Below are positions 1 through 64,000 of a stretch of DNA of 64,000 bases, piece by piece. The stretch covers positions 577,006 to 641,005 of the forward strand of contig NZ_OESQ01000001.1 of NCBI RefSeq assembly GCF_900240245.1, in the 5' to 3' direction. How positions within the stretch are numbered: position 1 is the first letter of the stretch; each line of letters begins with the position of its first letter. Below the pieces are notes generated by a model. The model was not told the DNA's origin, did not search any database, and saw nothing but the letters and a program-made list of their open reading frames with translations. The translations under genes and the position numbers were made by a program. Source of the stretch: Lachnoclostridium edouardi. GTDB taxonomy: Bacteria; Bacillota; Clostridia; Lachnospirales; Lachnospiraceae.

Positions 1-401
1 CCCTCCACAACGCCTTCCTGAATCAGGTGTTTCAGCTCCACATCAATATAATACTTATCAGCCAGGTTTCTGGCTGTAGTAACTCCTGACATTAAATCGT
101 CTTTTAAAGCGTTGATTGCTAAAGCTGTCAGCTTGCTTTCGCTGGATGTAGCCAGCATTTCCAGATGCTCCGGCAGTCTGGCGTCTAAGGTCACATGATT
201 GTGGCACTCTATAAGACCTGGCATTAAGGTTTTATCTCCCAGACAAATTTCCCTGCAGTTTTCAATATTCTTTTGCCTGTACTGGTCTTGTGGCAGAATT
301 TCTTCAATCAAACCGTCTTTTACCAAAACACATACATTTTCCTGCTGATCCAGATTCATTCCTACTAAAGCCTTTTCAGCCAGTAATGCAATATAGTCCA
401 T
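1..401 (-). CDS. Amidohydrolase family protein, N-terminal part (runs off the window)
   Basis: The first 133 codons of a metal-dependent amidohydrolase are present; the 3' part lies beyond position 1. The ATG at 401 follows a GGGGAGGAG ribosome site that overlaps the end of tctA, whose stop lies only 2 bases upstream, so the two are translationally linked. The visible sequence has a short N-terminal beta-sandwich followed by the metal-binding strand LMPGLIECHNHVTL, with the H-x-H-type ligands of the superfamily near residue 66. The sub-family resembles imidazolonepropionase / Xaa-Pro dipeptidase-like enzymes, but the catalytic core that would settle the substrate is missing. Its place at the end of a TTT transporter operon suggests that it hydrolyses the imported compound or a derivative; that is inference. 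Confidence 0.85.
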   Translation of the reverse strand, partial: MDYIALLAEKALVGMNLDQQENVCVLVKDGLIEEILPQDQYRQKNIENCREICLGDKTLMPGLIECHNHVTLDARLPEHLEMLATSSESKLTALAINALKDDLMSGVTTARNLADKYYIDVELKHLIQEGVVE

Positions 402-403
402 TT

Positions 404-1900
404 TTACTCCTCCCCTGCTTTTGCCTTTTTCTTTTTATCCATAGCTGCTTTTACAAATGGGAATGCAAAAGAAAATACAGTAAACAGCATTAATACAGTT
501 GTCAGCGGTCTCTGGAAAATTTCCAGAATTCTGCCTTCGTACATTGTGCTTGTCAAAGAAACTGCTTTTTCCAGCATCGGTCCCAGCAAAAGAGCCAGAG
601 CAATAGGGGAAGTAGGATAATCATTTCTCAGCATAATATAGCCGATTACCCCGGAGACAAACATAACAAATACGTCGAACATGGTTTTGTTAATAGAAAA
701 TGTTCCCACTACTGCAAGAACTACAATCACTGTAGCCAAAATTGCTTTTGGTATAAGCAGAATCATGCTTCCACATTTGCAGTAAGCAATACCTACAAAG
801 TACAGCAGCAAATTAATAATGGCAAAACCAATAATCAAGGTATATACAGTAGCCGCATTTTCAATAAACAAGTTTGGACCTGGCCTTACTCCGTGAATAA
901 TCATTGCGCCTAAGAAAATTGCCGCTGGCGCGCTGCCTGGGATTCCCAAAGTTAAAAGAGGAATTAAAGATCCGCCTGTTACTCCGTTATTCCCTGACTC
1001 AGCAGCCACAATTCCCTCTGCAGAGCCATTTCCAAATTCTTCTGGTTTTTTAGAGGCCTTTTTCGCCTCATTGTATGCCAGAAAAGCTGCAATATCAGGG
1101 CCTGCTGCAGGGATAATGCCTGTTATAATACCAATAATTGTGGACCGGAATGCATTTACAATATTTTTTGTAATATCAGTCATTCTCAGCTTCATAGAGC
1201 CTACTTTTCCCGTTTCCGCCATTTTTCCCAAAGGATCTTCTAACATCTTAAATACCTCTGGAAGGGAGAACAAACCGATTAGTACCGGCACCACCTGAAA
1301 ACCGCCGGCTAAAGCCGGGAATCCATATGTAAATCTGGGGAATCCCATAACAGGGTCCTGGCCGAAGGTGGCAATCAGCAGGCTGACTACCGCTACCAGG
1401 CAGCCCTTGTACAGGTTATCCTGGGAAAGCATAACTACTACGCTTAAACCAAAAATAGCTACAAATATCTGCTCCGGCGCTCCTACCATCATAGCAATCT
1501 TAGCTAACAACGGGGCGCACACTAAAAGAGCAATACTGCTGAAAAATCCGCCGAAGGCTGAAGCCAAAGTAACTAAATTTAACGCTCTTCCTGCCTCCCC
1601 CTTTTTCACTAAAGCCTTTCCTTCTAACGCTGTAGGAGCTGAGGCAGGAGTTCCTGGAATACCTACTAAAACTGCTGGAATAGAACCTCCGTAAACTCCG
1701 CCGCAGTATAAACCGCTAAGGAGAAGAAGGGCTGCTCCCGGCTCCATTGTATATGTAAAGGGAACAAAGATCGCAACTGCCATTGTGGCTGAAAAGCCTG
1801 GCAAAGCTCCGAAAAGCACTCCGATTACAAGGCCGCCCAGACAAATCAGCAGATTCATGGGCTGCATAACATTTGTAAATCCAAGTAATATATTTTCCAT
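404..1900 (-). CDS. tctA: Tripartite tricarboxylate transporter, large permease TctA
   Basis: A 498-residue, very hydrophobic protein with many membrane segments over its whole length, matching the usual size of TctA (about 500). It carries the duplicated family motifs, e.g. GALPGFSATMAVA near residue 30 and GIIPAAGPDIAAF near 260, with the GIPG/GIPGSAPAA loops between. It would form the translocation channel of a secondary, ion-driven uptake system that receives substrate from the binding protein TctC. It is the third gene of tctC-tctB-tctA, 18 bases after tctB, and overlaps the ribosome site of the following amidohydrolase. Substrate cannot be read from sequence: the family moves citrate and other carboxylates, but many members are uncharacterised. 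Confidence 0.95.
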   Translation of the reverse strand: MENILLGFTNVMQPMNLLICLGGLVIGVLFGALPGFSATMAVAIFVPFTYTMEPGAALLLLSGLYCGGVYGGSIPAVLVGIPGTPASAPTALEGKALVKKGEAGRALNLVTLASAFGGFFSSIALLVCAPLLAKIAMMVGAPEQIFVAIFGLSVVVMLSQDNLYKGCLVAVVSLLIATFGQDPVMGFPRFTYGFPALAGGFQVVPVLIGLFSLPEVFKMLEDPLGKMAETGKVGSMKLRMTDITKNIVNAFRSTIIGIITGIIPAAGPDIAAFLAYNEAKKASKKPEEFGNGSAEGIVAAESGNNGVTGGSLIPLLTLGIPGSAPAAIFLGAMIIHGVRPGPNLFIENAATVYTLIIGFAIINLLLYFVGIAYCKCGSMILLIPKAILATVIVVLAVVGTFSINKTMFDVFVMFVSGVIGYIMLRNDYPTSPIALALLLGPMLEKAVSLTSTMYEGRILEIFQRPLTTVLMLFTVFSFAFPFVKAAMDKKKKAKAGEE

Positions 1901-1918
1901 GACATAACCTCCTCTCTA

Positions 1919-2371
1919 TTACAGGGCAAATGTGATCCAAGTTCCTCTCGGCAGAATTACAGAGAGAAATCTTGTAAACACAAAGTATAAGAGCAGGGTC
2001 ATAATTAAAGATAAAGCAATCATTACTACTTTACTTTTCAGTTTCAAATAGATAAGAGAAACTATGGAAAATAAAAGTGTAGACAAAATGTACCCTATTT
2101 TATCCAGTAAAAACAAATAAGCTACAATTAAAACTGCATATGGCAGAATAATTTTTACCTGAGCTCCCACCTGGGTTTCCACAATCCCCGCCTTTTTCAC
2201 CTTTACAGCCTGAACTAGCAGCTGGATTCCAACCATAATATAGCTGGCTGTTAGTAAAATCGTTGGATACATTTTTGAATCGCTGGGGATAGCATCCATC
2301 TGCATGGTCAGGGAAAACAAAAAACCTAACAGTACGATTGAAATTATAATATCCGGGACATTCTTTTTCAT
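1919..2371 (-). CDS. tctB: Tripartite tricarboxylate transporter, small membrane subunit TctB
   Basis: About 150 residues with four predicted membrane segments, the normal architecture of TctB, the poorly conserved small subunit of TTT systems. I place the start at the ATG at 2371 (MKKNVPDI), because GGAG lies 8 bases upstream; a GTG three codons earlier would leave no ribosome-binding site. It sits between the binding protein tctC (35 bases upstream) and tctA (18 bases downstream), the standard gene order. Identification rests on size, topology and position, since TctB proteins share little sequence. Confidence 0.9.
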   Translation of the reverse strand: MKKNVPDIIISIVLLGFLFSLTMQMDAIPSDSKMYPTILLTASYIMVGIQLLVQAVKVKKAGIVETQVGAQVKIILPYAVLIVAYLFLLDKIGYILSTLLFSIVSLIYLKLKSKVVMIALSLIMTLLLYFVFTRFLSVILPRGTWITFAL

Positions 2372-2406
2372 ACCTACCACTCCTTTGTCCTCTGGGAAAA
2401 TTTTAA

Positions 2407-3447
2407 TTAGCCTTCCAGATTTGCGCCTTCAATATAAGCTTTTACGCTGTCGTGATTTTCATCATAGAAAACCTTAAAGTCATTTAAGCCCATAAATTCT
2501 ATTGTTAACCCTGCTTCTTTTGCTTTCTCCTGGAATTCTGGATCTGCGCACGCTTTTTCAAATGCATCAGAAATTTTCTGGAGAGCCTCGTCAGGTGTGC
2601 CTGCTGGGGCTACAAAACCTCTCCACATTGTAGAGGAAAATCCGTCTAAAGCTTCAATGCCAGACTCTGCCAATGTAGGAACATCTGGAGCCAGTTCATT
2701 TCTTTCACTGCTTGTAATTGCAATAGGAACTACGTTTCCTGCGTCAATCTGGGCTAAAGCTTCGCTGACAAAAGGAGTTGCCACTGTACAGTCTCCGCTG
2801 GCCACATCATTAATTGCCGCCGCTCCCCCTTCATATACAAGGCGTTTGTAATTTGTTCCTGTAGCCTCCTCAAACTCCATTTTCAGGAAATCCCAGTGTG
2901 TCCACGCTCCGCCGATTCCCCACAATGTTTTTCCGTCAGAGCCTGCGTCAATTAATCCCTGTACATCTGTAATACCAGACTTTTTGCTGGCTACAATAAT
3001 ATGAGGATCTGCTGTAAACTGACAAATAGGAGCAAAGGAATCTTTATTATAGCTTACGCCTTCAAATAATAAGTCGTCGTTAGAGTTAGTAGAAGCAAAA
3101 TATGCAAGAGTATATCCGTCTGGATTTGCTTTTGTCATCTGTGTCAGACCGATGGTTCCTCCGCCGCCTGTTACATTGTTAATTACAATGGACTGTCCCA
3201 GCTCTTTTTCTGCGTAAGAGCAAATAAGACGCGTAGCAATATCAGCTCCGCCGCCTGCGCCAAAAGGTACGATCATTTCAATGGTCTTGTTTGGAAATGA
3301 TCTGTCTGAGGGCGCCTGTGTGTCTGACTGGTTTCCTGCTGCCTGTGCATCTGCATTTGCGTTTGTTTCCCCACTGCCTCCAGAACATGCTGCCAAGCTT
3401 CCAGCCACCACTGCCGCTGCTGCTAATACCATCCATTTCTTTTTCAT
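2407..3447 (-). CDS. tctC: TTT-system solute-binding lipoprotein TctC
   Basis: A 346-residue extracytoplasmic binding protein. The N-terminus is a lipoprotein signal with lipobox LAAC around residues 18-21, followed by a Ser/Gly/Gln-rich linker of about 30 residues, so it would be tethered to the outer face of the membrane. The mature part starts with the family signature FPNKTIEMIVPFGAGGGADI near residue 51 and continues with the two-lobed Bug/TctC fold (GGGGTIGLTQM, GGAAAINDVASGD). It captures the substrate and delivers it to TctAB. It is the first gene of the operon; a GGGAGG site precedes the ATG by 9 bases. Confidence 0.95.
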   Translation of the reverse strand: MKKKWMVLAAAAVVAGSLAACSGGSGETNANADAQAAGNQSDTQAPSDRSFPNKTIEMIVPFGAGGGADIATRLICSYAEKELGQSIVINNVTGGGGTIGLTQMTKANPDGYTLAYFASTNSNDDLLFEGVSYNKDSFAPICQFTADPHIIVASKKSGITDVQGLIDAGSDGKTLWGIGGAWTHWDFLKMEFEEATGTNYKRLVYEGGAAAINDVASGDCTVATPFVSEALAQIDAGNVVPIAITSSERNELAPDVPTLAESGIEALDGFSSTMWRGFVAPAGTPDEALQKISDAFEKACADPEFQEKAKEAGLTIEFMGLNDFKVFYDENHDSVKAYIEGANLEG

Positions 3448-3799
3448 TTCTAATACCTCCCAATTTTTTTATTGATGATACACAAATAGAGAGCAATATT
3501 AATACCAAATATCATATTTTTTCACAAAAGATGATTTTTTTGTATAAAGCTAATAAAAAGAAATTGCCTTTTTATGCATATTGCCTATACCTTCAGAAAT
3601 TTTAGCAAAACTTTAACTTTTCCATATTTTTCCTTTTTATTGCATAATTGCTTTTTATTGTATTATATTTTATTTAATTGCATATATTTGCATTATTCCA
3701 ATATATCAAAGTATGTGCAGCAGCGCATACCGGCGCCTGAAGGCGGTTGCTTTGAGGGCGGTTGCTTTCGCAGCCATTTTCCTTAGGCGCGGAGTGATA
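3448..3799. other. AT-rich intergenic region upstream of tctC
   Basis: About 350 bases without a convincing gene. The part next to tctC is strongly AT-rich and should hold its promoter, but no clear pair of boxes stands out. Positions 3685-3698 hold a short TGCA-x6-TGCA inverted motif. Positions 3741-3771 contain an imperfect tandem repeat, GGCGGTTGCTTT twice, 15 bases apart. The small ORFs that cross it lack ribosome sites and are judged spurious. Confidence 0.5.
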
Positions 3800-3838
3800 A
3801 AAAAGCGCCTGAAAATACATTCGCATTTTCAGACGCCT
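3800..3838 (-). terminator. Intrinsic terminator of the phosphate symporter gene
   Basis: On the minus strand GGCGTCTGAAAAT and ATTTTCAGGCGC form a 12-13 base-pair stem with one mismatch and an 8-base loop, followed by TTTTTT. It lies 34 bases after the symporter stop codon. Confidence 0.9.
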
Positions 3839-3871
3839 TATATTACTATTTTGCTATGTCTATTTGATTTA

Positions 3872-5503
3872 TTATTTCACTGCAGCTATTTCCTGTGCAA
3901 TATTCAGCACATGGTCTCCGATTCTCTCAAAGTCTGTCAGCATTTCAGAATATAAAATACAAGCTTCCTCAGAGCAGACTCCCTGTTTCATTCTTTCAAT
4001 ATGAAGCTCTCTGTACTTTACAGTCATATCGTCGATTTTCTGCTCTAAAGCAGAGATCTTTGAAAGCCAGGTAACTGTCTCCAGTTTGGGCTCCTCCAAA
4101 TATGCAAATATTTCTCCGCATACCTGCTGCATTTCCTCAATTTCCTTTTTTGCTCCCTCAGAATATATAATTTGATTTTCACTTTTAATTTTCGTGTACC
4201 CGCTAATATTTACAGCGTGATCTCCGATTCTTTCAATATTGCCTAAAGCATTAAAATACGCGCTGATGGTTTCCGAGCTTTTTTCATTTGTCTCATAAAC
4301 CAGCATTTTAGATATAGAACAGCTGATTTCTTTATTGAGAAAGTCTATATATTCCTCTCTTTTTTCAACGTTTTCCATAATCTTAATATCACTGTCTAAA
4401 AAAGCCTGGAAGCTGTCGTGCACATTCTTTTTAGCCATATTCATCATTCTGAATACTTCCTGCTGCAGCTGTTCAATATAAATGGCTGAGTAACCAATAC
4501 CGCTTTCAGAAACTCCATTTACGCTTTTTAAATACCGCAGGGACATTCCCTCTTCCATGTCCTCTTCTCTGTCAGGAAGAATCTTTTCAGCCAAAGAGGC
4601 CAGATTTGTTCCCAGAGGCAGAAGCAGCAAGGTAGTAACAATATTAAATAAAGTATGCATATTAGCAATCTGGGCAGCCGGTCCATAGGGAGTAAAAGAC
4701 TCTACCAAAGACACTAAAGGCGTTACCATACAAATAATTGTAAACACAATGGTACCAATAATATTAAACATTAAATGGATCACTGTTGTTCTTTTGGCAT
4801 TGCGGCTGGTGCCGATTGAAGCCAAAACAGCTGTAATACATGTGCCGATATTCTGTCCGAAAAGCACGTAAACAGCGCTTGGCAGGCCGATAACTCCGCT
4901 TGTGGCCAATGCCTGTAAAATACCTACGGAAGCAGAGGATGACTGAATTACTGCCGTAAATAACGCGCCGGCTAAAATACCAATCAGAGGATTGGAGAAT
5001 TTTGTGATCAGATCAATAAAGGCCGGAAGCTCCCTGAGAGGCAGCATAGCCTCGCTCATCATTTCCATGCCAATAAAAAGAATTCCAAGTCCTGCCAAAA
5101 TCTCGCCAATATGCTGAGCCTTTTGGTTTTTCACAAAAGTAACCATGGCAACGCCGGCAAATGCAAACAAAGGGGCTATGGCTCCTACGTCTAAAGCAAT
5201 CAGCTGCCCTGTTATAGTAGTACCAATATTAGCGCCCATAATAATCCAAACTGCCTGGCGCAGATTCATCATTCCAGAGTTTACAAATCCTACTACCATA
5301 ACCGTGGTGGCTGAAGAGGACTGAATCACTGCTGTAATTCCTGCTCCTACAGCTACGCCCATAAACCGGTTTGCCGTCAGCTTTTCTAAAAGCTGTTTCA
5401 TCTTATTTCCCGCCGCGGCTTCCAGTCCCTGCCCCATCATCTGCATTCCGTAAAGGAACAGCGCCAAACCTCCAAGCAGGCCTAATATGTCTGTAATTTT
5501 CAT
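3872..5503 (-). CDS. Na+/phosphate symporter (PNaS family) with C-terminal PhoU-like domain
   Basis: A 543-residue membrane protein. The first 310 residues hold two inverted halves of the Na/Pi-cotransporter fold, each with the signature Q-S-S-S-A: AVIQSSSATTVM near residue 60 and AVIQSSSASVGI near 180. Residues from about 340 to the end are soluble and alpha-helical and match the PhoU-like domain often fused in bacterial NptA/YjbB proteins. The expected role is sodium-coupled movement of inorganic phosphate across the cytoplasmic membrane. The ATG at 5503 follows GGGGAGAA. The gene stands alone, with its own terminator and with a PhoP-box-like array just upstream, which supports a phosphate role. 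Confidence 0.93.
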   Translation of the reverse strand: MKITDILGLLGGLALFLYGMQMMGQGLEAAAGNKMKQLLEKLTANRFMGVAVGAGITAVIQSSSATTVMVVGFVNSGMMNLRQAVWIIMGANIGTTITGQLIALDVGAIAPLFAFAGVAMVTFVKNQKAQHIGEILAGLGILFIGMEMMSEAMLPLRELPAFIDLITKFSNPLIGILAGALFTAVIQSSSASVGILQALATSGVIGLPSAVYVLFGQNIGTCITAVLASIGTSRNAKRTTVIHLMFNIIGTIVFTIICMVTPLVSLVESFTPYGPAAQIANMHTLFNIVTTLLLLPLGTNLASLAEKILPDREEDMEEGMSLRYLKSVNGVSESGIGYSAIYIEQLQQEVFRMMNMAKKNVHDSFQAFLDSDIKIMENVEKREEYIDFLNKEISCSISKMLVYETNEKSSETISAYFNALGNIERIGDHAVNISGYTKIKSENQIIYSEGAKKEIEEMQQVCGEIFAYLEEPKLETVTWLSKISALEQKIDDMTVKYRELHIERMKQGVCSEEACILYSEMLTDFERIGDHVLNIAQEIAAVK

Positions 5504-5551
5504 ATTCTTTCTCCCCTAGTTTGTGTTAGCATCTTTTACATTGACGCCAAA

Positions 5552-5621
5552 ATTATATTAACATATTACAATTTCACCCTCAAGTTAATTTCACGTTAAC
5601 ACTATGTAAAATCTATGTAAA
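5552..5621 (-). promoter_or_regulatory. PhoP-box-like array and promoter of the phosphate symporter
   Basis: Read on the minus strand, four hexamers occur at an exact 11-base period: TTTACA, TTTACA, TTAACG and TTAACT (5621 down to 5583), each separated by 5 bases. This is the layout of Gram-positive PhoP boxes (direct TTAACA-like repeats, one per helical turn). A TATAAT box follows at 5557-5552, 49 bases before the start codon, with a poor -35 as expected for an activated promoter. Confidence 0.6.
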
Positions 5622-5623
5622 AT

Positions 5624-5730
5624 CACAACTTTACAATCCGCTGGAGCGCGAAACTATTTGTTACCTAAAGTTCGCCATAGCAAAGTTTGGGGTTCCCGGA
5701 GTTTTTATGAAACGAGGAATAAGTGAAATA
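5624..5730. other. Intergenic stretch without recognised gene
   Basis: Between the symporter promoter and the metQ terminator. No ORF with a ribosome site and no clear repeat was found. Confidence 0.4.
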
Positions 5731-5788
5731 AAAAAAGACTGCCGCTGAATCATCAGTTTCCCTTCTGATTTTCATTCAGCTGCAGTCT
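5730..5788 (-). terminator. Terminator of the metNIQ operon
   Basis: On the minus strand AGACTGC-x-GCTGAAT pairs with its mirror copy at 5736-5750, with an inner ATCAG/CTGAT stem, followed by a run of seven T. It lies 19 bases after the metQ stop. Confidence 0.9.
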
Positions 5789-5806
5789 CTTTGTAAATAA
5801 AAGTAT

Positions 5807-6715
5807 TTAGAACAGAGGCACTACTGCGCCCTGATACTGTTCTTCCATAAATGTTTTTATTTCATCACTTGTAAGGGCTTCCATAAGAGCTTTAATGGCC
5901 TCATCATTTTCTTTTCCCTCCTGCACTGCCACTACGTTTCCGTATGTAGTTGCGCCGATAGAGTCTGAATCCTCAATAGCCAATGCATCTTCCACAGATA
6001 ACCCGGCGTCAATGGCGTAGTTTCCGTTAATAACCGCAATATCTACACTGCTAAGAGAACGTGGAATCTGAGCTGCCTCTACCTCGTAAATATCTAACTT
6101 CTTCCCATTTTCTACAACATCATTTTTTGTAGCTTTAAGACCTGCGTCCTCTTTCAGCTTAATCAGCCCCTGAGCCTCTAAAAGTAAAAGAGCTCTGGCT
6201 TCGTTTGTAGCATCATTAGGAACCGCTACCTTAGCTCCCTCTGCTAACTCCTCCAGAGAAGCTGTTTTTCCTGCGTAAATTCCAAATGGCTCATAGTGAA
6301 TTGCCCCTGCAGAAACCAGCTTTGTGCCTCTCTCAGCGTTAAACTGCTCTAAGTATGGGCCGTGCTGGAAGTAATTGGCGTCTAAATCTCCTGCGTCTAA
6401 GGCCAGGTTTGGCTGTACATAATCTACATATTCCACAATCTGAAGATCATATCCTTTTTCCTTCATAAGCTCCTTAGCTGCTTCTAAAATTTCTGCATGA
6501 GGAGCAGGGCTTGCGCCTACTTTTACAGGTTTTAATTCCCCTGCTGCTTCTGTAGACTCTGCTGCTTCTGAGGTTTCTTCCTTGTCTGCTGTTTCTTTGC
6601 TTTCAGCTGCTGTTGTCTGCTGTGCAGAAGACTCCTCTGCTTTGTTTTGGCCGCAGGCTGTGAGAGCTGCTGTTGCAATTGCTGCCGCTGCAAGGATTGT
6701 CACAAATTTCTTCAT
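5807..6715 (-). CDS. metQ: Methionine-binding lipoprotein MetQ
   Basis: A 302-residue NlpA-family binding lipoprotein. It has a signal peptide with lipobox LTAC around residues 18-21, then an acidic Ser/Ala/Glu linker, and the family core beginning KVGASPAPHAEIL near residue 66. Other family motifs are VDYVQPNLALDAGDLDANYFQH and VPNDATNEARALLLLE. It binds methionine, or methionine derivatives, outside the cell and hands it to MetI-MetN. It is the last gene of metN-metI-metQ and ends just before a strong terminator. Binding preference within NlpA proteins varies (L-Met, D-Met, dipeptides), so the exact ligand is inferred from the operon. Confidence 0.95.
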   Translation of the reverse strand: MKKFVTILAAAAIATAALTACGQNKAEESSAQQTTAAESKETADKEETSEAAESTEAAGELKPVKVGASPAPHAEILEAAKELMKEKGYDLQIVEYVDYVQPNLALDAGDLDANYFQHGPYLEQFNAERGTKLVSAGAIHYEPFGIYAGKTASLEELAEGAKVAVPNDATNEARALLLLEAQGLIKLKEDAGLKATKNDVVENGKKLDIYEVEAAQIPRSLSSVDIAVINGNYAIDAGLSVEDALAIEDSDSIGATTYGNVVAVQEGKENDEAIKALMEALTSDEIKTFMEEQYQGAVVPLF

Positions 6716-6783
6716 AATTCTTTCCTCCTGTTAAATTGATTTATAATAAAACCTTTATGGTTCTACTACCTGAAATTTTATTG

Positions 6784-7449
6784 TCACCGAACTCTTTTGT
6801 CGCTGATTCTGGACGCCTTCATAAATGTTTCCTGGATAATCTGCACTACAATCACAAGAAGAATGACTGTTACTGCCATAGTGTCTATTTCATATCTGTA
6901 ATAGCCATAATTAATTGCAATGGCGCCTAAACCGCCGCCGCCTACAAAGCCTGCCATAGCAGAATATCCTAAAATTGTTGTTACTGAAATAGCCGCCCCT
7001 ACTAATAAAGAGGGCCTGGCTTCAGGAAGCAGCACCTTCCACACAATCTGACCTGTAGTAGCTCCCATAGACTTGGCTGCTTCAATTACTCCTGCATCCA
7101 CCTCTTTAAAAGAGGATTCCACCATTCTGGCAATATATGGAGCGGCGGCAAATACTAGGGGAGGGATGATAGCCTTAGAGCCAATTAACGTGCCTGCGAT
7201 TACTTCTGTTATAGGAATTACCATAATAAGCAGAATAATAAACGGAATAGATCTAAGCAGGTTAATAAACAGCCCCAGTATTTTCTGGAATACCGGCATA
7301 GGCTTTATTCCTCCCTTATCTGTAACTATTAAAATTATTCCCAGAGGAATTCCGATTAAATAAGCAATGGCAGATGAAACCAGGGTCATATATACTGTTT
7401 CCCAAATTCCCCTTGCCATCATTGAAATTGTTGTGGAATCAAAGGTCAT
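6784..7449 (-). CDS. metI: Methionine ABC transporter permease MetI
   Basis: A 221-residue inner-membrane permease with five to six membrane segments. It has the EAA loop motif (EAAKSMGATTGQIVWKVLLPEA, residues about 125-146) that docks to the ATPase, and the typical MetI C-terminal part with GLGAIAINYGYYRY. The start ATG at 7449 lies inside the last codons of metN, with AGGAGGTGA 7 bases upstream, so translation is coupled by an 11-base overlap. It forms the channel of the MetNIQ importer. Confidence 0.96.
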   Translation of the reverse strand: MTFDSTTISMMARGIWETVYMTLVSSAIAYLIGIPLGIILIVTDKGGIKPMPVFQKILGLFINLLRSIPFIILLIMVIPITEVIAGTLIGSKAIIPPLVFAAAPYIARMVESSFKEVDAGVIEAAKSMGATTGQIVWKVLLPEARPSLLVGAAISVTTILGYSAMAGFVGGGGLGAIAINYGYYRYEIDTMAVTVILLVIVVQIIQETFMKASRISDKRVR

Positions 7450-8467
7450 TTTCTGTCACCTCCTCAAAGGGTACTTTTGAGGCAGTCAGATAATTTATCA
7501 TCCTTCTGGCCTCTATTTCATCTTCAGACAGCTGGATAATCATTTGTCCCATTGCTGTTCCCTTAATGTCCTTTGTAGCTGCATACATAATGTTTACAGG
7601 AGATTTACAGGCCAGAATCATGTTGGCCAACACCGGCTCGTCGGAAGCTCTTCCGTCAAAAATAATACGGATCATTTTAGACTTTCCAAAGTCGCCGCTG
7701 TGAACAGTATCCCCCATAATCAGCTGCCTTCCAATATTGGATTTAGGCATTGAGAAAATCTTAGCCACAGATCCTACCTCTGCAATCTGGCTGTTGTCAA
7801 TAATAGCTACCCTGTCGCAAATAGCTTCAATTACCGTCATCTCATGGGTGATCACAATCACTGTTACTCCCATTTTTTTGTTAATTTCCTTCAGCAGATT
7901 TAAAATAGCCTTAGTTGTGTTAGGGTCCAGGGCGCTGGTGGCCTCGTCGCAGAGCAAAACCGCCGGGTTGGTAGCCAAAGCTCTTGCTATAGCCACTCTC
8001 TGCTTTTGCCCTCCTGAAAGCTGAGCCGGATAAGCCTTGGCCCTGTCTGTTAAACCTACTAACTCTAGCAGCTCCTCCGCTCTTTTTTTAGCCTGATCCT
8101 TAGGGGTTCCAATAAGCTCTAAAGGAAAACAAATATTTTGTATTACGTTTCTCTGAGCCAACAGGTTAAACTGCTGGAAAATCATGCCCATAGATCTTCT
8201 GGCTTTTCTGATTCCCCCTTCCCCCATCTTAGACATTGGCTGTCCCTGGAAAATCACATCCCCGCTGGTGGGAACCTCCAAATAATTAATACACCTTACT
8301 AAAGTACTTTTTCCCGCCCCGCTAAGGCCGATAATTCCAAAAATTTCTCCCTGCCAAATATCCAGATTAATATTATCCAGGGCCTTTACCGTCCCATTTG
8401 ACGTAATAAATTCTTTTCCCAGCTTCTCCAGCCGGATAATAGGACTGTCCTGCTTCCTCTCTTCCAT
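7439..8467 (-). CDS. metN: Methionine ABC transporter ATP-binding protein MetN
   Basis: A 342-residue ABC ATPase. Walker A GLSGAGKST is at residues 47-55, the signature LSGGQKQR near 145, and Walker B VLLCDEATSALD follows. From about residue 265 there is the C-terminal ACT-like NIL domain, which in characterised MetN proteins binds methionine and inhibits transport when the cell is replete. It is the first gene of the transporter operon; AAGGAGG precedes the ATG. Upstream lie a terminator hairpin and a Met-rich leader ORF, which suggest control by attenuation in addition to the protein-level feedback. Confidence 0.96.
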   Translation of the reverse strand: MEERKQDSPIIRLEKLGKEFITSNGTVKALDNINLDIWQGEIFGIIGLSGAGKSTLVRCINYLEVPTSGDVIFQGQPMSKMGEGGIRKARRSMGMIFQQFNLLAQRNVIQNICFPLELIGTPKDQAKKRAEELLELVGLTDRAKAYPAQLSGGQKQRVAIARALATNPAVLLCDEATSALDPNTTKAILNLLKEINKKMGVTVIVITHEMTVIEAICDRVAIIDNSQIAEVGSVAKIFSMPKSNIGRQLIMGDTVHSGDFGKSKMIRIIFDGRASDEPVLANMILACKSPVNIMYAATKDIKGTAMGQMIIQLSEDEIEARRMINYLTASKVPFEEVTENDL

Positions 8468-8484
8468 ATGCCCTCCTTATGTGA

Positions 8485-8524
8485 AATAAACAATAAAACA
8501 AGCCCACACATTATCTGCATGGGC
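8485..8524 (-). terminator. Terminator-like hairpin in the metN leader (candidate attenuator)
   Basis: On the minus strand GCCCATGCA pairs with TGTGTGGGC (9 pairs, two of them G-T) around loop GATAA, followed by a T-rich tail. It ends 18 bases before the metN start, between a promoter and the gene it precedes, so it can only make sense as a conditional terminator. A second small hairpin (GATGCC/GGCATC, 8556-8578) lies just upstream. Confidence 0.75.
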
Positions 8525-8606
8525 CTGCGAATATACTTTCACTCTTTTCAACCTGGATGCCCTCTTTAAAAAGGCATCTTCACAAAAACCATACATGAAC
8601 CTGCAT

Positions 8607-8699
8607 TTAATTTTTGACGCGCACAAACATACGGCACATGACTTTCATCATGCCGGTACACATCATCATGCAGTTGTTCATGGTTTTAGCTGCGAACAT
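8607..8699 (-). CDS. Met/Cys-rich leader peptide upstream of metNIQ (30 residues)
   Basis: This ORF is too short for usual gene calls. ATG at 8699 is preceded 8 bases upstream by a perfect AAGGAGG and lies about 40 bases after a consensus promoter. The 30-residue product contains nine methionines and three cysteines; the middle reads NNCMMMCTGMMKVMCRM, and the end VRVKN is basic. It has no signal peptide or known domain. The Met codons, the position before metN and the terminator hairpin between the two suggest a translated leader that senses charged tRNA-Met. This is inference from layout; a Met/Cys-rich metal-binding peptide is the main alternative. Confidence 0.7.
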   Translation of the reverse strand: MFAAKTMNNCMMMCTGMMKVMCRMFVRVKN

Positions 8700-8747
8700 A
8701 GGTCTTTCCTCCTTGAGTCATCTCAATCCTTATCTATGTTATGGTTG

Positions 8748-8776
8748 ATTGTATGTCAAAATACATGTATTGTCAA
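8748..8776 (-). promoter_or_regulatory. Promoter of the Met leader-metNIQ transcript
   Basis: On the minus strand: perfect TTGACA (8776-8771), 17-base spacer, TACAAT (8753-8748). The expected transcript starts near 8741, leaving about 42 bases before the leader ATG. That is too short for an S-box or T-box. Confidence 0.85.
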
Positions 8777-8784
8777 GCAATTTT

Positions 8785-10212
8785 TTATCTGCACAGCTGC
8801 ACAATCACCTGAGCAAAAATTTTAGCCGCCATTGTCAGTTCCTCTACATAGGCAAACTCGTCGGCTCCGTGCATCCGATTGTCTGTGCCAGGCATAGCTG
8901 CTCCAAAAGCCACCCCGTTTTTCAGGCTGTGAACATAGGTGCCGCCTCCAATGGCCAGGCACTCTCCCTTATTTCCTGTATACTCTTCATATACATTTAA
9001 AAGAGTGGAGATAAACGCGCTGTTTTCATCTACATGGTGAGGAGGAACCATATTTTCTGTAAGAAACTTAAAACCCTTCTCCTCTATTTTTTCTTTTGCC
9101 TTTTTTAAAGTATTTTCTTCATTGCTGCAGATGGGGCAGCGGCTGTCAAACCATCCCTCCAGCCCTGTCTCCCCAACCTCCAGCATACTAAAAGCTAAGG
9201 TCAGAGGGCCGGAAATATCATCCTTCATAGCAATCCCCAGCTGCTCTCCCAAAAAATCTCCATGGGGAAACATAAGGCTTAATTTTCTTACGGCGTCTAC
9301 AGCTTCTGACTTTTCAAATGGCAATATGGAAATTAAGCTTAAAAGCCCTGTAAGAGCGTTATTTCCCATTTCAGGCTGAGCGGCGTGGGCCCCTTGGCCT
9401 GTGGCGGTAATCTTTACAATTGTATCATCAGGAGCCATGGTGTAGTCGCTGTACTCCATTTCAAAAGATACTCCTGTTGCAGCTTCTGTCTCCCTAGCTG
9501 CTTTTTCCATAATCTCCGCCTGAAATCCCTGAAGCACTGCCCAAGCTTTTCCAGGCGCCACATTCAGCTTTGTACCTGCGTGAATAGACAGCAGTCTGGG
9601 AAGTCCCTCTTCCTTTTCCCATGTGGCTGTAAAATGGCCTTCCAGTCTGCCTTTTTCTGTATTCACTACAGGGAAATCCCCGTCAGGAGAAAAGGTCATA
9701 GGAGCTTCCGGCTCTTTTGCATAATACTGTTCAATATCAGAACTGCCGCACTCCTCATCTGTCCCTAAAATTAAGCGCGCGTTTTTAGATACTGGAATAT
9801 TTAACTCCTTTACCGCCCTCATAGCGTACAAGGCCGCCACTGCAGGCCCCTTGTCGTCGGCAGTTCCTCTTCCGTACAGCTTTCCGTTTTTTATTACAGG
9901 CTGGAAAGGCTCTGTCTCCATCCACCCATCTCCTGCCGGCACTACATCTAAATGTGCCAGAATATCCAGGCATTTTTCCCCTGTATTTAAATCTGCTGTT
10001 CCCACATAAGAGTCATAGTTTTGTATAGAAAAACCGTACTTTTCAGCCATGGCAAGGGCTGTCTGCAAAGCTGCATCCACTCCCTCCCCAAAAGGCATTC
10101 CCTCTTTGTAAGCCATTTTTTCACTGTTAATTCTGCACAGCGTCATAATGTCGTCCAGCATTTCGTCCTTGTGTTCTTCTATATAAGCCTCAATTTCTTT
10201 CCTGTATTCCAT
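8785..10212 (-). CDS. pepV: M20-family dipeptidase (PepV / Sapep type)
   Basis: A 475-residue zinc peptidase. The metal and catalytic residues are seen in DILAHLDVVPAGDGW (His and the following Asp, near residue 80), GRGTADDKGPAVAALYA (Asp ligand, near 115) and LGTDEECGSSDI (catalytic Glu pair, near 150). The C-terminal part has the HGADEFAYVEEL motif that supplies the last His ligand. Length and motif spacing fit the PepV subfamily, which cleaves dipeptides in the cytoplasm during peptide nutrition. Divergence of substrate within the family (e.g. carnosine-like or D-Ala dipeptides) cannot be resolved here. Its stop codon lies next to the -35 of the metN leader promoter, with no clear terminator between. 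Confidence 0.92.
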   Translation of the reverse strand: MEYRKEIEAYIEEHKDEMLDDIMTLCRINSEKMAYKEGMPFGEGVDAALQTALAMAEKYGFSIQNYDSYVGTADLNTGEKCLDILAHLDVVPAGDGWMETEPFQPVIKNGKLYGRGTADDKGPAVAALYAMRAVKELNIPVSKNARLILGTDEECGSSDIEQYYAKEPEAPMTFSPDGDFPVVNTEKGRLEGHFTATWEKEEGLPRLLSIHAGTKLNVAPGKAWAVLQGFQAEIMEKAARETEAATGVSFEMEYSDYTMAPDDTIVKITATGQGAHAAQPEMGNNALTGLLSLISILPFEKSEAVDAVRKLSLMFPHGDFLGEQLGIAMKDDISGPLTLAFSMLEVGETGLEGWFDSRCPICSNEENTLKKAKEKIEEKGFKFLTENMVPPHHVDENSAFISTLLNVYEEYTGNKGECLAIGGGTYVHSLKNGVAFGAAMPGTDNRMHGADEFAYVEELTMAAKIFAQVIVQLCR

Positions 10213-10262
10213 ATGCTCTGCTCCCTTCCAGTCACGGCTTTTCCACGAAATCTTTCTCTTAT

Positions 10263-10709
10263 TTATGCAAACATAGAAGCCAGAATCTCATTTACCAGTT
10301 TTCCGTCTGCTTTGCCCTTTACCTTAGGCATCAGAACCTTCATAATCTTTCCCTTATCCTTCGCCGTTGGGCTGTCAATCTCCAGTTCCTTTAACACCTG
10401 TACAATGATTTCCTTAATCTGGTCTCCTCCCATATCCTCCGGAGCAAATTCCTTATAAACCTTTAGTCTGGCTTCTGCTTCAGCCCTAATATCATCTCTG
10501 CCTTCTGGAGCTGTGTCGTAGGTTTCCTTTGTCTGCTTTATTTCCTTTTTTACAATTGCATTTTCTTCGTCCTCTGTTAAAGGCTGTCTTTTATCAATCT
10601 CCCCGTTTTTCAAAGCGCTTAACAGCATAGAAAGAGCGTCTTTTCTCTCCTTGTCCTTGGCCTTCATTGCCTCCACCATAGCAGCTCTTACAACATCAAT
10701 TTTGCTCAT
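10263..10709 (-). CDS. yqeY: GatB/YqeY domain protein
   Basis: A 148-residue protein matching YqeY over its full length: an N-terminal helical part (AMKAKDKERKDALSMLLSALKN near residue 13) and a C-terminal tail domain like that of the GatB amidotransferase subunit (PTAKDKGKIMKVLMPKVKGK). Such proteins may interact with tRNA or with the translation apparatus, but the function is not established. AGGAGG precedes the ATG. It lies between prfC and the dipeptidase on the same strand, with gaps of about 45 bases, so co-transcription with prfC is plausible. Confidence 0.93.
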   Translation of the reverse strand: MSKIDVVRAAMVEAMKAKDKERKDALSMLLSALKNGEIDKRQPLTEDEENAIVKKEIKQTKETYDTAPEGRDDIRAEAEARLKVYKEFAPEDMGGDQIKEIIVQVLKELEIDSPTAKDKGKIMKVLMPKVKGKADGKLVNEILASMFA

Positions 10710-10752
10710 ACTACAGGACCTCCTTTATTCATGTCAATTTATTAAAATTGTA

Positions 10753-12372
10753 TTAGTTTCTTCCAAATTCACTAAGCTTTAATCCTGGATTTCTCTCCAG
10801 AACCATTCCCACGCTCCAGCTGTTAATAAACAGAAGCAGCGGATTGTCCTTTAAGTCCTTGATTCTCTTCATATCAGAAGTGCCCTGAATCTTGGCCACG
10901 TCAATTTCCTCTCCGTTTTCTACCCAGCGGATATATTCATAAGGCAGCTTGTCTAAACGCACCTCTACATTATATTCATTTTTCAGACGGTATGTGAGCA
11001 CCTCAAACTGCAGCTCTCCCACCACACCTACAATGATTTCCTCCATGCCTGTATTAAATTCCTGGAAAATCTGAATTGCGCCTTCCTGGGCAATCTGGTT
11101 CACACCCTTTAAAAACTGTTTTCTCTTCATGGTATCAATCTGCCGCACTCTGGCAAAATGCTCTGGAGCAAATGTTGGGATGCCCTCAAATTCAAACTTT
11201 TCATTAGAAAGACATAAGGTATCTCCAATGGAGAAGATTCCAGGGTCAAAAACTCCGATAATATCTCCTGCGTAAGCCTCCTCCACAATTTTTCTGTCCT
11301 GAGCCATCATCTGCTGAGGCTGAGATAAGCGGATTTTTCTGCCTCCCTGAACGTGATTTACCTCCATGCCTGCCTGAAACTTTCCGGAGCAGATTCTCAT
11401 AAATGCAATTCTGTCTCTGTGAGCCTTATTCATATTGGCCTGAATTTTAAATACAAAGGCAGAAAAATCTTCTGTGAAAGGGTCAATCACTGACGTAGTC
11501 GTCTTTCTTGGAAGAGGAGATGTGGTCATCTGGAGGAAATGCTCTAAAAATGTTTCCACTCCAAAGTTTGTCAAAGCTGATCCAAAAAACGCAGGGGAAA
11601 GCTTTCCCTGGCTGACTAAGTCCATGTCAAATGGATCGCTGGCTCCGTCCAGCAGCTCAATATCCTCCAGCAGCTTTTCATGGTAATCGGCCCCGATTAC
11701 TGACTCTACATCCTCTGTTTCCGCGTCAAACTCTCTGGACTCTACCTCCTTCTGTCCCCCCATTGCAGCTGTAAATGTAGTAATTTTCTTTGTATTTCTG
11801 TCATACACGCCCTTAAATCCTTTTCCGCAGCCAATAGGCCAGTTTACAGGGCATGTTTTAATTCCCAGTACGCTTTCAATTTCATCCATTAATTCAAAGG
11901 GATCTCTGGCTTCCCTATCCATTTTATTAATAAATGTAAAAATAGGAATATTTCTTAAAAGACATACTTTAAAAAGCTTAATTGTCTGAGCCTCCACACC
12001 TTTGGAAGCATCAATAACCATAACTGCAGAGTCGGCCGCCATTAATGTACGGTAGGTATCTTCTGAGAAGTCCTGATGTCCAGGCGTATCCAGAATATTA
12101 ATACAATATCCTTCATAATTAAACTGCAGCACTGACGAGGTTACAGAAATACCTCTTTCCTTTTCAATTTCCATCCAGTCAGACACCGCATGTTTTGTAG
12201 CTTTTCTTCCCTTTACAGTACCTGCCAGGTTAATGGCGCCTCCGTAAAGGAGAAATTTTTCTGTTAATGTGGTTTTACCTGCATCCGGGTGGGAAATAAT
12301 GGCGAATGTCCGCCTTTTCTTAATTTCTTCTGTAATATTTGTTTCTGTATTTGACAAGGGTTTGTCCTCCAA
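10753..12372 (-). CDS. prfC: Peptide chain release factor 3
   Basis: A 539-residue translational GTPase. G1 is SHPDAGKTT near residue 27; G2/G3 follow as ERGISVTSS and DTPGHQDF; G4 is NKMD. The length and the C-terminal RF3 domain (ending SVGMVLERNPGLKLSEFGRN) separate it from EF-G and other members. RF3 uses GTP to recycle RF1/RF2 from the ribosome after peptide release. The start at 12372 gives the usual short N-terminal extension before the G domain (ITEEIKKRRTFAIISHPDAG). Confidence 0.97.
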   Translation of the reverse strand: MEDKPLSNTETNITEEIKKRRTFAIISHPDAGKTTLTEKFLLYGGAINLAGTVKGRKATKHAVSDWMEIEKERGISVTSSVLQFNYEGYCINILDTPGHQDFSEDTYRTLMAADSAVMVIDASKGVEAQTIKLFKVCLLRNIPIFTFINKMDREARDPFELMDEIESVLGIKTCPVNWPIGCGKGFKGVYDRNTKKITTFTAAMGGQKEVESREFDAETEDVESVIGADYHEKLLEDIELLDGASDPFDMDLVSQGKLSPAFFGSALTNFGVETFLEHFLQMTTSPLPRKTTTSVIDPFTEDFSAFVFKIQANMNKAHRDRIAFMRICSGKFQAGMEVNHVQGGRKIRLSQPQQMMAQDRKIVEEAYAGDIIGVFDPGIFSIGDTLCLSNEKFEFEGIPTFAPEHFARVRQIDTMKRKQFLKGVNQIAQEGAIQIFQEFNTGMEEIIVGVVGELQFEVLTYRLKNEYNVEVRLDKLPYEYIRWVENGEEIDVAKIQGTSDMKRIKDLKDNPLLLFINSWSVGMVLERNPGLKLSEFGRN

Positions 12373-12447
12373 TTTCTGAATCTGTGCTGTAAGAATTTGT
12401 CAAAAGTCTCACTAAATGTTCATAATATACCAAAAACTCACCTTTCG

Positions 12448-13272
12448 TCAAGACTCCAGTCCTTCCATCCAAAGTCTGACAAGAGGAATCCACTGCTGGC
12501 AGCATGGCACTATATAGGTTTTTCCAGGCACAGGGGCCTTGGCAGAATCCCTGGCAGCCAACGACAGGCCGTGGCCTCCCTCCGGAAATAAATGATACTC
12601 TATGCTGACTCCTGCTCTCCGCAGGGCCATAACAAACAGCAGACTGTTTTCTGCCGGTACAGTACCGTCCTTGTCTGTATGCCACATAAATACCGGAGGC
12701 ACATGAGGGCCTACATGGTTTTCTAAAGAAACCATATTTCTTTTTTCTTCTATGTTTTCATTACGCCCTAAAAGATTTTTAAAAGAACCTGGATGACAAT
12801 ACTCTCCTGCGGTAATCACCGGATAGCACAAAATTAATCTGTCAGGCTGTATATCAGATTTTTCCTTTTCTAATGATTGATACAGCCACTCCTGATTCCA
12901 AAATACGCCTAAGCTGGCCGCCAAATGTCCTCCTGCTGAAAATCCGCAAACCACAATCTTCTCAGGATCTATGCTCCACTTTTCTGCCCTTTCTCTTATT
13001 TTGGCCACCGCCAAAGCCAGCTGCTTTAAAGCCGTTGGAAAGCAGGCGGGAGCCACGCTGTATTCCAGCACAAACCCGTGATATCCCATGGCTAAAAACT
13101 GCATGGCCACCGGCTCCCCCTCCCTGTCAGAGCACAGCTGATAGCTGCCTCCGGGGCATATAATTATTGCCGGCCGTTTTCTTCCTTTTTGACACTGAAT
13201 TTCATCTCTTAAATAGCAGGTAAGCCATCCCTCATGTCCGTCTGCGGAAATTAAAAGCTTCTCGATTTTCAT
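12448..13272 (-). CDS. Alpha/beta-hydrolase, esterase/acetyl-esterase-like
   Basis: A 274-residue alpha/beta-hydrolase. It shows the oxyanion-side motif IIICPGGSYQ near residue 38, the nucleophile elbow GFSAGGHLA (Ser near residue 115), the acid region HTDKDGTVP and the catalytic His in PEGGHGLSL near 245. This arrangement is that of BD-FAE/Axe-like carbohydrate esterases, which remove acetyl or feruloyl groups, but substrate cannot be read from sequence. There is no signal peptide, so it acts in the cytoplasm. It starts 12 bases after the coaBC stop with a GAGGAAG site, and so is probably co-transcribed with coaBC, without an obvious functional link. Confidence 0.88.
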   Translation of the reverse strand: MKIEKLLISADGHEGWLTCYLRDEIQCQKGRKRPAIIICPGGSYQLCSDREGEPVAMQFLAMGYHGFVLEYSVAPACFPTALKQLALAVAKIRERAEKWSIDPEKIVVCGFSAGGHLAASLGVFWNQEWLYQSLEKEKSDIQPDRLILCYPVITAGEYCHPGSFKNLLGRNENIEEKRNMVSLENHVGPHVPPVFMWHTDKDGTVPAENSLLFVMALRRAGVSIEYHLFPEGGHGLSLAARDSAKAPVPGKTYIVPCCQQWIPLVRLWMEGLES

Positions 13273-13284
13273 ATTCTTCCTCTT

Positions 13285-14475
13285 TTACATTTTACTTAGA
13301 ATAAAAGAAAGGATTTTATCTGCAGCCTCTGCTTTTGTCATTTTAGGAAGCTGCTCCTCCTGATCCTTTGTAATCAATGTGACTACGTTTGTATCTGTGC
13401 CGAACCCGGCCCCTTGTACTTTTAAATTATTTGCCACTATCATATCTACCTGCTTTTTTTCCAGCTTCTCTCTGGAATTTTCCAGCATATCCTGGGTTTC
13501 CATAGAAAAACCGCACAAAAACTGGCCGTCTTTTTTATGCTGTCCCAGCCAGGCTAAAATATCCTCTGTCCGCTCCAGGTCTATAGAAAGATTTCCGTCT
13601 TTTTTCTTCATCTTTTCCTCAGACACATTTTTCGGCCTGTAATCTGCCACTGCCGCTGATTTAATAATAATATCCTGGTCTCCCGCCCTTTCCTTTACCG
13701 CCTGAAACATATCCTCTGCCCTTTCTACTTCTACAATATCTGCAAACCTGGGCTTTGGAATTGAAACAGGGCCTGAAACAAGAGTAACCTTTGCCCCTCT
13801 GCGGGCCGCATTTTCGGCAATTGCGTATCCCATTTTTCCTGTAGAATGATTTGTAATAAAACGAACAGGGTCAATGGCTTCTCTTGTAGGACCGGCTGTC
13901 ACCAGCACCTTTTTTCCCGCTAAATCCTTTTCACAGCCGATTTCCTGAATAATGTAGTCTAAAAGCACCTCCGGCTCCGGCATCTTGCCTGCCCCTGTAT
14001 CACCGCAGGCTAAATATCCCCAGGCCGGGTCTATTACCTTCATTCCGCAGCTTTTTAATATAGAAATATTATTTTGTAAAATAGGATTTTCAAACATATT
14101 TGTATTCATTGCCGGAGCTATGATTTTGGGGCATTTGCAGGCCAGGGCCGTAGTAGTCAGCATGTCGTCTGCAATGCCGTGGGCCAGTTTTGCAATCACA
14201 TTGGCGGAAGCCGGCGCTACAATCAAAAGATCTGCTTTTTTGGCTAAAGACACATGTTCTACCTGAAACTCAAAATTCCTGTCAAATGTATCTGTAATAC
14301 ACTTATTTCCTGTTAAAGATTCAAATGTAATAGGATTAATAAAATACTCTCCGTTTTTTGTCATCAGCACCCGCACGTCGGCGTGCAGCTTTACCAGGCT
14401 GCTGGCAAGGCTGGCAGCTTTAAATGCCGCAATACTTCCTGTTACTCCTAAAATCACTGTCTTTCCATTTAACAT
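13285..14475 (-). CDS. coaBC: Bifunctional phosphopantothenoylcysteine decarboxylase / phosphopantothenate-cysteine ligase
   Basis: A 396-residue fusion. The CoaC half (residues 1-180) is a flavoprotein with ILGVTGSIAAFKAASL, the catalytic His in VEHVSLAKKADL, PAMNTNMFENP, and the active-site Cys in ACGDTGAGKMPEPE. The CoaB half begins LAGKKVLVTAGPTREAIDPV near 190, with FITNHSTGKMG. It makes 4'-phosphopantetheine from 4'-phosphopantothenate and cysteine in two steps. I use the ATG at 14475, which has GGGAGG 6 bases upstream; an in-frame ATG 43 codons earlier adds a non-conserved stretch and would run into the coaX promoter. It is divergent from coaX, which supplies the preceding step. Confidence 0.95.
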   Translation of the reverse strand: MLNGKTVILGVTGSIAAFKAASLASSLVKLHADVRVLMTKNGEYFINPITFESLTGNKCITDTFDRNFEFQVEHVSLAKKADLLIVAPASANVIAKLAHGIADDMLTTTALACKCPKIIAPAMNTNMFENPILQNNISILKSCGMKVIDPAWGYLACGDTGAGKMPEPEVLLDYIIQEIGCEKDLAGKKVLVTAGPTREAIDPVRFITNHSTGKMGYAIAENAARRGAKVTLVSGPVSIPKPRFADIVEVERAEDMFQAVKERAGDQDIIIKSAAVADYRPKNVSEEKMKKKDGNLSIDLERTEDILAWLGQHKKDGQFLCGFSMETQDMLENSREKLEKKQVDMIVANNLKVQGAGFGTDTNVVTLITKDQEEQLPKMTKAEAADKILSFILSKM

Positions 14476-14554
14476 AACTGCCTCCCGTTGTTTTTCCTGA
14501 AAAAATATGGTATATAGTATAGCATAACTTGTACTGATTGGAAAGGAGTCCCTT

Positions 14555-15322
14555 ATGATTTTAACTATTGATATGGGCAACACAAATATTGTAGTAGGCG
14601 GCATTGACCATAAAAAAACTTATTTTGTGGAGCGTATTACTACAAATAAGGATAAAACAGACTTAGAATACGCTGTAACATTTAAAAACATTCTGGAAAT
14701 TCACAAAGTTTCTTCTTCTCATATTGAAGGAGCGATTATATCTTCTGTAGTCCCTCCCTTAAACAGCGTCCTTACCTCCGCCGTTAAAAAGGTTACAGGC
14801 CACACCCCTCTTTTAGTAGGCTCAGGAATGAAAACCGGCCTGAATATTCTTATGGACAACCCAAAGGCCACAGGAAGCGATATGATTGTGGACGCAGTAG
14901 CTGCCATTAATGAATATCCTCTGCCTCTGATTATTATTGACATGGGAACAGCCACTACTATGTCTGTAGTAGACCCGGCAGGCAATTATATTGGAGGCGT
15001 AATTCTTCCAGGCATCAGAATTTCCCTGGAAACCCTTAGTTCCAAAACAGCGCAGCTTCCTTCCATCAGCCTGGAGGTTCCTTCTAAGGTCATTGGAAAA
15101 AATACTGTGGACTGTATGAGATCCGGCTGCATGTACGGAAACGCGGCTATGCTGGACGGTCTCATTGACAGAATGGAGGAGGAGTTAGGTATGCCGGCCA
15201 CAGTAATTGCCACCGGAGGCCTTTCTCAGTTTGTCACTCCTTTATGCCGCCACAAAATCATTTATGAGGACACCTTGCTGTTAAAAGGGCTGATGATCCT
15301 GTACGATAAAAACCAAAAATAA
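14555..15322 (+). CDS. coaX: Type III pantothenate kinase
   Basis: A 255-residue ASKHA-fold kinase. It opens with the phosphate-1 motif ILTIDMGNTNIVVGG, has the phosphate-2 motif IIIDMGTATTMSVVD near residue 128, and the PanK-III motif GGVILPGIRISLETL near 147. It phosphorylates pantothenate, the first step of CoA synthesis; type III enzymes are not feedback-inhibited by CoA. AAGGAG lies 7 bases before the ATG. Only 79 bases separate it from the divergent coaBC, so a shared control region is possible. It ends at a strong hairpin terminator. Confidence 0.96.
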   Translation: MILTIDMGNTNIVVGGIDHKKTYFVERITTNKDKTDLEYAVTFKNILEIHKVSSSHIEGAIISSVVPPLNSVLTSAVKKVTGHTPLLVGSGMKTGLNILMDNPKATGSDMIVDAVAAINEYPLPLIIIDMGTATTMSVVDPAGNYIGGVILPGIRISLETLSSKTAQLPSISLEVPSKVIGKNTVDCMRSGCMYGNAAMLDGLIDRMEEELGMPATVIATGGLSQFVTPLCRHKIIYEDTLLLKGLMILYDKNQK

Positions 15323-15327
15323 AAGAA

Positions 15328-15368
15328 CTGTAAATGGGGAGGGAGAACTTCCCCTTTTTCATTTACAG
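15328..15368. terminator. Bidirectional terminator between coaX and the thiamine operon
   Basis: CTGTAAATG and CATTTACAG flank an inner GGGGA/TCCCC-type stem with a T5 run. It lies between two converging genes and can serve both. Confidence 0.85.
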
Positions 15369-15401
15369 CCCTTTATCTATGTCCGTTTATTTTGTTCCTG
15401 T

Positions 15402-16139
15402 TTATTTTCCCGCCATAAAACGCTTCATGTTTTCTGGCATTAACATGCTCATTTCCTCCTGGCTGATTCCCTTCATCCGGGCAGTTAAGCCGCATACAAA
15501 GTCTAACAGCTCTCCCATTTCTTCTACAGGACGTTCTCCCAAAGCCCAGCACACTGCCAACCAGCCGTCTGTCTCTGTAATTAAACGGTTGGCAGGCACC
15601 ATGGAAACTACCTGCTGCACAGCCTCATTCTGCTCTAAATCCGGTCCCACAGTAAAATAGCAGTCCAAATCTAAATATTTTTCCAAATAATCTAAGGAAG
15701 AATACCAGTGAACTAAGTACTTATTCGGATATTTAGCAATCAGACGGCTGATTTTTTCTTCCTGGCCTTTTGTGTGAAGAACCACCGGCTTTTTCCACTT
15801 AGCTGCCAGTTCCAGTTGGGCGCAGAATGCCTTCTCCTGTACATTTAACGGCACTTGACACCACACGCTGTCCATGCCTATTTCCCCGATGATTTTGGCC
15901 CTTTTAAGCCAGGGCTCCATTTCTTCCACAGAACACCGGGCGCTGTGCCAGGGGTGCAGTCCATAGGCGGCAATAAGGGAAGAGTCCTGACTCTCCAGCT
16001 TATAAAGCTCCTCCCACTCTGCCGGATTCCCGCCGCAGTACATTGTCATAATATTCTGCTCCCTGCGCACCTGTCTTTCTTTCTCTGTGCCTATATGAGC
16101 GTGACCGTCGCACCTGAATATCTGCTTATTTTCTTCCAT
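15402..16139 (-). CDS. TatD-family metal-dependent hydrolase in the thiamine transporter operon
   Basis: A 245-residue TIM-barrel hydrolase. The first metal-binding strand is FRCDGHAHIGTE (residues 8-19); later ligands are seen in KIIGEIGMD, KPVVLHTKGQ, YLVHWYS and ITETDGWL, the order found in TatD enzymes. Family members act as 3'-5' DNases or on other phosphoesters or amides, so the reaction is uncertain. The start overlaps the end of the ATPase gene by 14 bases, so it is the last cistron of a TPP-riboswitch operon. That links it to thiamine-precursor salvage, e.g. processing of an imported compound, but this is inference. Confidence 0.82.
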   Translation of the reverse strand: MEENKQIFRCDGHAHIGTEKERQVRREQNIMTMYCGGNPAEWEELYKLESQDSSLIAAYGLHPWHSARCSVEEMEPWLKRAKIIGEIGMDSVWCQVPLNVQEKAFCAQLELAAKWKKPVVLHTKGQEEKISRLIAKYPNKYLVHWYSSLDYLEKYLDLDCYFTVGPDLEQNEAVQQVVSMVPANRLITETDGWLAVCWALGERPVEEMGELLDFVCGLTARMKGISQEEMSMLMPENMKRFMAGK

Positions 16140-16869
16140 TAGAATTCTCCATGATTTCTGTATAAATCTTCTGCCTCAATTCTCCCTGACCATACAGCCA
16201 CTCTCTTGTTCTCTCGCCTTTAGGTACAATCAACTCTGTTTTTACCTTAGCCGGACTTCCTCCTAAAATTAAGATTCTGTCAGATAAATAAATCGCCTCG
16301 TCCATATCATGTGTTACAAGCAGAATAGTTTTTCCCATTGTCTGCCTTACAGAAAGCAGCCACTCCTGCATCTCGCCTCTTGTAATAACGTCCAGGGCTC
16401 CAAATGGCTCATCTAACAGCATAATATCCGCCTGGCAAAGGGTGGTCCTTAAAAATGCGGCTCTCTGCCTCATTCCTCCAGATAAAGCGGAAGGGTATTT
16501 GTCCTCATAGCCGGCCAGCCCAAAGGCAGCCATATTTTTCATAGCTTCTTTTTTGGCTTCCTCTAAATGGCCGTGAACCTTTCCGTAAAGGCATACATTA
16601 TCCAGTATTTTTTTCCACGGAAACAAAAGATCATTTTGAGGCATATAAGCAAAATGCCTGGACATGCCCTTTATTTTTTCGCCGTCTACAGAAATGGTCC
16701 CTGTCTCCGGCGCAATTACTCCTGTCAGCAATTTTAATATAGTAGATTTTCCGCTTCCGGAAGCTCCCAAAATACTGACAAATTCTCCTTCTTCTACCTG
16801 AAAGTCCAGGTTCTCCAATATCATTTTTCCCTCATAGGGAAATGAAAGATCTGAAACGCTTAGTTTCAT
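16126..16869 (-). CDS. thiZ: Thiamine-precursor ABC transporter, ATPase (ThiZ-like)
   Basis: A 247-residue ABC ATPase of the nitrate/taurine/NMT1 importer group. Walker A GASGSGKST is at residues 35-43, signature LSGGMRQRAAF near 132, and Walker B IMLLDEPFGALD near 152, followed by the H-loop in LLVTHDMDEA. It energises the permease encoded two genes upstream. It lies 28 bases after the binding protein gene and overlaps the TatD-like gene. Assignment to thiamine pyrimidine transport comes from the operon's TPP riboswitch. Confidence 0.9.
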   Translation of the reverse strand: MKLSVSDLSFPYEGKMILENLDFQVEEGEFVSILGASGSGKSTILKLLTGVIAPETGTISVDGEKIKGMSRHFAYMPQNDLLFPWKKILDNVCLYGKVHGHLEEAKKEAMKNMAAFGLAGYEDKYPSALSGGMRQRAAFLRTTLCQADIMLLDEPFGALDVITRGEMQEWLLSVRQTMGKTILLVTHDMDEAIYLSDRILILGGSPAKVKTELIVPKGERTREWLYGQGELRQKIYTEIMENSNGRK

Positions 16870-16897
16870 TCTGTTTTCCTCTCTCCCACCTTTTTAT

Positions 16898-17977
16898 TTA
16901 CTCAGGCAGGAATTCATTTGTGTAGCAGTCTGCCGCAGGGATTACCTTGTCGATTACTCCGTATTCATTCATAAACTCTGTATAATTATCCCATACACTG
17001 TCCTTCATAGTACCCCATGTATCAGCGTCCTCCATATATTTAGATGACAAATATTCCTGGGACATCTGAAGCATATCTAAAGGATAGTCAGGAGCGTATT
17101 TCTGTAAAATTACGGCGCTGTCCTCTGGGTTGGCAATGGCATATTCATATCCTTCTGCTGTGGCCTTTAAAAACTTTTTAACCATTTCAGGCTTTTCCTC
17201 CAGCACCTTATTGCTGGCAATAATAACAGGAGTATAGTAGTCTAAACGCTGATCCAGCTGGCGCAGTTCCATATAATTAATAGGGAAATCGCTCATTTTA
17301 CACTTTACAACATCCCATCCCTCATAAAACCACATAATGTCCGCCTTGTCTTTTAAGGCTGCAAATCCGGAGCCGTCAGAGATTACCATGTTCAGCTTGG
17401 AAAAATCAGCTCCCTCTTTTTCCATAACTGCCTTTAACACAGCTTCCTCCCCAGGGCCTCCCCACCCTGCGTATGTTTTCCCCTCAAAATCCTTTGGTGA
17501 ATGGATATCCTTATCTGCATATGTGGCAAATCCTGAGGTGTTATGCTGTACAATGGCTGCAATTGCTTTAATGGGCAAAGGATCTTTAGACGCTAAGGCC
17601 ACAGTTACGTCCTCCTGATAACTGATGCCAAAGTCTCCCTTTCCCACAGAAATTAAAGTGGCTGTGGCTCCCTCTGTAGGTTCAATAATCTTTACATTTA
17701 ATCCTTGATCTTCATAATATCCCTGATCTAAGGCAACATACATACCTGTATGGTTGGTATTAGCCACATAATCCAAAATTACAGTTACATCCTCCAGCTC
17801 TTCCTGACTGCTTTTTTCCTCATTACTTCCCTCTGAGGCAGATGTGCCGTCTGACTCCCTGTTTTCTACGCCAGAGGTTACTGCTTTCTGCGTTTCTTCC
17901 TGCTTTTGTCCTCCGCAGCCTGCTGTCACCATCATAACAGCCGCCATGGCTGCTGCTAATAGTTTTTTATTTTTCAT
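16898..17977 (-). CDS. thiY: Thiamine-precursor-binding lipoprotein (ThiY/NMT1-like)
   Basis: A 359-residue lipoprotein with lipobox VTAGC near residue 20, a Ser/Glu-rich linker, and an NMT1/THI5-like binding domain that begins TVILDYVANTNHTGMYVALD near residue 64. The latter matches the ThiY group that binds N-formyl-aminopyrimidine or related thiamine breakdown products. The ATG at 17977 has GGGAG 8 bases upstream; an in-frame ORF extends 16 codons further but runs into the permease gene and lacks a ribosome site. It captures substrate outside the membrane for the ThiX-ThiZ pair. Whether the ligand is FAMP, HMP or another pyrimidine is not resolved. Confidence 0.88.
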   Translation of the reverse strand: MKNKKLLAAAMAAVMMVTAGCGGQKQEETQKAVTSGVENRESDGTSASEGSNEEKSSQEELEDVTVILDYVANTNHTGMYVALDQGYYEDQGLNVKIIEPTEGATATLISVGKGDFGISYQEDVTVALASKDPLPIKAIAAIVQHNTSGFATYADKDIHSPKDFEGKTYAGWGGPGEEAVLKAVMEKEGADFSKLNMVISDGSGFAALKDKADIMWFYEGWDVVKCKMSDFPINYMELRQLDQRLDYYTPVIIASNKVLEEKPEMVKKFLKATAEGYEYAIANPEDSAVILQKYAPDYPLDMLQMSQEYLSSKYMEDADTWGTMKDSVWDNYTEFMNEYGVIDKVIPAADCYTNEFLPE

Positions 17978-17993
17978 TGTTTTTCTCCCTTTA

Positions 17994-18746
17994 TTATTTT
18001 TTTCTGGAATAGGGCATAGAAACATATTGGAAAATACGAATCAGCCCGTTCATACACAGACTTAAAATTATAATTACTAAAACGCTGGCAAATACTCTAT
18101 CTAACATATATCCGTTTTTTACCCTTAATAAGTAATATCCAAGTCCCTCCTGAGATCCAATCCATTCCCCTACTACGGCGCCGCTGATACTGTATGTGGC
18201 CGCCACCTTCAGACCTGATATTAGGGAAGGCACAGCTGCCGGCAGTTTTACTAAACTGTAAATTCCAAAGGTTCCGGCTCCATATGAACGTAACAGATAT
18301 ACATATTCTTTATCTAACTGCTCCATCCCATCTGAAAAGCTGACTACAATAGGAAAAAAGCACATTAAAACTACCGTAAGTATTTTAGGCGTCATGCCAA
18401 AGCCCAGGTAAATAATCAAAATAGGCGCCAGCACAATCATAGGAACTGTCTGGGTTACTACTAACAGCGGATAAACGCTTCTTTTTACTGCCGGAAAACG
18501 ATCCATAGCAATTCCTATTCCTATAGCCAGCACAAAGGCGATTCCTATTCCGGCTAAGGCCTCTAATACTGTAACTACAGCATGGCCGGCCAGCACGGCG
18601 GCCTCTGTTTTTAAGGCCTCCAATACCTCTACAGGGGAGGGCAGCACATATAGGGGAATATGGTAAATTCTTACCGCCCCTTCCCAAACAGCCAGCAAAA
18701 CCGCCATAAGCAGCACAGGCGCCGCCTGTTTTTTATATTCTTTCAT
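17994..18746 (-). CDS. thiX: Thiamine-precursor ABC transporter permease (ThiX-like)
   Basis: A 250-residue permease of the SsuC/TauC/ThiX type with about six membrane segments; the EAA-like loop is LRSYGAGTFGIYSLVKLPAAVPSLISG (residues about 155-180). The ATG at 18746 has AAGGAG 6 bases upstream; a GTG five codons earlier overlaps that site. It is the first gene downstream of a TPP riboswitch and terminator, so expression should drop when thiamine diphosphate is abundant. Confidence 0.9.
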   Translation of the reverse strand: MKEYKKQAAPVLLMAVLLAVWEGAVRIYHIPLYVLPSPVEVLEALKTEAAVLAGHAVVTVLEALAGIGIAFVLAIGIGIAMDRFPAVKRSVYPLLVVTQTVPMIVLAPILIIYLGFGMTPKILTVVLMCFFPIVVSFSDGMEQLDKEYVYLLRSYGAGTFGIYSLVKLPAAVPSLISGLKVAATYSISGAVVGEWIGSQEGLGYYLLRVKNGYMLDRVFASVLVIIILSLCMNGLIRIFQYVSMPYSRKK

Positions 18747-18822
18747 TTTATCTCCTTTCACTTAACCTGAGGGGACTTTTTACTTTATGGAAAATCCTAT
18801 GAAAGTTTCTTATAAACAAGAA

Positions 18823-18871
18823 AGAAGTTCGCAAGCGAACTTCTCGCGCCAAGCGCGGACGCGTAAGCGTC
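18823..18871. repeat. Three abutting perfect palindromes in the thiXYZ leader
   Basis: Directly adjacent are AGAAGTTCGC-AA-GCGAACTTCT (18823-18844), CGCGC-CAA-GCGCG (18845-18857) and GACGC-GTAA-GCGTC (18858-18871). They are far more GC-rich than the surroundings. The set looks like a REP/BIME-type extragenic element; dispersal in the genome cannot be tested from one window. Confidence 0.6.
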
Positions 18872-18953
18872 ATATTTCCTCTTCGCCCTTGTGCGCATCC
18901 CGCCCGGAGGGCTTTTTTGTGCTATAGGAAATTTGTCGAAATTTCCTATAGCA
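18872..18953. repeat. GC-rich hairpin with T6 tail and a perfect 15-bp inverted repeat
   Basis: 18872-18917 ends in GCCCGGAGGGCTTTTTT, a plus-strand terminator-like hairpin. It is followed by TGCTATAGGAAATTT (18920-18934), loop GTCG, and its exact complement (18939-18953). With the three palindromes this makes a compact 130-base structured block between riboswitch and gene. Confidence 0.6.
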
Positions 18954-18954
18954 T

Positions 18955-18982
18955 AAAAAAACTCTGCACAGGAGCAGAGTTT
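18955..18982 (-). terminator. Expression-platform terminator of the TPP riboswitch
   Basis: On the minus strand AAACTCTGC pairs with GCAGAGTTT around a 6-base loop, followed by T7. It lies directly after the aptamer, so termination is expected when TPP is bound. Confidence 0.85.
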
Positions 18983-18996
18983 ACGTTTTTTTCGCT

Positions 18997-19085
18997 ATGT
19001 CCCTACGTTGGCATTATCCAAATCAGGTCCTGGGTCGAAATTTATTTCCTCTCAGCCTGTAATCAAGCTCCCCTTTTTACGTTTA
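18997..19085 (-). promoter_or_regulatory. TPP (THI-box) riboswitch
   Basis: On the minus strand the conserved blocks appear in order: GGGGAGC, GGCTGAGAGGA, GACCCAGGACCTGATTT, GGATAATGCCAACGTAGGGA. These are the hallmark CTGAGA and ACCTGA/GGATAATGCC elements of the TPP aptamer. It precedes a terminator and the thiXYZ-type operon. Confidence 0.96.
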
Positions 19086-19232
19086 AGATTGTAGCATATA
19101 TGTTTTTTTTTGTAAAGTCCAGAGGCTTCATATATAGTGTTTCACCTTTATACTAAGATTTTTCTGTAAGCTTTTGTGCTGTCAAGGCAGTTTTTCTATG
19201 TTTTTCAGGAAATTATTCTCAGACATTTTACA

Positions 19233-19262
19233 GTATAAATCTTTCAAAATTAGCCCATCATT
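19233..19262 (+). promoter_or_regulatory. Candidate forespore (sigma-F/G type) promoter of sigG
   Basis: GTATA (19233-19237), an 18-base spacer, then CATCATT (19256-19262) resemble the -35 (GNATR) and -10 (CATNNTA) of forespore sigma factors. Nothing like a sigma-A promoter is seen in the 60 bases before sigG. Confidence 0.5.
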
Positions 19263-19297
19263 CCTTTATAAGAAAATGAATGTTGCGGAGGTAGAAC

Positions 19298-20074
19298 ATG
19301 TCTGGATATAAAGTAGAAATCTGCGGAGTCAACACTTCTAAGCTGCCTCTTCTCAGCAATGAGGAAAAGGAAAAACTTTTTAAAAGGATTCTGGAAGGGG
19401 ATACAGAGGCCAGAGAACAGTATATAAAAGGAAATTTAAGATTGGTGCTCAGTGTAATTCAAAGATTTTCCAGCAGCAATGAAAACGTAGATGATCTGTT
19501 TCAAATCGGCTGTATCGGCCTGATTAAAGCTATTGACAACTTTGACATTACACAAAATGTCCGGTTTTCCACTTACGCAGTTCCAATGATTTTAGGTGAA
19601 GTACGCAGATACCTGCGGGATAACAATTCTATCCGCGTCAGCCGCTCTCTCAGAGATACTGCATATAAAGCCATTTATGCCAGAGAAGGTCTGATGAAAA
19701 AGAATTTAAAGGAGCCTACTATTATGGAAATCGCCAGCGAGGTAGGTATGAGCAAAGAGGAGATCACCTACGCCCTGGACGCTATACAAAGCCCTGTCAG
19801 CCTTTATGAGCCGGTTTACACTGACGGAGGCGATCCACTTTACGTTATGGACCAGATCAGCGATAAAAAGAATTTAGAGGAAAACTGGGTGGAAGATATT
19901 TCTTTAAGTGAGGCTATGAAACGGCTTCCTGAACGGGAACGCCATATTATAGACATGAGATTTTTTGAGGGAAAAACTCAGACTGAGGTGGCGGAAGAAA
20001 TTCACATCAGCCAGGCTCAGGTCAGCAGGCTGGAAAAAAATGCGTTAAAAGCTATGAGAAATTATCTTAGCTGA
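19298..20074 (+). CDS. sigG: RNA polymerase sporulation sigma factor sigma-G
   Basis: A 258-residue sigma-70-type factor with regions 1.2, 2, 3 and 4. It opens with the sigma-G-specific MSGYKVEICGVNTSKLPLLS, where the NTSKLP stretch is diagnostic. Region 2 contains LFQIGCIGLIKAIDNFD and FSTYAVPMILGEVRRYLRDN; region 4 is LPERERHIIDMRFFEGKTQ followed by the helix-turn-helix ISQAQVSRLEKNAL. It directs late forespore gene expression. GGAGG precedes the ATG by 7 bases. It converges on sigE; usually spoIIGA, sigE and sigG lie in one direction. Confidence 0.97.
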   Translation: MSGYKVEICGVNTSKLPLLSNEEKEKLFKRILEGDTEAREQYIKGNLRLVLSVIQRFSSSNENVDDLFQIGCIGLIKAIDNFDITQNVRFSTYAVPMILGEVRRYLRDNNSIRVSRSLRDTAYKAIYAREGLMKKNLKEPTIMEIASEVGMSKEEITYALDAIQSPVSLYEPVYTDGGDPLYVMDQISDKKNLEENWVEDISLSEAMKRLPERERHIIDMRFFEGKTQTEVAEEIHISQAQVSRLEKNALKAMRNYLS

Positions 20075-20111
20075 TCTGAAAATATAAGAACAAAAAAATT
20101 TTTCGTATTTT

Positions 20112-20143
20112 CTGCCAGTAGCTTTCGTCTACTGGCAGTTTTA
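20112..20143. terminator. Bidirectional terminator between sigG and sigE
   Basis: CTGCCAGTAG and CTACTGGCAG form a perfect 10-base-pair stem with a 7-base loop, T-rich after it on the plus strand and preceded by A-rich DNA for the opposite direction. Confidence 0.85.
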
Positions 20144-20169
20144 TATGGTTTTCAAATATTAATATTATC

Positions 20170-20910
20170 TTATTCAAATCTGACAATTTCTTTTTTCAGT
20201 CTGCTCATAATCTTTTTCTCCAGCCTGGAAATATAGGACTGGGAGATTCCCAGCAAATCTGCCACTTCTTTTTGCGTCATTTCACAGCCGTCCTCATTTG
20301 TCAGGCCAAACCGTAATTCTACAATTTTTCTTTCTCTTGGATTTAATCTGCTGATAGCGGCATTCAGAAGATTTTTTTCAATCTCGTTTTCCAGATCTTT
20401 ATAAATTACGTCCTCGTCAGTGCCTAAAATATCTGAAAGAAGCAGTTCGTTTCCATCCCAGTCTACATTTAAAGGCTCGTCTATAGACACTTCCATTTTG
20501 GTTTTATTATTTCTTCTTAAATACATGAGAATTTCATTTTCAATACACCTGGAAGCATATGTAGCCAGCTTAATATTCTTTTCCGGATTAAATGTATTAA
20601 TCGCTTTAATTAAACCGATTGTGCCAATAGAAATTAAGTCCTCCACCCCAACGCTGGTGTTATCGAATTTTTTTGCTATGTACACTACCAGCCTTAGATT
20701 ATGCTCGATCAGGGAGGATTTCGCTTCCTTATCCTCCTCTGTTCCCAGCTTAGCGATCATTATGGCCTCCGCCTCGCTTTCTAAAGGCGGCGGCAGAATA
20801 TCAGCTCCCCCAATGTAGTGAATTTCTCCCTGTTTTTGCAGAAGCATAGTTTTAAAGCTGGGAATCGCTTTAAATTGAAACTGATTTGGCACTGAAACTT
20901 TTATTATCAT
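20170..20910 (-). CDS. sigE: RNA polymerase sporulation sigma factor sigma-E
   Basis: A 246-residue mother-cell sigma factor. It begins with a pro-like N-terminal stretch followed by [12 protein letters not shown] (residues about 32-43), typical of sigma-E. Region 2 is [19 protein letters not shown] and [20 protein letters not shown]; region 4 is [15 protein letters not shown] with helix-turn-helix [16 protein letters not shown]. It is made as an inactive precursor cut by SpoIIGA, the gene just upstream. The start codon overlaps the spoIIGA stop (ATGA), so the two are translationally coupled. Confidence 0.97.
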
Positions 20911-21767
20911 AGCAGATTTCCTCCTTGTTCTTTTCCTTCCTGTAAATCTTCATTTAACAGCATCTGATAGCTTCCATCCGGGGATAAAGGCTCTGTGGCA
21001 ATAGCAATTAAAGGCTTCTCTACCCGCGTTACCGCCCCGTCCCTTTCTATGTCCATAAAATCCATAAAAATTCCCGGAAGAATTCCCCCCTTTGTGCCTA
21101 CGGCCTGAAAAGGAATATAAATGACTGAGGAAACCTTTCCGCATATCATTTTTCCCGCTTCTCCTGTCAGCACATGAACTGGCCGCCTTGTCACCGGCTC
21201 CCGCAGGTGATTGCCTGTGTCTAAAAGTGCGGTCACTGTAATTTCTTTTCCTTCATGGTGCAGAATTACATGGTAATAATGATTTCTCTCCCGCCGGGTT
21301 TCCCCCAGCAAAAGCATTAAGTACTTTACGGCAAAATACGCTCCTAATGCAAAAAATAACCAGGGTACTGCAGAAATAGCATGGGAAAAGTTCCCTGATA
21401 CTAGTTCTCCCAGATAATACCCTGCATTAATCTGCGTATCCAGAGCATAAAAAATGCCGCACAGGGCTGCCGCCGTCAGGTTCATGGCCCCTACAGCCTT
21501 CAGTATTCTGATCAATCCCTTTAGTGAAAATGCAATCTGTATCATCAGTCCGCTGACGCACATCATAGTAAACAGCCGCTCCGCCCACCAGGGCACTACA
21601 GGCCACAGGCTGATTGCGCAGGCCCACACCGAACCTGCAGCCGCTGCCGCCGTAATTTTCAGCTTAGTGCTATTTAAATTCATGACCTTTCTCATTATGA
21701 AGAGAATCAGGAAGTCCATCAGAAAATTTATGAAAAACAGAACATCTATGTACACATAAGCAGTCAC
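20907..21767 (-). CDS. spoIIGA: Sigma-E processing peptidase SpoIIGA
   Basis: About 286 residues: five membrane segments in the first 155 residues, then a soluble aspartic-protease domain with the active-site motif [12 protein letters not shown] (Asp near residue 183). It sits in the septum and cleaves pro-sigma-E in the mother cell. I choose the GTG at 21767, giving [18 protein letters not shown], which matches the conserved N-terminus; AGGAGG lies 14 bases upstream, rather far. Upstream ATGs are excluded because they lie inside or before the promoter at 21801-21833. Confidence 0.9.
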
Positions 21768-21800
21768 GTGTTTTTTTCTCACCTCCTGTTCACATCCCAT

Positions 21801-21833
21801 ATTATATCCGGACATGGCTTCAGATTTTGTCAA
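21801..21833 (-). promoter_or_regulatory. spoIIGA: spoIIG-type promoter with 21-base spacer
   Basis: Minus strand: perfect TTGACA (21833-21828) and TATAAT (21806-21801), 21 bases apart. The B. subtilis spoIIG promoter is known for a 22-base spacer and Spo0A-dependent activation. TTTGTCAAAC on the plus strand at the -35 resembles a 0A box with one or two mismatches. Confidence 0.7.
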
Positions 21834-21888
21834 ACCAGGGGGGCATATTCCATTTTTTCATCGGAATAATCTGCCATAAAACGACACA

Positions 21889-21926
21889 AAAAAGGACTAT
21901 CAGTTTTCTACCGATAGTCCTTTAAT
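21889..21926 (-). terminator. Terminator of the RND efflux operon
   Basis: AAAGGACTATC and GATAGTCCTTT pair over 11 bases, with a run of T on the minus strand. It lies 16 bases after the second TolC-like gene. Confidence 0.9.
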
Positions 21927-21941
21927 AAAATTTCTATTTTC

Positions 21942-23159
21942 TCACTCTACGCTTGTAAATCCCTGTACTGCCCACTCGTAGTCGTTGACAGCCTGAAGCA
22001 GCTCCATTTCCGCAGTTTCCGCGGCAGCTTTTTTAGTCAGGAAGGAAAGCTCTTCTTCCTGGTACTCTGCTTTGGAAATCCAGCCGGACTGATAATTTAC
22101 ATCTGCGCTGTTTTTCTTGATTACAGCGCTTTCATATCCAGCCCTGGCGGCGTCCGCAGCTGTTTGCTTTTCCTCTACTGCGTGATACAGCTCCTCCATT
22201 TTTATTTTCAGCTGCTGCTCTCCCTGCTCCACTACAGCTAAATGATTGTTGATTTCTGTTGTATTTTTGCTGAAGCTTTCAGATCTTTGGCTGATTAAGG
22301 TTCTGTTGTTTCCAATGGCTTTTTCAGTATCTGTTCCCAGATTCATGGCTGTGATCCTGTCTGCCTCCGGCCCTGATACCATCTGTATTTCCGGATCTGC
22401 ATCTGCAGGCCATCCCACTGTAAGACACAAGCTGCTTTTTAAGGTTTTCAGGCTGGCGTCCATAGATAAAAGGGAGGACTGAGCGGAAAGCAGATTTGTA
22501 TAAGCTGCGTCGGCCTCTGTCTGGGCAGCTGTACCTGCAGCCACCTGAGCCTGGGCAATGGCATACTCTGTTTCATAAAGCTCTGTCTGCTTCGCCTGAA
22601 CGTCTCTCTGCAGCTTTAAGGTATTATATGTAATCATAGTCGTCTGAGCTGCAGATAACAGCTGGCGTTCCTGAACGCGGATTGATTTGGAGGCCTTAGG
22701 CTTATCGTAATCTTCCACTATATCAATGTATCTGTTTTTTGCAGCTCTGAGAGCTTCCTCCTGAGCAGCATAGTATGCATACTGCTCTGTATCATTTTCA
22801 TCTTCCGCCAGATCCTTTTCTTTTTCCATACGCCGCTTCTGGCTTTCTAACTCCTGCTGGATTACAGCTGCATCCAGCTTGTTATCTGTCAAATCCTGCC
22901 ATGTTTTCTGTATGTCTGTATTATATAAATGGATTCTGTCAGCCAACTCGTCATATTCTAACACATTGTCCTGCAGCTTTGCCAGCGTGGCCTCATCATA
23001 TTCTTTCTCAGTTCCTTCTGTTGTGGTAACGGCCTCCTCTGAGTCCGGGCCCAGGCGCTGCTCCTTTGCCAGGGCCGGAAAGGCGGCGGCTATCTGCATA
23101 AAGGCTGTCAGACCTGCTGCAGCCGCATATGCCGCGTAAGGGAATTTTCTTTTTTTCAT
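21942..23159 (-). CDS. TolC-family protein, second copy
   Basis: A 405-residue secreted protein: signal peptide ending near AFPALAKEQ (residue 32), then long alpha-helical, coiled-coil-rich sequence with the internal two-fold repeat typical of the TolC/OEP family (paired segments around residues 190-260 and 340-400). It is the paralogue of the preceding gene; both end with an NDYEWAVQGF / ESYEWAVNGL motif. TolC proteins form outer-membrane tunnels, yet this genome appears monoderm; a periplasmic-like or wall-space adaptor role is likely, but unproven. It lies 15 bases after the first copy, in the operon with the adaptor and the RND pump. Confidence 0.82.
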   Translation of the reverse strand: MKKRKFPYAAYAAAAGLTAFMQIAAAFPALAKEQRLGPDSEEAVTTTEGTEKEYDEATLAKLQDNVLEYDELADRIHLYNTDIQKTWQDLTDNKLDAAVIQQELESQKRRMEKEKDLAEDENDTEQYAYYAAQEEALRAAKNRYIDIVEDYDKPKASKSIRVQERQLLSAAQTTMITYNTLKLQRDVQAKQTELYETEYAIAQAQVAAGTAAQTEADAAYTNLLSAQSSLLSMDASLKTLKSSLCLTVGWPADADPEIQMVSGPEADRITAMNLGTDTEKAIGNNRTLISQRSESFSKNTTEINNHLAVVEQGEQQLKIKMEELYHAVEEKQTAADAARAGYESAVIKKNSADVNYQSGWISKAEYQEEELSFLTKKAAAETAEMELLQAVNDYEWAVQGFTSVE

Positions 23160-23174
23160 AGCCTTTTCCTCCCT

Positions 23175-24332
23175 TTATGAACCTGCATCCGCCAGTCCGT
23201 TTACTGCCCACTCATAGGACTCTGTTGCCTCAAACAAATCTATTGCCGTGGTTTTCACAGCAATCTGTTTGCTTAATAAGGTGTACTGCTGCTGCTCATA
23301 TTCCATAGCTGTGATCATACCTGCCTGGTTTTTGGCGTCTGCAAGAGCCATGTTTTTCGTTTCCAGGGCCTCTGCCGCCACAGCCTGCTCCCAGGCAATT
23401 TTGGCTGAAAGCACATTCTGGTAAGCAGTCTGAAGGGAAACGCCGATCTGCTGCTCATTTTCCCGGATAGTATTCTGCAAAGTCTCCTTTGTAGAAGCAG
23501 CCTCTGCGTTTTCCAGCTTTCTTTTATTGATCAGCAAAGTATAATTGTTTTCCAAAGCCTTTGCCTTATCTGCAGCTGGGTCCATGGCTGCAATTTTCTC
23601 CAGATCCGGCTGAGGAATATCCCCGATTTCCGGATTATCTGTACTTTTCCACCCCAGCATAACATTAAGCTTCTGTCTCATGCTGGTAATAGAGCTTTCT
23701 GTGCTCTCTAATGACTGACGGGCATTTAAAAGACTTTCCTCTGCGTTCAGCACATCCATCTCAGTCCCTGTTCCCGCTGCCTTTTGAGCCTCGGCCAAAC
23801 GGTATGTATTTTCCAAAACCTTTAAATTAGCCTCCTGAAGCTCCTGGTTGATTAAATCAGTTTTGTAGGAAATCATGTTAGATTGGGCCACTACAACCAG
23901 ATTATCTCTGGCCTGCTCATACTGAAGCCACATTACCTGACTGTCCTCCACATTATCGTCCGCTGTTTCCCTAAGGCTTTCCGCCTGAGTCTCTATAGAC
24001 AGATCGCTGATCATAGAGCTGGCGTCATCATCTCCAGACATATTGTTGTACAGCTCATCTGCCAGATCTCTGTAGCTTCGCGCCACATCATCCTTGGTAG
24101 TGCCGTAATCCTTTTTAAATTGTTCATAGTCCAATTTATTATTCTGGACTGTTACATTATATTCCTCAATTAAATCTGCCAGCTCACTGTATTCTATTGT
24201 ATCATCCTGCAGCCTTGCCCATTCCTCCTCTGTTCTGGCAAAATGGGGAGTGGCAGCCAGAGCCTGCATAGGCGCTGCAGCTGTTAAAACAGCTGCTGTA
24301 AGCGCCGGTAAGGCCTGTTTCCAGTGATTCAT
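23175..24332 (-). CDS. TolC-family protein, first copy
   Basis: About 385 residues: signal peptide with cleavage near MQALAATPHF (residue 25), followed by predominantly helical, coiled-coil sequence with the OEP-type repeat (RLAEAQKAAGTGTEMDVLNAEESLL near residue 190). The true start is the ATG at 24332 with GGAGG 7 bases upstream; ten codons more are in frame but overlap the RND gene. It is the second gene after the adaptor and pump, 16 bases from the pump stop. In diderms the product would be the exit duct; here the anchoring is unclear because no outer membrane is expected. Confidence 0.82.
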   Translation of the reverse strand: MNHWKQALPALTAAVLTAAAPMQALAATPHFARTEEEWARLQDDTIEYSELADLIEEYNVTVQNNKLDYEQFKKDYGTTKDDVARSYRDLADELYNNMSGDDDASSMISDLSIETQAESLRETADDNVEDSQVMWLQYEQARDNLVVVAQSNMISYKTDLINQELQEANLKVLENTYRLAEAQKAAGTGTEMDVLNAEESLLNARQSLESTESSITSMRQKLNVMLGWKSTDNPEIGDIPQPDLEKIAAMDPAADKAKALENNYTLLINKRKLENAEAASTKETLQNTIRENEQQIGVSLQTAYQNVLSAKIAWEQAVAAEALETKNMALADAKNQAGMITAMEYEQQQYTLLSKQIAVKTTAIDLFEATESYEWAVNGLADAGS

Positions 24333-24348
24333 TCTGTTGCCTCCTTTA

Positions 24349-27300
24349 TTAATCCAGGTCATATTCTTCCTGTTTCTTAGGTTTTCTGTTTACAAGACTA
24401 TAATATACCGGCAGCATCAATAAAGCAAGAATTGTAGAAGCCAAAAGACCGCCAATATTTACCAAGGCCAGGCCCTGAGTCATGCTTCCGCTGCTTCCAA
24501 ATGCTAAAGCCATAGGAACCATGGATACAATAGTCGTCAAGGTAGTCATAAGAATTGGCCTTAAACGAGTGGCTCCCGCCTCAATTAAAGCAGTTTCCAT
24601 ATCCATTTCAGCCCTGTACTGATTTACTGTATCTACATAAAGAATACCGTTATTTACTACTGTACCAATAAGCATCAGGAATCCCAACAAAGAGGTCATA
24701 CTGATTTTACTGTCTGCCAGCCACAAAAGTAAAACAGATCCCACTAAACTGAAAGGTATAGTGGTCATAACCATAATTGAGAATTTAGGAGACTCAAACT
24801 GTGCCGCCATAACTACGAATATTAAAAATACAGCAATACCAATGGCCTGGAAAAGAGCTGCAAACTCTTCTGCCTGAGACTGATCTCTGGAGTTTCTGGC
24901 TGTAGTTACATTATAAGGCAGATTAGGATTTACAACCTCCTGGGTCAACACTGTTCTGGTGTCAGAAGTCGCCTCCTTTGTGTACTCTCCTTCAATAGTG
25001 ACTCTGTATTCCTTGTCATTTCTTGTAATTGTGGACGGGCTGTCCTCATATTTTACCTCCGCCACGTCTGTTAACGCTACAGAGCCTCCGTTTCCTGTAG
25101 GCAGAATAATATTTTTTACCTGGTCAATAGAATCATATTTTCCATCTGCATATTCTACACGCACGTCAATGTCATTGCCGTCTACCTCTAAGCTGGTGGC
25201 CTCTATTCCGCTTAACATCTGGTTGACAGCAGAACCAATTTCAGAAGCAGTCAGCCCGTTGGCCTTTGCCTTTATAGCGTCTACTTCAATTTTTACAATA
25301 GGAGCGCCGTTTTCCAAACTGGAGTGAACTTTTGTCAGCTCTGGTCTTTCCTCTAACTTATCTACTAAATCAGCAGAAACCTCTTTTAAAGTATCATAAT
25401 CTGTACTTTGCAGCAGCACCTCGTAAGACTGAAAACTGCTGGACATCATACTCATAGAGGAGCCAGCCTCCACTGTAATACTGCAGTTTTCAATATCAGA
25501 CAGCTCACTTCTCCACTGGTTTGCCACTTCATCTGTGGACATTTTTCTGTTATCCTTTAAATATGCGTTAACAGTTGCAGAGGAGCCTCCTCTGGCGCCG
25601 CTGCTTCCTGCATAAGCCATATAAGAATCTAAATCCTCATGTACAGAAATTACAGCCTCCACCTGTTTTAAAACCTCATCCACATGTTCTGTTTTAAGGC
25701 CTGGTCTTGTTTCTATAGAAATATTAATTTGTCCCTGGTCGTCAGAGGCCATTAATTCTGTGCCCAGCTGTTTAGAAAGTATAAACGATCCCACCAAAAG
25801 CAGTATAGATGTTATCATAACTGTTTTCTTTTTAGGCAGAATCACCTTCATAATATTTCTGTAAGCATTCTGCATATTGCGGACAGGACGGTACATAGGC
25901 GCCCTTTCATTTTCCTTAGGCCTGTAAAGCATATAGCACAAAGGCACTACCGCCACTGCGGCTAACAGGGAGGCCGCCATACAGAACACAATGGTAAATC
26001 CTAACGGTTTAAACATCTGTCCTGTCATGCCTTCCAAAAACGCCAGAGGCAGGAATACAACGCAGGTTGTCAATGTAGAGCCTAATACAGAATCAGCCAC
26101 AACATTAGTTCCCTCTAAAGCTGCCTTGGCATAGTCTAAAAATCCGATTTTCTCTGTTGTACGGAAACAGCTTTCCAGAACTACAATGGAGTTATCTACC
26201 ATCATACCAACGCCTAATGTAAGGGCGCTCATAGTAATAACGTTCAGGGAAAATCCCATTCTGTTCATTAAAATCAAAGCTACTAAAATTGATACAGGAA
26301 TAGAGCTTCCTACAATTAAAGAGGCCTTTAAATCTCCAAAGAACAGCCACAAAATTGCCATGGAAATTACAATGGCCATAATTAAAGTCTGAAAAACGTC
26401 TTTTAAAGAACTGATAATGTCATCGCTGGTATCGCTGGCAATAACAATATTTAAATCAGCATCTTCAGCCGTTAAGGTGTTAATAGTTTCTTTTACTGCT
26501 GAGGATACATCCATGGCGGAAGCGCTTTGCTGCTTGCTGATAGATACTGACGTAGTATTCTGTCCGTTGTATCTGGAAAGACTGGCTGCTTCCTCTGTAG
26601 TTGTATATATGGAAGCTACGTCCTGAAGATATACAATATTATTGCCGCCTTTTGTAGTTGTAAGAGGAATGGTTTTTAAGCTTTCCTCTGTAGCTGCCTT
26701 TAAGCTGGTGGTAACAGACAGCTCCTGTTTTCCCACCGAAGTATCTCCTGCAGGATACGCCACGTCCGCAGCCGCAATGTCGTTTGCTATGGAAGACATA
26801 GTCACGCCGTACTGTGACATTTTCTCCGGTATCATTTCTACTTTTATGTACTCTCCCTGTCCGCCTCTTGTATTTACCTCGGCTACAGAAGAAATTTTTT
26901 CCAGCTCAGGCACTACTGTATTTTCTACATAATCGTAAATATCGCTTTCCCCTTCTTTTGTAATAGAAAGAGACATAACGGTTGAGGAGTTCATATCCAT
27001 TTCCATTACTGTAGGGGTTTCTACGTCATCTGGAAGTTTTCTGTCCAGGCTGTCAATTTTCTTTTTCAGATCATCATAAGCCTCATCCATATCTGTGCCA
27101 TATTCATATTCCAGCATAACGACAGAAGAACCGTCGCTGGAATTAGAAGAAATAGACTTTAATCCGCTTAATGTGCTGACAGAATCTTCTATTTCTTTTG
27201 TAACTAACTCGCACACATCCTCCGGGTTGGCCCCTGAATAGCTGGCCATTACAACCATCATAGGGAAGTTCATTTCAGACATCAGCTCTAAAGTAGAGGC

Positions 27301-27393
27301 CTTTACTGCAGTGTATCCAAACACTACCAGACACAATATACTGAGAACTGCTGTTACTGGCCTGCGGAGAACGAAACTTGTAATTCCTTTCAT
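24349..27393 (-). CDS. RND-family efflux pump permease (AcrB/HAE type)
   Basis: A 1014-residue pump with the duplicated RND layout: a membrane helix at residue 10-30, a large extracellular loop (about 40-320), six helices (about 325-510), then the second half in the same order ending at 1014. The proton-relay region is SALTLGVGMMVDNSIVVLES, where AcrB has two adjacent Asp; here the second is Asn, as in many Gram-positive relatives. It exports a hydrophobic substrate using the proton gradient. The start overlaps the adaptor stop by 4 bases. It resembles SwrC-type pumps, but co-occurrence with two TolC-like genes is unusual. Confidence 0.94.
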   Translation of the reverse strand: MKGITSFVLRRPVTAVLSILCLVVFGYTAVKASTLELMSEMNFPMMVVMASYSGANPEDVCELVTKEIEDSVSTLSGLKSISSNSSDGSSVVMLEYEYGTDMDEAYDDLKKKIDSLDRKLPDDVETPTVMEMDMNSSTVMSLSITKEGESDIYDYVENTVVPELEKISSVAEVNTRGGQGEYIKVEMIPEKMSQYGVTMSSIANDIAAADVAYPAGDTSVGKQELSVTTSLKAATEESLKTIPLTTTKGGNNIVYLQDVASIYTTTEEAASLSRYNGQNTTSVSISKQQSASAMDVSSAVKETINTLTAEDADLNIVIASDTSDDIISSLKDVFQTLIMAIVISMAILWLFFGDLKASLIVGSSIPVSILVALILMNRMGFSLNVITMSALTLGVGMMVDNSIVVLESCFRTTEKIGFLDYAKAALEGTNVVADSVLGSTLTTCVVFLPLAFLEGMTGQMFKPLGFTIVFCMAASLLAAVAVVPLCYMLYRPKENERAPMYRPVRNMQNAYRNIMKVILPKKKTVMITSILLLVGSFILSKQLGTELMASDDQGQINISIETRPGLKTEHVDEVLKQVEAVISVHEDLDSYMAYAGSSGARGGSSATVNAYLKDNRKMSTDEVANQWRSELSDIENCSITVEAGSSMSMMSSSFQSYEVLLQSTDYDTLKEVSADLVDKLEERPELTKVHSSLENGAPIVKIEVDAIKAKANGLTASEIGSAVNQMLSGIEATSLEVDGNDIDVRVEYADGKYDSIDQVKNIILPTGNGGSVALTDVAEVKYEDSPSTITRNDKEYRVTIEGEYTKEATSDTRTVLTQEVVNPNLPYNVTTARNSRDQSQAEEFAALFQAIGIAVFLIFVVMAAQFESPKFSIMVMTTIPFSLVGSVLLLWLADSKISMTSLLGFLMLIGTVVNNGILYVDTVNQYRAEMDMETALIEAGATRLRPILMTTLTTIVSMVPMALAFGSSGSMTQGLALVNIGGLLASTILALLMLPVYYSLVNRKPKKQEEYDLD

Positions 27394-28514
27394 ACTTCAC
27401 CCTCCTGCTGCTGGCCGCCATCTTCGGAAACCTCAGCCTCTCCCTCTGAAGCTTCCTCCTGTCCTGCCAGCCTTACCTCAGCTCCCTCGTACAACTCAGA
27501 GCTCCATGTGCTGACAACCATATCGTCTGCTGTTACGCCGGATAATACCTCCAGCTTTTCTGAATCATAAACTCCTTCTTCAATCTGAATCTTATGTACC
27601 ACTCCCTGAGCCTGATCATATGTGTACAGGAATGCGTCACCGCCTTCAAAATAAACGGCGTCTACAGGTACTAAAACTGCATTTTCTGTTTTCTCTGAAA
27701 TAACAGACAGCTTCAGGGAAGAGCCAGTAGGAAGATTTCCCTCATCTGTTAAATTAGCTTTTACTTTAAACAATCCTGTGGAAGTATCTGCCATGGAGCT
27801 TACCTCCTGAATCACGCCCTCATATTCCTTTCCGTCCTTTTCTACAGACATTACATCGCCTGCATTTAAATACTGTCTGATTCTTTCAGTAACAGAAAAG
27901 GATACAATCTTGCCTCCTTCCCCTGACAGAACGCAGATTAAATTGCTCTGGGATACCGTGTCAAAGACTTCCATATCGCAAAGCTCAATTCTTCCGCTGA
28001 TAGGAGCTGTAATTGTGCTGTACTCTACCTGGGTTTCATAATTTTGTTTTGCAGATCTGTAGGAAATCTCTGCCATTTCATATGTATTCTGGTACTGTTC
28101 ATAGCTTTGAGGAGAAATACCTCCGCTGGCATATAAAAGAGACATACGGTCTAAATCAGCCTTTGCCTGTTCCATAGTCAGTCTGGCAGAATCCATACTG
28201 TTTTTAGCCGTATCCACCTGCTTTGTGTCAATGGTACAAAGCACCTGGCCCTGCACAACTGTATCCCCCGCCTTTACATTTACAGATGTAACATCTCCAG
28301 AAGCTTTAGGGTAAATATATACTACGTCGGATGGCTCTACTGTACCGATTAAGTCTGTAGTCAAAGCCAGATCTCCTACCTCTGGTTTTTCCGCAGACAC
28401 TACAGGCGTCATAGCCGCCTGCCCAAACTCTTCTTTCTTTGTAAGCCTGGGTATAACAGCGGCCACTAAAACTACAGCCACAACTGCCCCGATGATAATT
28501 CCTTTCTTTTTCAT
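27390..28514 (-). CDS. RND efflux adaptor (membrane fusion protein)
   Basis: A 374-residue HlyD/AcrA-type adaptor: an N-terminal signal-anchor (residues 4-22, without a lipobox Cys), a lipoyl/barrel-sandwich half at GDVTSVNVKAGDTVVQGQVLC, an alpha-hairpin around residues 100-165, and the second lipoyl half TITAPISGRIEL. The C-terminal 30 residues are acidic. The start is ATG 28514, because the in-frame ATG 6 codons earlier lies inside the GGAGGAG ribosome site. It connects the RND pump to a TolC-like partner. It is the first gene of the operon and divergent from the two-component system. Confidence 0.93.
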   Translation of the reverse strand: MKKKGIIIGAVVAVVLVAAVIPRLTKKEEFGQAAMTPVVSAEKPEVGDLALTTDLIGTVEPSDVVYIYPKASGDVTSVNVKAGDTVVQGQVLCTIDTKQVDTAKNSMDSARLTMEQAKADLDRMSLLYASGGISPQSYEQYQNTYEMAEISYRSAKQNYETQVEYSTITAPISGRIELCDMEVFDTVSQSNLICVLSGEGGKIVSFSVTERIRQYLNAGDVMSVEKDGKEYEGVIQEVSSMADTSTGLFKVKANLTDEGNLPTGSSLKLSVISEKTENAVLVPVDAVYFEGGDAFLYTYDQAQGVVHKIQIEEGVYDSEKLEVLSGVTADDMVVSTWSSELYEGAEVRLAGQEEASEGEAEVSEDGGQQQEGEV

Positions 28515-28663
28515 GCTTAAAAACTCCTCCATTTTATTTTACGAGACAGCCGCATACAAAAAACTTCCTCTTTTATACAGCTTCTCATTTTCATCAACGC
28601 ATATAAAAATACATTACAAACATGAACTGAACTTAAACAAATCCATATTTTCCTTCATATACC

Positions 28664-28708
28664 TGTGAAGTTTCTGTGAAATCAAGTTGTTTTCACAAAA
28701 ACTTCATA
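28664..28708. promoter_or_regulatory. OmpR-type operator between adaptor and response regulator
   Basis: TGTGAAGTTTCTGTGAA (28664-28680) and TTCACAAAAACTTCATA (28692-28708) are near-exact reverse complements (15 of 17), with an 11-base spacer. Each arm holds two TGTGAA half-sites 11 bases apart, the pattern bound by OmpR/PhoB dimers. It lies centrally in the divergent promoter region. Confidence 0.6.
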
Positions 28709-28787
28709 AATAATCTATCCCCTTTGTTGAAAAACTGATATACTTAAATTGTTGATTTAAGAAATTTAAAAGGAGATAAATTTACAT

Positions 28788-29462
28788 ATGTTTCACATAT
28801 TAATTGCAGAGGACGACAAAAATGCCAGGGAGCTTCTGAAAGCTATTTTAAAGGCCAACGGATACCTGCCTTTTACAGCAGCCAATGGTATGGAGGCTTT
28901 GGAAATTATTGACAAAAATCACATTGATTTGATTCTGACAGATATTATGATGCCTGTTATGGACGGATATGAATTAACTCAAAGACTGAGGGACAACAAC
29001 TATGAGATGCCTATTCTTATGATTACCGCCAGACAGATGCCTGAAGATAAGCACAGAGGCTTTATTGCAGGTACAGACGATTATATAACAAAGCCTATTG
29101 ACGAGGAAGAAATGCTGCTGCGGATCAAAGCATTGCTGCGCCGGGCTAAAATCGTATATGACCATCAGATTTCCATAGGAGAAGTACTGTTAGATTATGA
29201 TTCACTTACAGTAACAAGAGACAACGATTCCGTAGCCCTGCCTCCCAGAGAGTTTTATTTAATTTATAAGCTATTATCTTACCCTGGAAAAATATTTACA
29301 AGAGTACAATTAATGGACGAGATCTGGGGAATGGAATCAGAATCTACAGACAACACTGTAGACGTTCACATTCACAGACTGAGAAAAAGATTTAAAGATT
29401 ATCCGGAATTTACCATTGAAACAGTGAGAGGCCTTGGATACAGGGTGGTGAAAAATATATGA
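28788..29462 (+). CDS. OmpR/PhoB-family response regulator
   Basis: A 224-residue two-domain regulator. The receiver has the acidic pair EDD at 8-10, phospho-acceptor Asp52 in LILTDIMMPVMDG, and the Lys in DDYITKPID near 98. The winged-helix DNA-binding domain (about 125-224) has FTRVQLMDEIWG and the recognition helix in NTVDVHIHRLRKRF. It is phosphorylated by the next-gene kinase (4-base overlap). The operator upstream suggests that it controls both its own genes and the divergent RND operon. Confidence 0.95.
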   Translation: MFHILIAEDDKNARELLKAILKANGYLPFTAANGMEALEIIDKNHIDLILTDIMMPVMDGYELTQRLRDNNYEMPILMITARQMPEDKHRGFIAGTDDYITKPIDEEEMLLRIKALLRRAKIVYDHQISIGEVLLDYDSLTVTRDNDSVALPPREFYLIYKLLSYPGKIFTRVQLMDEIWGMESESTDNTVDVHIHRLRKRFKDYPEFTIETVRGLGYRVVKNI

Positions 29463-30508
29463 AAAAAACGCGGCCTTTTTCCGGCAATCTTTTAGTGTTG
29501 CTTCCCATTTATACTTTTATCGCTTTATTCCTTACTCATTTTGCTTTATCTGCAGCTATGCTGCTGACTTTTTCCTTTGCCACCGGAAGGCCTGTATCCT
29601 TCCGCTTTATGATCCCTCCCGTGCCCTTGCTGATTATAATCAGCCTGGCCGCTGGTTTTCTCCTGACCTTTCTCTTAAACCGGATTATCTTTCGCCCTAT
29701 GAAAACTTTAGTTTCAGCTATTAATCAGCTGGCTAAAGGAAACTATAATGTAAAAATTCATATGGGTAATATTAAAGAGCTGGCAAATATTTCAGAAAGC
29801 TTTAACAGAATGTCAGAAGAACTGGCAAACACTGAAATTTTAAGAACTGATTTTATTAACAATTTTTCCCACGAATTTAAAACTCCTCTCGTATCTCTAA
29901 AAGGCTTTGCCAAGCTTTTAAAAAATGAGGAATTGACCAATGAGGAAAAAAACGAATACCTGAATATTATTATCCAGGAGTCCAGCCGCCTTGCCACATT
30001 GTCCAGCAATATTCTAAACCTGTCCAAGGTGGAAAAAATGTGTATTGTCACAGAGCAGAAAAATTTTGATCTGGCTGAACAAATACGGCGGTGTATATTA
30101 GTATTAGAACCTAAATGGTCTAAAAAGCAGCTGGATCTGCAAATTGACCTTCAGGAACTGTCTTTCAAGGGAAATGAGGATCTTCTCAGCCAGGTGTGGA
30201 TCAATCTTATAGACAACGCCATTAAATTTTCTGATCCCGGCTCTTCTGTTTTCATTTCTTTATCAGGAAATCAAAAGCAGATTGTTTTTCAGCTCCAGGA
30301 TCAGGGCTGCGGCATTTCAGAGGATAAGCTTCCTCATATATTTGACAAATTTTATCAGTGTGATACTTCCCACACAACAGACGGCAACGGCATAGGACTG
30401 GCTATTGTGAAAAGAATTGTCTGTCTTTGCGGAGGGAAGATTCATATAGAAAGTAAGCCTGATTCAGGGACAAAGGCAACGGTTATCCTTCCCTGTCAGG
30501 CCAGTTAA
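29459..30508 (+). CDS. Two-component sensor histidine kinase
   Basis: A 349-residue membrane kinase. Two membrane helices (about 12-38 and 55-76) are separated by only about 15 residues, so there is practically no external sensor domain; such kinases usually sense in the membrane. A HAMP linker follows, then HisKA with His138 in NFSHEFKTPLVSLKGF, and the ATPase domain with N-box INLIDNAIKF, G1 DQGCGIS and G2 GNGIGLAIV. It pairs with the overlapping regulator gene. The intramembrane type fits envelope stress, e.g. by antimicrobial peptides or bile, which would match an efflux pump. Confidence 0.94.
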   Translation: MKKTRPFSGNLLVLLPIYTFIALFLTHFALSAAMLLTFSFATGRPVSFRFMIPPVPLLIIISLAAGFLLTFLLNRIIFRPMKTLVSAINQLAKGNYNVKIHMGNIKELANISESFNRMSEELANTEILRTDFINNFSHEFKTPLVSLKGFAKLLKNEELTNEEKNEYLNIIIQESSRLATLSSNILNLSKVEKMCIVTEQKNFDLAEQIRRCILVLEPKWSKKQLDLQIDLQELSFKGNEDLLSQVWINLIDNAIKFSDPGSSVFISLSGNQKQIVFQLQDQGCGISEDKLPHIFDKFYQCDTSHTTDGNGIGLAIVKRIVCLCGGKIHIESKPDSGTKATVILPCQAS

Positions 30509-30544
30509 TATTTTCACAGTTATTATTTTTTAGAAGGAGGTACT

Positions 30545-31663
30545 ATGAAGGGGTACAAACAACTTACAGTTGCACTGTTGACAGCTATTTTTACAGCATC
30601 TGCGGCCTTTACCGCTTTGGCGAAAGAGGAACGCACAAAAATTACATCTGTCTCCTTAACTATTGATGCAGAGGTAGGTGAGGACAGCGATTTCAGCGAT
30701 ATGCATCTGGATATTCAAACCGGCTCCGGCCCTTATTCCCTGGAGGATTATGAAATCACAAATGATTCCAGCTCTTCCAAATATCCTTTAATTGAAATCA
30801 CGCTGGCTGCTGACAATGATTATTATTTTGACGTATCCTCACGGGATATTTCTTTCAGCGGCGAGGAGGTTACTCTCTCCTCCAAAAGCACTAAAAACAG
30901 TTCTGAAACATTAATTCTGAAAATTAAGCTTACTGACCTGGAATATGATCTGGATACTATTGATTCTGCAGACCTGGATTCTAACGGTATGGGAACCTGG
31001 AATTCCGTGCCTGGAGCCAGAAAATACGAGGTGCGCCTGTACAGAAATAACAGCATGATAGGCTCCACAAAAACTACTACTGACACAGAATATGACTTCA
31101 GCAATATGATTACCAGAAAAGGCGATTATTTCTTTAAGGTTCGGGCTATCGGCTATGATTCTTCCAACAAAAGCGACTGGGCAGAATCAGACTACTGCTA
31201 TTATGAAGATGAGCTTAGCGATTCCTATGACGACGACTGGGACAATTGGTACGGCCCCAGCGGCCCTGGAAATTCCTATTACAGCGGCTCTAACAACGGC
31301 CCAGGAGTAAATTCCGGCAGCTCCTCCTCCGGCAATTGGGTGCAAAATCAGACAGGCTGGTGGTATCAATATTCCAACGGCTCCTACCCTACAAATACTT
31401 GGCTTTTTGTGGATAATAACTGGTTCCACTTTGACGGCAGCGGTTATATGCAGACAGGTTGGATCATTGACAATGGACGCTGGTTTTACTTAAATCCCAA
31501 CAGCGACGGTACCAAAGGCCGTATGATGACAGGCTGGGTTTGGATCAACGGAAAATGTTACTATTTTAATCCTGTTTCCGACGGCACCAGAGGGGCCTTA
31601 ATTACTAATTCTGTTATTGGCGGAGTTTATTATGTAGGCGGGGACGGCGCATGGATTCAATAA
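30545..31663 (+). CDS. Secreted cell-wall-binding protein, copy 1
   Basis: A 372-residue secreted protein. After a signal peptide (cleavage near ALAKEERT, residue 26) come two beta-rich domains: about 30-140, and a fibronectin-III-like segment around 140-210 (WNSVPGARKYEVRLYRNN). A Gly/Ser/Asn linker of about 50 residues follows. The C-terminal 100 residues are choline-binding-type repeats (GWWYQYSNGSYPTNTWLFVD, GYMQTGWIIDNGRWFYLNP). It would adhere to the cell wall; no enzymatic motif is seen. It follows the kinase by 36 bases and is probably co-transcribed. The closest relative is the next gene. Confidence 0.85.
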   Translation: MKGYKQLTVALLTAIFTASAAFTALAKEERTKITSVSLTIDAEVGEDSDFSDMHLDIQTGSGPYSLEDYEITNDSSSSKYPLIEITLAADNDYYFDVSSRDISFSGEEVTLSSKSTKNSSETLILKIKLTDLEYDLDTIDSADLDSNGMGTWNSVPGARKYEVRLYRNNSMIGSTKTTTDTEYDFSNMITRKGDYFFKVRAIGYDSSNKSDWAESDYCYYEDELSDSYDDDWDNWYGPSGPGNSYYSGSNNGPGVNSGSSSSGNWVQNQTGWWYQYSNGSYPTNTWLFVDNNWFHFDGSGYMQTGWIIDNGRWFYLNPNSDGTKGRMMTGWVWINGKCYYFNPVSDGTRGALITNSVIGGVYYVGGDGAWIQ

Positions 31664-31710
31664 ATATGGAATTTTATTCCAGATGTTTTTTATATTCTGG
31701 CAATTAACAT

Positions 31711-31774
31711 AAAATTCTGTAAGATATTCTTTAAAATCCTGTAATTGACAGTATTTACTACAAAATGCTATACT
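31711..31774 (+). promoter_or_regulatory. Promoter with twin upstream repeats for the second wall-binding gene
   Basis: TTGACA (31745-31750), 18-base spacer, TATACT (31769-31774). Just upstream lie two direct copies of AAAATYCTGTAA at 31711 and 31733, exactly 22 bases (two turns) apart; they look like sites for an OmpR-family regulator. Confidence 0.6.
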
Positions 31775-31799
31775 TGGAATATAAGAAGGAGGGGTCGAA

Positions 31800-32834
31800 A
31801 TGAAAAAATTAAAAAAATTATGCTCCCTGTTATTGACAGCCGCTATGATATCCAGTTTATGTGCTGTACCTGGTATGGCTGCAGAGGATCGAAAGAAAAT
31901 TGAAACTGTCAGATTGAATATTTCTGCTGATTTAGGTGAATATAGTGATTACAGTGATATTGACCTGGATATTTCTTCAGAGGGAACGGCAAATTACTCT
32001 ATCGAAGATTATGAAATCACCAACGCATTTGATACCTCCACATATCCTGTGGTCAAGGTGATTTTGGAAGCAGACGACGGCTACTATTTCAGTCTTTCCA
32101 AAAGTGATGTAAAGCTGACAGGCGATGATGCCGAGTGTACTTCTAAGTCTACATCTGATCGCTCTGAAACCTTAACATTAAAAATCAAGCTGACCGATAT
32201 TACAGCTGATATAAGTTCACCGGAAAATGTGGAATTTTTCTCCAACGGATACGCTCAGTGGGACGGAGTGACAGGAGCCAGAAAGTACGAAGTAGTTTTA
32301 TACCGCAACAGCTCTATTGTAGGTTCCAAACAGACCACAACCAGCACAGATTACAACTTTAGCTCCATGATTTCAAGAGAAGGCACATATCACTATAAGG
32401 TGAGAGCTCTTGGAAACAAATCAAAAGATACCAGCGAGTGGGAAGAATCTGATGAAGTAGATTTTTCCTACGCATTAGGAAACGGCACTCCCACTTCCGG
32501 AAATGCCGGATGGCGTTCTAACAGCACAGGCTGGTGGTATCAAAACGCCAACGGTTCCTACCCTGCAAATACATGGCTTTATGTGGACAACAACTGGTTC
32601 CACTTTGACGGCAACGGTTATATGCAGACAGGTTGGATTCTGGATAACGGCAACTGGTTCTATCTAAATCCTAACAGCGACGGTACCTGCGGCAGAATGA
32701 TGACAGGCTGGGTTTGGGTAAACGGAAAATGTTACTATTTTAATCCTAACAGCGATGGTACAAGAGGCGCCATGCTTTCAAATACTTATGTAGAAGGATT
32801 TTATTTAGGTCCTGACGGAGCATGGGTTCAATAA
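31800..32834 (+). CDS. Secreted cell-wall-binding protein, copy 2
   Basis: A 344-residue paralogue of copy 1 with the same order: signal peptide (cleavage near GMAAEDRK, residue 26), two beta domains, and choline-binding-type repeats at the C-terminus. The start of the mature part (KKIETVRLNISADLGEYSDY) aligns with copy 1. The linker is shorter: the Tyr/Asp/Gly-rich insert of copy 1 is missing. It has a separate promoter and AAGGAGG 6-7 bases before the ATG. Function unknown; the tandem copies argue for a duplicated surface factor controlled together with the efflux system. Confidence 0.85.
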   Translation: MKKLKKLCSLLLTAAMISSLCAVPGMAAEDRKKIETVRLNISADLGEYSDYSDIDLDISSEGTANYSIEDYEITNAFDTSTYPVVKVILEADDGYYFSLSKSDVKLTGDDAECTSKSTSDRSETLTLKIKLTDITADISSPENVEFFSNGYAQWDGVTGARKYEVVLYRNSSIVGSKQTTTSTDYNFSSMISREGTYHYKVRALGNKSKDTSEWEESDEVDFSYALGNGTPTSGNAGWRSNSTGWWYQNANGSYPANTWLYVDNNWFHFDGNGYMQTGWILDNGNWFYLNPNSDGTCGRMMTGWVWVNGKCYYFNPNSDGTRGAMLSNTYVEGFYLGPDGAWVQ

Positions 32835-32867
32835 TAATAGACAGTTTAAAACAAATATCCTAAAAAG

Positions 32868-32936
32868 ACAAGCATATTCACCACAGTGCACCTTGCCGGG
32901 AAAGCATGGAACACTGGTGAATATGCTTGTTTTTGC
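32868..32936. terminator. Large bidirectional terminator
   Basis: ACAAGCATATTCACCA (32868-32883) and its exact complement (32915-32930), with a T-rich tail on the plus strand and a U-run on the minus strand as well. It separates the wall-binding gene from the converging nucleoside transporter operon. Confidence 0.9.
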
Positions 32937-32943
32937 ATAGGAG

Positions 32944-33885
32944 TTATCTCGCTCCCCTGATATAGGATTTTCCAACTGCTTCCGGAGCGTGGTTTTTTCC
33001 AATAGAGCCTAAAAGGGCAATTAAAGTAATAATGTATGGCAGCATACTTAGGGCCTGGGAAGGCAGAGGCACGCCGATGGCCTGAAGCCTGATCTGAAGC
33101 GCATTGGCAGCTCCAAATAAAAATGCTGCGCCTAACATTCCTGCAGGAATATACCGGCCTAATATTACTGCGGCAAGTGCAATATAGCCTCGCCCTGAGG
33201 TCATATTTTCAGAGAAATTTCCCACCTGAACTAATACCAGGTAAGCGCCGCCCATTCCTCCTAACACTCCGTTGCACACCATTGCAATATACTGATACTT
33301 ATGTACCGGAATACCTGCGGAATCTGCAGACCGGGGATTTTCTCCCACTGCGGCAAAGGACAGCCCCAGATTTGTTTTCTTATAGAAAAATGTCACTGCA
33401 ATAATCAGAAAATATATAAAATAAGTAAGAATATCCTGGTTAAATAACGCACTTCCAATGAAAGGAATATCTGACAGCACAGGAATAGGCAGCTTGGAAA
33501 CAGGTTCAATCTGTTTATAGGAATCTCCGCTGGACAAAAGTTTGTATAAAAAGCTTGTCACTCCTAAAACAAAAATGTTAATGGCAATTCCGCTGACAGA
33601 CTGATCCTGAGAAAGGCGGATGGAAAGCACTGCATGAATCATGCTGACAGCTACTCCTCCTAGAATTCCCCATAAAAGTCCTATGGCAATGCTTCCTGTA
33701 AAATAGGTTCCTGCAAAGGAGAAAAATGCTCCGCTAAGCATAACGCCTTCCATACCAATATTCAAAATTCCTGTTTTTTCAGATATAGTTTCCCCCAGGC
33801 CTGCATAAGCCAAAGGCACTGCCATTCGGACGGCGGCAGCTAAAAACGCAGTTAAAAAACTTACAGAAAATATTTGCTCCAGCAT
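32944..33885 (-). CDS. nupQ: Nucleoside ABC transporter permease NupQ-like
   Basis: A 313-residue permease with eight or more membrane segments of the BPD_transp_2 type. The conserved loop GLGETISEKTGILNIGMEGVM (residues 29-49) is diagnostic for this permease type, and GVNP-like features are replaced by AVGENPRSADSAGIPVHKYQ near 185. It pairs with the preceding permease to form the channel. It is the last gene, one base after nupP stops, and ends near a strong terminator. Confidence 0.92.
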   Translation of the reverse strand: MLEQIFSVSFLTAFLAAAVRMAVPLAYAGLGETISEKTGILNIGMEGVMLSGAFFSFAGTYFTGSIAIGLLWGILGGVAVSMIHAVLSIRLSQDQSVSGIAINIFVLGVTSFLYKLLSSGDSYKQIEPVSKLPIPVLSDIPFIGSALFNQDILTYFIYFLIIAVTFFYKKTNLGLSFAAVGENPRSADSAGIPVHKYQYIAMVCNGVLGGMGGAYLVLVQVGNFSENMTSGRGYIALAAVILGRYIPAGMLGAAFLFGAANALQIRLQAIGVPLPSQALSMLPYIITLIALLGSIGKNHAPEAVGKSYIRGAR

Positions 33886-34923
33886 TTATTTCCCCTCCTT
33901 TTTCTTTCCTGCCCTGACGGCAAACAGCTGACGGCCCAGAATTAAAAGCACAATCATGCCAATTAAAAAGTTTACAATAGCCGCGGGAATTCCCATTTGG
34001 CGCTGCATAGAATTGGCTCCTACCTCTAAAGCCGCAAAAGCGATAGCCGCCGCTAAAACTCCTCCAGGGTGATTGGAGGCCAAAAGAGTAATCAGCACTG
34101 CCGTGTACCCGCATTCTCCTGAAATTCCCTCTAAAAGCTTTTTCTGAACTCCCAATACCTCTACGGCCCCGGCAATTCCGGCTAAGCCGCCGCTTAACGC
34201 CGCGGAAATAATAATATTTTTTACTACTGAAATTCCGTTGCAGGCCGCCGCCCTCTTATTAAAGCCTACTGCCTTAATTTCATATCCCGCCGTGGTTTTT
34301 TCCATTAAAAACCACACCAGAACCACTGCCGCCACTGCAATGAAAATTCCAATATGGATACGGGTGGGGCGGAGAAATCTGTACATGGTGGCGCTGCTTT
34401 CAATTTTGGCAGACTGGGGAATGCTGCCTGCCGGGTCCATCATAAATGTGCGCACTGCAATTCCCAGAATATTAATGGCTATGTAGTTTAACATAATTGT
34501 TACAATAATCTCGGAAATCCCCAGCTTAGCTTTAAACATTGCCGCGATTAACGCCCACAGACCGCCGAAAATAAATCCTGCCCCAACGGCCAGCACAATT
34601 CTTCCCGGACCTGGCAGAAAGGTACAGTTTAAAGCCACCCAGGCGGAAGCCAGCGCTCCTACATAAAACTGGCCTTCTGCACCAATATTGAAAAATCCTG
34701 TTCTAAAGGCTACGGAACATCCCAGGCCTGTAAGAATTAAAGGAGTGGCTTTTACAAATACTTCGCAGAACCCATTTAAGTTGCCGAATATGCCCTTAAA
34801 AAACATTTGACAGGCCTCAGCCGGGCTGGCCCCTGCTAACATCACTAAAACTGCAGCTGTAATTACTGTAATCAGAATAATCGCTGAAATTTCAACTGCC
34901 TTTTCTTTTCTGTCCCTATTCAT
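33886..34923 (-). CDS. nupP: Nucleoside ABC transporter permease NupP-like
   Basis: A 345-residue BPD_transp_2 permease. The signature TGLGCSVAFRTGFFNIGAEGQFYVG lies near residues 62-86 and the coupling motif EIKAVGFNKRAAACNGISV near 220. It overlaps the ATPase gene by 8 bases and is adjacent to nupQ. Homologues import nucleosides (guanosine in B. subtilis NupNOPQ) with BmpA-type binding proteins. Confidence 0.92.
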   Translation of the reverse strand: MNRDRKEKAVEISAIILITVITAAVLVMLAGASPAEACQMFFKGIFGNLNGFCEVFVKATPLILTGLGCSVAFRTGFFNIGAEGQFYVGALASAWVALNCTFLPGPGRIVLAVGAGFIFGGLWALIAAMFKAKLGISEIIVTIMLNYIAINILGIAVRTFMMDPAGSIPQSAKIESSATMYRFLRPTRIHIGIFIAVAAVVLVWFLMEKTTAGYEIKAVGFNKRAAACNGISVVKNIIISAALSGGLAGIAGAVEVLGVQKKLLEGISGECGYTAVLITLLASNHPGGVLAAAIAFAALEVGANSMQRQMGIPAAIVNFLIGMIVLLILGRQLFAVRAGKKKEGK

Positions 34924-36448
34924 CAGCCTTCTCCTCTCCCTTCACTCCGCCCATTAAAAGTCCGATTTTAAATACATCTGCTTCCTTCCTGTCCAGAACT
35001 CCGATAATTTTTCCCTCAAACATTACTGCAACTCTGTCGCTTAATCCTAAGATTTCCTCCAGATCTGCAGATATTAAAATTACGCTTTTTCCCTGGTTTC
35101 TCTGCTTCATTAAAGTCTGATGGACAAACTCTGTAGCTCCAATATCCAGTCCTCTTGTAGGCTGGCTGGCCACAATCAGCTTTGCTGCCTGGGAAATTTC
35201 CCTGGACAAAATTACTTTCTGCTGATTGCCTCCGCTCATAAGCTTAACCAGGGTTTTTATACCGCTTTTTCCCGAGGTTTTAATGCTGTATTCTTCCAAG
35301 GCCTTTCCGGCAGCCTCCTCAGCCTTTTTATAATCTAAAATTCCCTTTTTAGAAAAAGGAGGTTTATTAAACTCTCTCAATATAATATTATCTGTTACTG
35401 TCATATCCATAACAAGACTGTCGTTGTGCCTGTCGTCTGATATGTAAGAAATGCCCATATCAAACCGTTCTTTTACAGAAAGCCGGTTAATATTTTTCCC
35501 GTTAAATTCAATGGTTCCGTCTGAAGGCTTTCTGATTCCTGTAATCACTTCTGCCAGTTCCTTCTGCCCATTGCCTTCCACGCCTGCAATACCTAAAATT
35601 TCTCCCTTTCTCACATCCAGGAAAATGTGGTTGAGAAGCTGCTTTCCGCTTTTTCCTTTAGATAATGCCACGCCTCTTAAACTAAGGGCGGCCTCCTTTA
35701 ACGCAGCCGGCCTTTCATGGCTTTTTTCCGCCAAAGGTCTGCCAATCATGTGAGCGGACAGCTCCTCCGGGGTGGTTTCTGCAGTAATCAGCTCCTTGGC
35801 CATTCTGCCGTCCCTTAAAATGGTTACGCTGTCGCTGATAGCCATAATTTCCCCTAAACGGTGTGTAATAATAATGATTCCATATCCTTCTTCCTTCAGC
35901 TTTCTTAAAACGCCAAAGAAATTTTCTGTTTCCTGGGGAGTTAAAACTCCAGTAGGCTCGTCCAGAATCAGCAGGCTGACATTGCGGTAAAGAGCCTTTA
36001 ATATTTCCACTCTCTGCTGTTCTCCTACAGATAAATCACTGATTCTGGCATTAGGATTTACAAAAAGCCCGTATTTTTCTGCCAAAGCTTTAATGTTTTC
36101 TGAGGCGGCTTTTCTGTCCAACACAGGGCTGTTGTCCTTCAGCCCAAGAATAATATTATCCAGAACCGTCATTTTATTTACCAGAGAGAAATGCTGATGA
36201 ACCATACCGATTCCCTGTTCAATGGCCTCTTTAGGGGACCGGAATTTCACCGGCTTTCCTTTATAAATAATTTCTCCTCTGTCTGCCTGATAAATGCCGA
36301 ACAAAATATTCATCAATGTGGTTTTGCCTGCCCCGTTTTCTCCAAGAAGAGCGTGAATTTCTCCCTGTTCTACCTGCAGACTAATATCCTCATTGGCATA
36401 CACCCCAGAAAAAGCTTTTGTTATATGTCTCATTTCCAACAATGGCAT
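34916..36448 (-). CDS. nupO: Nucleoside ABC transporter ATPase NupO-like (two ABC domains)
   Basis: A 510-residue protein with tandem ATPase domains. The first has Walker A GENGAGKTT near 38 and LSVGEQQR; the second has a degenerate Walker A GVEGNGQKE near 290 and the signature MSGGNQQK near 395. This asymmetric pair is usual for sugar/nucleoside ABC importers. I take ATG 36448 (MPLLEMRH); the in-frame ORF goes on 32 codons but crosses the inverted repeat that follows bmpA. It energises NupPQ. Confidence 0.93.
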   Translation of the reverse strand: MPLLEMRHITKAFSGVYANEDISLQVEQGEIHALLGENGAGKTTLMNILFGIYQADRGEIIYKGKPVKFRSPKEAIEQGIGMVHQHFSLVNKMTVLDNIILGLKDNSPVLDRKAASENIKALAEKYGLFVNPNARISDLSVGEQQRVEILKALYRNVSLLILDEPTGVLTPQETENFFGVLRKLKEEGYGIIIITHRLGEIMAISDSVTILRDGRMAKELITAETTPEELSAHMIGRPLAEKSHERPAALKEAALSLRGVALSKGKSGKQLLNHIFLDVRKGEILGIAGVEGNGQKELAEVITGIRKPSDGTIEFNGKNINRLSVKERFDMGISYISDDRHNDSLVMDMTVTDNIILREFNKPPFSKKGILDYKKAEEAAGKALEEYSIKTSGKSGIKTLVKLMSGGNQQKVILSREISQAAKLIVASQPTRGLDIGATEFVHQTLMKQRNQGKSVILISADLEEILGLSDRVAVMFEGKIIGVLDRKEADVFKIGLLMGGVKGEEKADE

Positions 36449-36496
36449 ACTACTGTTTCCTTTCTTTCGTCTATTTCCTTCAGACTGTAATGCAGG

Positions 36497-36546
36497 AAGT
36501 GTTGCAGAGCCGACCCCAGTCTTTAGGATTCGGTTTTGCAACACTT
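36497..36546 (-). repeat. Hairpin between bmpA and nupO
   Basis: AAGTGTTGCA and TGCAACACTT form a perfect 10-base-pair stem with an inner CCGA/TCGG pairing. No T-run follows, so it is more likely an mRNA-processing or stabilising hairpin than a full terminator. It would keep bmpA mRNA in excess over the transporter genes. Confidence 0.65.
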
Positions 36547-36577
36547 TCTATTTCAGTCCTGAATTGTCAGGAGGTTA

Positions 36578-37663
36578 TTATCTTGCCTTTGTATCACAAG
36601 GTACTTCAAATTCACCAGAAGTAATAGCTGCAACCTTCTCGTCGATCATTGCCTTTACATCCTCTGGAATTTTTTCTTCTAGTCCATGATAGGGAGCAAT
36701 GCTGACTGCGCCCTCAGCCATACCCAGGTTATAGATACCGCCTTCAAAGGTACCGTCCACTACTGTGCTGAAAGCTACCTCTACTACGTGAGGAATGTGG
36801 TACACAGAAGAAGAAAGCACTGTGTCTGGAGCCAGGTCATTCTGATCATAGGAATCTCCTGTTGCATAAATTCCAGCTTCCTTTGCAGCGTTAATAGCGC
36901 CTGTACCGGACTCATTTGCACAGTGGCCGATTACATCTACGCCGTTGTCAATCATAGCCTGAGCTGCTTCTTTTCCTAAAGCTGTGTCTGTAAAGGAACC
37001 TGTCCATGCTGTCTGAACTTCAATGTCAGGATTTACTTCCTTGGCTCCATCCTCAAATCCGTTCATAATTTTTACAAGGGATGCTCCCTGAATCGGTCCG
37101 ATATATCCCACCTTTCCGGACTCAGACATAGCTGCTGCCAGCATTCCCATTACATAGCCGCCTTCTTCACAGCTGGATACATAGGAAGCTACGTTTTCTG
37201 CGGAAACCTCTCCCTCAGTTACAATAAACTTTGTATCCGGATACTCTTCTGCAACTTCAATAGCAGGGTCGCCGAACTCGTAGCCGTGGCCAATAATTAC
37301 ATCATAACCATTTGCCGCATAATCAGCGTAAGCTGCCTCAATATCATCTGGAGTCAGGTTCTCTGTATATGCAATTTCGCAGCCGTAATCAGCCTCCAAC
37401 AGCTTTAAGCCGTCAAATGCAGACTGACACCATCCCATGTCGTTGGCTGCTCCGGAGAGACATAAAGCCACTTTATATGTTTTTCCCTCTGTATCTGCTG
37501 CCTCAGCCTTCTCCCCCTCTGCTTCGTTTCCTTCTGCAGCTGTTGACTGTCCTGTAGGCGTGCTTGCCTCAGACTCCTTTGAATCTCCGCCGCAGCCTGT
37601 TACGCTGACTGCCGCCATTGCTGCTGCAAGAAGAATTGCTGATAATTTAGCTGTTTTTCTCAT
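36578..37663 (-). CDS. bmpA: BMP-family nucleoside-binding lipoprotein
   Basis: A 361-residue lipoprotein with lipobox VTGC near residue 21-24, a Ser/Glu/Ala linker, and the BmpA/PnrA core beginning YKVALCLSGAANDMGWCQSA near residue 63. Ligand-binding motifs include IIGHGYEFGDPAIEVAE and GYIGPIQGASLV. Members bind purine nucleosides. It is the binding component for NupOPQ, and is separated from them by a hairpin. AGAGAGGG precedes the start. It follows the MerR-like gene by 38 bases. Confidence 0.92.
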   Translation of the reverse strand: MRKTAKLSAILLAAAMAAVSVTGCGGDSKESEASTPTGQSTAAEGNEAEGEKAEAADTEGKTYKVALCLSGAANDMGWCQSAFDGLKLLEADYGCEIAYTENLTPDDIEAAYADYAANGYDVIIGHGYEFGDPAIEVAEEYPDTKFIVTEGEVSAENVASYVSSCEEGGYVMGMLAAAMSESGKVGYIGPIQGASLVKIMNGFEDGAKEVNPDIEVQTAWTGSFTDTALGKEAAQAMIDNGVDVIGHCANESGTGAINAAKEAGIYATGDSYDQNDLAPDTVLSSSVYHIPHVVEVAFSTVVDGTFEGGIYNLGMAEGAVSIAPYHGLEEKIPEDVKAMIDEKVAAITSGEFEVPCDTKAR

Positions 37664-37701
37664 GTTTTTTCCCTCTCTTTTTTAACATTCATTATTTTCA
37701 T

Positions 37702-38463
37702 TTATGGCTTCAGTATTCTGACCTGAATATGGGTAATATAATTTGCAGTGTTATTTTCCACAAACTGATCCAGAATATTAAAGTTAATAGTTAAGGTATC
37801 CAAAGTCAAATCTGACCCAAAAGAACGTATTCTCTTAAAAGCTTGGGAAATCGTCTCGTAAGGCCCTACGTGGTAGCCGCAGAGAAAATCTCCTGCCGGT
37901 ATCTCCTTAATCTGAGGAGGCACAGTTAAATCGGGAATACTTTTTTCATCTGGATAAAGGTAAGCCCCAAAATACTTTTTATCCCCCTGGTAAAAGGCGA
38001 TTGTAGGATAAAAATAAAAGGAATTGTGGCTGTACAGCATCTCCTCCCCACCGATATCCAAATACTTTCTGGCTTCAAAATGGCGGACAGAAATGGAATC
38101 TGTGAAAAGCCCCTGTTTTTCCTGTTCAATAAACTTCAGCTTTCTCTGAATAGCCTGATCTATAGAAAAAAGCTCCTGCCACTGTTTATGCAGCTCCTCT
38201 GATCTTTGTTTTAAGGAAGCCAGAGCCAGCTCTGAATGGCTGGTGCTGCGGGATTCTGTAATTTCCTCTAAGGAATATCCCAGCTTTCTCATGTAGCAGA
38301 TAGTGGCCAGCTCATAAATCTGATCAAACTCATACCTTCTCCGGCCATTTTTCTCATTTCTCTGTCTGGGCTTAAAAATCCCCGCCTTATCATAGTAGTA
38401 CAAGGTTTGTATATTCAGGCCGAATAAGGCGCTCATTTCTCCAATAGATAAAAAATCCTTCAA
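37702..38463 (-). CDS. MerR-family regulator of the purine/nucleoside operon
   Basis: A 253-residue regulator. The N-terminal winged helix LSIGEMSALFGLNIQTLYYYDKAG is followed by the second wing (RRRYEFDQIYELATICYMRKLG) and a coiled-coil dimer helix (about 75-120). The rest (about 125-253) is a separate domain of the BmrR/GyrI-like effector-binding type, so it should sense a small molecule. It lies between the deaminase and the binding protein, and so its ligand may be a purine or an analogue. The MerR-type promoter at 39934-39964 is the expected target. Confidence 0.88.
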   Translation of the reverse strand: MKDFLSIGEMSALFGLNIQTLYYYDKAGIFKPRQRNEKNGRRRYEFDQIYELATICYMRKLGYSLEEITESRSTSHSELALASLKQRSEELHKQWQELFSIDQAIQRKLKFIEQEKQGLFTDSISVRHFEARKYLDIGGEEMLYSHNSFYFYPTIAFYQGDKKYFGAYLYPDEKSIPDLTVPPQIKEIPAGDFLCGYHVGPYETISQAFKRIRSFGSDLTLDTLTINFNILDQFVENNTANYITHIQVRILKP

Positions 38464-38485
38464 TTTTCCGCCCTTCTTTTAAGAA

Positions 38486-39880
38486 TTAAAGAAACATTTT
38501 ATAAGCTTCATTTGGCTGGCGGATTACTTTTGTACACACAGCCTCGCCTTCAGCCGCCAGTTTCTTTTCATCTACTCCCTGAAGTTCTCCGTCCTTGTAA
38601 ACAACCTTTCCGTTGATCATTGTCATCCACACCGGTCCTGTCTGGCCTACTCTTGCCAGCATATTGCAGGGATCGTGAAGCGCTCCTGCAAGCTCCAGTG
38701 TTTCTGTGTCAATCATAAACAAATCAGCTGCCTTCTCCGGCTCTAATGAGCCCAGATCTAAACGTCCCAGCGTCTTTGCACCGTTGATGGTAGCCACCTT
38801 TAACATATCGTAAGCAGAAGCGCAGCCGCCTCTGGCTTTTGTGTGATAAGCCTGCATCATATATGAGGTTCTTAAAGAATCCAGCAAATTGGAGCTGTCG
38901 TTTGTGGCAGATCCGTCGCAGCCTAAGCTAATAAGAACTCCTGCTTCTGACATTGCCTTAATATCTAAAATCGGAAAGCCTCCTAAAATAGCTGGGCTTG
39001 GGCAGTGGGAAACTCCTGTTTTCGCCTGAGCCAGCACCTTATATTCCTCTGAAAGCACCTCCCAGTTATGAGCGTACCATACGTCCTCTCCAATAAATCC
39101 AATATCCTGGCACCAATCTAAGGTTCTCTTTCCATAGCGGGCAATAATTCCCTCGTTCTCCCCTTCCCCTAAATGGGTGTGCATACGAACGCCCTTTTCC
39201 CTTGCCATGGCTACAGTCTCGGTAAATGTGTCCTGACGGCAGTTAATTGGCTGACAGGGAGCCATTACTATTTGTCTCATAGAAAATGGATTGGGATCGT
39301 GGTAAAGACTGATCAGTCTTTCACAGTCTTTTAAAAACTCATCTGTTGTCTCCAGCATATTATCTGGGATGGAACTGCCCTCTTCTCTGGAAAGAGTGTT
39401 AGTTCCTCTTCCTGCGTGGTAGCGGATTCCTAAAAGCTTGGCCGCCTCCATCTGACGGTCCACAGGCTCCTTCCCCGTCTTCTTTGTATAGCAGTACTGA
39501 TGGTCAAAAGCACATGTACAGCCATGCTTAATTAAATCAGCAAAAGCAGTGAGAGAGGAATAATAAATAACATCATTATCAATAATCTGAAAAATGCGGT
39601 AAATCTTGTCAATCCAATCCATAACCATCATATTAGGATAGTCAATAGTAATCAGGTTCCTGACAAATGTTTGGAAAAAATGATGATGTGTGTTAATCAG
39701 TCCTGGGTACACAAACTTTCCTGACGCGTCAATCACCTTTGCGCCTTCTGCCTCAAGACCTTTTCCTATTGCTGTAATTTTCGGTCCTTCAATCAGAATA
39801 TCACTGTCCCAGTAAACCTGATCTTTGGCATCGCATGTCACAATAGCCCTGGCATTTTGAATCAGAATCTTCTGTTCCAT
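38486..39880 (-). CDS. 8-oxoguanine deaminase-like amidohydrolase
   Basis: A 464-residue metal-dependent deaminase. Metal ligands are in GLINTHHHFFQTFVRN (residues about 58-73), MHTHLGEGEN, WYAHNWEVL and SLGCDGSATNDSSN. Length and the last motif fit the ATZ/TRZ/8-oxoguanine deaminase group (8-oxoG to urate), although SsnA-like or other aminohydrolases cannot be ruled out. It is the first gene in a run with the MerR regulator and a nucleoside importer, so it probably handles imported or damaged purines. Confidence 0.85.
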   Translation of the reverse strand: MEQKILIQNARAIVTCDAKDQVYWDSDILIEGPKITAIGKGLEAEGAKVIDASGKFVYPGLINTHHHFFQTFVRNLITIDYPNMMVMDWIDKIYRIFQIIDNDVIYYSSLTAFADLIKHGCTCAFDHQYCYTKKTGKEPVDRQMEAAKLLGIRYHAGRGTNTLSREEGSSIPDNMLETTDEFLKDCERLISLYHDPNPFSMRQIVMAPCQPINCRQDTFTETVAMAREKGVRMHTHLGEGENEGIIARYGKRTLDWCQDIGFIGEDVWYAHNWEVLSEEYKVLAQAKTGVSHCPSPAILGGFPILDIKAMSEAGVLISLGCDGSATNDSSNLLDSLRTSYMMQAYHTKARGGCASAYDMLKVATINGAKTLGRLDLGSLEPEKAADLFMIDTETLELAGALHDPCNMLARVGQTGPVWMTMINGKVVYKDGELQGVDEKKLAAEGEAVCTKVIRQPNEAYKMFL

Positions 39881-39933
39881 ATATTTCCTCCATTTTTCTT
39901 CTGCAGCAGTTTGCCGCTCTTATTTCTTTTACA

Positions 39934-39964
39934 ATTATATAACCTATAGTTACTATAGATTCAA
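39934..39964 (-). promoter_or_regulatory. MerR-type promoter with operator in a 19-base spacer
   Basis: On the minus strand TTGAAT (39964-39959) and TATAAT (39939-39934) are 19 bases apart, the overlong spacing that MerR proteins correct by twisting DNA. The spacer contains the perfect inverted repeat CTATAGT-T-ACTATAG (39944-39958). Confidence 0.85.
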
Positions 39965-40026
39965 GTGATTAATAAAAGAATATACATTAAAAATATTAAT
40001 GAATAAACGGAAGAATTTGTAATAAA

Positions 40027-40084
40027 AAGGACTGATGCACAGGCCGCCTATTTTATATAGCCCTTTGTGCATCAATCCTTATTT
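40027..40084 (-). terminator. Terminator after purL
   Basis: GGATTGATGCACA pairs with TGTGCATCAGTCC over 13 bases (one G-T) around a 24-base loop, followed on the minus strand by TTTTTATT. It lies 9 bases after the purL stop. Confidence 0.9.
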
Positions 40085-40088
40085 CATT

Positions 40089-43000
40089 TTATTTAAAATA
40101 TTTTACGCCGGACTCAAAAATCTTCATGTCTTGCTCTCCGTAAATATTTACTGCAACAGCCTCTCCTCTTCTCTCAGAGTGAGCCATCTTGCCCAGAATT
40201 CGTCCGTCAGGACTGATAATACCCTCAATCGCCATGTAAGACCCGTTTGGATTCCAGAACTCGTCCATAGTGGCGTTTCCTTTATCATCTACATACTGAG
40301 TAGCAACCTGGCCGTTTTCAAACAGCTTTTTCAGCCACTGATCGTTAGCCACAAATCTTCCTTCCCCGTGGGAAGCCGGATTACAGTACACGCCTCCTAA
40401 TTGGGCGCCTGCAAGCCAAGGGGACTTATCTGTTACTACTTTTGTATATACCATTTTAGAAATATGACGTCCAATGGTGTTCATAGTCAGGGTAGGGGAA
40501 TCTGGTCTCTGTTCACAAATGGTTCCCTCCGGCACTAAGCCTAACTTAATTAAGGCCTGGAAACCGTTGCAGATGCCTAACATAAGTCCGTCTCTCTCCT
40601 GAAGAAGCTTTTCAATTTCTTCTTTTATTACTGCGTTGCGGAATACAGCGGCAAAGAACTTCGCAGAACCTTCCGGCTCATCTCCTGCGGAAAAACCGCC
40701 TGGGAACATTACAATCTGAGCCTTTTTAATTTCTGCCTTGTAAACCTCCACAGACTCTCTAATGTCCTCTGCTGACAAGTTTTTAAACACCTTAGTTACA
40801 ACCTTAGCTCCTGCTCTTTCAAAGGCCTTTGTGCTGTCATACTCACAGTTAGTGCCTGGGAATACAGGAATAAATACTGCAGGCTGTCCAATTTTATGTC
40901 CGCAGGTGTATATAGAATCTGCGTGGAAGGTATTTTGAGGCACATTTGTCTGTTCCACTCCTGACTGAGTAGGGAATACCTTCTCTAAAGTATTGGTCCA
41001 TGTATTTAAAGCCTCATCCATAGTGATTACAGTGTTGCCGTATTCAAAGCAGCCTGTATCTGTAACTTCTCCTATCACTGTATAGGAAATTGCCAGCTCT
41101 CCCACCTTTCCGTCTGGAACCTCGCATACAATATTGCCCCAGCCAGGCGCAAAGAAATCTCTTGGGTCTACATTGTGCTCTATTTTTACTCCCAGTTTAT
41201 TTCCAAAGGCCATTTTGCTTACAGCCTCAGCCATACCGTGACGCTCTACCTCATATGCGGAAATAATTCTGCCTGCCTGTATATCCTTGTGAAGCTTCTC
41301 ATAGCCTTCCATCAGCTGACTGTACACCGGCAGATCGTACTGATCCTTTTCAATCTTAAATACTACTATTTTGCTGCCCGGCTTTTTAAATTCCGGAGTA
41401 ATAATATTTTTGTAGCTTGTTACATCTACAGCAAAGGAAACTAAGGTAGGCGGAACATTGATTTCCCCGTTCTGCTCGTCGTTAAATGTACCTGACATAC
41501 TGTCCTTTCCGCCGATAGAAGGAAGTCCGAAGCCTAACTGGGCAGCGTAAGCGCCTAAAAGAGCAGCAAAAGGCTGGCTCCATCTTGCAGGGTCCTGGCT
41601 CATTCTGCGGAAATATTCCTGGAATGTAAAACGGATTTTGCTGAAATCTCCGCCTGCCGCCACAATCTTGGCAATGGAGGATACTACTGCGTAAACAGCG
41701 CCGTGGAATGGGCTCCAGCTGGACAAATAAGGATCAAAGCCATAGCTCATCATTGTAACAGTATCTGTCTGGCCTTCCAGCACAGGCAGCTTAGCCACCA
41801 TAGACTGAGTTTCTGTCAGCTGATATTTTCCGCCGTAAGGCATAAATACGCTGCCTGCTCCAATAGAGCCGTCAAACATTTCCACCAGACCTTTTTGAGA
41901 ACATACATTTAAAGAAGCCAGCATGTTCATCCATGTCTGTTTTACGTCCCCGATTTCTTTTCTTTCAAACAGATTTCCCTCTCTGCCCGGAACCTCCAAA
42001 GTAACGTCGGCCTCCTGGTGAGCTCCGTTTGTATCTAAAAATGCTCTGCTGATATCTACAATGGTTTTGCCTCTCCAGCTCATTACCAGTCTTGGCTCTT
42101 TTGTAACAGTTGCCACAGTAATCGCTTCCAGGTTTTCCTCTGCTGCAAAGCCCAGGAATTTGTCTACATCTTTAGGCTCCACAACTACTGCCATACGCTC
42201 CTGAGACTCAGAAATTGCGATTTCTGTGCCGTCTAAGCCGGCATATTTTTTCGGCACTCTGTCCAGGTCAATTACCAGGCCGGCAGCCAGCTCTCCGATT
42301 GCCACTGACACGCCTCCTGCTCCAAAGTCATTACATTTTTTAATAATGCTGCTGACCTCCGGTCTGCGGAACATTCTCTGAATCTTTCTCTCAGTAGGAG
42401 CATTTCCCTTCTGCACCTCTGCTCCGCACACTTCAATAGAAGCTTCTGTGTGCACTTTAGAGGAGCCTGTAGCTCCGCCGATGCCGTCTCTTCCAGTACG
42501 TCCTCCTAACAGAATAATAATATCTCCAGGATCAGATGTTTCACGGATCACGTTCTTTCTTGGAGCAGCGCCCATAACTGCGCCGATTTCCATTCTTTTA
42601 GCCGCATATCCCGGATGGTAAATTTCTTTTACATATCCTGTAGCCAGTCCAATCTGATTGCCGTAGGAGCTGTAGCCGTGAGCCGCCCCTGTTACCAGCT
42701 TTTTCTGAGGAAGCTTGCCCTTTAATGTTTCATTTAAAGGCTTAGTAGGATCTGCCGCCCCTGTTACGCGCATAGCCTGGTACACATAAGTACGGCCTGA
42801 CAAAGGATCTCTGATGGCTCCTCCCAAACATGTTGCAGCCCCGCCGAAAGGCTCGATCTCTGTAGGGTGGTTGTGAGTTTCATTTTTAAAGTTTACAAGC
42901 CATTCCTCTGTTTTTCCGTCGATTTCCACAGGCACCACAATACTGCAGGCGTTAATTTCCTCAGAAACCTCCATATCCTCCAGCTTGCCCTCTGCTCTCA

Positions 43001-43853
43001 GCTTTTTCATGGCCATAAGAGCCAGGTCCATAAGGCAGACAAACTTGTCGTCCCTTCCCTTATAAATCACCTCTCTGTCAGCCAGATACTGTTCATATGC
43101 CGCCTGAATAGGAGCCTTGTATTCTCCGTCTGTAAATGTTACATTTTTCAGCTCTGTGGAAAATGTAGTGTGGCGGCAGTGATCTGACCAATAAGTATCT
43201 AAAACTCTGATTTCTGTTACAGACGGATCTCTTTTTTCTTCATTTAAAAAGTAATTCTGAATGTGCTGGAAGTCCTTAAAAGTCATAGCCAGATTTAAGG
43301 AGCTGTAAAGCTGTTTTAAAACCTCCTCATCAAAACTGCAGAACCCTTCAAAAATTTTCACATCCTCAGGCACCTCAAATACAGTTTCTAAAGTCTCCGG
43401 CTTTTCCATATCTGCTTCTCTGGAGTCCACAGGATTAATACAGAATCCTTTTACCGCCTCTGCCTGCTCATTTGTTATCTGGCCTTCTATTACATATGTG
43501 GTGGCAGTGCGGATAATCGGCTGCTCATTTTCATTTAACAGCTTTACGCACTGCTCTGCAGAGTCAGCTCTCTGGTCAAACTGTCCCGGCAGATATTCTA
43601 CAGAAAATACAACGCTTCCTTCTTTGCAGGGAAATGTTTCCTCATATAATTCATCTACAGGCGGCTCAGAAAAAATAGTGCCTAAAGAAGCTTTGTATGT
43701 TTCCTCTGACAAATTTTCAATATCATAACGGATCAGCACTCTTACCCCAGTCACTGTGCTGATGCCAAGGTAGCTTTCAATCTCTTCCCGGAGTTCTTTT
43801 GCCTTTACCGCGTAATCCGGTTTTTTCTCCACATAAATACGTCTAACGCCCAT
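40089..43853 (-). CDS. purL: Phosphoribosylformylglycinamidine synthase, single chain
   Basis: A 1254-residue PurL of the long, single-chain type: an N-terminal PurS-like part, two AIRS-type ATP/FGAR domains (e.g. NETHNHPTEIEPFGGAAT near 330, GGKDSMSGTFND near 800), and a C-terminal class I glutaminase with MLGICNGFQALIKLG (catalytic Cys) and NPASHGEGRF (His). It makes FGAM from FGAR, ATP and glutamine in purine synthesis. ATG 43853 has AGGAGG 7 bases upstream; the 28 extra in-frame codons are not conserved. It is isolated from other pur genes here. A small CTGCC/GGCAG hairpin lies just before the ribosome site. Confidence 0.96.
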   Translation of the reverse strand: MGVRRIYVEKKPDYAVKAKELREEIESYLGISTVTGVRVLIRYDIENLSEETYKASLGTIFSEPPVDELYEETFPCKEGSVVFSVEYLPGQFDQRADSAEQCVKLLNENEQPIIRTATTYVIEGQITNEQAEAVKGFCINPVDSREADMEKPETLETVFEVPEDVKIFEGFCSFDEEVLKQLYSSLNLAMTFKDFQHIQNYFLNEEKRDPSVTEIRVLDTYWSDHCRHTTFSTELKNVTFTDGEYKAPIQAAYEQYLADREVIYKGRDDKFVCLMDLALMAMKKLRAEGKLEDMEVSEEINACSIVVPVEIDGKTEEWLVNFKNETHNHPTEIEPFGGAATCLGGAIRDPLSGRTYVYQAMRVTGAADPTKPLNETLKGKLPQKKLVTGAAHGYSSYGNQIGLATGYVKEIYHPGYAAKRMEIGAVMGAAPRKNVIRETSDPGDIIILLGGRTGRDGIGGATGSSKVHTEASIEVCGAEVQKGNAPTERKIQRMFRRPEVSSIIKKCNDFGAGGVSVAIGELAAGLVIDLDRVPKKYAGLDGTEIAISESQERMAVVVEPKDVDKFLGFAAEENLEAITVATVTKEPRLVMSWRGKTIVDISRAFLDTNGAHQEADVTLEVPGREGNLFERKEIGDVKQTWMNMLASLNVCSQKGLVEMFDGSIGAGSVFMPYGGKYQLTETQSMVAKLPVLEGQTDTVTMMSYGFDPYLSSWSPFHGAVYAVVSSIAKIVAAGGDFSKIRFTFQEYFRRMSQDPARWSQPFAALLGAYAAQLGFGLPSIGGKDSMSGTFNDEQNGEINVPPTLVSFAVDVTSYKNIITPEFKKPGSKIVVFKIEKDQYDLPVYSQLMEGYEKLHKDIQAGRIISAYEVERHGMAEAVSKMAFGNKLGVKIEHNVDPRDFFAPGWGNIVCEVPDGKVGELAISYTVIGEVTDTGCFEYGNTVITMDEALNTWTNTLEKVFPTQSGVEQTNVPQNTFHADSIYTCGHKIGQPAVFIPVFPGTNCEYDSTKAFERAGAKVVTKVFKNLSAEDIRESVEVYKAEIKKAQIVMFPGGFSAGDEPEGSAKFFAAVFRNAVIKEEIEKLLQERDGLMLGICNGFQALIKLGLVPEGTICEQRPDSPTLTMNTIGRHISKMVYTKVVTDKSPWLAGAQLGGVYCNPASHGEGRFVANDQWLKKLFENGQVATQYVDDKGNATMDEFWNPNGSYMAIEGIISPDGRILGKMAHSERRGEAVAVNIYGEQDMKIFESGVKYFK

Positions 43854-43998
43854 GTTTTTTCCTCCTGTCTTTTCTGCCTGAAAAGGCAGATGTTTATTGC
43901 TCCCACTTTCAGTTACATAATCATCTACCCTTATCATATCATAAGAAATATAAATTAGTAAAATTAATATATCTTATATTTTTTATAAAATACTCTAA

Positions 43999-44757
43999 TT
44001 ATTTCTTTTTTCGTTTTCCTATCCAGTCCGCCCCTAATATTACAACTCCTGCTGCAATCACTGCCAGCAAAATATTATTAGGAGTAAACCATTTGCTGAA
44101 AACATTGGTCCTTCCTCCGATTTCTAAAGGCTCTGCCTCCTCCAGAGAATCGAAAACCACGCTGTCTATTATTTCCTTTACTTGTTTTTCAGTTTCCTTG
44201 GACAGGGGCCCGTTAAAAGACATAATCTGAAATCTGAGAGAATTGTGATTTACTATGGTGAAATACTGCTGCCCATAGCCGTTTCCCTCCCCCAGCTCCA
44301 TTTTACTTACAATAAATTTTGCCTGAGGATGGTCATAAAGAGTGTAGCCGTCATATTTCACAGGACTGCCCTTTTCCTCCTTTGTCAGATTTTCTGCAAA
44401 TTTCTCCACATCCTCATCAGAAAACTGGGTTAAATGGGTTATTTTTTCTTCTGAAGAAATACATGTAATATTAAACTCTGTTTTTTCATCCATATTCATA
44501 GAGTCCAGCAGTACATTCTGGCTTTCCAGTTGAGACAGCATGTCCTTTCCGTCCACTCCCAGCTGACTAAATACAGGATCGTCCGGCTCCATATCTGACG
44601 TTACAGCAGCCCACGCCTTAGGCACCTGCAGCTGAAAGCCCGGCTTATTAATCTTTACTGTTTCTTTGTCCTCCGCCTGAGAAACGCCGGGAACACATAA
44701 AAGAATTATGCCGGCTGCCAAAGCTGCCCCTATTTGTTTCCAACCTGGTTTTTTCAT
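43999..44757 (-). CDS. Membrane-anchored secreted protein of unknown function
   Basis: A 252-residue protein with an N-terminal signal peptide (cleavage near VSQAEDKE, residue 29), an extracellular domain of about 180 residues without recognised motifs, and a C-terminal membrane helix (NNILLAVIAAGVVILGADWI, residues about 228-247) plus the basic tail GKRKKK. It would be fixed to the membrane with the domain outside. I do not recognise the family. It is 42 bases after the histidine phosphatase gene on the same strand, and 145 bases before purL. Confidence 0.7.
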   Translation of the reverse strand: MKKPGWKQIGAALAAGIILLCVPGVSQAEDKETVKINKPGFQLQVPKAWAAVTSDMEPDDPVFSQLGVDGKDMLSQLESQNVLLDSMNMDEKTEFNITCISSEEKITHLTQFSDEDVEKFAENLTKEEKGSPVKYDGYTLYDHPQAKFIVSKMELGEGNGYGQQYFTIVNHNSLRFQIMSFNGPLSKETEKQVKEIIDSVVFDSLEEAEPLEIGGRTNVFSKWFTPNNILLAVIAAGVVILGADWIGKRKKK

Positions 44758-44799
44758 TATAAATCTCCTTTTCTTTACAGGAACCTTAGCACCTGGGCC

Positions 44800-45408
44800 T
44801 TACCCAGGCAGATGGCTGGTGTCATTCAGCTCTATTAATGTGTACATTCCAGTATCTTTATCATACTCCACTGTGCTGATACTTACATTTTCCACAATAA
44901 TTTCCTCATGTCTGCCCAGGCTTTTTCTCATCATATAAGACAGCATATATGCCAGGGCGGCTCCGTGGGACACAACTGCCACGTCTCCCTCTGCCCTCTT
45001 TACAATTTCGTCTGCAGCTTTTCCTACTCTTTCATAAACCTGCTGTCTGGACTCTCCCCCCGGAGGCGTAATTTCCGCCGGCTCCTTCTGCCAGATTTTG
45101 TATTCCACAGGGTATTTTTCCTGAATCTCTTTCCAGGTCATTCCCTCCCACAGGCCAAACTCTACTTCCTCTAAGCCGTCTAAAAGAATTACCTTTACCC
45201 CCTGGCTGGCGCCGATGGCATTTGCCGTCTCCATAGCTCTTTTCTTTTTGCTGGAGAATATTTGAACTACAGGCCTTTTTTTCATTCCCCCGGCCAAATA
45301 TTCTGCCTGGCGCCTTCCTGTTTCATTTAAAGAAATGTCATGGCTGCCCTGGATTCTCCCAGCCAGATTCCAGTCTGTCTGTCCGTGGCGAATTAAATAA
45401 ATCTTCAT
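44800..45408 (-). CDS. Histidine phosphatase (phosphoglycerate-mutase-like)
   Basis: A 202-residue member of the histidine phosphatase superfamily. The catalytic RHG motif is in YLIRHGQTDWNLAGRIQG (His8), with a second conserved His in AVVSHGAALAYM and an acidic Glu in EEVEFGLWEGMTW. Size and motif fit the broad-specificity phosphatase / PhoE / CobC group; no cofactor mutase activity should be assumed. It follows the sigma-like gene by 25 bases. Confidence 0.9.
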   Translation of the reverse strand: MKIYLIRHGQTDWNLAGRIQGSHDISLNETGRRQAEYLAGGMKKRPVVQIFSSKKKRAMETANAIGASQGVKVILLDGLEEVEFGLWEGMTWKEIQEKYPVEYKIWQKEPAEITPPGGESRQQVYERVGKAADEIVKRAEGDVAVVSHGAALAYMLSYMMRKSLGRHEEIIVENVSISTVEYDKDTGMYTLIELNDTSHLPG

Positions 45409-45433
45409 CTTTTGTCTCTCCCCTTGCCTGGAT

Positions 45434-45970
45434 TTAAATTTTCTCAGGATCTACCTTAGGGGCAGAGCTTATATTTACTGCGTCTAAAGCCAGCTTCATA
45501 ATATCCTTAATTTCATCCTCTGTCATTTTCATTTTTGCAGACAGCTCCTCCAAGGTGGCTTCTCTCCCCAGCTCCTTAGCCATAGCTGCAGATATATCCT
45601 GAAGCACATTTACTCTGGCCGCCATTTGTTCCTCTATATCCTTTTCCTGACTTTGCTCCTCTATAGCCGCCTCCACTGCGCTTATAACTGCTTCTTTCAG
45701 CATTTCCCGGAAATTTCCTGTTTTAAAATCTGCCACAGTTAAAAGTAAGGCCATATTAGCCTCCTGTACTAAATCATTTACAGGAACTCCCCTTCCCTCG
45801 TAGGCCTTAGCATATTCCAGCACATTTTTCAAATTGCCGTTTATCAGCCTTTCCTTCACCGCCTCATTTCCCAAGGCCAGCTCTTTTAAAAGAGCCTCCT
45901 CCTCCTGAGATTCTAATACTTCTATATCTCCTAATTCTTCCAGATACATCTGGTAAAAATCATCATGCAT
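45434..45970 (-). CDS. Sigma-70-like protein without region 4
   Basis: A 178-residue protein that aligns with a sigma-70 factor only in part. Residues 5-85 match regions 1.2-2.2 (YLEELGDIEVL, ERLINGNLKNVLEYAKAYEG, VNDLVQEANMALLLTV). The following segment, where -10 melting and recognition residues lie, is replaced by FREMLKEAVISAVEAAIEEQ, without aromatic residues. Residues 120-165 match region 3 (MAKELGREATLEELSAKMKM). No region 4 is present and the protein ends at EKI. AGGAG precedes the ATG. It may bind RNA polymerase core without promoter recognition; other functions are possible. Confidence 0.8.
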   Translation of the reverse strand: MHDDFYQMYLEELGDIEVLESQEEEALLKELALGNEAVKERLINGNLKNVLEYAKAYEGRGVPVNDLVQEANMALLLTVADFKTGNFREMLKEAVISAVEAAIEEQSQEKDIEEQMAARVNVLQDISAAMAKELGREATLEELSAKMKMTEDEIKDIMKLALDAVNISSAPKVDPEKI

Positions 45971-46142
45971 ATTCTGACTCCTATTCTCCTATTTTTTGAT
46001 TTCAGTATATCCATCCTTTTAGTTTCCGTCAAGACCAGGACATTTTATGATTCTCCAAAAGGCCTTATATATTTGCGAAAATCCCTTTGCATATTTGCCA
46101 TAAATATGATAAGCTTTAATAAGGTTATAAGGAGGACTAATA

Positions 46143-47018
46143 ATGGATATTAATTATGAGTTATACAAGGTGTTTTATCATGTGGCTGTTACTCTCAGCT
46201 TTTCAGAAGCCTCAAAGCAGCTTTTTATCTCTCAGTCTGCAGTCAGCCAATCTATAAAAGTGTTGGAAAAAAAGTTAAACCAGACCCTTTTTATCCGCAG
46301 CACAAAAAAGGTACAGCTGACTCCTGAAGGGGAGATTCTGCTAAAGCATATTGAGCCTGCCATGAATCTGATTAAGCGGGGAGAAAATCAGCTGCTGGAG
46401 GCCAACACTTTAAACGGCGGTCAGCTTCGTATCGGCGCCAGCGACACCATTTGCCGGTATTATCTGATTCCTTATTTAAACCGTTTTCATTTAAAATATC
46501 CAAATGTACATATAAAAGTCAACAACCAAACCTCTATTGAGTGCGCCAGACTTTTAGATAACGGACAAGTAGACTTTATTATTACAAATTATCCTAATTC
46601 CGGCTTGTCCAATACGCAGAATATAAGAACGTTAAAGGAATTTTCTGATGTTTTTGTGGCTAACCGTCAGTTTTTCTCTCTGGAGAATCAGATCATCTCT
46701 TTAGGGCAGCTGCAGAATTATCCTATTTTGATGCTGGATAGGAAAAGCACTACCAGCGAGTTTCTCCACAGTATGTTTCAGAAATACCAGCTGGATTTAG
46801 TGCCGGAGATTGAGTTAAGCAGCAATGATCTGCTGATTGATTTAGCCCGCATCGGCCTTGGAATTGCCTTTGTGCCGGACTTTTGCATACCGCCGTCTGA
46901 CAAGGATTTGTTTGTGCTTCAGTTAGAAAAGCATCTGCCCTCCAGGCAGATTGTGGTGGCTTATAATGAAAACCTGCCTATTTCCCAGGCAGCCAAACAA
47001 TTTATGGATATGATGTAA
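46143..47018 (+). CDS. LysR-family transcriptional regulator
   Basis: A 291-residue LysR regulator. The winged helix-turn-helix is at residues 5-60 (LSFSEASKQLFISQSAVSQSIKVLEKKL), and the effector-binding periplasmic-fold domain covers 90-291 (GGQLRIGASDTICRYYLIPYL; VDFIITNYPNS). It is divergent from the sigma-like gene (about 170 bases apart), which is the usual place for a target. Inducer unknown. AAGGAGG precedes the ATG. Confidence 0.93.
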   Translation: MDINYELYKVFYHVAVTLSFSEASKQLFISQSAVSQSIKVLEKKLNQTLFIRSTKKVQLTPEGEILLKHIEPAMNLIKRGENQLLEANTLNGGQLRIGASDTICRYYLIPYLNRFHLKYPNVHIKVNNQTSIECARLLDNGQVDFIITNYPNSGLSNTQNIRTLKEFSDVFVANRQFFSLENQIISLGQLQNYPILMLDRKSTTSEFLHSMFQKYQLDLVPEIELSSNDLLIDLARIGLGIAFVPDFCIPPSDKDLFVLQLEKHLPSRQIVVAYNENLPISQAAKQFMDMM

Positions 47019-47027
47019 TCTTATTTT

Positions 47028-47052
47028 GGAGCAGACATTAGTGGTCTGCTCC
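47028..47052. terminator. Hairpin terminator overlapping the helicase stop
   Basis: GGAGCAGAC (47028-47036) and GTCTGCTCC (47044-47052) form a perfect 9-base-pair stem. It serves lysR on the plus strand; the last codons and stop of the helicase lie inside it. Confidence 0.7.
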
Positions 47053-49404
47053 ATGTTTCTTCCAGAATTCTTTCAAGGCTTTATCTACACTGTTCTCATT
47101 TACTATCTGGCAGTCCTGCCATTCTAAGGGAAACAGCTGTCTGTACTCATTTCCCAAAAAACGGTTGTCTAAAAGAGCAATAATTCCTGTGTCCTTGGGC
47201 GTTCTAATGACTCTCCCCGCCGCCTGCAGCACCTTATTCATACCTGGATACTGATAGGCAAACCGAAAACCGTCTCCTTTTTTTTCTTCAAAATAATTTC
47301 TCAAAATTTCCTGCTCTGCACATACCATAGGAAGGCCAGTTCCTACCAGCACAGCCCCAATTAAACGATCCTCAGTTAAATCTATTCCCTCTGAAAACAG
47401 ACCTCCCATCACGCAAAACCCTGCAAAAGACTGGTCTCTTTTCTGGTCAAACTGACTTAAAAAATCCTCCCTTTCTTCCTCCGCCATTCTGCTTTGCTGA
47501 ATCATCCACTGAAACTTTTGAGGCTCCTGCCTTAAAAGTTCATCTATCTGCGCCATATACTGATAAGACGGGAAAAACACCATATAATTTCCTGTTTTCC
47601 CGTTTACTATTTTTTTAATATATTCTGCCACCTTCCCATATTCCCTGGCGTTCCTTCTGCTGTAACGGCTGCTTACGTCAGAGGCCATAATTAAAAGTCT
47701 GTTGTCCTGGCAAAAAGGGGACTTGGCATAAATAGCCGGGTTCTCAGTATTGCCGCTTAAAAGCTCTTTATAGTAATTTACCGGCAGCAATGTAGCTGAA
47801 AAAAATACGGCGGCATTCCCCTGGTCTAAACAGGAGGATAAGTTGGCGGCCGGGTTTACGCAGAACAATCTTACTGAAAACTGACCGTCCTTGTCCAGCT
47901 GACTATATATCTGGTAATTTTCGTCTGCCGCCTCATGGATGTACATAAAATTTCTAAGCTTAAAATAAAAATCTAAAACCAGCTCCCGATCCTGAAACTC
48001 CTGGTTTTCCTCCATAAACTTTTCCATTTCCCCCAAAGCAGACTGGGCGGCCACAGCCAACAGGTGAATGTCAGGAAGTACAGTTACCTCCCCTCCCTGT
48101 CTTTTCATTTCTAACATCAGCTTATTGCACCGTTCTAAAAGCTTTGCCAGCTTAGGAGATCTGTTTTTAATAATTTTTTTGGCCAGCAGTATTTCTTCTT
48201 TCACCAAGGTTTCGCTGTACATTTCCCTGGCTCTGGATACCAGATTATGAGCCTCGTCTATTAGAAACAAATATTCTCCATGGCTTTTCTCCCCAAAATA
48301 CCGCTTTAATCTTACATTTGGGTCAAATACGTAATTGTAATCGCATATAATTCCGTCGCACCAGCTGGTAATATCCAGACAAAATTCAAAGGGACACACA
48401 CAATGCTTTTCCCCGTACTCTAAAATCGCCTCTCTTGTTATTTCTCTTTTGCTGTGTATAATATCATAAACAGCGTCATTGACTCTGTCAAAATGCCCTT
48501 TTGCCCTGGGGCAGCTGTCCGGGTTGCATTGAGGCTGTTCTAAAATACACAGTTTTTCCTTAGCTGTTATTGTTACAGATGAAAAATACAGCCCTCTTTC
48601 CCCTAACATGTGAAAAGTGCTTTCCGCCACGCTTCTGGTAATGGTTTTTGCAGTTAAATAAAACAGCTTGTCTCCATAGCCGTCTCCCATGGCCTTTAGG
48701 CTGGGATAAATTGTCGCAATGGTTTTTCCAATACCTGTAGGCGCCTGTATAAAAAGCCTTTCTCCTTTTTCAATACTTCTATAGACTGTTCCCGCCAAAA
48801 TCTTCTGGCCCTCTCTGTAGGTAAAAGGAAACTCCATATCTTTTATAGACTGATCTCTCCTTAACCCATGAAAATACAAATATCTGGCCCATTTTACATA
48901 TTCGTGAATCAGCCCCTGAAACCAATCCTTCAGCTCCTCGTAAGAGCGTTCCTCCTGAAACCTTTTTATTTCCTCTGTATCAATATTGCCATAGGTGATC
49001 TGAATTGTAATATAATCCAGCTGATTCTGAACGCTGTAAAAATATCCGTAGCATCTGGCCTGAGCCAAATGTACCTCCTCCGGCTCTTTTATTTTTGCCA
49101 CATCCTGATAAACGCCTTTAATTTCGTCTATTGTAACTTCTTTGCCCTGAGTAATAATCCCGTCGGCCCGCCCTTCCACAAGGATCTCAAATTGCTCCTC
49201 CGCCACTGTAAACTTTAAGGGAACCTCCGGCCGGTACTCTGGTCCCATTCTTCTTTGAATCTTTCTGTGAAGCCTGGAGCCTGCCTGCATGGCTTCTTTT
49301 TCCCTGCCCTGTCCTCTTCTGTTGTCTATGTCCCCTGAACGGAGCACAAACTCTACCAGATTCCTCACTGATATTTTTATTTTTTTCTCTCCGCTCTCAT
49401 CCAT
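47038..49404 (-). CDS. PD-(D/E)XK nuclease - Fe-S superfamily 2 helicase fusion (DinG/XPD-like)
   Basis: A 788-residue fusion. The first ~190 residues resemble a Cas4/RecB-type nuclease: VEGRADGI and VTIDEIKG give the acidic residue plus E-x-K motif. The helicase follows with Walker A QAPTGIGKTIATIYPSL near 240, four cysteines of an Fe-S cluster (in LCILEQPQCNPDSCP) and CPFEFC, the DEAH-box in LIDEAHNL near 415, and the C-terminal motif IGAVLVGTGLP and QAAGRVIR. XPD/DinG helicases unwind DNA 5' to 3'. ATG 49404 has AGGAG 7 bases upstream; the longer in-frame ORF has no such site. Stand-alone gene. Confidence 0.88.
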   Translation of the reverse strand: MDESGEKKIKISVRNLVEFVLRSGDIDNRRGQGREKEAMQAGSRLHRKIQRRMGPEYRPEVPLKFTVAEEQFEILVEGRADGIITQGKEVTIDEIKGVYQDVAKIKEPEEVHLAQARCYGYFYSVQNQLDYITIQITYGNIDTEEIKRFQEERSYEELKDWFQGLIHEYVKWARYLYFHGLRRDQSIKDMEFPFTYREGQKILAGTVYRSIEKGERLFIQAPTGIGKTIATIYPSLKAMGDGYGDKLFYLTAKTITRSVAESTFHMLGERGLYFSSVTITAKEKLCILEQPQCNPDSCPRAKGHFDRVNDAVYDIIHSKREITREAILEYGEKHCVCPFEFCLDITSWCDGIICDYNYVFDPNVRLKRYFGEKSHGEYLFLIDEAHNLVSRAREMYSETLVKEEILLAKKIIKNRSPKLAKLLERCNKLMLEMKRQGGEVTVLPDIHLLAVAAQSALGEMEKFMEENQEFQDRELVLDFYFKLRNFMYIHEAADENYQIYSQLDKDGQFSVRLFCVNPAANLSSCLDQGNAAVFFSATLLPVNYYKELLSGNTENPAIYAKSPFCQDNRLLIMASDVSSRYSRRNAREYGKVAEYIKKIVNGKTGNYMVFFPSYQYMAQIDELLRQEPQKFQWMIQQSRMAEEEREDFLSQFDQKRDQSFAGFCVMGGLFSEGIDLTEDRLIGAVLVGTGLPMVCAEQEILRNYFEEKKGDGFRFAYQYPGMNKVLQAAGRVIRTPKDTGIIALLDNRFLGNEYRQLFPLEWQDCQIVNENSVDKALKEFWKKHGADH

Positions 49405-49445
49405 AATCCAGCTCCTGTTTTTCTGATTTCTTTTTATTATACAGC

Positions 49446-49481
49446 AAAAGGGAACTGTAAGCAAACTTACAATTCCCTTTT
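49446..49481 (-). terminator. Terminator after the HPr-like gene
   Basis: AAAAGGGAATTGTAAG and CTTACAGTTCCCTTTT form a 16-base-pair stem (one G-T) around a 4-base loop on the minus strand, 39 bases after the HPr-like gene. Confidence 0.8.
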
Positions 49482-49519
49482 GGCCTGTATACAGGCTGCT
49501 ATTTTACTGATTCATAAAA

Positions 49520-49762
49520 TTATGCCGCATTATATTTTGCTGCAGCTTTTTCTTCCAGAAAGCTTTCAAACTCTTCATTCTCGCCGTAAAACTCAACTGT
49601 TAATACTTTTGTCAAATCCAGGCTTAAAACTCCCAAAATAGACTTCGCATCAATAATTACACGATTATAAAACACATTGATATCGAAATCGCATTTCATA
49701 GCAGCAGCAACAAATGCTTTTGCATCTGCAACGGTTGGTAATACAATTCTTTTCTGTGTCAT
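49520..49762 (-). CDS. HPr-like (Crh-like) protein lacking the active-site histidine
   Basis: An 80-residue protein with HPr length and fold. It begins MTQKRIVLPTVADAKAFVAA where HPr has the SGIHARPA active site: there is no His near residue 15. The regulatory site is kept, KSILGVLSLDL with Ser41, aligning with HPr Ser46. B. subtilis Crh has exactly this pattern (no His15, Ser46 kept) and acts in catabolite repression rather than in phosphotransfer. ATG 49762 has AAGGAG 9 bases upstream; the in-frame 11-codon extension lacks one. It is transcribed alone. Confidence 0.82.
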   Translation of the reverse strand: MTQKRIVLPTVADAKAFVAAAMKCDFDINVFYNRVIIDAKSILGVLSLDLTKVLTVEFYGENEEFESFLEEKAAAKYNAA

Positions 49763-49813
49763 AATATTCAACTCCTTTTTCTCTAACATATGCATTTTAA
49801 AAGTGTTGAGATA

Positions 49814-49842
49814 TTTATATCATTAAAAATCTGGAATGTCAA
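49814..49842 (-). promoter_or_regulatory. Promoter of the HPr-like gene
   Basis: Minus strand: TTGACA (49842-49837), 17-base spacer, TATAAA (49819-49814). Near-consensus, 52 bases before the start codon. Confidence 0.75.
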
Positions 49843-50174
49843 ATTTCAAGAGATTATGTATTTTTTCCTGATTTCTTGTACATTTTGCTTAATCAACCGT
49901 TCAATACTTTTTTTCACATATACAAGTTTATTAACATAATTTCCCAATTTTGATATTCATTCTCATCTTTCCGAAAATAGACCGTTATTTCAGCAAAATC
50001 TTCTACTTATTTTTTGTGAAAACTACCTAACGTTTTCACATATCCCCTTATATAAAATCCGGAAAAGCCTTGAATTTCCTTACTTTTTTATTTTTCCTTA
50101 ATATGAAAGCATTTACATATTTTTTCATATATGCTATATTTTCAATCACATTTTCACTTATTTTTCCCGGAAAA
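49843..50174. other. AT-rich intergenic DNA next to the mobile element
   Basis: About 330 bases with many T-runs and no ORF with a ribosome site. No repeat of note. It ends at the displaced tRNA terminator. Confidence 0.4.
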
Positions 50175-50222
50175 CAAAAATAGCTGAGGCTCTGATAAAA
50201 TCAAAAGCTCCAGCTATTTTTC
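50175..50222 (-). terminator. Displaced terminator of tRNA-Trp
   Basis: AAAATAGCTG and CAGCTATTTT pair around an inner AG-CT arm, with a T5 run on the minus strand. It now follows the truncated tRNA copy (att site); before insertion it would have ended the tRNA-Trp transcript. Confidence 0.7.
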
Positions 50223-50233
50223 GTCTTATATAA

Positions 50234-50282
50234 AGCAGGGGAAGAGGGGCTCGAACCCCCATCTACGGTTTTGGAGACCGCT
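50234..50282. repeat. Left attachment site (tRNA-Trp 3' half copy)
   Basis: 49 bases identical to 55480-55528, covering the anticodon loop through the 3' end of tRNA-Trp. The 5' half of a tRNA is not present here (the following bases share only patchy similarity), so it is not a functional gene. Confidence 0.9.
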
Positions 50283-50337
50283 ATTCCACCTGCAAATTTC
50301 CTTATTTTATAAGGCTTTCCGCTCTATGCCTTTACTG

Positions 50338-50360
50338 CGTGACCAAAATCGTGACCCAAA
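50338..50360. promoter_or_regulatory. Left-end arm-type site of the element
   Basis: CGTGACCAAAATCGTGACCC plus AAA is repeated with three mismatches at 55353-55375 near the other end. Within it CGTGACC occurs twice, 11 bases apart. Such paired end motifs are typical for integrase or excisionase binding. Confidence 0.6.
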
Positions 50361-50440
50361 CCACTCGTGTTTGTGCGACAATGTGCTTCCGGCTGATCAT
50401 AATTATTTTACCAAACTATCAAGCAGGAGGCAAGATAATT

Positions 50441-50629
50441 ATGAACAAAAAACCTATGGACGAAACATGGATGACCATTCCAAAAATGATGGAGTATATA
50501 TCCGTCAGCAGAAAAACCGCTTACAAGCTGATACAAGATAAGAAAATTCCGTCTTACCGTATCAGTGCCCGGAAAACGCTGGTCAAAAAAGAAGATATTG
50601 ACAAGTACATCATGAAACATCGAAACTAA
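50441..50629 (+). CDS. Excisionase-like DNA-binding protein
   Basis: A 62-residue protein of the helix-turn-helix excisionase type (MerR-like winged helix): MTIPKMMEYISVSRKTAYKL (residues 11-30) followed by DKKIPSYRISARKTLVKKED. Such proteins bind the ends of the element and steer the integrase to excision. ATG 50441 has AGGAGG 9 bases upstream; the upstream in-frame extension is not credible. It ends before a clear terminator and faces away from the integrase, at the opposite end of the element. Confidence 0.85.
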   Translation: MNKKPMDETWMTIPKMMEYISVSRKTAYKLIQDKKIPSYRISARKTLVKKEDIDKYIMKHRN

Positions 50630-50640
50630 CATCACAAGCA

Positions 50641-50672
50641 GACCGTCAGACACTTTTGACGGTCTATTTTTT
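50641..50672 (+). terminator. Terminator of the xis-like gene
   Basis: GACCGTCA and TGACGGTC form a perfect 8-base-pair stem followed by TATTTTTT, 11 bases after the stop. Confidence 0.9.
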
Positions 50673-50727
50673 ATCATCAAGGCGGAGCGGTTAAAACTGC
50701 TCCGCTAATAGTCAATTTTCTTTCCGT

Positions 50728-50777
50728 GACGCTCTTGTCAATGCACGCTCACGCTCTTCGACATTGACAAAAGCGTC
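50728..50777. repeat. 16-bp inverted repeat downstream of rep (candidate origin or control site)
   Basis: GACGCTCTTGTCAATG (50728-50743) and CATTGACAAAAGCGTC (50762-50777) match in 15 of 16 positions, with an 18-base loop. No T-run follows. Its nearness to the Rep gene makes a replication origin or a nick site possible. Confidence 0.55.
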
Positions 50778-50817
50778 CGCTCCACCAGTCCGCACTTGAT
50801 AAGGTAACACTAAGCGG

Positions 50818-51600
50818 CTATACCGTGAGCAAATTTGCATTGACTATATAGAGCGCACCAATCAGATCGCGAATATCAGCCACTATTCTCGATACTGTTG
50901 TATGAAATTTTCCAGATGTATAATGTTCAATTTTATGTACTTTAATAATATCCGTAATTGCTTTTTCAAAACACAGCGGAACAATAAGCGCCGCTTTTTG
51001 TTTGCGGTTATCGTAAAGACGCAGTATCATTCCACGGGAAAACCATCTTGACCGCCTTCCTCTTTCCAGATTACGCGTAGCAAAATACAAGCGCTCTGCG
51101 TGATCTGGAAAGGCATTCGCCATAATCGCATTCTGAAATAAACTTCTCGCTTCCAAAAAGCCCTTTATCATATAGTCTGCAATTCTGTTAATATCATCAA
51201 CAGAAGCAATTTCCTGAACTGCATGAAAGCCAATTCCATAATCATCTGCATTTCTCAACTGCATAAGTTTTCCGTGCGTTTTCACCCTTATAATACGCCT
51301 ATAAACTGCGCCTGGCGTAAACGCTGATTTTGGAATGTTCTTTGCAAGAATATGTGCGTGGTAGCCCCCGCCTAAATTCCCGTTTTCGATGACAAGAAAA
51401 ATCTTTCCGCCCAGCTTTTCCATATCCCTTTTCCACTTCAAACAGATTTCTTTTACTTTGTAATAATCTCGACCGACATCTTTCTTAAAAGTAAATGTAA
51501 TAAAATGCTCCCATGCATTGCTGTCTATGATTGCTTTGGCAGTCCGGCGACTACGCATAGCAGAAGACCATACACTTGCTTCATAAAAGTTTTTTTCCAT
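50818..51600 (-). CDS. HUH-type replication initiator (rolling-circle Rep)
   Basis: A 260-residue protein with the three motifs of rolling-circle initiators: motif I HFITFTFKKD near residue 33, the metal-binding HUH pair GGYHAHILA (His81, His83), and a motif III-like IADYMIKGFLEA, with a Tyr that could be the nicking residue, near 145. Such Rep proteins nick and re-join single-stranded DNA at an origin. In a tRNA-integrated element it suggests that the excised circle replicates. C-terminal half has no known helicase domain. Function in replication rather than transfer is inferred, because a MobV relaxase is present too. Confidence 0.8.
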   Translation of the reverse strand: MEKNFYEASVWSSAMRSRRTAKAIIDSNAWEHFITFTFKKDVGRDYYKVKEICLKWKRDMEKLGGKIFLVIENGNLGGGYHAHILAKNIPKSAFTPGAVYRRIIRVKTHGKLMQLRNADDYGIGFHAVQEIASVDDINRIADYMIKGFLEARSLFQNAIMANAFPDHAERLYFATRNLERGRRSRWFSRGMILRLYDNRKQKAALIVPLCFEKAITDIIKVHKIEHYTSGKFHTTVSRIVADIRDLIGALYIVNANLLTV

Positions 51601-51657
51601 AGTCTTTCTTCTCCTCGTCTTTTTCTTTAATTATAAAAATTTATAAGTAAAGTTAAT

Positions 51658-51694
51658 GAAAAAGAACCTTCTCCAATTTTTCGGAAAAGGTTCC
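51658..51694 (-). terminator. Terminator of the element's secreted protein gene
   Basis: GAACCTT-x-TCC pairs with GGA-x-AAGGTTC around a small loop, with TTTTTC following on the minus strand, 59 bases after the stop. Confidence 0.8.
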
Positions 51695-51752
51695 GTATGC
51701 ATTTTTTGCTTACTTTAATAACATTACTGTTATTAGAAGATCTTTTTTCTTT

Positions 51753-52592
51753 TTAATTCATGAACACTGGACTGTCAGGGTAAATATACCACAGACCATC
51801 TTCACCAGCAGTCAACAAAATTTCAAAATGGCGTTCCCCTACATCGCCCCACGCCATTCGATAAGAACCACCAGGAAGACCAAAAATCTCGTCGCTTCTT
51901 CCGGTAGACGCCATTGCTTTTCGTCCTGTGGCATTAGTTTCATAACCTGTGTTGTCATAAAAAGCATTCATTTCGATACCTTCTGATGGGATATTATTAA
52001 ATAATACCTTTGCTGGCCCATAAAAAGAGGAAACCCAATTTTCTCTGGTATCTGTTTCAACTCTCAAAGTTACACCGTTGTACTCGACATTATAGGTTGG
52101 TCCCCAGACTCCCTGTCCAATTTCTGTTTTATTTGGCAGCCTATCCACTCCGTCTGCTCCCTTCATACCGACAATTTCCGGGTTCAACACAATCTGCTCA
52201 ATACTCTTTCCGTCCATGACTGGATTCCCTGTTGTTGTATTGGTCTGCGTAGTAACCTGAGCAGCTAACACTTCATCTCCAAGCTCTCCATGAAACTGCC
52301 GTGTCTGTATCACACTATTTTCAACCCATGCGCCATCTGCATTTACAGCGGAGCCGTCCACAGTAGTATTAACTGCTAAATAACCGTTTTCATTAAAATA
52401 ATAGCACTCTACTGTACCATCACCGTTCCCGTCAATCCATTTCCATTCTTTCATTGGATAGCTTCCGTCCGTTCGCTGCCACCGCCAGCCGCTTGCGTCC
52501 TGCTGCCAGTTTCCCATTCCTGCAAACGCCGTCATGCTCATTGCCACACTCATTGCCATAGCTGCCGCCACCATAAAAACCTTCTTTTTCAT
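51753..52592 (-). CDS. Secreted wall-binding protein carried by the mobile element
   Basis: About 279 residues. The signal peptide has a cleavage site near MTAFAGMGNW (residue 24). One choline-binding-type region follows (residues about 26-90: WQQDASGWRWQRTDGSYPMK, CYYFNENGYLAV). The C-terminal 180 residues have no recognised motif. It resembles the wall-binding proteins at 30.5-32.8 kb only in the repeat. As the main cargo gene it could change surface properties of the host. I take ATG 52592; an ATG two codons earlier is equally possible, as AGGAG lies just before. Confidence 0.8.
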   Translation of the reverse strand: MKKKVFMVAAAMAMSVAMSMTAFAGMGNWQQDASGWRWQRTDGSYPMKEWKWIDGNGDGTVECYYFNENGYLAVNTTVDGSAVNADGAWVENSVIQTRQFHGELGDEVLAAQVTTQTNTTTGNPVMDGKSIEQIVLNPEIVGMKGADGVDRLPNKTEIGQGVWGPTYNVEYNGVTLRVETDTRENWVSSFYGPAKVLFNNIPSEGIEMNAFYDNTGYETNATGRKAMASTGRSDEIFGLPGGSYRMAWGDVGERHFEILLTAGEDGLWYIYPDSPVFMN

Positions 52593-52643
52593 AGTCATTC
52601 TTCTCCTTTGCTTCAATTATTCCCACAAGCATTTTCTAATTGC

Positions 52644-52671
52644 ATTATACAACAACTTGAAAAAATTACAA
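52644..52671 (-). promoter_or_regulatory. Promoter of the element's secreted protein gene
   Basis: Minus strand: TTGTAA (52671-52666), 16-base spacer, TATAAT (52649-52644). The -35 lies next to the end of mobV. Confidence 0.6.
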
Positions 52672-52673
52672 GG

Positions 52674-53405
52674 TCACCGTGTATGCTCCTGCGCACGCCC
52701 CTTCATTTTTTCTAAAACCCGCTTTGCTAAATCCAGATTACCCTCTACTAAGTTTTCCTTAATCAAGGTTAATGCCTTTATCTGCCTTCCCAACTCTTTC
52801 TTTTCTTTTTCCATATCTTTTTTATACTCTCGTATACTTCTGGATTTCTCCGCTTTTTCTGCCGCTACCACCGGCGTGCCACGCTCCACTTCAAACCCAG
52901 CTTTTTTCAAGATTTCGGGCAGCTCATCATGCAGTTTCGTTAAGAACTCTCGTGTCATAATCTGCTTGCTGGATAGGCGATGATCTACGGTAATCGGGGT
53001 AAAATCGAGGTGCATATGCGGTGTAGCCTCGTCCATATGAATTACCGCAGAAATCAAATTTTCCTTTCCTATCTTATCAGAAAAATGATCTACTACAACA
53101 GAACAGTACCTTTTGATATTGTCTGGCCCCTCTATATCAGACGGAACTGTAACAACAAATTCAGCGAGCCAGTTCGCGTCCTTCCTAATTATCTTCTTTT
53201 GATATGGAATAACCTCTTTTTCCAGTCTTGCTTTTACCGCTTTATATAACCCGTTCTGTGGTGCAATCAGCGTAATATTGTCTTTCGTTTTCTCTATGTT
53301 GATATTTTCATTACTATAAGCTTTATTTAATCTAAAATTATGCCTATCCAATGCTGCAATCTGCCCGGCTTTGTAACTCTGTCCATGCAACGCCAACACG
53401 CCCAT
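52674..53405 (-). CDS. MobV-family relaxase (Pre/Mob type)
   Basis: A 243-residue plasmid recombination/mobilisation protein. It has the N-terminal motif of the family (AALDRHNFRLNKAYSNENI near residue 18-36) and the three-histidine motif HMDEATPHMH (residues 123-132). A C-terminal coiled coil follows, shorter than in plasmid MobV (often 400 or more). The relaxase nicks oriT and pilots single-stranded DNA during transfer by a helper element. It follows the predicted oriT at 53459-53484. Confidence 0.9.
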   Translation of the reverse strand: MGVLALHGQSYKAGQIAALDRHNFRLNKAYSNENINIEKTKDNITLIAPQNGLYKAVKARLEKEVIPYQKKIIRKDANWLAEFVVTVPSDIEGPDNIKRYCSVVVDHFSDKIGKENLISAVIHMDEATPHMHLDFTPITVDHRLSSKQIMTREFLTKLHDELPEILKKAGFEVERGTPVVAAEKAEKSRSIREYKKDMEKEKKELGRQIKALTLIKENLVEGNLDLAKRVLEKMKGRAQEHTR

Positions 53406-53439
53406 TCCATCATCACCTTTCTCTCTGTCTACTGCTATA

Positions 53440-53512
53440 AAAGCCCCAGGCCCCGCCAGTAAGGTCTAACCCGCTAGACCTTACGCCGTAAGGTGCGGGC
53501 CCTGCGGGGCTT
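53440..53512. repeat. Nested inverted repeats around oriT
   Basis: AAAGCCCC-AGGCCCCGC and GCGGGCCCT-GCGGGGCTTT enclose the oriT hairpin. The outer arms also look like a terminator for the small genes upstream. Confidence 0.6.
53459..53484 (-). other. oriT: Predicted oriT of the MobV relaxase
   Basis: Minus strand: GTAAGGTCTA-GCGGGT-TAGACCTTAC, a perfect 10-base-pair stem with 6-base loop. The core TAGCGGGTTA matches TAGTGTGTTA of the pMV158 oriT in 8 of 10 positions, with the same arm-loop design. By analogy the nick would be between 53470 and 53469. It lies 54 bases upstream of mobV. Confidence 0.7.
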
Positions 53513-53519
53513 TCAAATA

Positions 53520-53744
53520 CTAAAATCCTAATCTTGCCAGTTCATCGTCAAGCCGTTCCAGCTCCCGGCGTTCCTGCTCCTCCAACTGCGCCGCAGCCTC
53601 AGCGGCCTCCCTAGCCCATACAGCGTACTTTTCTTCCGGTGTAATATAGATTCCATTGAATTGCCATGCTCGGATTACTTGCGCCTGCTGTTGTACTTTT
53701 TGCTCCAAACCGTGGACATACTCCACATCAAACTCCCTTTTCAT
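53520..53744 (-). CDS. Small coiled-coil protein of the element, B
   Basis: A 74-residue, highly charged, helical protein with Ala/Glu-rich sequence (AREAAEAAAQLEEQERREL). It shares a motif with its neighbour: WQFNGIYITPEEKYAVW here, WETNGVLLTDLEKQYFY there, so the two are paralogues. AGGAGG precedes the ATG by 9 bases. The start overlaps the neighbour's end by 17 bases. Function unknown; position between integrase and oriT suggests a regulator or a relaxosome/recombination accessory. Confidence 0.75.
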   Translation of the reverse strand: MKREFDVEYVHGLEQKVQQQAQVIRAWQFNGIYITPEEKYAVWAREAAEAAAQLEEQERRELERLDDELARLGF

Positions 53745-54003
53745 GATGTATACCTCCTAATGGTGTCCGGCAGTCCTCAAAATAGACCGCCATTTCCTTC
53801 AATTTCGCTGCCGCCTCGGCCTGTTCCTTAACCCGCCGTTCTCGCCACTCTTTGCGGTATCGCTGATAGAAATACTGTTTCTCCAAATCAGTCAATAACA
53901 CTCCGTTGGTTTCCCAGAAGGCGAGGGAGGATTGAGTTTCTTTTAGTTCCCTCTTAACCTGTTGCAACTCTCTTTGCAGATCCGCAATAACAACTTTGTC
54001 CAT
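53728..54003 (-). CDS. Small coiled-coil protein of the element, A
   Basis: A 91-residue helical protein (heptad-like ADLQRELQQVKRELKETQSS near residues 7-26). It carries the WETNGVLLT motif shared with the following gene. ATG 54003 has GGAAGGAG 9 bases upstream; the in-frame 29-codon extension is rejected. It starts 87 bases after the integrase stop on the same strand. No known domain. Confidence 0.75.
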   Translation of the reverse strand: MDKVVIADLQRELQQVKRELKETQSSLAFWETNGVLLTDLEKQYFYQRYRKEWRERRVKEQAEAAAKLKEMAVYFEDCRTPLGGIHHEKGV

Positions 54004-54090
54004 AGTAAATGCTCCTTCCAAAATGCGGTTATCGGTTACATAAAAATTATGGTAAAATATCCATCTCGATAGTACAACAACATACAGCAT

Positions 54091-55278
54091 TCAACATACC
54101 TTTTCCAGATCTTCTGTAATTTCTATAGAATTGTGACGATAGTATTTATCCATTGTCATTGCAAGGCTTCTATGACCCGCCCACTTCGACACGCTTTGCG
54201 GCTTTACCCCTATGTCAACCAGACGGCTAATTCCATCATGTCGTAAATCGTGAGGTGTATGTTTTTCAATGCCTAATCTTTGACAGGCAAGTGTTAAGTT
54301 ATCACGCAAGCGCCCCTGCAAAATCCGACCTTCATGGGCAAGTTTCTCTGGATTATAAACTTCCCCTGCGGTAAACAACAAATCTTCTGGTTCTTTGCCT
54401 CTGCACGCCTCTTCTAAAATACTTCTGCACGCCCGCATAATCGGCACCTTACGGCGGCTGTTATATTTTGGTGGTACAACAATTTTATGTACTTCATCAT
54501 ATTGTCTGCGGACATACAGCATATTTTCCTCCCACAACACATCTTTTACCCGCAGCTCTACCAGTTCCGCAATACGAAGAAACTCATACATAGAAACGAC
54601 CAAGGCTTTCCCCGTACTATATCCACGATCGCCAGAATTCCATTTGCTGTGGTAGTTATAAGGCTTTGACAGTTCTAAGGCTAACGCTTCCATTTCATTT
54701 GCCGTATAAGCCCGCTTATTAGAAGATTCTACTTCGTCCTCAACACTCCAAATATGAGCAATTTGTTTTGATTCTGGAAGTGTACAGCGTGTCATCGGAT
54801 TCCCACCGTCTGGGTACTTATGCGAAAAGTACATATTTAACATACGCCATCGCTTGAGTAGTGTACTTTTAGAAACGCTATCTTCCGCAATAGTAATAAA
54901 ATACTTTTGAATAATATCACTGGTAATGTCGCATACTTTATAATCTCCCAATATTTTACAAAGCTGCGTGATCGTGTCCTCATCGGTTTGAACCGTCCTC
55001 TTGCTTCGTGGCCGTCCGCTTCTTACTTCGTGGCGCTTATATAGGTCATACCAGTCATTCAAATCTTTAGAAAACAGCACCCGCCCCTCACGCTGATCGG
55101 CTTCTCCGTTAATCTTAGCAATCCGTTTCTCTTTGTTCCTTTGCCAAGCCACTTTAGCCAATTCTTTATTTTGATAGCTGCTTCCCTTGCAATCCCACTC
55201 CACACCTTTGTAAGTCTCATGGGTTTTGTATACATACCGTCCATCTGCTTCCATGTAATAGCCTGTTTTTTTCTTCAT
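54091..55278 (-). CDS. int: Tyrosine site-specific integrase
   Basis: A 395-residue recombinase. It has an N-terminal arm-binding/SAM-like part (residues about 70-170) and a catalytic domain (190-390) with the complete set: Arg235 in YEFLRIAELVELR, Lys277 in SRRKVP, His343 and Arg346 in HDLRHDG, His369 in WAGHRS and Tyr379 or 380 in MDKYYRH. It joins the element to the 3' end of tRNA-Trp. The gene lies beside the intact tRNA, pointing away from it, as usual for tRNA-integrated elements. Confidence 0.96.
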   Translation of the reverse strand: MKKKTGYYMEADGRYVYKTHETYKGVEWDCKGSSYQNKELAKVAWQRNKEKRIAKINGEADQREGRVLFSKDLNDWYDLYKRHEVRSGRPRSKRTVQTDEDTITQLCKILGDYKVCDITSDIIQKYFITIAEDSVSKSTLLKRWRMLNMYFSHKYPDGGNPMTRCTLPESKQIAHIWSVEDEVESSNKRAYTANEMEALALELSKPYNYHSKWNSGDRGYSTGKALVVSMYEFLRIAELVELRVKDVLWEENMLYVRRQYDEVHKIVVPPKYNSRRKVPIMRACRSILEEACRGKEPEDLLFTAGEVYNPEKLAHEGRILQGRLRDNLTLACQRLGIEKHTPHDLRHDGISRLVDIGVKPQSVSKWAGHRSLAMTMDKYYRHNSIEITEDLEKVC

Positions 55279-55341
55279 AGCATTTGCCTCCTTGATTTTT
55301 GTTAAAAGAATTATGATCTTGGAAGCATTGCCTCAACAAAA

Positions 55342-55420
55342 AAGTGATATTCCGTGACCAAAAACGAGACCAAAATTTCCGGTCACGAAGTATCACTTAA
55401 TACCACTTAGTACTACTTAG
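55342..55420. promoter_or_regulatory. Right-end recombination/control sites of the element
   Basis: AAGTGATATTCCGTGACC (55342-55359) and GGTCACGAAGTATCACTT (55381-55398) are reverse complements in 16 of 18 positions. The left arm overlaps the CGTGACC motif also found at the left end. Three 10-base repeats follow exactly in tandem: TATCACTTAA, TACCACTTAG, TACTACTTAG (55391-55420). Confidence 0.7.
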
Positions 55421-55432
55421 CAGAAAATAAAA

Positions 55433-55478
55433 GAACCTTGAAACCCTTATAAAACAAGGACTTCAAGGTTTTTTTCCT
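55433..55478. terminator. Terminator that replaces the native tRNA-Trp terminator
   Basis: AACCTTGAA and TTCAAGGTT form a 9-base-pair stem with T-runs on both strands. It lies 1 base after the tRNA side of the att site and inside the element. Confidence 0.75.
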
Positions 55479-55479
55479 T

Positions 55480-55528
55480 AGCAGGGGAAGAGGGGCTCGA
55501 ACCCCCATCTACGGTTTTGGAGACCGCT
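55480..55528. repeat. Right attachment site (in tRNA-Trp)
   Basis: 49 bases identical to 50234-50282; forms the anticodon loop to 3' end of the intact tRNA-Trp. Confidence 0.9.
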
Positions 55529-55552
55529 GCTCTACCATTGAACTATTCCCCT
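55482..55552 (-). tRNA. trnW: tRNA-Trp (anticodon CCA)
   Basis: 71 bases on the minus strand with a full cloverleaf: acceptor AGGGGAA/TTCCCCT, anticodon stem GCGGT/ACCGT with loop CTCCAAA, T-arm GGGGG-TTCGAGC-CCCTC. Discriminator G; CCA is not encoded. Its 3' half is the insertion site of the adjacent element. Confidence 0.96.
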
Positions 55553-55583
55553 AAAACGCAGCTCATTTGTTGTGTACTGGAGT

Positions 55584-55612
55584 ATAATATCACACATTCC
55601 CCCGCCTGTCAA
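55584..55612 (-). promoter_or_regulatory. Promoter of tRNA-Trp
   Basis: Minus strand: TTGACA (55612-55607), 17-base spacer, TATTAT (55589-55584); start expected about 25 bases before the mature 5' end. Confidence 0.75.
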
Positions 55613-55698
55613 CTATTTTAATTTTCTTTTTTTCAAAATAATTCCAATTATTTATTCATGGGATTCAATTCTGTCCAGCCTTTCTTGATTCTATAATT

Positions 55699-56181
55699 CT
55701 ATAAATGATTATACTTCTTTTTAAAGGCTTCTACCACCACAGGAGGCACAAATTTTGATATATCTGAGTTATAATGAGCCACCTCCCGCACAATAGTGGA
55801 GCTTAAAAATGCATATTCCAGGCTGGTGGTAAAGAAAATTGTATCAATATCTGAATCAATTGTGTGATTCGTCTGAGCAATCTGCATCTCATACTCAAAG
55901 TCAGTTACTGCCCGCAAACCTCTGATAATCAGTCTGGCGTCATTTTCCCTGGCAAAATCCACTGTCATGCCGTTAAACATTTTCACTGTTACATTTGGAA
56001 ACTCCCTGGTTACTTCCTCCAGCATCTGAACCCGCTCTTCCAGGGTAAATAAAGGAGTCTTCACATAATTTACCAGGATTCCTATTACCAGCTGATCCAC
56101 CACCTTTGCCGCTCTTTTTATTATATCTAAATGGCCCAGCGTAACCGGGTCAAAGCTGCCTGGGTAAACTGCCTTTATCAT
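55699..56181 (-). CDS. coaD: Phosphopantetheine adenylyltransferase
   Basis: A 160-residue nucleotidyltransferase. It opens with the T/HxGH signature [18 protein letters not shown] (His at the end of TLGH), and has [14 protein letters not shown] near residue 90 and [14 protein letters not shown] near 128. It converts 4'-phosphopantetheine to dephospho-CoA, the penultimate step of CoA synthesis. ATG 56181 has AGGAGG 7 bases upstream; the in-frame extension of nine codons overlaps that site. It lies 100 bases after radA. Confidence 0.97.
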
Positions 56182-56280
56182 TTGTTTTCCTCCTAATTCC
56201 AATTTCATATTGGAATAGTATACTACAGAAGAATATATTATGTCAAAGACATACTTGTATTTTTTCTTTCGCCTGATTTC

Positions 56281-57648
56281 TCAGGTAATTGCACTGATAG
56301 CCTCTCTCAGATTTTTTACGCCTATAAGGCGGATTTTATCTGTCCGTTTTATTTTTTCCAGACATATTTCCGGTAAAATACAGGTGTCAAATCCCAGTTT
56401 CACAGCCTCGTTTACTCTTTGCTCTGCCTGGGAAACTGCCCTCACCTCCCCCGACAATCCTACCTCCCCGAATATAATGGTCCCGGGGCTGACAGGTTTG
56501 TCCTTTAAGCTGGAAATCAAGGCCATAACAATAGCCAGGTCTAATGCAGGTTCATTCATTTTCATGCCTCCTGCAATATTTACATAAGCGTCATATCTGG
56601 ACATTTCATAACGGCATCGCTTTTCTAAAACTGCCATAAGCAGATTTACTCTGTTGTAATCTGTTCCCGCCGCGGTTCTTCTGGGCATTCCAAAATTAGT
56701 GGTAGTTACAAGGGCCTGAACCTCCACTAAAATAGGTCTGGTGCCCTCCATAGAACATGCCACCACTGCCCCGGATGCGTCCTCCGGCCGGCCGTTTAAC
56801 ATAAACTCCGACGGATTTTTCACCTGGCGCAGGCCTTTCTCCTCCATCTCGAACACGCCGATTTCATTTGTAGAGCCAAACCTGTTTTTTACTCCTCTAA
56901 GGATTCTGTAAGCAGCGCTTCTGTCCCCCTCAAAGTACAGCACTGTGTCCACCATATGCTCCAGCACTCTGGGACCTGCCACCACTCCCTCTTTTGTCAC
57001 ATGGCCTACAATAAAAACAGCGATTCCCAGCCCCTTAGCCAGCTGCATCAAAAGATTGGTAGACTCTCTCACCTGACTGACGCTGCCTGGGGCGGAACTT
57101 ATTTCCTCCCTGTACATGGTCTGAATGGAATCAATAACCACCATATCAGGTTTTTCTTCTCTGATAGATTCTTCTATAGCCTCCAGATTTGTCTCGCACA
57201 AAAAACGCAGGTCTCCTGTAACCTGTCCAATACGGTTGGCTCTCAGCTTAATCTGCTTTAAAGATTCCTCCCCGGAAATATACAGTACCTTTTTCCCTGC
57301 GGCGGCAATATTTCTGCACACCTGCAGCAAAAGGGTGGACTTTCCGATTCCAGGATCTCCCCCTACAAGCACCAGAGAACCCGCCACAATTCCGTCTCCT
57401 AAAACCCTGTCCAGCTCTTCAAATCCTGTTGGAATCCTGTCTCCGTCATCTAAAGAAATCTCATTTAAGAACGCCGGCTTTGCTGCCGGCGTTCTCCTTA
57501 AAAGTCCGGATACACCGGACTTTTCTCTTTTTATGACGGGTTCTTCTACAAAGGTATTCCATTCCTTGCAGGCCGGGCACTGGCCCATCCACTTTGGGGA
57601 TTCAAATCCGCACTCCTTACAGAAATATACCGTCTTGCTTTTTGCCAT
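56281..57648 (-). CDS. radA: DNA repair protein RadA
   Basis: A 455-residue RadA/Sms ATPase: N-terminal zinc finger with CKECG and CPACKEW (residues 10-30), RecA-like domain with Walker A GGDPGIGKSTLLL near 100, the RadA-specific KNRFGSTNE motif near 255, and the C-terminal Lon-protease-like domain. It helps branch migration in recombination repair. Start and preceding stop overlap by one base (TAATG), so it is coupled to the hypothetical gene upstream. Confidence 0.96.
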   Translation of the reverse strand: MAKSKTVYFCKECGFESPKWMGQCPACKEWNTFVEEPVIKREKSGVSGLLRRTPAAKPAFLNEISLDDGDRIPTGFEELDRVLGDGIVAGSLVLVGGDPGIGKSTLLLQVCRNIAAAGKKVLYISGEESLKQIKLRANRIGQVTGDLRFLCETNLEAIEESIREEKPDMVVIDSIQTMYREEISSAPGSVSQVRESTNLLMQLAKGLGIAVFIVGHVTKEGVVAGPRVLEHMVDTVLYFEGDRSAAYRILRGVKNRFGSTNEIGVFEMEEKGLRQVKNPSEFMLNGRPEDASGAVVACSMEGTRPILVEVQALVTTTNFGMPRRTAAGTDYNRVNLLMAVLEKRCRYEMSRYDAYVNIAGGMKMNEPALDLAIVMALISSLKDKPVSPGTIIFGEVGLSGEVRAVSQAEQRVNEAVKLGFDTCILPEICLEKIKRTDKIRLIGVKNLREAISAIT

Positions 57649-58061
57649 TATCTCCCCACAATTCTGACCGATACGGCCACTCCCTCGCTAAGCTCTACGC
57701 TGGCTACCAGCTTTCCGCTTATATTAGTTACCATGCCTCCTACTGCAGCTTCGTCTACAAACACTTCGTACTCTCTACCGTCCTCTACCTGGATCGTGAT
57801 CTGGGCGTCCTGATCTCCCTCTACTGTAAATTCTACACTGTCTCCTGTCTCCCTGAAATGCTCTACCGCCGTTCCAGGCACAGATTCATATACAAACATA
57901 CCGTTTCTTTCCAGCTTTGTAATTTCCTTAAAAGTTTTAACCTTATATAAATCTCCGTTGTGCTCAAAGTCTTGTAATTTAGTTTTCTGGCTTAATTTGT
58001 AGTTTCCGAAACTGATGGATCCATCCTGCTCTGTGCGGATTAATTCTTCAATTACTGGCAT
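57648..58061 (-). CDS. Conserved hypothetical protein between clpC and radA
   Basis: A 137-residue cytoplasmic protein with no signal peptide or membrane segment, and a predominantly beta-strand pattern (ISFGNYKLSQKTKLQDFEHN; FTVEGDQDAQITIQVEDGRE). AGGAGG precedes the ATG. I do not recognise the family. Translational coupling to radA and position after clpC suggest a link to proteostasis or DNA repair, but that is only context. Confidence 0.75.
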   Translation of the reverse strand: MPVIEELIRTEQDGSISFGNYKLSQKTKLQDFEHNGDLYKVKTFKEITKLERNGMFVYESVPGTAVEHFRETGDSVEFTVEGDQDAQITIQVEDGREYEVFVDEAAVGGMVTNISGKLVASVELSEGVAVSVRIVGR

Positions 58062-58146
58062 GTTTATGTCCTCCTGGTATCTTTCTTATCCTCTCGTCTG
58101 CTAAGCTGACTGATATTCAAATTATACACTAACCATAGTGATTTTG

Positions 58147-60603
58147 CTAGTGGTTTATGGTTTCCATAACAGAAAATTTAAGCATCTTGTCCTCCTCTGT
58201 TACCTCCACTGTATCCCCGCCTTTTACCTTGCCATCTAAAATTTCCTCTGCTAGTCTGTCCTCTATATAGCTTTGAATTGTACGGCGCAAAGGCCTTGCC
58301 CCGTACTTTTCATCATAGCCCTTATCAATTAAAAACTCTTTAGCCTTATCGTCTACTATAAGATTTAAATTCATCTGCTGCACAGTTCTCTTTCCTATTA
58401 CAGAAATCATAATCTCAGCAATTTGCTTAATGTGCTGACGGTTTAACGGATGGAATACAATAATATCGTCGATTCTGTTTAAAAACTCCGGTTTAAACAG
58501 CCGTTTTACCTCCTCCATCACCCTTTCCTTCATAAAACGGTAATTTTCCTTTTCATCGCTGGCAGAAGCAAATCCCAGCCTCTTAGGGGAAATAATATTT
58601 TCCGCCCCTGCGTTGGAAGTCATAATCAGCACTGTATTTTTAAAATCTATTTTTCTGCCCTGTGCATCTGTAATGTGGCCGTCGTCTAATACCTGAAGGA
58701 GAATATTGAACACATCAGGATGAGCTTTTTCAATTTCGTCAAACAAAATCACTGAATAAGGATTCCGTCTTACCTTTTCGCTTAGCTGTCCCCCCTCGTC
58801 ATATCCGACATAACCTGGAGGGGAACCAATCATTTTAGATACGCTGTGCTTTTCCATATACTCAGACATATCTACTCTGATTAACGAGCCTTCTGTTCCA
58901 AACATGGCCTCTGAAAGTGCTTTAGAAAGCTCTGTTTTTCCCACGCCGGTAGGTCCTAAAAACAGGAAGGAGCCAATAGGCCTTTTAGGATCTTTTAATC
59001 CTACTCTGCCTCTGCGGATAGCCTTGGACACCGCCGTAACTGCCTCGTCCTGTCCTACAACTCTCTTGTGCAGAATTTCCTCCAGCTTTCTCAATCTTTC
59101 CGACTCCTCCTCAGCCAGCTTTTTCACCGGTATTTTTGTCCATCCGGCTACAATATCTGCAATTTCTCCTTCTCCCACAACCAACTTTCTGGTAGCCTTA
59201 TCTTTTTCCCACTTAGCTTTAATTTTATCTATTTTTTCCTTTTTCTTTTCCTGACGCTTTTTAATATCCCCGGCTTTTTCATATGCTTCAGATTTTATAG
59301 CCGCTTCCTTCTGCTTTTCCAGATTGTCAATATCTTTCAAAAGCACTTTCATCTCCCCAGGCTCCACATAGTTGGAAAGGCGCACTTTAGAGGAAGCTTC
59401 GTCAATCAAGTCAATGGCCTTATCCGGCAAAAATCTGTCGTTAATATACCTGGCTGAAAGCTTTACCGCGGCCAAAACCGCATCGTCTGTAATCGTTACC
59501 TTGTGATGCTCTTCATACTTGCCCTTTAAGCCTCTCAGTATTGCTACAGACTCATCTTCAGACGGCTCATCTACTACTACAGGCTGGAAACGGCGCTCTA
59601 AGGCTGCATCCTTTTCTATATATTTTCTGTATTCTTCTATAGTGGTGGCGCCAATCAGCTGCAGCTCTCCTCTGGCTAAGGACGGTTTTAAAATGTTGGA
59701 GGCGTCAATGGCCCCTTCTGCCCCTCCTGCTCCAATAATGGTGTGAATCTCATCAATAAACAGCAGAACCTCCCCGTCCTCTCTTACCTCGGACAGCACC
59801 TTTTTGATTCTTTCCTCAAATTCTCCTCTGTACTTAGAGCCTGCAACCATTCCTGACAGATCTAGGGTAAGCACTCTTTTCCCGGCAATGGTTTCCGGCA
59901 CATTTCCCCCGGCAACCATTTGGGCCAGCCCTTCCACCACAGCTGTTTTTCCCACTCCCGGCTCACCAATTAAACATGGATTATTTTTTGTTCTTCTGCT
60001 GAGAATCTGAATAACCCTTTGCATCTCTGTCTCTCTTCCAATAACAGGGTCCAACTTTCCGGCTGCTGCCAGGGCTGTAAGATCCCTGCTGTAGGTATTT
60101 AACGTAGGCGTTTCCTTCCTGCTTTTTCCCGGCTGTATATCATCCTTTACAGCCGGGGCATCTTCCCCCATAGCTGCAAATAAGTCTATATAAATTTTCT
60201 GTACTGATACTCCCATAGTATTTAATACTCTGGTAGCCACACAGTCGTTTTCCCTGATTATAGAGATTAAAATGTGTTCAGTGCCAATTAAAGGAGCTTT
60301 AAATCTTACAGCCTCATGGTAGCTGTTCTCCAGAATTTTTCTTGCCCTGGGCGTAAAACTTCCTTCCTCCACTCTCACTGCCTGATTAAAGGAAAGCAGC
60401 TCGCTGATTAATTCCAGCACCTTTTCTTCCTGTACCCCGCACTCCTCCAGTACTCTGGCAGCTACGCCGTTTTCTTCTCTGAGAAGACCCATAAGTAAAT
60501 GCTCAGTCCCCACAGAATGATGTCCCAGCTCTCTTGCTGTCTCCCTGGACAGCTCTATGGCCGTTCTGGCCTGAGGAGTAAATCTTTCAAATCCATCTAT
60601 CAT
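58147..60603 (-). CDS. clpC: ATP-dependent Clp protease ATPase subunit ClpC
   Basis: An 818-residue AAA+ unfoldase: tandem Clp-N repeats at residues 1-145, first AAA domain with Walker [14 protein letters not shown] near 212, a UVR-containing middle domain (about 410-460), second AAA domain with [12 protein letters not shown] near 550, and C-terminal D2-small domain. It delivers substrates to ClpP and, in Bacillus, works with McsB arginine phosphorylation. AGGAGG lies before the ATG, 19 bases after mcsB. Confidence 0.97.
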
Positions 60604-60622
60604 TTTGTAAATATCCTCCTGA

Positions 60623-61657
60623 TTATTTTAATTCCGGCAGACGGTTTCTGATATAGCTGGCTCTGGCCACGTCCAGCTCCTCTCTGCCTAAGGGCCTATC
60701 CGCCCCATCCTGAAGATTCGCTCTCTGTATCCCCAACATAATACTGTAAATAGAACAAGGCTCTTTTAATGTTAAAAGCCCGTCTGACACTCCTGTCATT
60801 ACATGGGACAGGAAAACCATAGCGTCCTTCCAGGCCAGCCTTCTGGCATATTTTAACACGCCGTAGGATTTATATGCCTCGTCAGTCCGTTCTAACCGAT
60901 GAGAGGACAACGCCATCTCCCTTACCTTACTTTCCTGGCTATTTAGCTGGACCGCCACCTTGCCTACTAAATCTACAATCTCCTGTTCGCTGACTCCCAA
61001 AGTCTTCTGATTGGAAATTACATATAAAGATCCTGCATTTTCACTGCCTTCTCCATATATTCCCCTAATCCTTGTTCCAAAGCGGCTCATTTCTCCCAAC
61101 AAATTGGTAAACTTTTTGCCCATAGAAAGGGTGGGCAGATGAATCAGCACAGAAGCTCTCATTCCTGTACCTACATTTGTGGGATAAGATGTTAAATAGC
61201 CGTATTTTTCATGGTATGCATATGAAAATCTGGCGTTAATAAAATCGTCCATCTTATCTGCCTTTTCCCACAGTCCTCCCAGACATAGGCCAGAGCCTAG
61301 CAGTTGGATTCTGATATGATCGTCGCCATTTAAAATAATACTGGAGCTTTCATCCTCAGATAAAATCAACCCTGCCGGCTCTGTCTTTTTTTCTAAGGCC
61401 TCGTTAATCAGCCGCCTTTCTCTCAAAGCTGTTTTTTCCAGGGAGCTTAATTGATTTAATTCTAAAAATTCATATCCGTCGTCAATAGCCTGGGGAATAT
61501 CCCGCATCCCCTCCTTCAGCTTGCACACAAGAGCTGCCCCCTCCTTCTCTGTAAGCTTTCCCGGAAATTCATAGCTGTCCAGATTCCTGGCAAGGCGAAT
61601 TCTGCTGTACACTATATTAGGGTTTTCTTTTTCTGTCTGTTCAAACCATTTAAGCAT
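60623..61657 (-). CDS. mcsB: Protein arginine kinase McsB
   Basis: A 344-residue phosphagen-kinase-like protein arginine kinase. It opens near IVYSRIRLARNLDSYEFPGK (residues about 16-35) and has the conserved NVGTGMRASVLIHLP near 165. It phosphorylates arginines of proteins so that ClpC recognises them. I take ATG 61657, whose codon overlaps the mcsA stop (ATGCTTAA); an in-frame GTG four codons earlier is possible. It is coupled to mcsA, its activator. Confidence 0.95.
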   Translation of the reverse strand: MLKWFEQTEKENPNIVYSRIRLARNLDSYEFPGKLTEKEGAALVCKLKEGMRDIPQAIDDGYEFLELNQLSSLEKTALRERRLINEALEKKTEPAGLILSEDESSSIILNGDDHIRIQLLGSGLCLGGLWEKADKMDDFINARFSYAYHEKYGYLTSYPTNVGTGMRASVLIHLPTLSMGKKFTNLLGEMSRFGTRIRGIYGEGSENAGSLYVISNQKTLGVSEQEIVDLVGKVAVQLNSQESKVREMALSSHRLERTDEAYKSYGVLKYARRLAWKDAMVFLSHVMTGVSDGLLTLKEPCSIYSIMLGIQRANLQDGADRPLGREELDVARASYIRNRLPELK

Positions 61658-62210
61658 TTCCCACTTCACCTGCCTTTATCTCTCTGATTTTATCTCTCAG
61701 CATTGCAGCCGTCTCATAATCTTCTCTGTCCACTGCAGCCTTTAACCTCCTATCTAAAATAGCTACCTGATCTGCAGGAGAATCATTTTCCTTTTTTTCT
61801 TTCACCTCACTGGGCGCCTCCATTTTCGCAGGCTGATACTTAGGCCTTTTTCCCTTGTGGCTGTCGCTGCCCTGAAGCTGTTTAATATTATCGCTGATAA
61901 ACAAATCAAATACTTCATAGCAGTCCTGACAGCCAAACTGGCTGTTTTTTACAAACTCTCCATAGCTGGTTTTGCAGGTAGGACATACTACCTGAGCCAT
62001 CTTTGCCTCCTTCTGGCTGCTGTCCCCCACAGCCAGCAAACTGGACAGCAGCTTTCCTAAAGGAAAATCGCTGTCAAAAATATTAGAGTACTGCCCAAAG
62101 TCCAGACTTTTGGCACATTGGGTACAGAAATTATGTTCTGTTTTTACTCCATCCACAACCTCCGTGTACTGGATTGTTGCTTCTCTTATTTTACATTTTT
62201 CACATAACAT
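61650..62210 (-). CDS. mcsA: McsA, activator of McsB
   Basis: A 186-residue protein with four CxxC pairs (C3/C6, C29/C32, C76/C79, C94/C97) that form zinc sites, and a C-terminal UVR motif (LDRRLKAAVDREDYETAAMLRD, about 148-170). It binds and stimulates the arginine kinase McsB. The gene lies between the GntR-type regulator (27 bases upstream) and mcsB (8-base overlap). Confidence 0.95.
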   Translation of the reverse strand: MLCEKCKIREATIQYTEVVDGVKTEHNFCTQCAKSLDFGQYSNIFDSDFPLGKLLSSLLAVGDSSQKEAKMAQVVCPTCKTSYGEFVKNSQFGCQDCYEVFDLFISDNIKQLQGSDSHKGKRPKYQPAKMEAPSEVKEKKENDSPADQVAILDRRLKAAVDREDYETAAMLRDKIREIKAGEVGNA

Positions 62211-62237
62211 ATTGGACCTCCAATTCGGAATATCTTC

Positions 62238-62612
62238 TTAAATCCCGGAAAATTCCCTGTATATTTCATCTACCAGCTGGTGAGCTTCTTTGCAGCTAAT
62301 ATTTTTACATGCTCCTCTGGCTAAAACTACTCCCAGCTCCCGACGCATCTCTTTTATTGCATTCATTTTATTTATATCTAAACAAACTACAGCGCCTTTT
62401 CTTCTGTCCAGCCTGACAAATCCTTCCTGCCTTAAAACAGAATATGCTTTATTTACTGTATGCATGTTAATTCCCACATACTCTGCCATCTGGCGAACAG
62501 AAGGCAGCACCTCACCTTCTCTGATCCGCTCTGTAGCAATCCCCAGAATAATCTGATTGCAAAGCTGAATATAGTAGGCCTCATCACTATTAAAATCAAT
62601 TTCTACTATCAC
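62238..62612 (-). CDS. GntR-family regulator (YtrA type) at the usual ctsR position
   Basis: A 124-residue regulator: winged helix-turn-helix in residues 10-75 (LPSVRQMAEYVGINMHTVNKAYSVLRQEGF) and a short C-terminal helical part, as in the YtrA subfamily. In most Firmicutes the gene before mcsA is ctsR; this protein is unrelated to CtsR. Start taken as GTG 62612. The promoter upstream contains a palindrome overlapping the -10, so autoregulation is likely. Confidence 0.9.
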   Translation of the reverse strand: MIVEIDFNSDEAYYIQLCNQIILGIATERIREGEVLPSVRQMAEYVGINMHTVNKAYSVLRQEGFVRLDRRKGAVVCLDINKMNAIKEMRRELGVVLARGACKNISCKEAHQLVDEIYREFSGI

Positions 62613-62643
62613 TGTCTCACCATCTTTCGTTATATCTGTTATA

Positions 62644-62677
62644 GTTACAGTGTAACAAATTGAAGTCCAATCGTCAA
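62644..62677 (-). promoter_or_regulatory. Promoter and operator of the gntR-mcsA-mcsB-clpC operon
   Basis: Minus strand: TTGACG (62677-62672), 17-base spacer, TACACT (62654-62649). The inverted repeat GTTACA-C-TGTAAC (62644-62656) covers the -10, the arrangement of a repressor site. No CtsR-type GGTCAAA repeat is seen. Confidence 0.7.
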
Positions 62678-62696
62678 GAAGGAAAAGAAAAATAAG

Positions 62697-62731
62697 GGCG
62701 CTGCAAACCGTTTTCCTTTGTATGCAGCGCC
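62697..62731. terminator. Terminator of the acidic-tail protein gene
   Basis: GGCGCTGCA (62697-62705) and TGCAGCGCC (62723-62731) pair perfectly; T-rich DNA follows on the minus strand. It separates that gene from the gntR promoter. Confidence 0.85.
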
Positions 62732-62747
62732 TTTAAACTCCTATGTA

Positions 62748-64000
62748 TTACAGATCCAGATCAATAAAATCAAAATCGCTATCTTCCTCTGAATCTTTTT
62801 GTTTTTTCTTCTGATCCTTAGAAACATCTTCTGAATCATCCTCTTCCAGATCTACAGCTTCCAGATCATCCTCCTCCAAGTCCTCATATATATCCAGGTC
62901 ATCATCTAAGTCTGTAATTTCCTGACTGTCCTCAAGATCCTGATCTAAGTCCACGACTTCTAAATCTTCCTCATCATTTTTATTTAAGTTTTCCTCAGAA
63001 GCATGGTCCAGATCTATGATCTCCAGGTCGTCGTCTATTATCTGATCTTCAGGCTCCTTAGCTGCTGCTAATTCTGCTCTGGCCTTGCTGCGGCCTGCAT
63101 TTTTTCTTTCTCTTTCCGGCTCTGGATTTCTCTTTCCTCCTGATTTTTTAGCCAGGAGAATCACTGCGGCCAAAAGAACTGCCAAACCTGCTGCCAAACC
63201 AATGATTACAAGGCCTCTCATCTCATATTGATGGAGAAGATCTTTATATGTTGTCACAACCTCTTTATACTGTTCATCTGAAATTCCGCCGGCTCCAGGA
63301 GGGTCCTGCAGATATCTTTGAATCGTGTTTTCCTTCAGATCATAGCGGTACAGCGCCTTTTCTCCGTTCCAGTTCATTCCGTAGAACAGCCAGTATTCAG
63401 GATTTTCCTCCCCTGCCGGCACCCAACCGGAAGCCTGTCTGCCGTCCTGAAGATTCATAATTCCCTCAGTAAAGCCTTCTGGAATTACTACGGAGCTGTC
63501 TACAGGCAGAAGTACAATGGCCTTGGAGGTAGTGGAGATTTCCATATAAGCCGTCCATGTATCTGCCGATTCATTGTAAATATAGAAGGCTCCTGTTCCG
63601 TCGTCAGCTACCAGATAAAGCAGCAGCAAATCTTTTTCCAGCCCCTTGGCAGCCGTCACTTCATTGCCCTTATATGTATAATTTACTGCCTCAAATCCCT
63701 CTGGAAGAGTAAGACTGTCAAATGTGGTGGCAACTGTATACTGAACGTCCCCGATTACTGCAGTCAGATCCCCGATTACTTCTCCTGTGTTGCTTGCTCC
63801 GCCCTCTACCTTGGACACTGTAAGCACATAAGTTTTCGTCTGGCCGTCCTGAGCAGTTACCTTGCACTGTACTGTGTTGTCTCCCATTTGAAGGTCAGAG
63901 TTGCCCTCCACAGTAACTGTAGCGTTGGAATCATTGGACTCTGCGCTGACAGCCAGTTTAGACACATCAGTTCCCACCTGAACAGTGTAACTTTCTACTG
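62748..64000 (-). CDS. Membrane protein with acidic repeat tail, C-terminal part (5' end outside window)
   Basis: The reading frame is open to the window edge, so the N-terminus is missing; 417 residues are visible. They begin with a cadherin-like/Ig-type beta domain (VTVEGNSDLQMGDNTVQCKV), continue with an extracellular region, one membrane helix (GLVIIGLAAGLAVLLAAVIL, near residue 265) and a basic stretch. The cytoplasmic tail of about 110 residues is extremely acidic, with recurring LEIIDLDH, LEVVDLDQ, QEITDLDD, LEAVDLEE and FDFIDLDL motifs. Function unknown; an adhesin or sensor with an internal charged tail is possible. Confidence 0.8.
   Translation of the reverse strand, partial: VESYTVQVGTDVSKLAVSAESNDSNATVTVEGNSDLQMGDNTVQCKVTAQDGQTKTYVLTVSKVEGGASNTGEVIGDLTAVIGDVQYTVATTFDSLTLPEGFEAVNYTYKGNEVTAAKGLEKDLLLLYLVADDGTGAFYIYNESADTWTAYMEISTTSKAIVLLPVDSSVVIPEGFTEGIMNLQDGRQASGWVPAGEENPEYWLFYGMNWNGEKALYRYDLKENTIQRYLQDPPGAGGISDEQYKEVVTTYKDLLHQYEMRGLVIIGLAAGLAVLLAAVILLAKKSGGKRNPEPERERKNAGRSKARAELAAAKEPEDQIIDDDLEIIDLDHASEENLNKNDEEDLEVVDLDQDLEDSQEITDLDDDLDIYEDLEEDDLEAVDLEEDDSEDVSKDQKKKQKDSEEDSDFDFIDLDL

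Follow-up and report, generated by a model that had tools for sequence, protein, structure and literature searches.

The methionine importer operon metNIQ of Lachnoclostridium edouardi is preceded by a leader that combines a short methionine-rich ORF, competing RNA helices and an intrinsic terminator. We consider it very likely that this leader is a ribosome-mediated transcription attenuator that makes metNIQ expression respond to how much charged elongator tRNA-Met is available. An earlier sequence-only reading had proposed such attenuation through a Met leader peptide, and the proposal is now strongly supported at the sequence level by the ORF, the conservation of its Met codons, the terminator, the competing pairings and the association with a Met importer; we infer the stalling of the ribosome, what triggers it and the read-through.

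With ample Met, or without translation, region 1 of the leader RNA would pair with region 2 and the terminator would form, ending transcription ahead of metN. When Met-tRNA is short, a ribosome would stall in the first Met cluster (codons 7-14) and cover region 1. Region 2 would then be set free to pair with the terminator 5' arm (region 3), and with this antiterminator in place the polymerase would continue into metNIQ.

Organisation of the metNIQ leader

The stretch of DNA analysed (64,000 nucleotides, hereafter the window) carries the leader on its minus strand, flanked by a PepV-type dipeptidase gene (8785-10212) and metN. Its elements and the genes that follow are listed below.

8748..8776, minus strand: sigma-70-type promoter, TTGACA-17-TACAAT, 11/12 consensus matches
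8708..8714, minus strand: Shine-Dalgarno AAGGAGG of the leader ORF, read directly, 8 nt before the ATG at 8699
8607..8699, minus strand: Met-rich leader peptide ORF, 30 codons, equivalent in 71/80 relatives
8668..8687, minus strand: region 1, the codon 5-11 strand of helix P1, in both the MFE fold and the family helix
8632..8655, minus strand: hairpin within the ORF, CGGCAUGAUGA / UCAUGUGCCG, MFE fold, 3/6 family pairs changed on both sides
8579..8606, minus strand: region 2, the post-stop box, able to pair with region 1 or with the terminator 5' arm
8556..8578, minus strand: extra hairpin GAUGCC..GGCAUC, after region 2 and ahead of the terminator, MFE fold
8516..8531, minus strand: region 3, terminator 5' arm and antiterminator partner of region 2, duplex -14.5 kcal/mol
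8491..8528, minus strand: intrinsic terminator, hairpin 8528-8498 (13 pairs) and U-rich tail
7439..8467, minus strand: metN, methionine ABC transporter ATPase, best NCBIfam match TIGR02314 (349.7 bits, cut-off 499.7)
6784..7449, minus strand: metI, permease, best NCBIfam match NF008049 (211.3 bits, cut-off 212)
5807..6715, minus strand: metQ, substrate-binding lipoprotein, best NCBIfam matches NF008285 and TIGR00363, below cut-off

The leader ORF (8699-8607) encodes MFAAKTMNNCMMMCTGMMKVMCRMFVRVKN, with nine Met including the start and three Cys. This composition, together with the promoter, the ribosome site, the 30 codons, the terminator and metN, agrees on the minus strand with what had been reported earlier; the terminator hairpin does exist where it had been placed (8502-8524), but that interval holds only its inner part, the full hairpin being 8528-8498. 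The core of region 2 reads UGUAUGG...UUGUGAA at 8595-8579, and the stretch holding the extra hairpin is variable in the family alignment. Models of MetN, MetI and MetQ/NlpA were the top NCBIfam matches for the three genes, each under its curated cut-off, MetI by just 0.7 bits. Downstream of metQ lies an Na/Pi cotransporter gene with a C-terminal PhoU-like stretch (3872-5503, minus strand).

The window leader matched no Rfam family at gathering scores, nor when the threshold was relaxed to E 1. This covers the T-box (RF00230, with its specifier-bearing stem I and T-box antiterminator) and the SAM-I riboswitch or S-box (RF00162), both of which the earlier reading had likewise judged absent. The leader RNA is predicted to fold at -82.6 kcal/mol as compared with -57.7 kcal/mol in dinucleotide shuffles (z -5.8; 0/200 as low).

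Conservation of the leader ORF

Eighty relatives were drawn by MetN alone from bacterial and archaeal species genomes, a sample independent of the leader. Comparison of their metN upstream regions, the check suggested by the sequence-only reading for Lachnospiraceae, recovered a short Met-rich ORF with a ribosome site in 71/80, nearly always with a terminator; metI follows in 80/80 loci and metQ in 79/80. The nine loci without the ORF are L005, L026, L031, L038, L048, L066, L074, L076 and L079, with just 147 nt of upstream DNA in L048, and the ORF starts 13 nt from the contig end in L030 and L055. A promoter-like site (at least 10/12 matches, no more than 180 nt ahead of the leader ATG) is present in 67/69 relatives with sufficient DNA, a count made with no shuffled control. 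As a gauge of chance occurrence, only two comparable ORFs (14-60 codons, ribosome site, at least six Met) lie off the leader position on both strands of the 80 loci and the window, L014:2930 and L067:6090.

Met codons were kept while other codons drifted, as the earlier reading had anticipated, over 45 aligned leaders. Retention was 37/45, 42/44 and 42/45 at codons 7, 9 and 11, and 42/45, 43/45 and 44/45 at codons 14, 17 and 21, while drifting positions include codons 2-5, 12, 18, 26 and 28. Gaps within the ORF are multiples of three in 21/24 cases, and across 72 leaders the mean number of internal Met is 8.6 per 27 codons in frame, compared with 0.07 and 0.44 when the other two frames are read. 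Located between a promoter and the first gene and equipped with a ribosome site, the ORF thus appears to be translated, judging by its in-frame gaps and frame contrast. The synonymous share of single-base codon differences is 0.31 in frame and 0.21 in each of the other frames, a mild enrichment of the kind that selection on RNA pairing and codon identity, and not on the peptide, would produce.

The 45 leaders (alignment A1, from a total of 72) were chosen after a first alignment had been seen. Left out were an extended-ORF group (L002, L003, L004, L006, L008), a mouse Hungatella group (L009, L012, L018, L019, L028, L030, L052, L055, L059, L075), seven others (L023, L057, L064, L068, L071, L072, L077) and close kin of kept rows (L016, L021, L042, L045, L047). 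R1 was built from 29 leaders.

Distribution and probable exchange with T-boxes

A covariance model of the leader matched 25 places in 24/397 evenly drawn genomes of the family, a lower bound, since stricter filters applied in searches of more than 40 genomes. metN is present in the locus at 24/25 of these places, the exception being L111, which lies at the end of its contig; the accompanying ORF scan read a single strand, so that for oppositely oriented loci it is the presence of MetN that was established. A class-wide draw yielded the leader in 2/391 genomes, both also within the family sample. Eight genomes checked for multiplicity had one strong match apiece, and the search for second copies in them returned only weak matches (L089, L090, L091; E 0.03-0.6), none with metN. 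Two similar Met-rich leaders were observed in genome G332, L111:162-73 (minus strand, at the contig end) and L112:110.

Each of the genomes of 8/8 relatives carries one S-box, located away from the leader. Rfam was searched at 8/9 leaderless loci (not L048) and at 3/71 leader loci, and none of these 11 has a SAM-I riboswitch upstream of the operon. T-boxes stand ahead of metN in 4/8 of the leaderless loci (L031, L074, L076, L079), and no T-box matched in the leader loci L001, L025 and L046. The T-box specifier is AUG, as placed by the Rfam alignment in L074 and in L118 (a locus described below) and by eye in the same stretch of L079 and L031. The four T-box loci group with L005 in a clade of the MetN tree (100/84) that is nested in a leader-bearing clade (15 rows, 100/96). 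The plain reading of these sequences is that one tRNA-Met sensor has probably replaced the other at the metN operon. The gap between pepV and metN holds the leader in 36/71 leader loci and the T-box in L031; metN follows a pepV-like gene directly in L005, and another gene lies between them in L026.

One leaderless locus, L066, retains the terminator with the leader ORF absent, which counts against the proposed mechanism. Inspected by eye, L066:3820-3980 still has the conserved terminator ahead of metN, along with a site resembling a promoter, and so represents a natural leaderless variant.

Divergent Met-rich leaders

A set of 100 genomes of the family that the covariance model did not match yielded 39 MetN loci (17 from 40 genomes and 22 from 60). 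A different Met-rich, mostly Cys-containing ORF with a terminator precedes the importer genes in 6/39 (L123, L124, L136, L137, L144 and L153, the last ahead of metQ-metN), and eight further ORFs passing the same Met filter have no terminator. Pairing between the post-ORF region and the terminator arm was rarely equalled by shuffles in L123 (2/300 as low) and L144 (11/300), similarly to the covariance-model match L112 (3/300), and was middling in L124, L131, L137 and L153 (27-46/300). L136 was rejected: its ORF and terminator are present, but the antiterminator pairing is absent (252/300 shuffles as good). A pattern for this second leader type matched 2/397 genomes (G033, G045) and missed G032, which holds L123.

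A seventh divergent leader, L131, is ahead of metQ in G045. This Met/Cys-rich leader and its terminator (L131:1568-1370, minus strand) precede metQ, and the best MetN match of G045 is on another contig without such a leader, so that in this case the leader apparently accompanies the importer rather than the metN gene.

T-boxes were also detected at L135 and at L118 (88.9 bits, just below the gathering score of 93). This search covered 34/39 loci, 17 of them first at gathering scores with only L118 again more loosely, and in the second MetN batch 17/22 loci, leaving out L138, L148, L150, L151 and L152.

The main leader, the unrelated-looking Met/Cys-rich leaders and the Met T-boxes could together be read as tRNA-Met sensors of different kinds with which the importer slot of Lachnospiraceae has repeatedly been fitted, the leader itself serving as a sulfur gauge that reads both Met and Cys. 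We regard this combined reading as unlikely.

Competing RNA helices

Three helices compete in the leader: P1, the antiterminator and the terminator. P1 joins ORF codons ~6-10 (CCAUGCAGAUGAA) to the post-stop box (UUCAUCUGUAUGG), and in the antiterminator the box (UGUAUGG...UUGUGAU) pairs with two segments of the terminator 5' arm, CUGUGCA and GUCGCAA. In the window, P1 comprises 18 bp between 8687-8668 and 8606-8585 (MFE fold), and the antiterminator pairs 8595-8579 with 8531-8516 at -14.5 kcal/mol. The terminator is commonly 50-80 nt past the ORF stop, nearer in longer-ORF forms, and its core is conserved; only a poor terminator hairpin was found in L071.

Since the helices were defined on the same sequences, 45/72 picked after inspection, the paired percentages are favoured: terminator pairs formed in 91.6% of cells, P1 and the ORF hairpin in 92.2% as compared with at most 54.1% when slid, and the antiterminator in 87.6% as compared with at most 49.7% when slid. 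Both-side changes occur at 6/12 terminator pairs, with 49 double-change cells versus 14.8 in shuffles. P1 and the ORF hairpin together have 29 such cells versus 11.2 in shuffles, and 4 such pairs versus 3.4; changes on both sides affect 3/6 pairs of the ORF hairpin but only 1/13 pairs of P1, of which the distal half is gapped in 10-15/45 sequences. The antiterminator showed no covariation above shuffles (2 double-change cells versus 1.4; 211/500 shuffles as high), which is expectable, though not proof, where one strand has to serve two alternative helices.

Duplex energies were computed over all 72 leaders. P1 averages -17.0 kcal/mol versus -9.4 in shuffles and is better in 65/72; the antiterminator averages -16.1 versus -10.7 and is better in 67/72. 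P1 fits the alignment poorly in L014-like leaders, the window and L001, and in the latter two the helix has its own register. The antiterminator and the anti-antiterminator are predicted to be mutually exclusive, and their pairings beat slid and shuffled controls.

A different alternative pairing had been suggested earlier, between CUGCAUG in the ORF (8673-8667) and CAUGCAG in the terminator 5' arm (8521-8515). Its complementarity is real (-8.8 kcal/mol), but as an antiterminator the pairing is unsupported outside the window. We rejected ORF-to-terminator pairing as the family antiterminator, given a mean of -11.0 kcal/mol versus -9.7 in shuffles, with 49/72 leaders beating the shuffled mean. 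In the window, this pairing with its flanks reaches -14.6 kcal/mol, about equal to the -14.5 of the post-stop-box antiterminator, so energy alone cannot separate the two in this sequence, and our confidence in the mechanism was trimmed very slightly on this account. CUGCAU also lengthens the helix that sequesters the post-stop box in the MFE fold of the window.

Modelling a ribosome on the leader

To model translation, we folded the transcript as far as the terminator loop, keeping the ribosome footprint single-stranded and placing the P site at even codons from 2 to 30. Across 72 leaders, median sequestration of the terminator arm was 0.41 without a ribosome; it lay at 0.57-0.70 for P-site codons 2-14, and medians exceeded the no-ribosome state at even codons 2-18. 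With the P site at codon 6, where Met7 is awaited, the median was 0.67, with a rise of more than 0.2 in 32/72 leaders, a fall in six and little change in the rest. With the P site at codon 8, sequestration falls in 15/72 leaders, and at codons 20-24 the median is 0.32-0.37 (0.37 at codon 20). In the window leader, the value of 0.23 without a ribosome rises to 0.85 at codon 6 and stays at or below 0.33 at every modelled position from codon 8. With an earlier, simpler model in which all RNA 5' of the ribosome was masked, 29 leaders went up and 10 down out of 72 at codon 12.

In this model, a ribosome at the first internal Met codon would free the box in many, not all, leaders, and the first Met cluster would consequently be best placed to hold the control codons. 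The model leaves the late Met codons (17-21) and the Cys codons unaccounted for. In some leaders, such as L002-L006, the ORF extends beyond the box, and there a ribosome completing translation would cover the box directly.

The Cys codons raise the prospect of a dual sulfur amino-acid sensor, in which both Met and Cys codons are read and a shortage of either opens metNIQ; imported Met would also feed Cys synthesis. Cys22 is present in 45/45 aligned leaders as either of its codons (TGC 35, TGT 10) and Cys27 in 33/45, and divergent leaders are Met/Cys-rich as well (5 Cys of 25 in L153, 6 of 35 in L123). However, the TG(C/U) of codon 22 falls within the covarying ORF hairpin, so RNA pairing can explain Cys22. 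Moreover, sequestration rises in 0/72 leaders when the ribosome is placed at even codons 20-24, and in 12 and 4 of 72 at codons 26-28, where falls outnumber rises. Cys sensing through codons 22 and 27 is therefore disfavoured by the footprint model, and we hold dual sensing to be distinctly unlikely.

Very unlikely in our view is nascent-peptide arrest, whereby the Met-rich peptide, with methionine or SAM bound to it in the exit tunnel, would stall the ribosome. It would suit the conservation of non-Met positions (Q8, N10, G16, C22), but their codons fall in P1 or the ORF hairpin, where an RNA constraint can suffice, and the divergent leaders share Met codons and little further sequence. Arrest by an abundant ligand would also seem to need the opposite logic or another antiterminator.

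The strong leader fold (z -5.8) and conserved helices could suit a translation-independent riboswitch, a novel aptamer for SAM or Met in which the ORF would be accidental. In-frame gaps, a ribosome site and Met retention are unexpected for an aptamer, Rfam has no match, and an ORF and terminator are common to the divergent leaders, all of which makes a riboswitch exceedingly unlikely. We give almost no credence to a functional Met/Cys-rich small protein, for example a Cu(I)-binding one unrelated to metNIQ control, since, despite a composition like that of metal-binding motifs in general, 24/25 covariance-model matches have metN in the locus, the terminator and competing helices come after the ORF, and T-boxes stand in the leader's place in some relatives.

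Relation to known systems

Classical leader-peptide attenuators control the his, trp, thr, leu, ilv and phe operons of Proteobacteria. The attenuator proposed here resembles them in its short ORF rich in codons of the regulated amino acid, its competing helices and its terminator before the first gene, and differs in its amino acid (Met), its importer gene, its clostridial host and the lack of an Rfam match. According to a 2013 survey, the attenuators then in Rfam were those for His, Leu, Thr and Trp, while others were known for Ile/Val and Phe; S-boxes, Met T-boxes and transcription factors are the means by which Firmicutes are usually said to regulate Met genes (PMC3766115).

Published work describes leader-peptide attenuation of his operons in Firmicutes (PMC2965389, PMC9413887) and a Leu-rich attenuator peptide for ilv-leu of Staphylococcus aureus (PMC5794164), and exchanges between T-boxes and leader peptides are noted there. 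As in those leaders, a peptide would here do T-box-like work; they serve other amino acids and operons, and we do not suggest homology. For the met operon of Lactococcus lactis, control of a Met importer by a Met T-box is described (PMC7058034). A Met T-box (RF00230) has in principle the same signal (tRNA-Met charging) and the same output as the leader, but it binds uncharged tRNA directly, without translation, and none is present in the window.

The closest precedent for the target operon is metL of Streptomyces lividans, a leader predicted upstream of metNIQ and a weak candidate (PMC8079986). The metL peptide has 29 aa ending in CMCRRMCAF, with Met and Cys as in the leader described here, but differs in having two internal Met only, a leaderless transcript, no clear terminator and an actinobacterial host. 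The sequence-only reading had known of no described Met leader peptide in Clostridia; our search of the open-licence full-text literature, judged largely from listings, likewise found no paper on one, and the Streptomyces metL candidate is the published case, if a weak one, that the reading had not mentioned. The proposed mechanism is classical and known in Firmicutes, and its Met specificity would be new save for that prediction.

Methionine would be added to the set of amino acids sensed through leader peptides, here in gut bacteria of the Lachnospiraceae. The T-box and the leader peptide, unrelated sensors of tRNA-Met supply found before the same importer and once in the same gap, constitute a natural swap in which both designs can be compared side by side.

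Elsewhere in the window, a TPP riboswitch (RF00059, 59.9 bits) is located at 18983-19084 on the minus strand. The same strand holds a tRNA gene at 55482-55552 and, at 50239-50301, a tRNA match that is borderline at 29.3 bits (gathering score 29).
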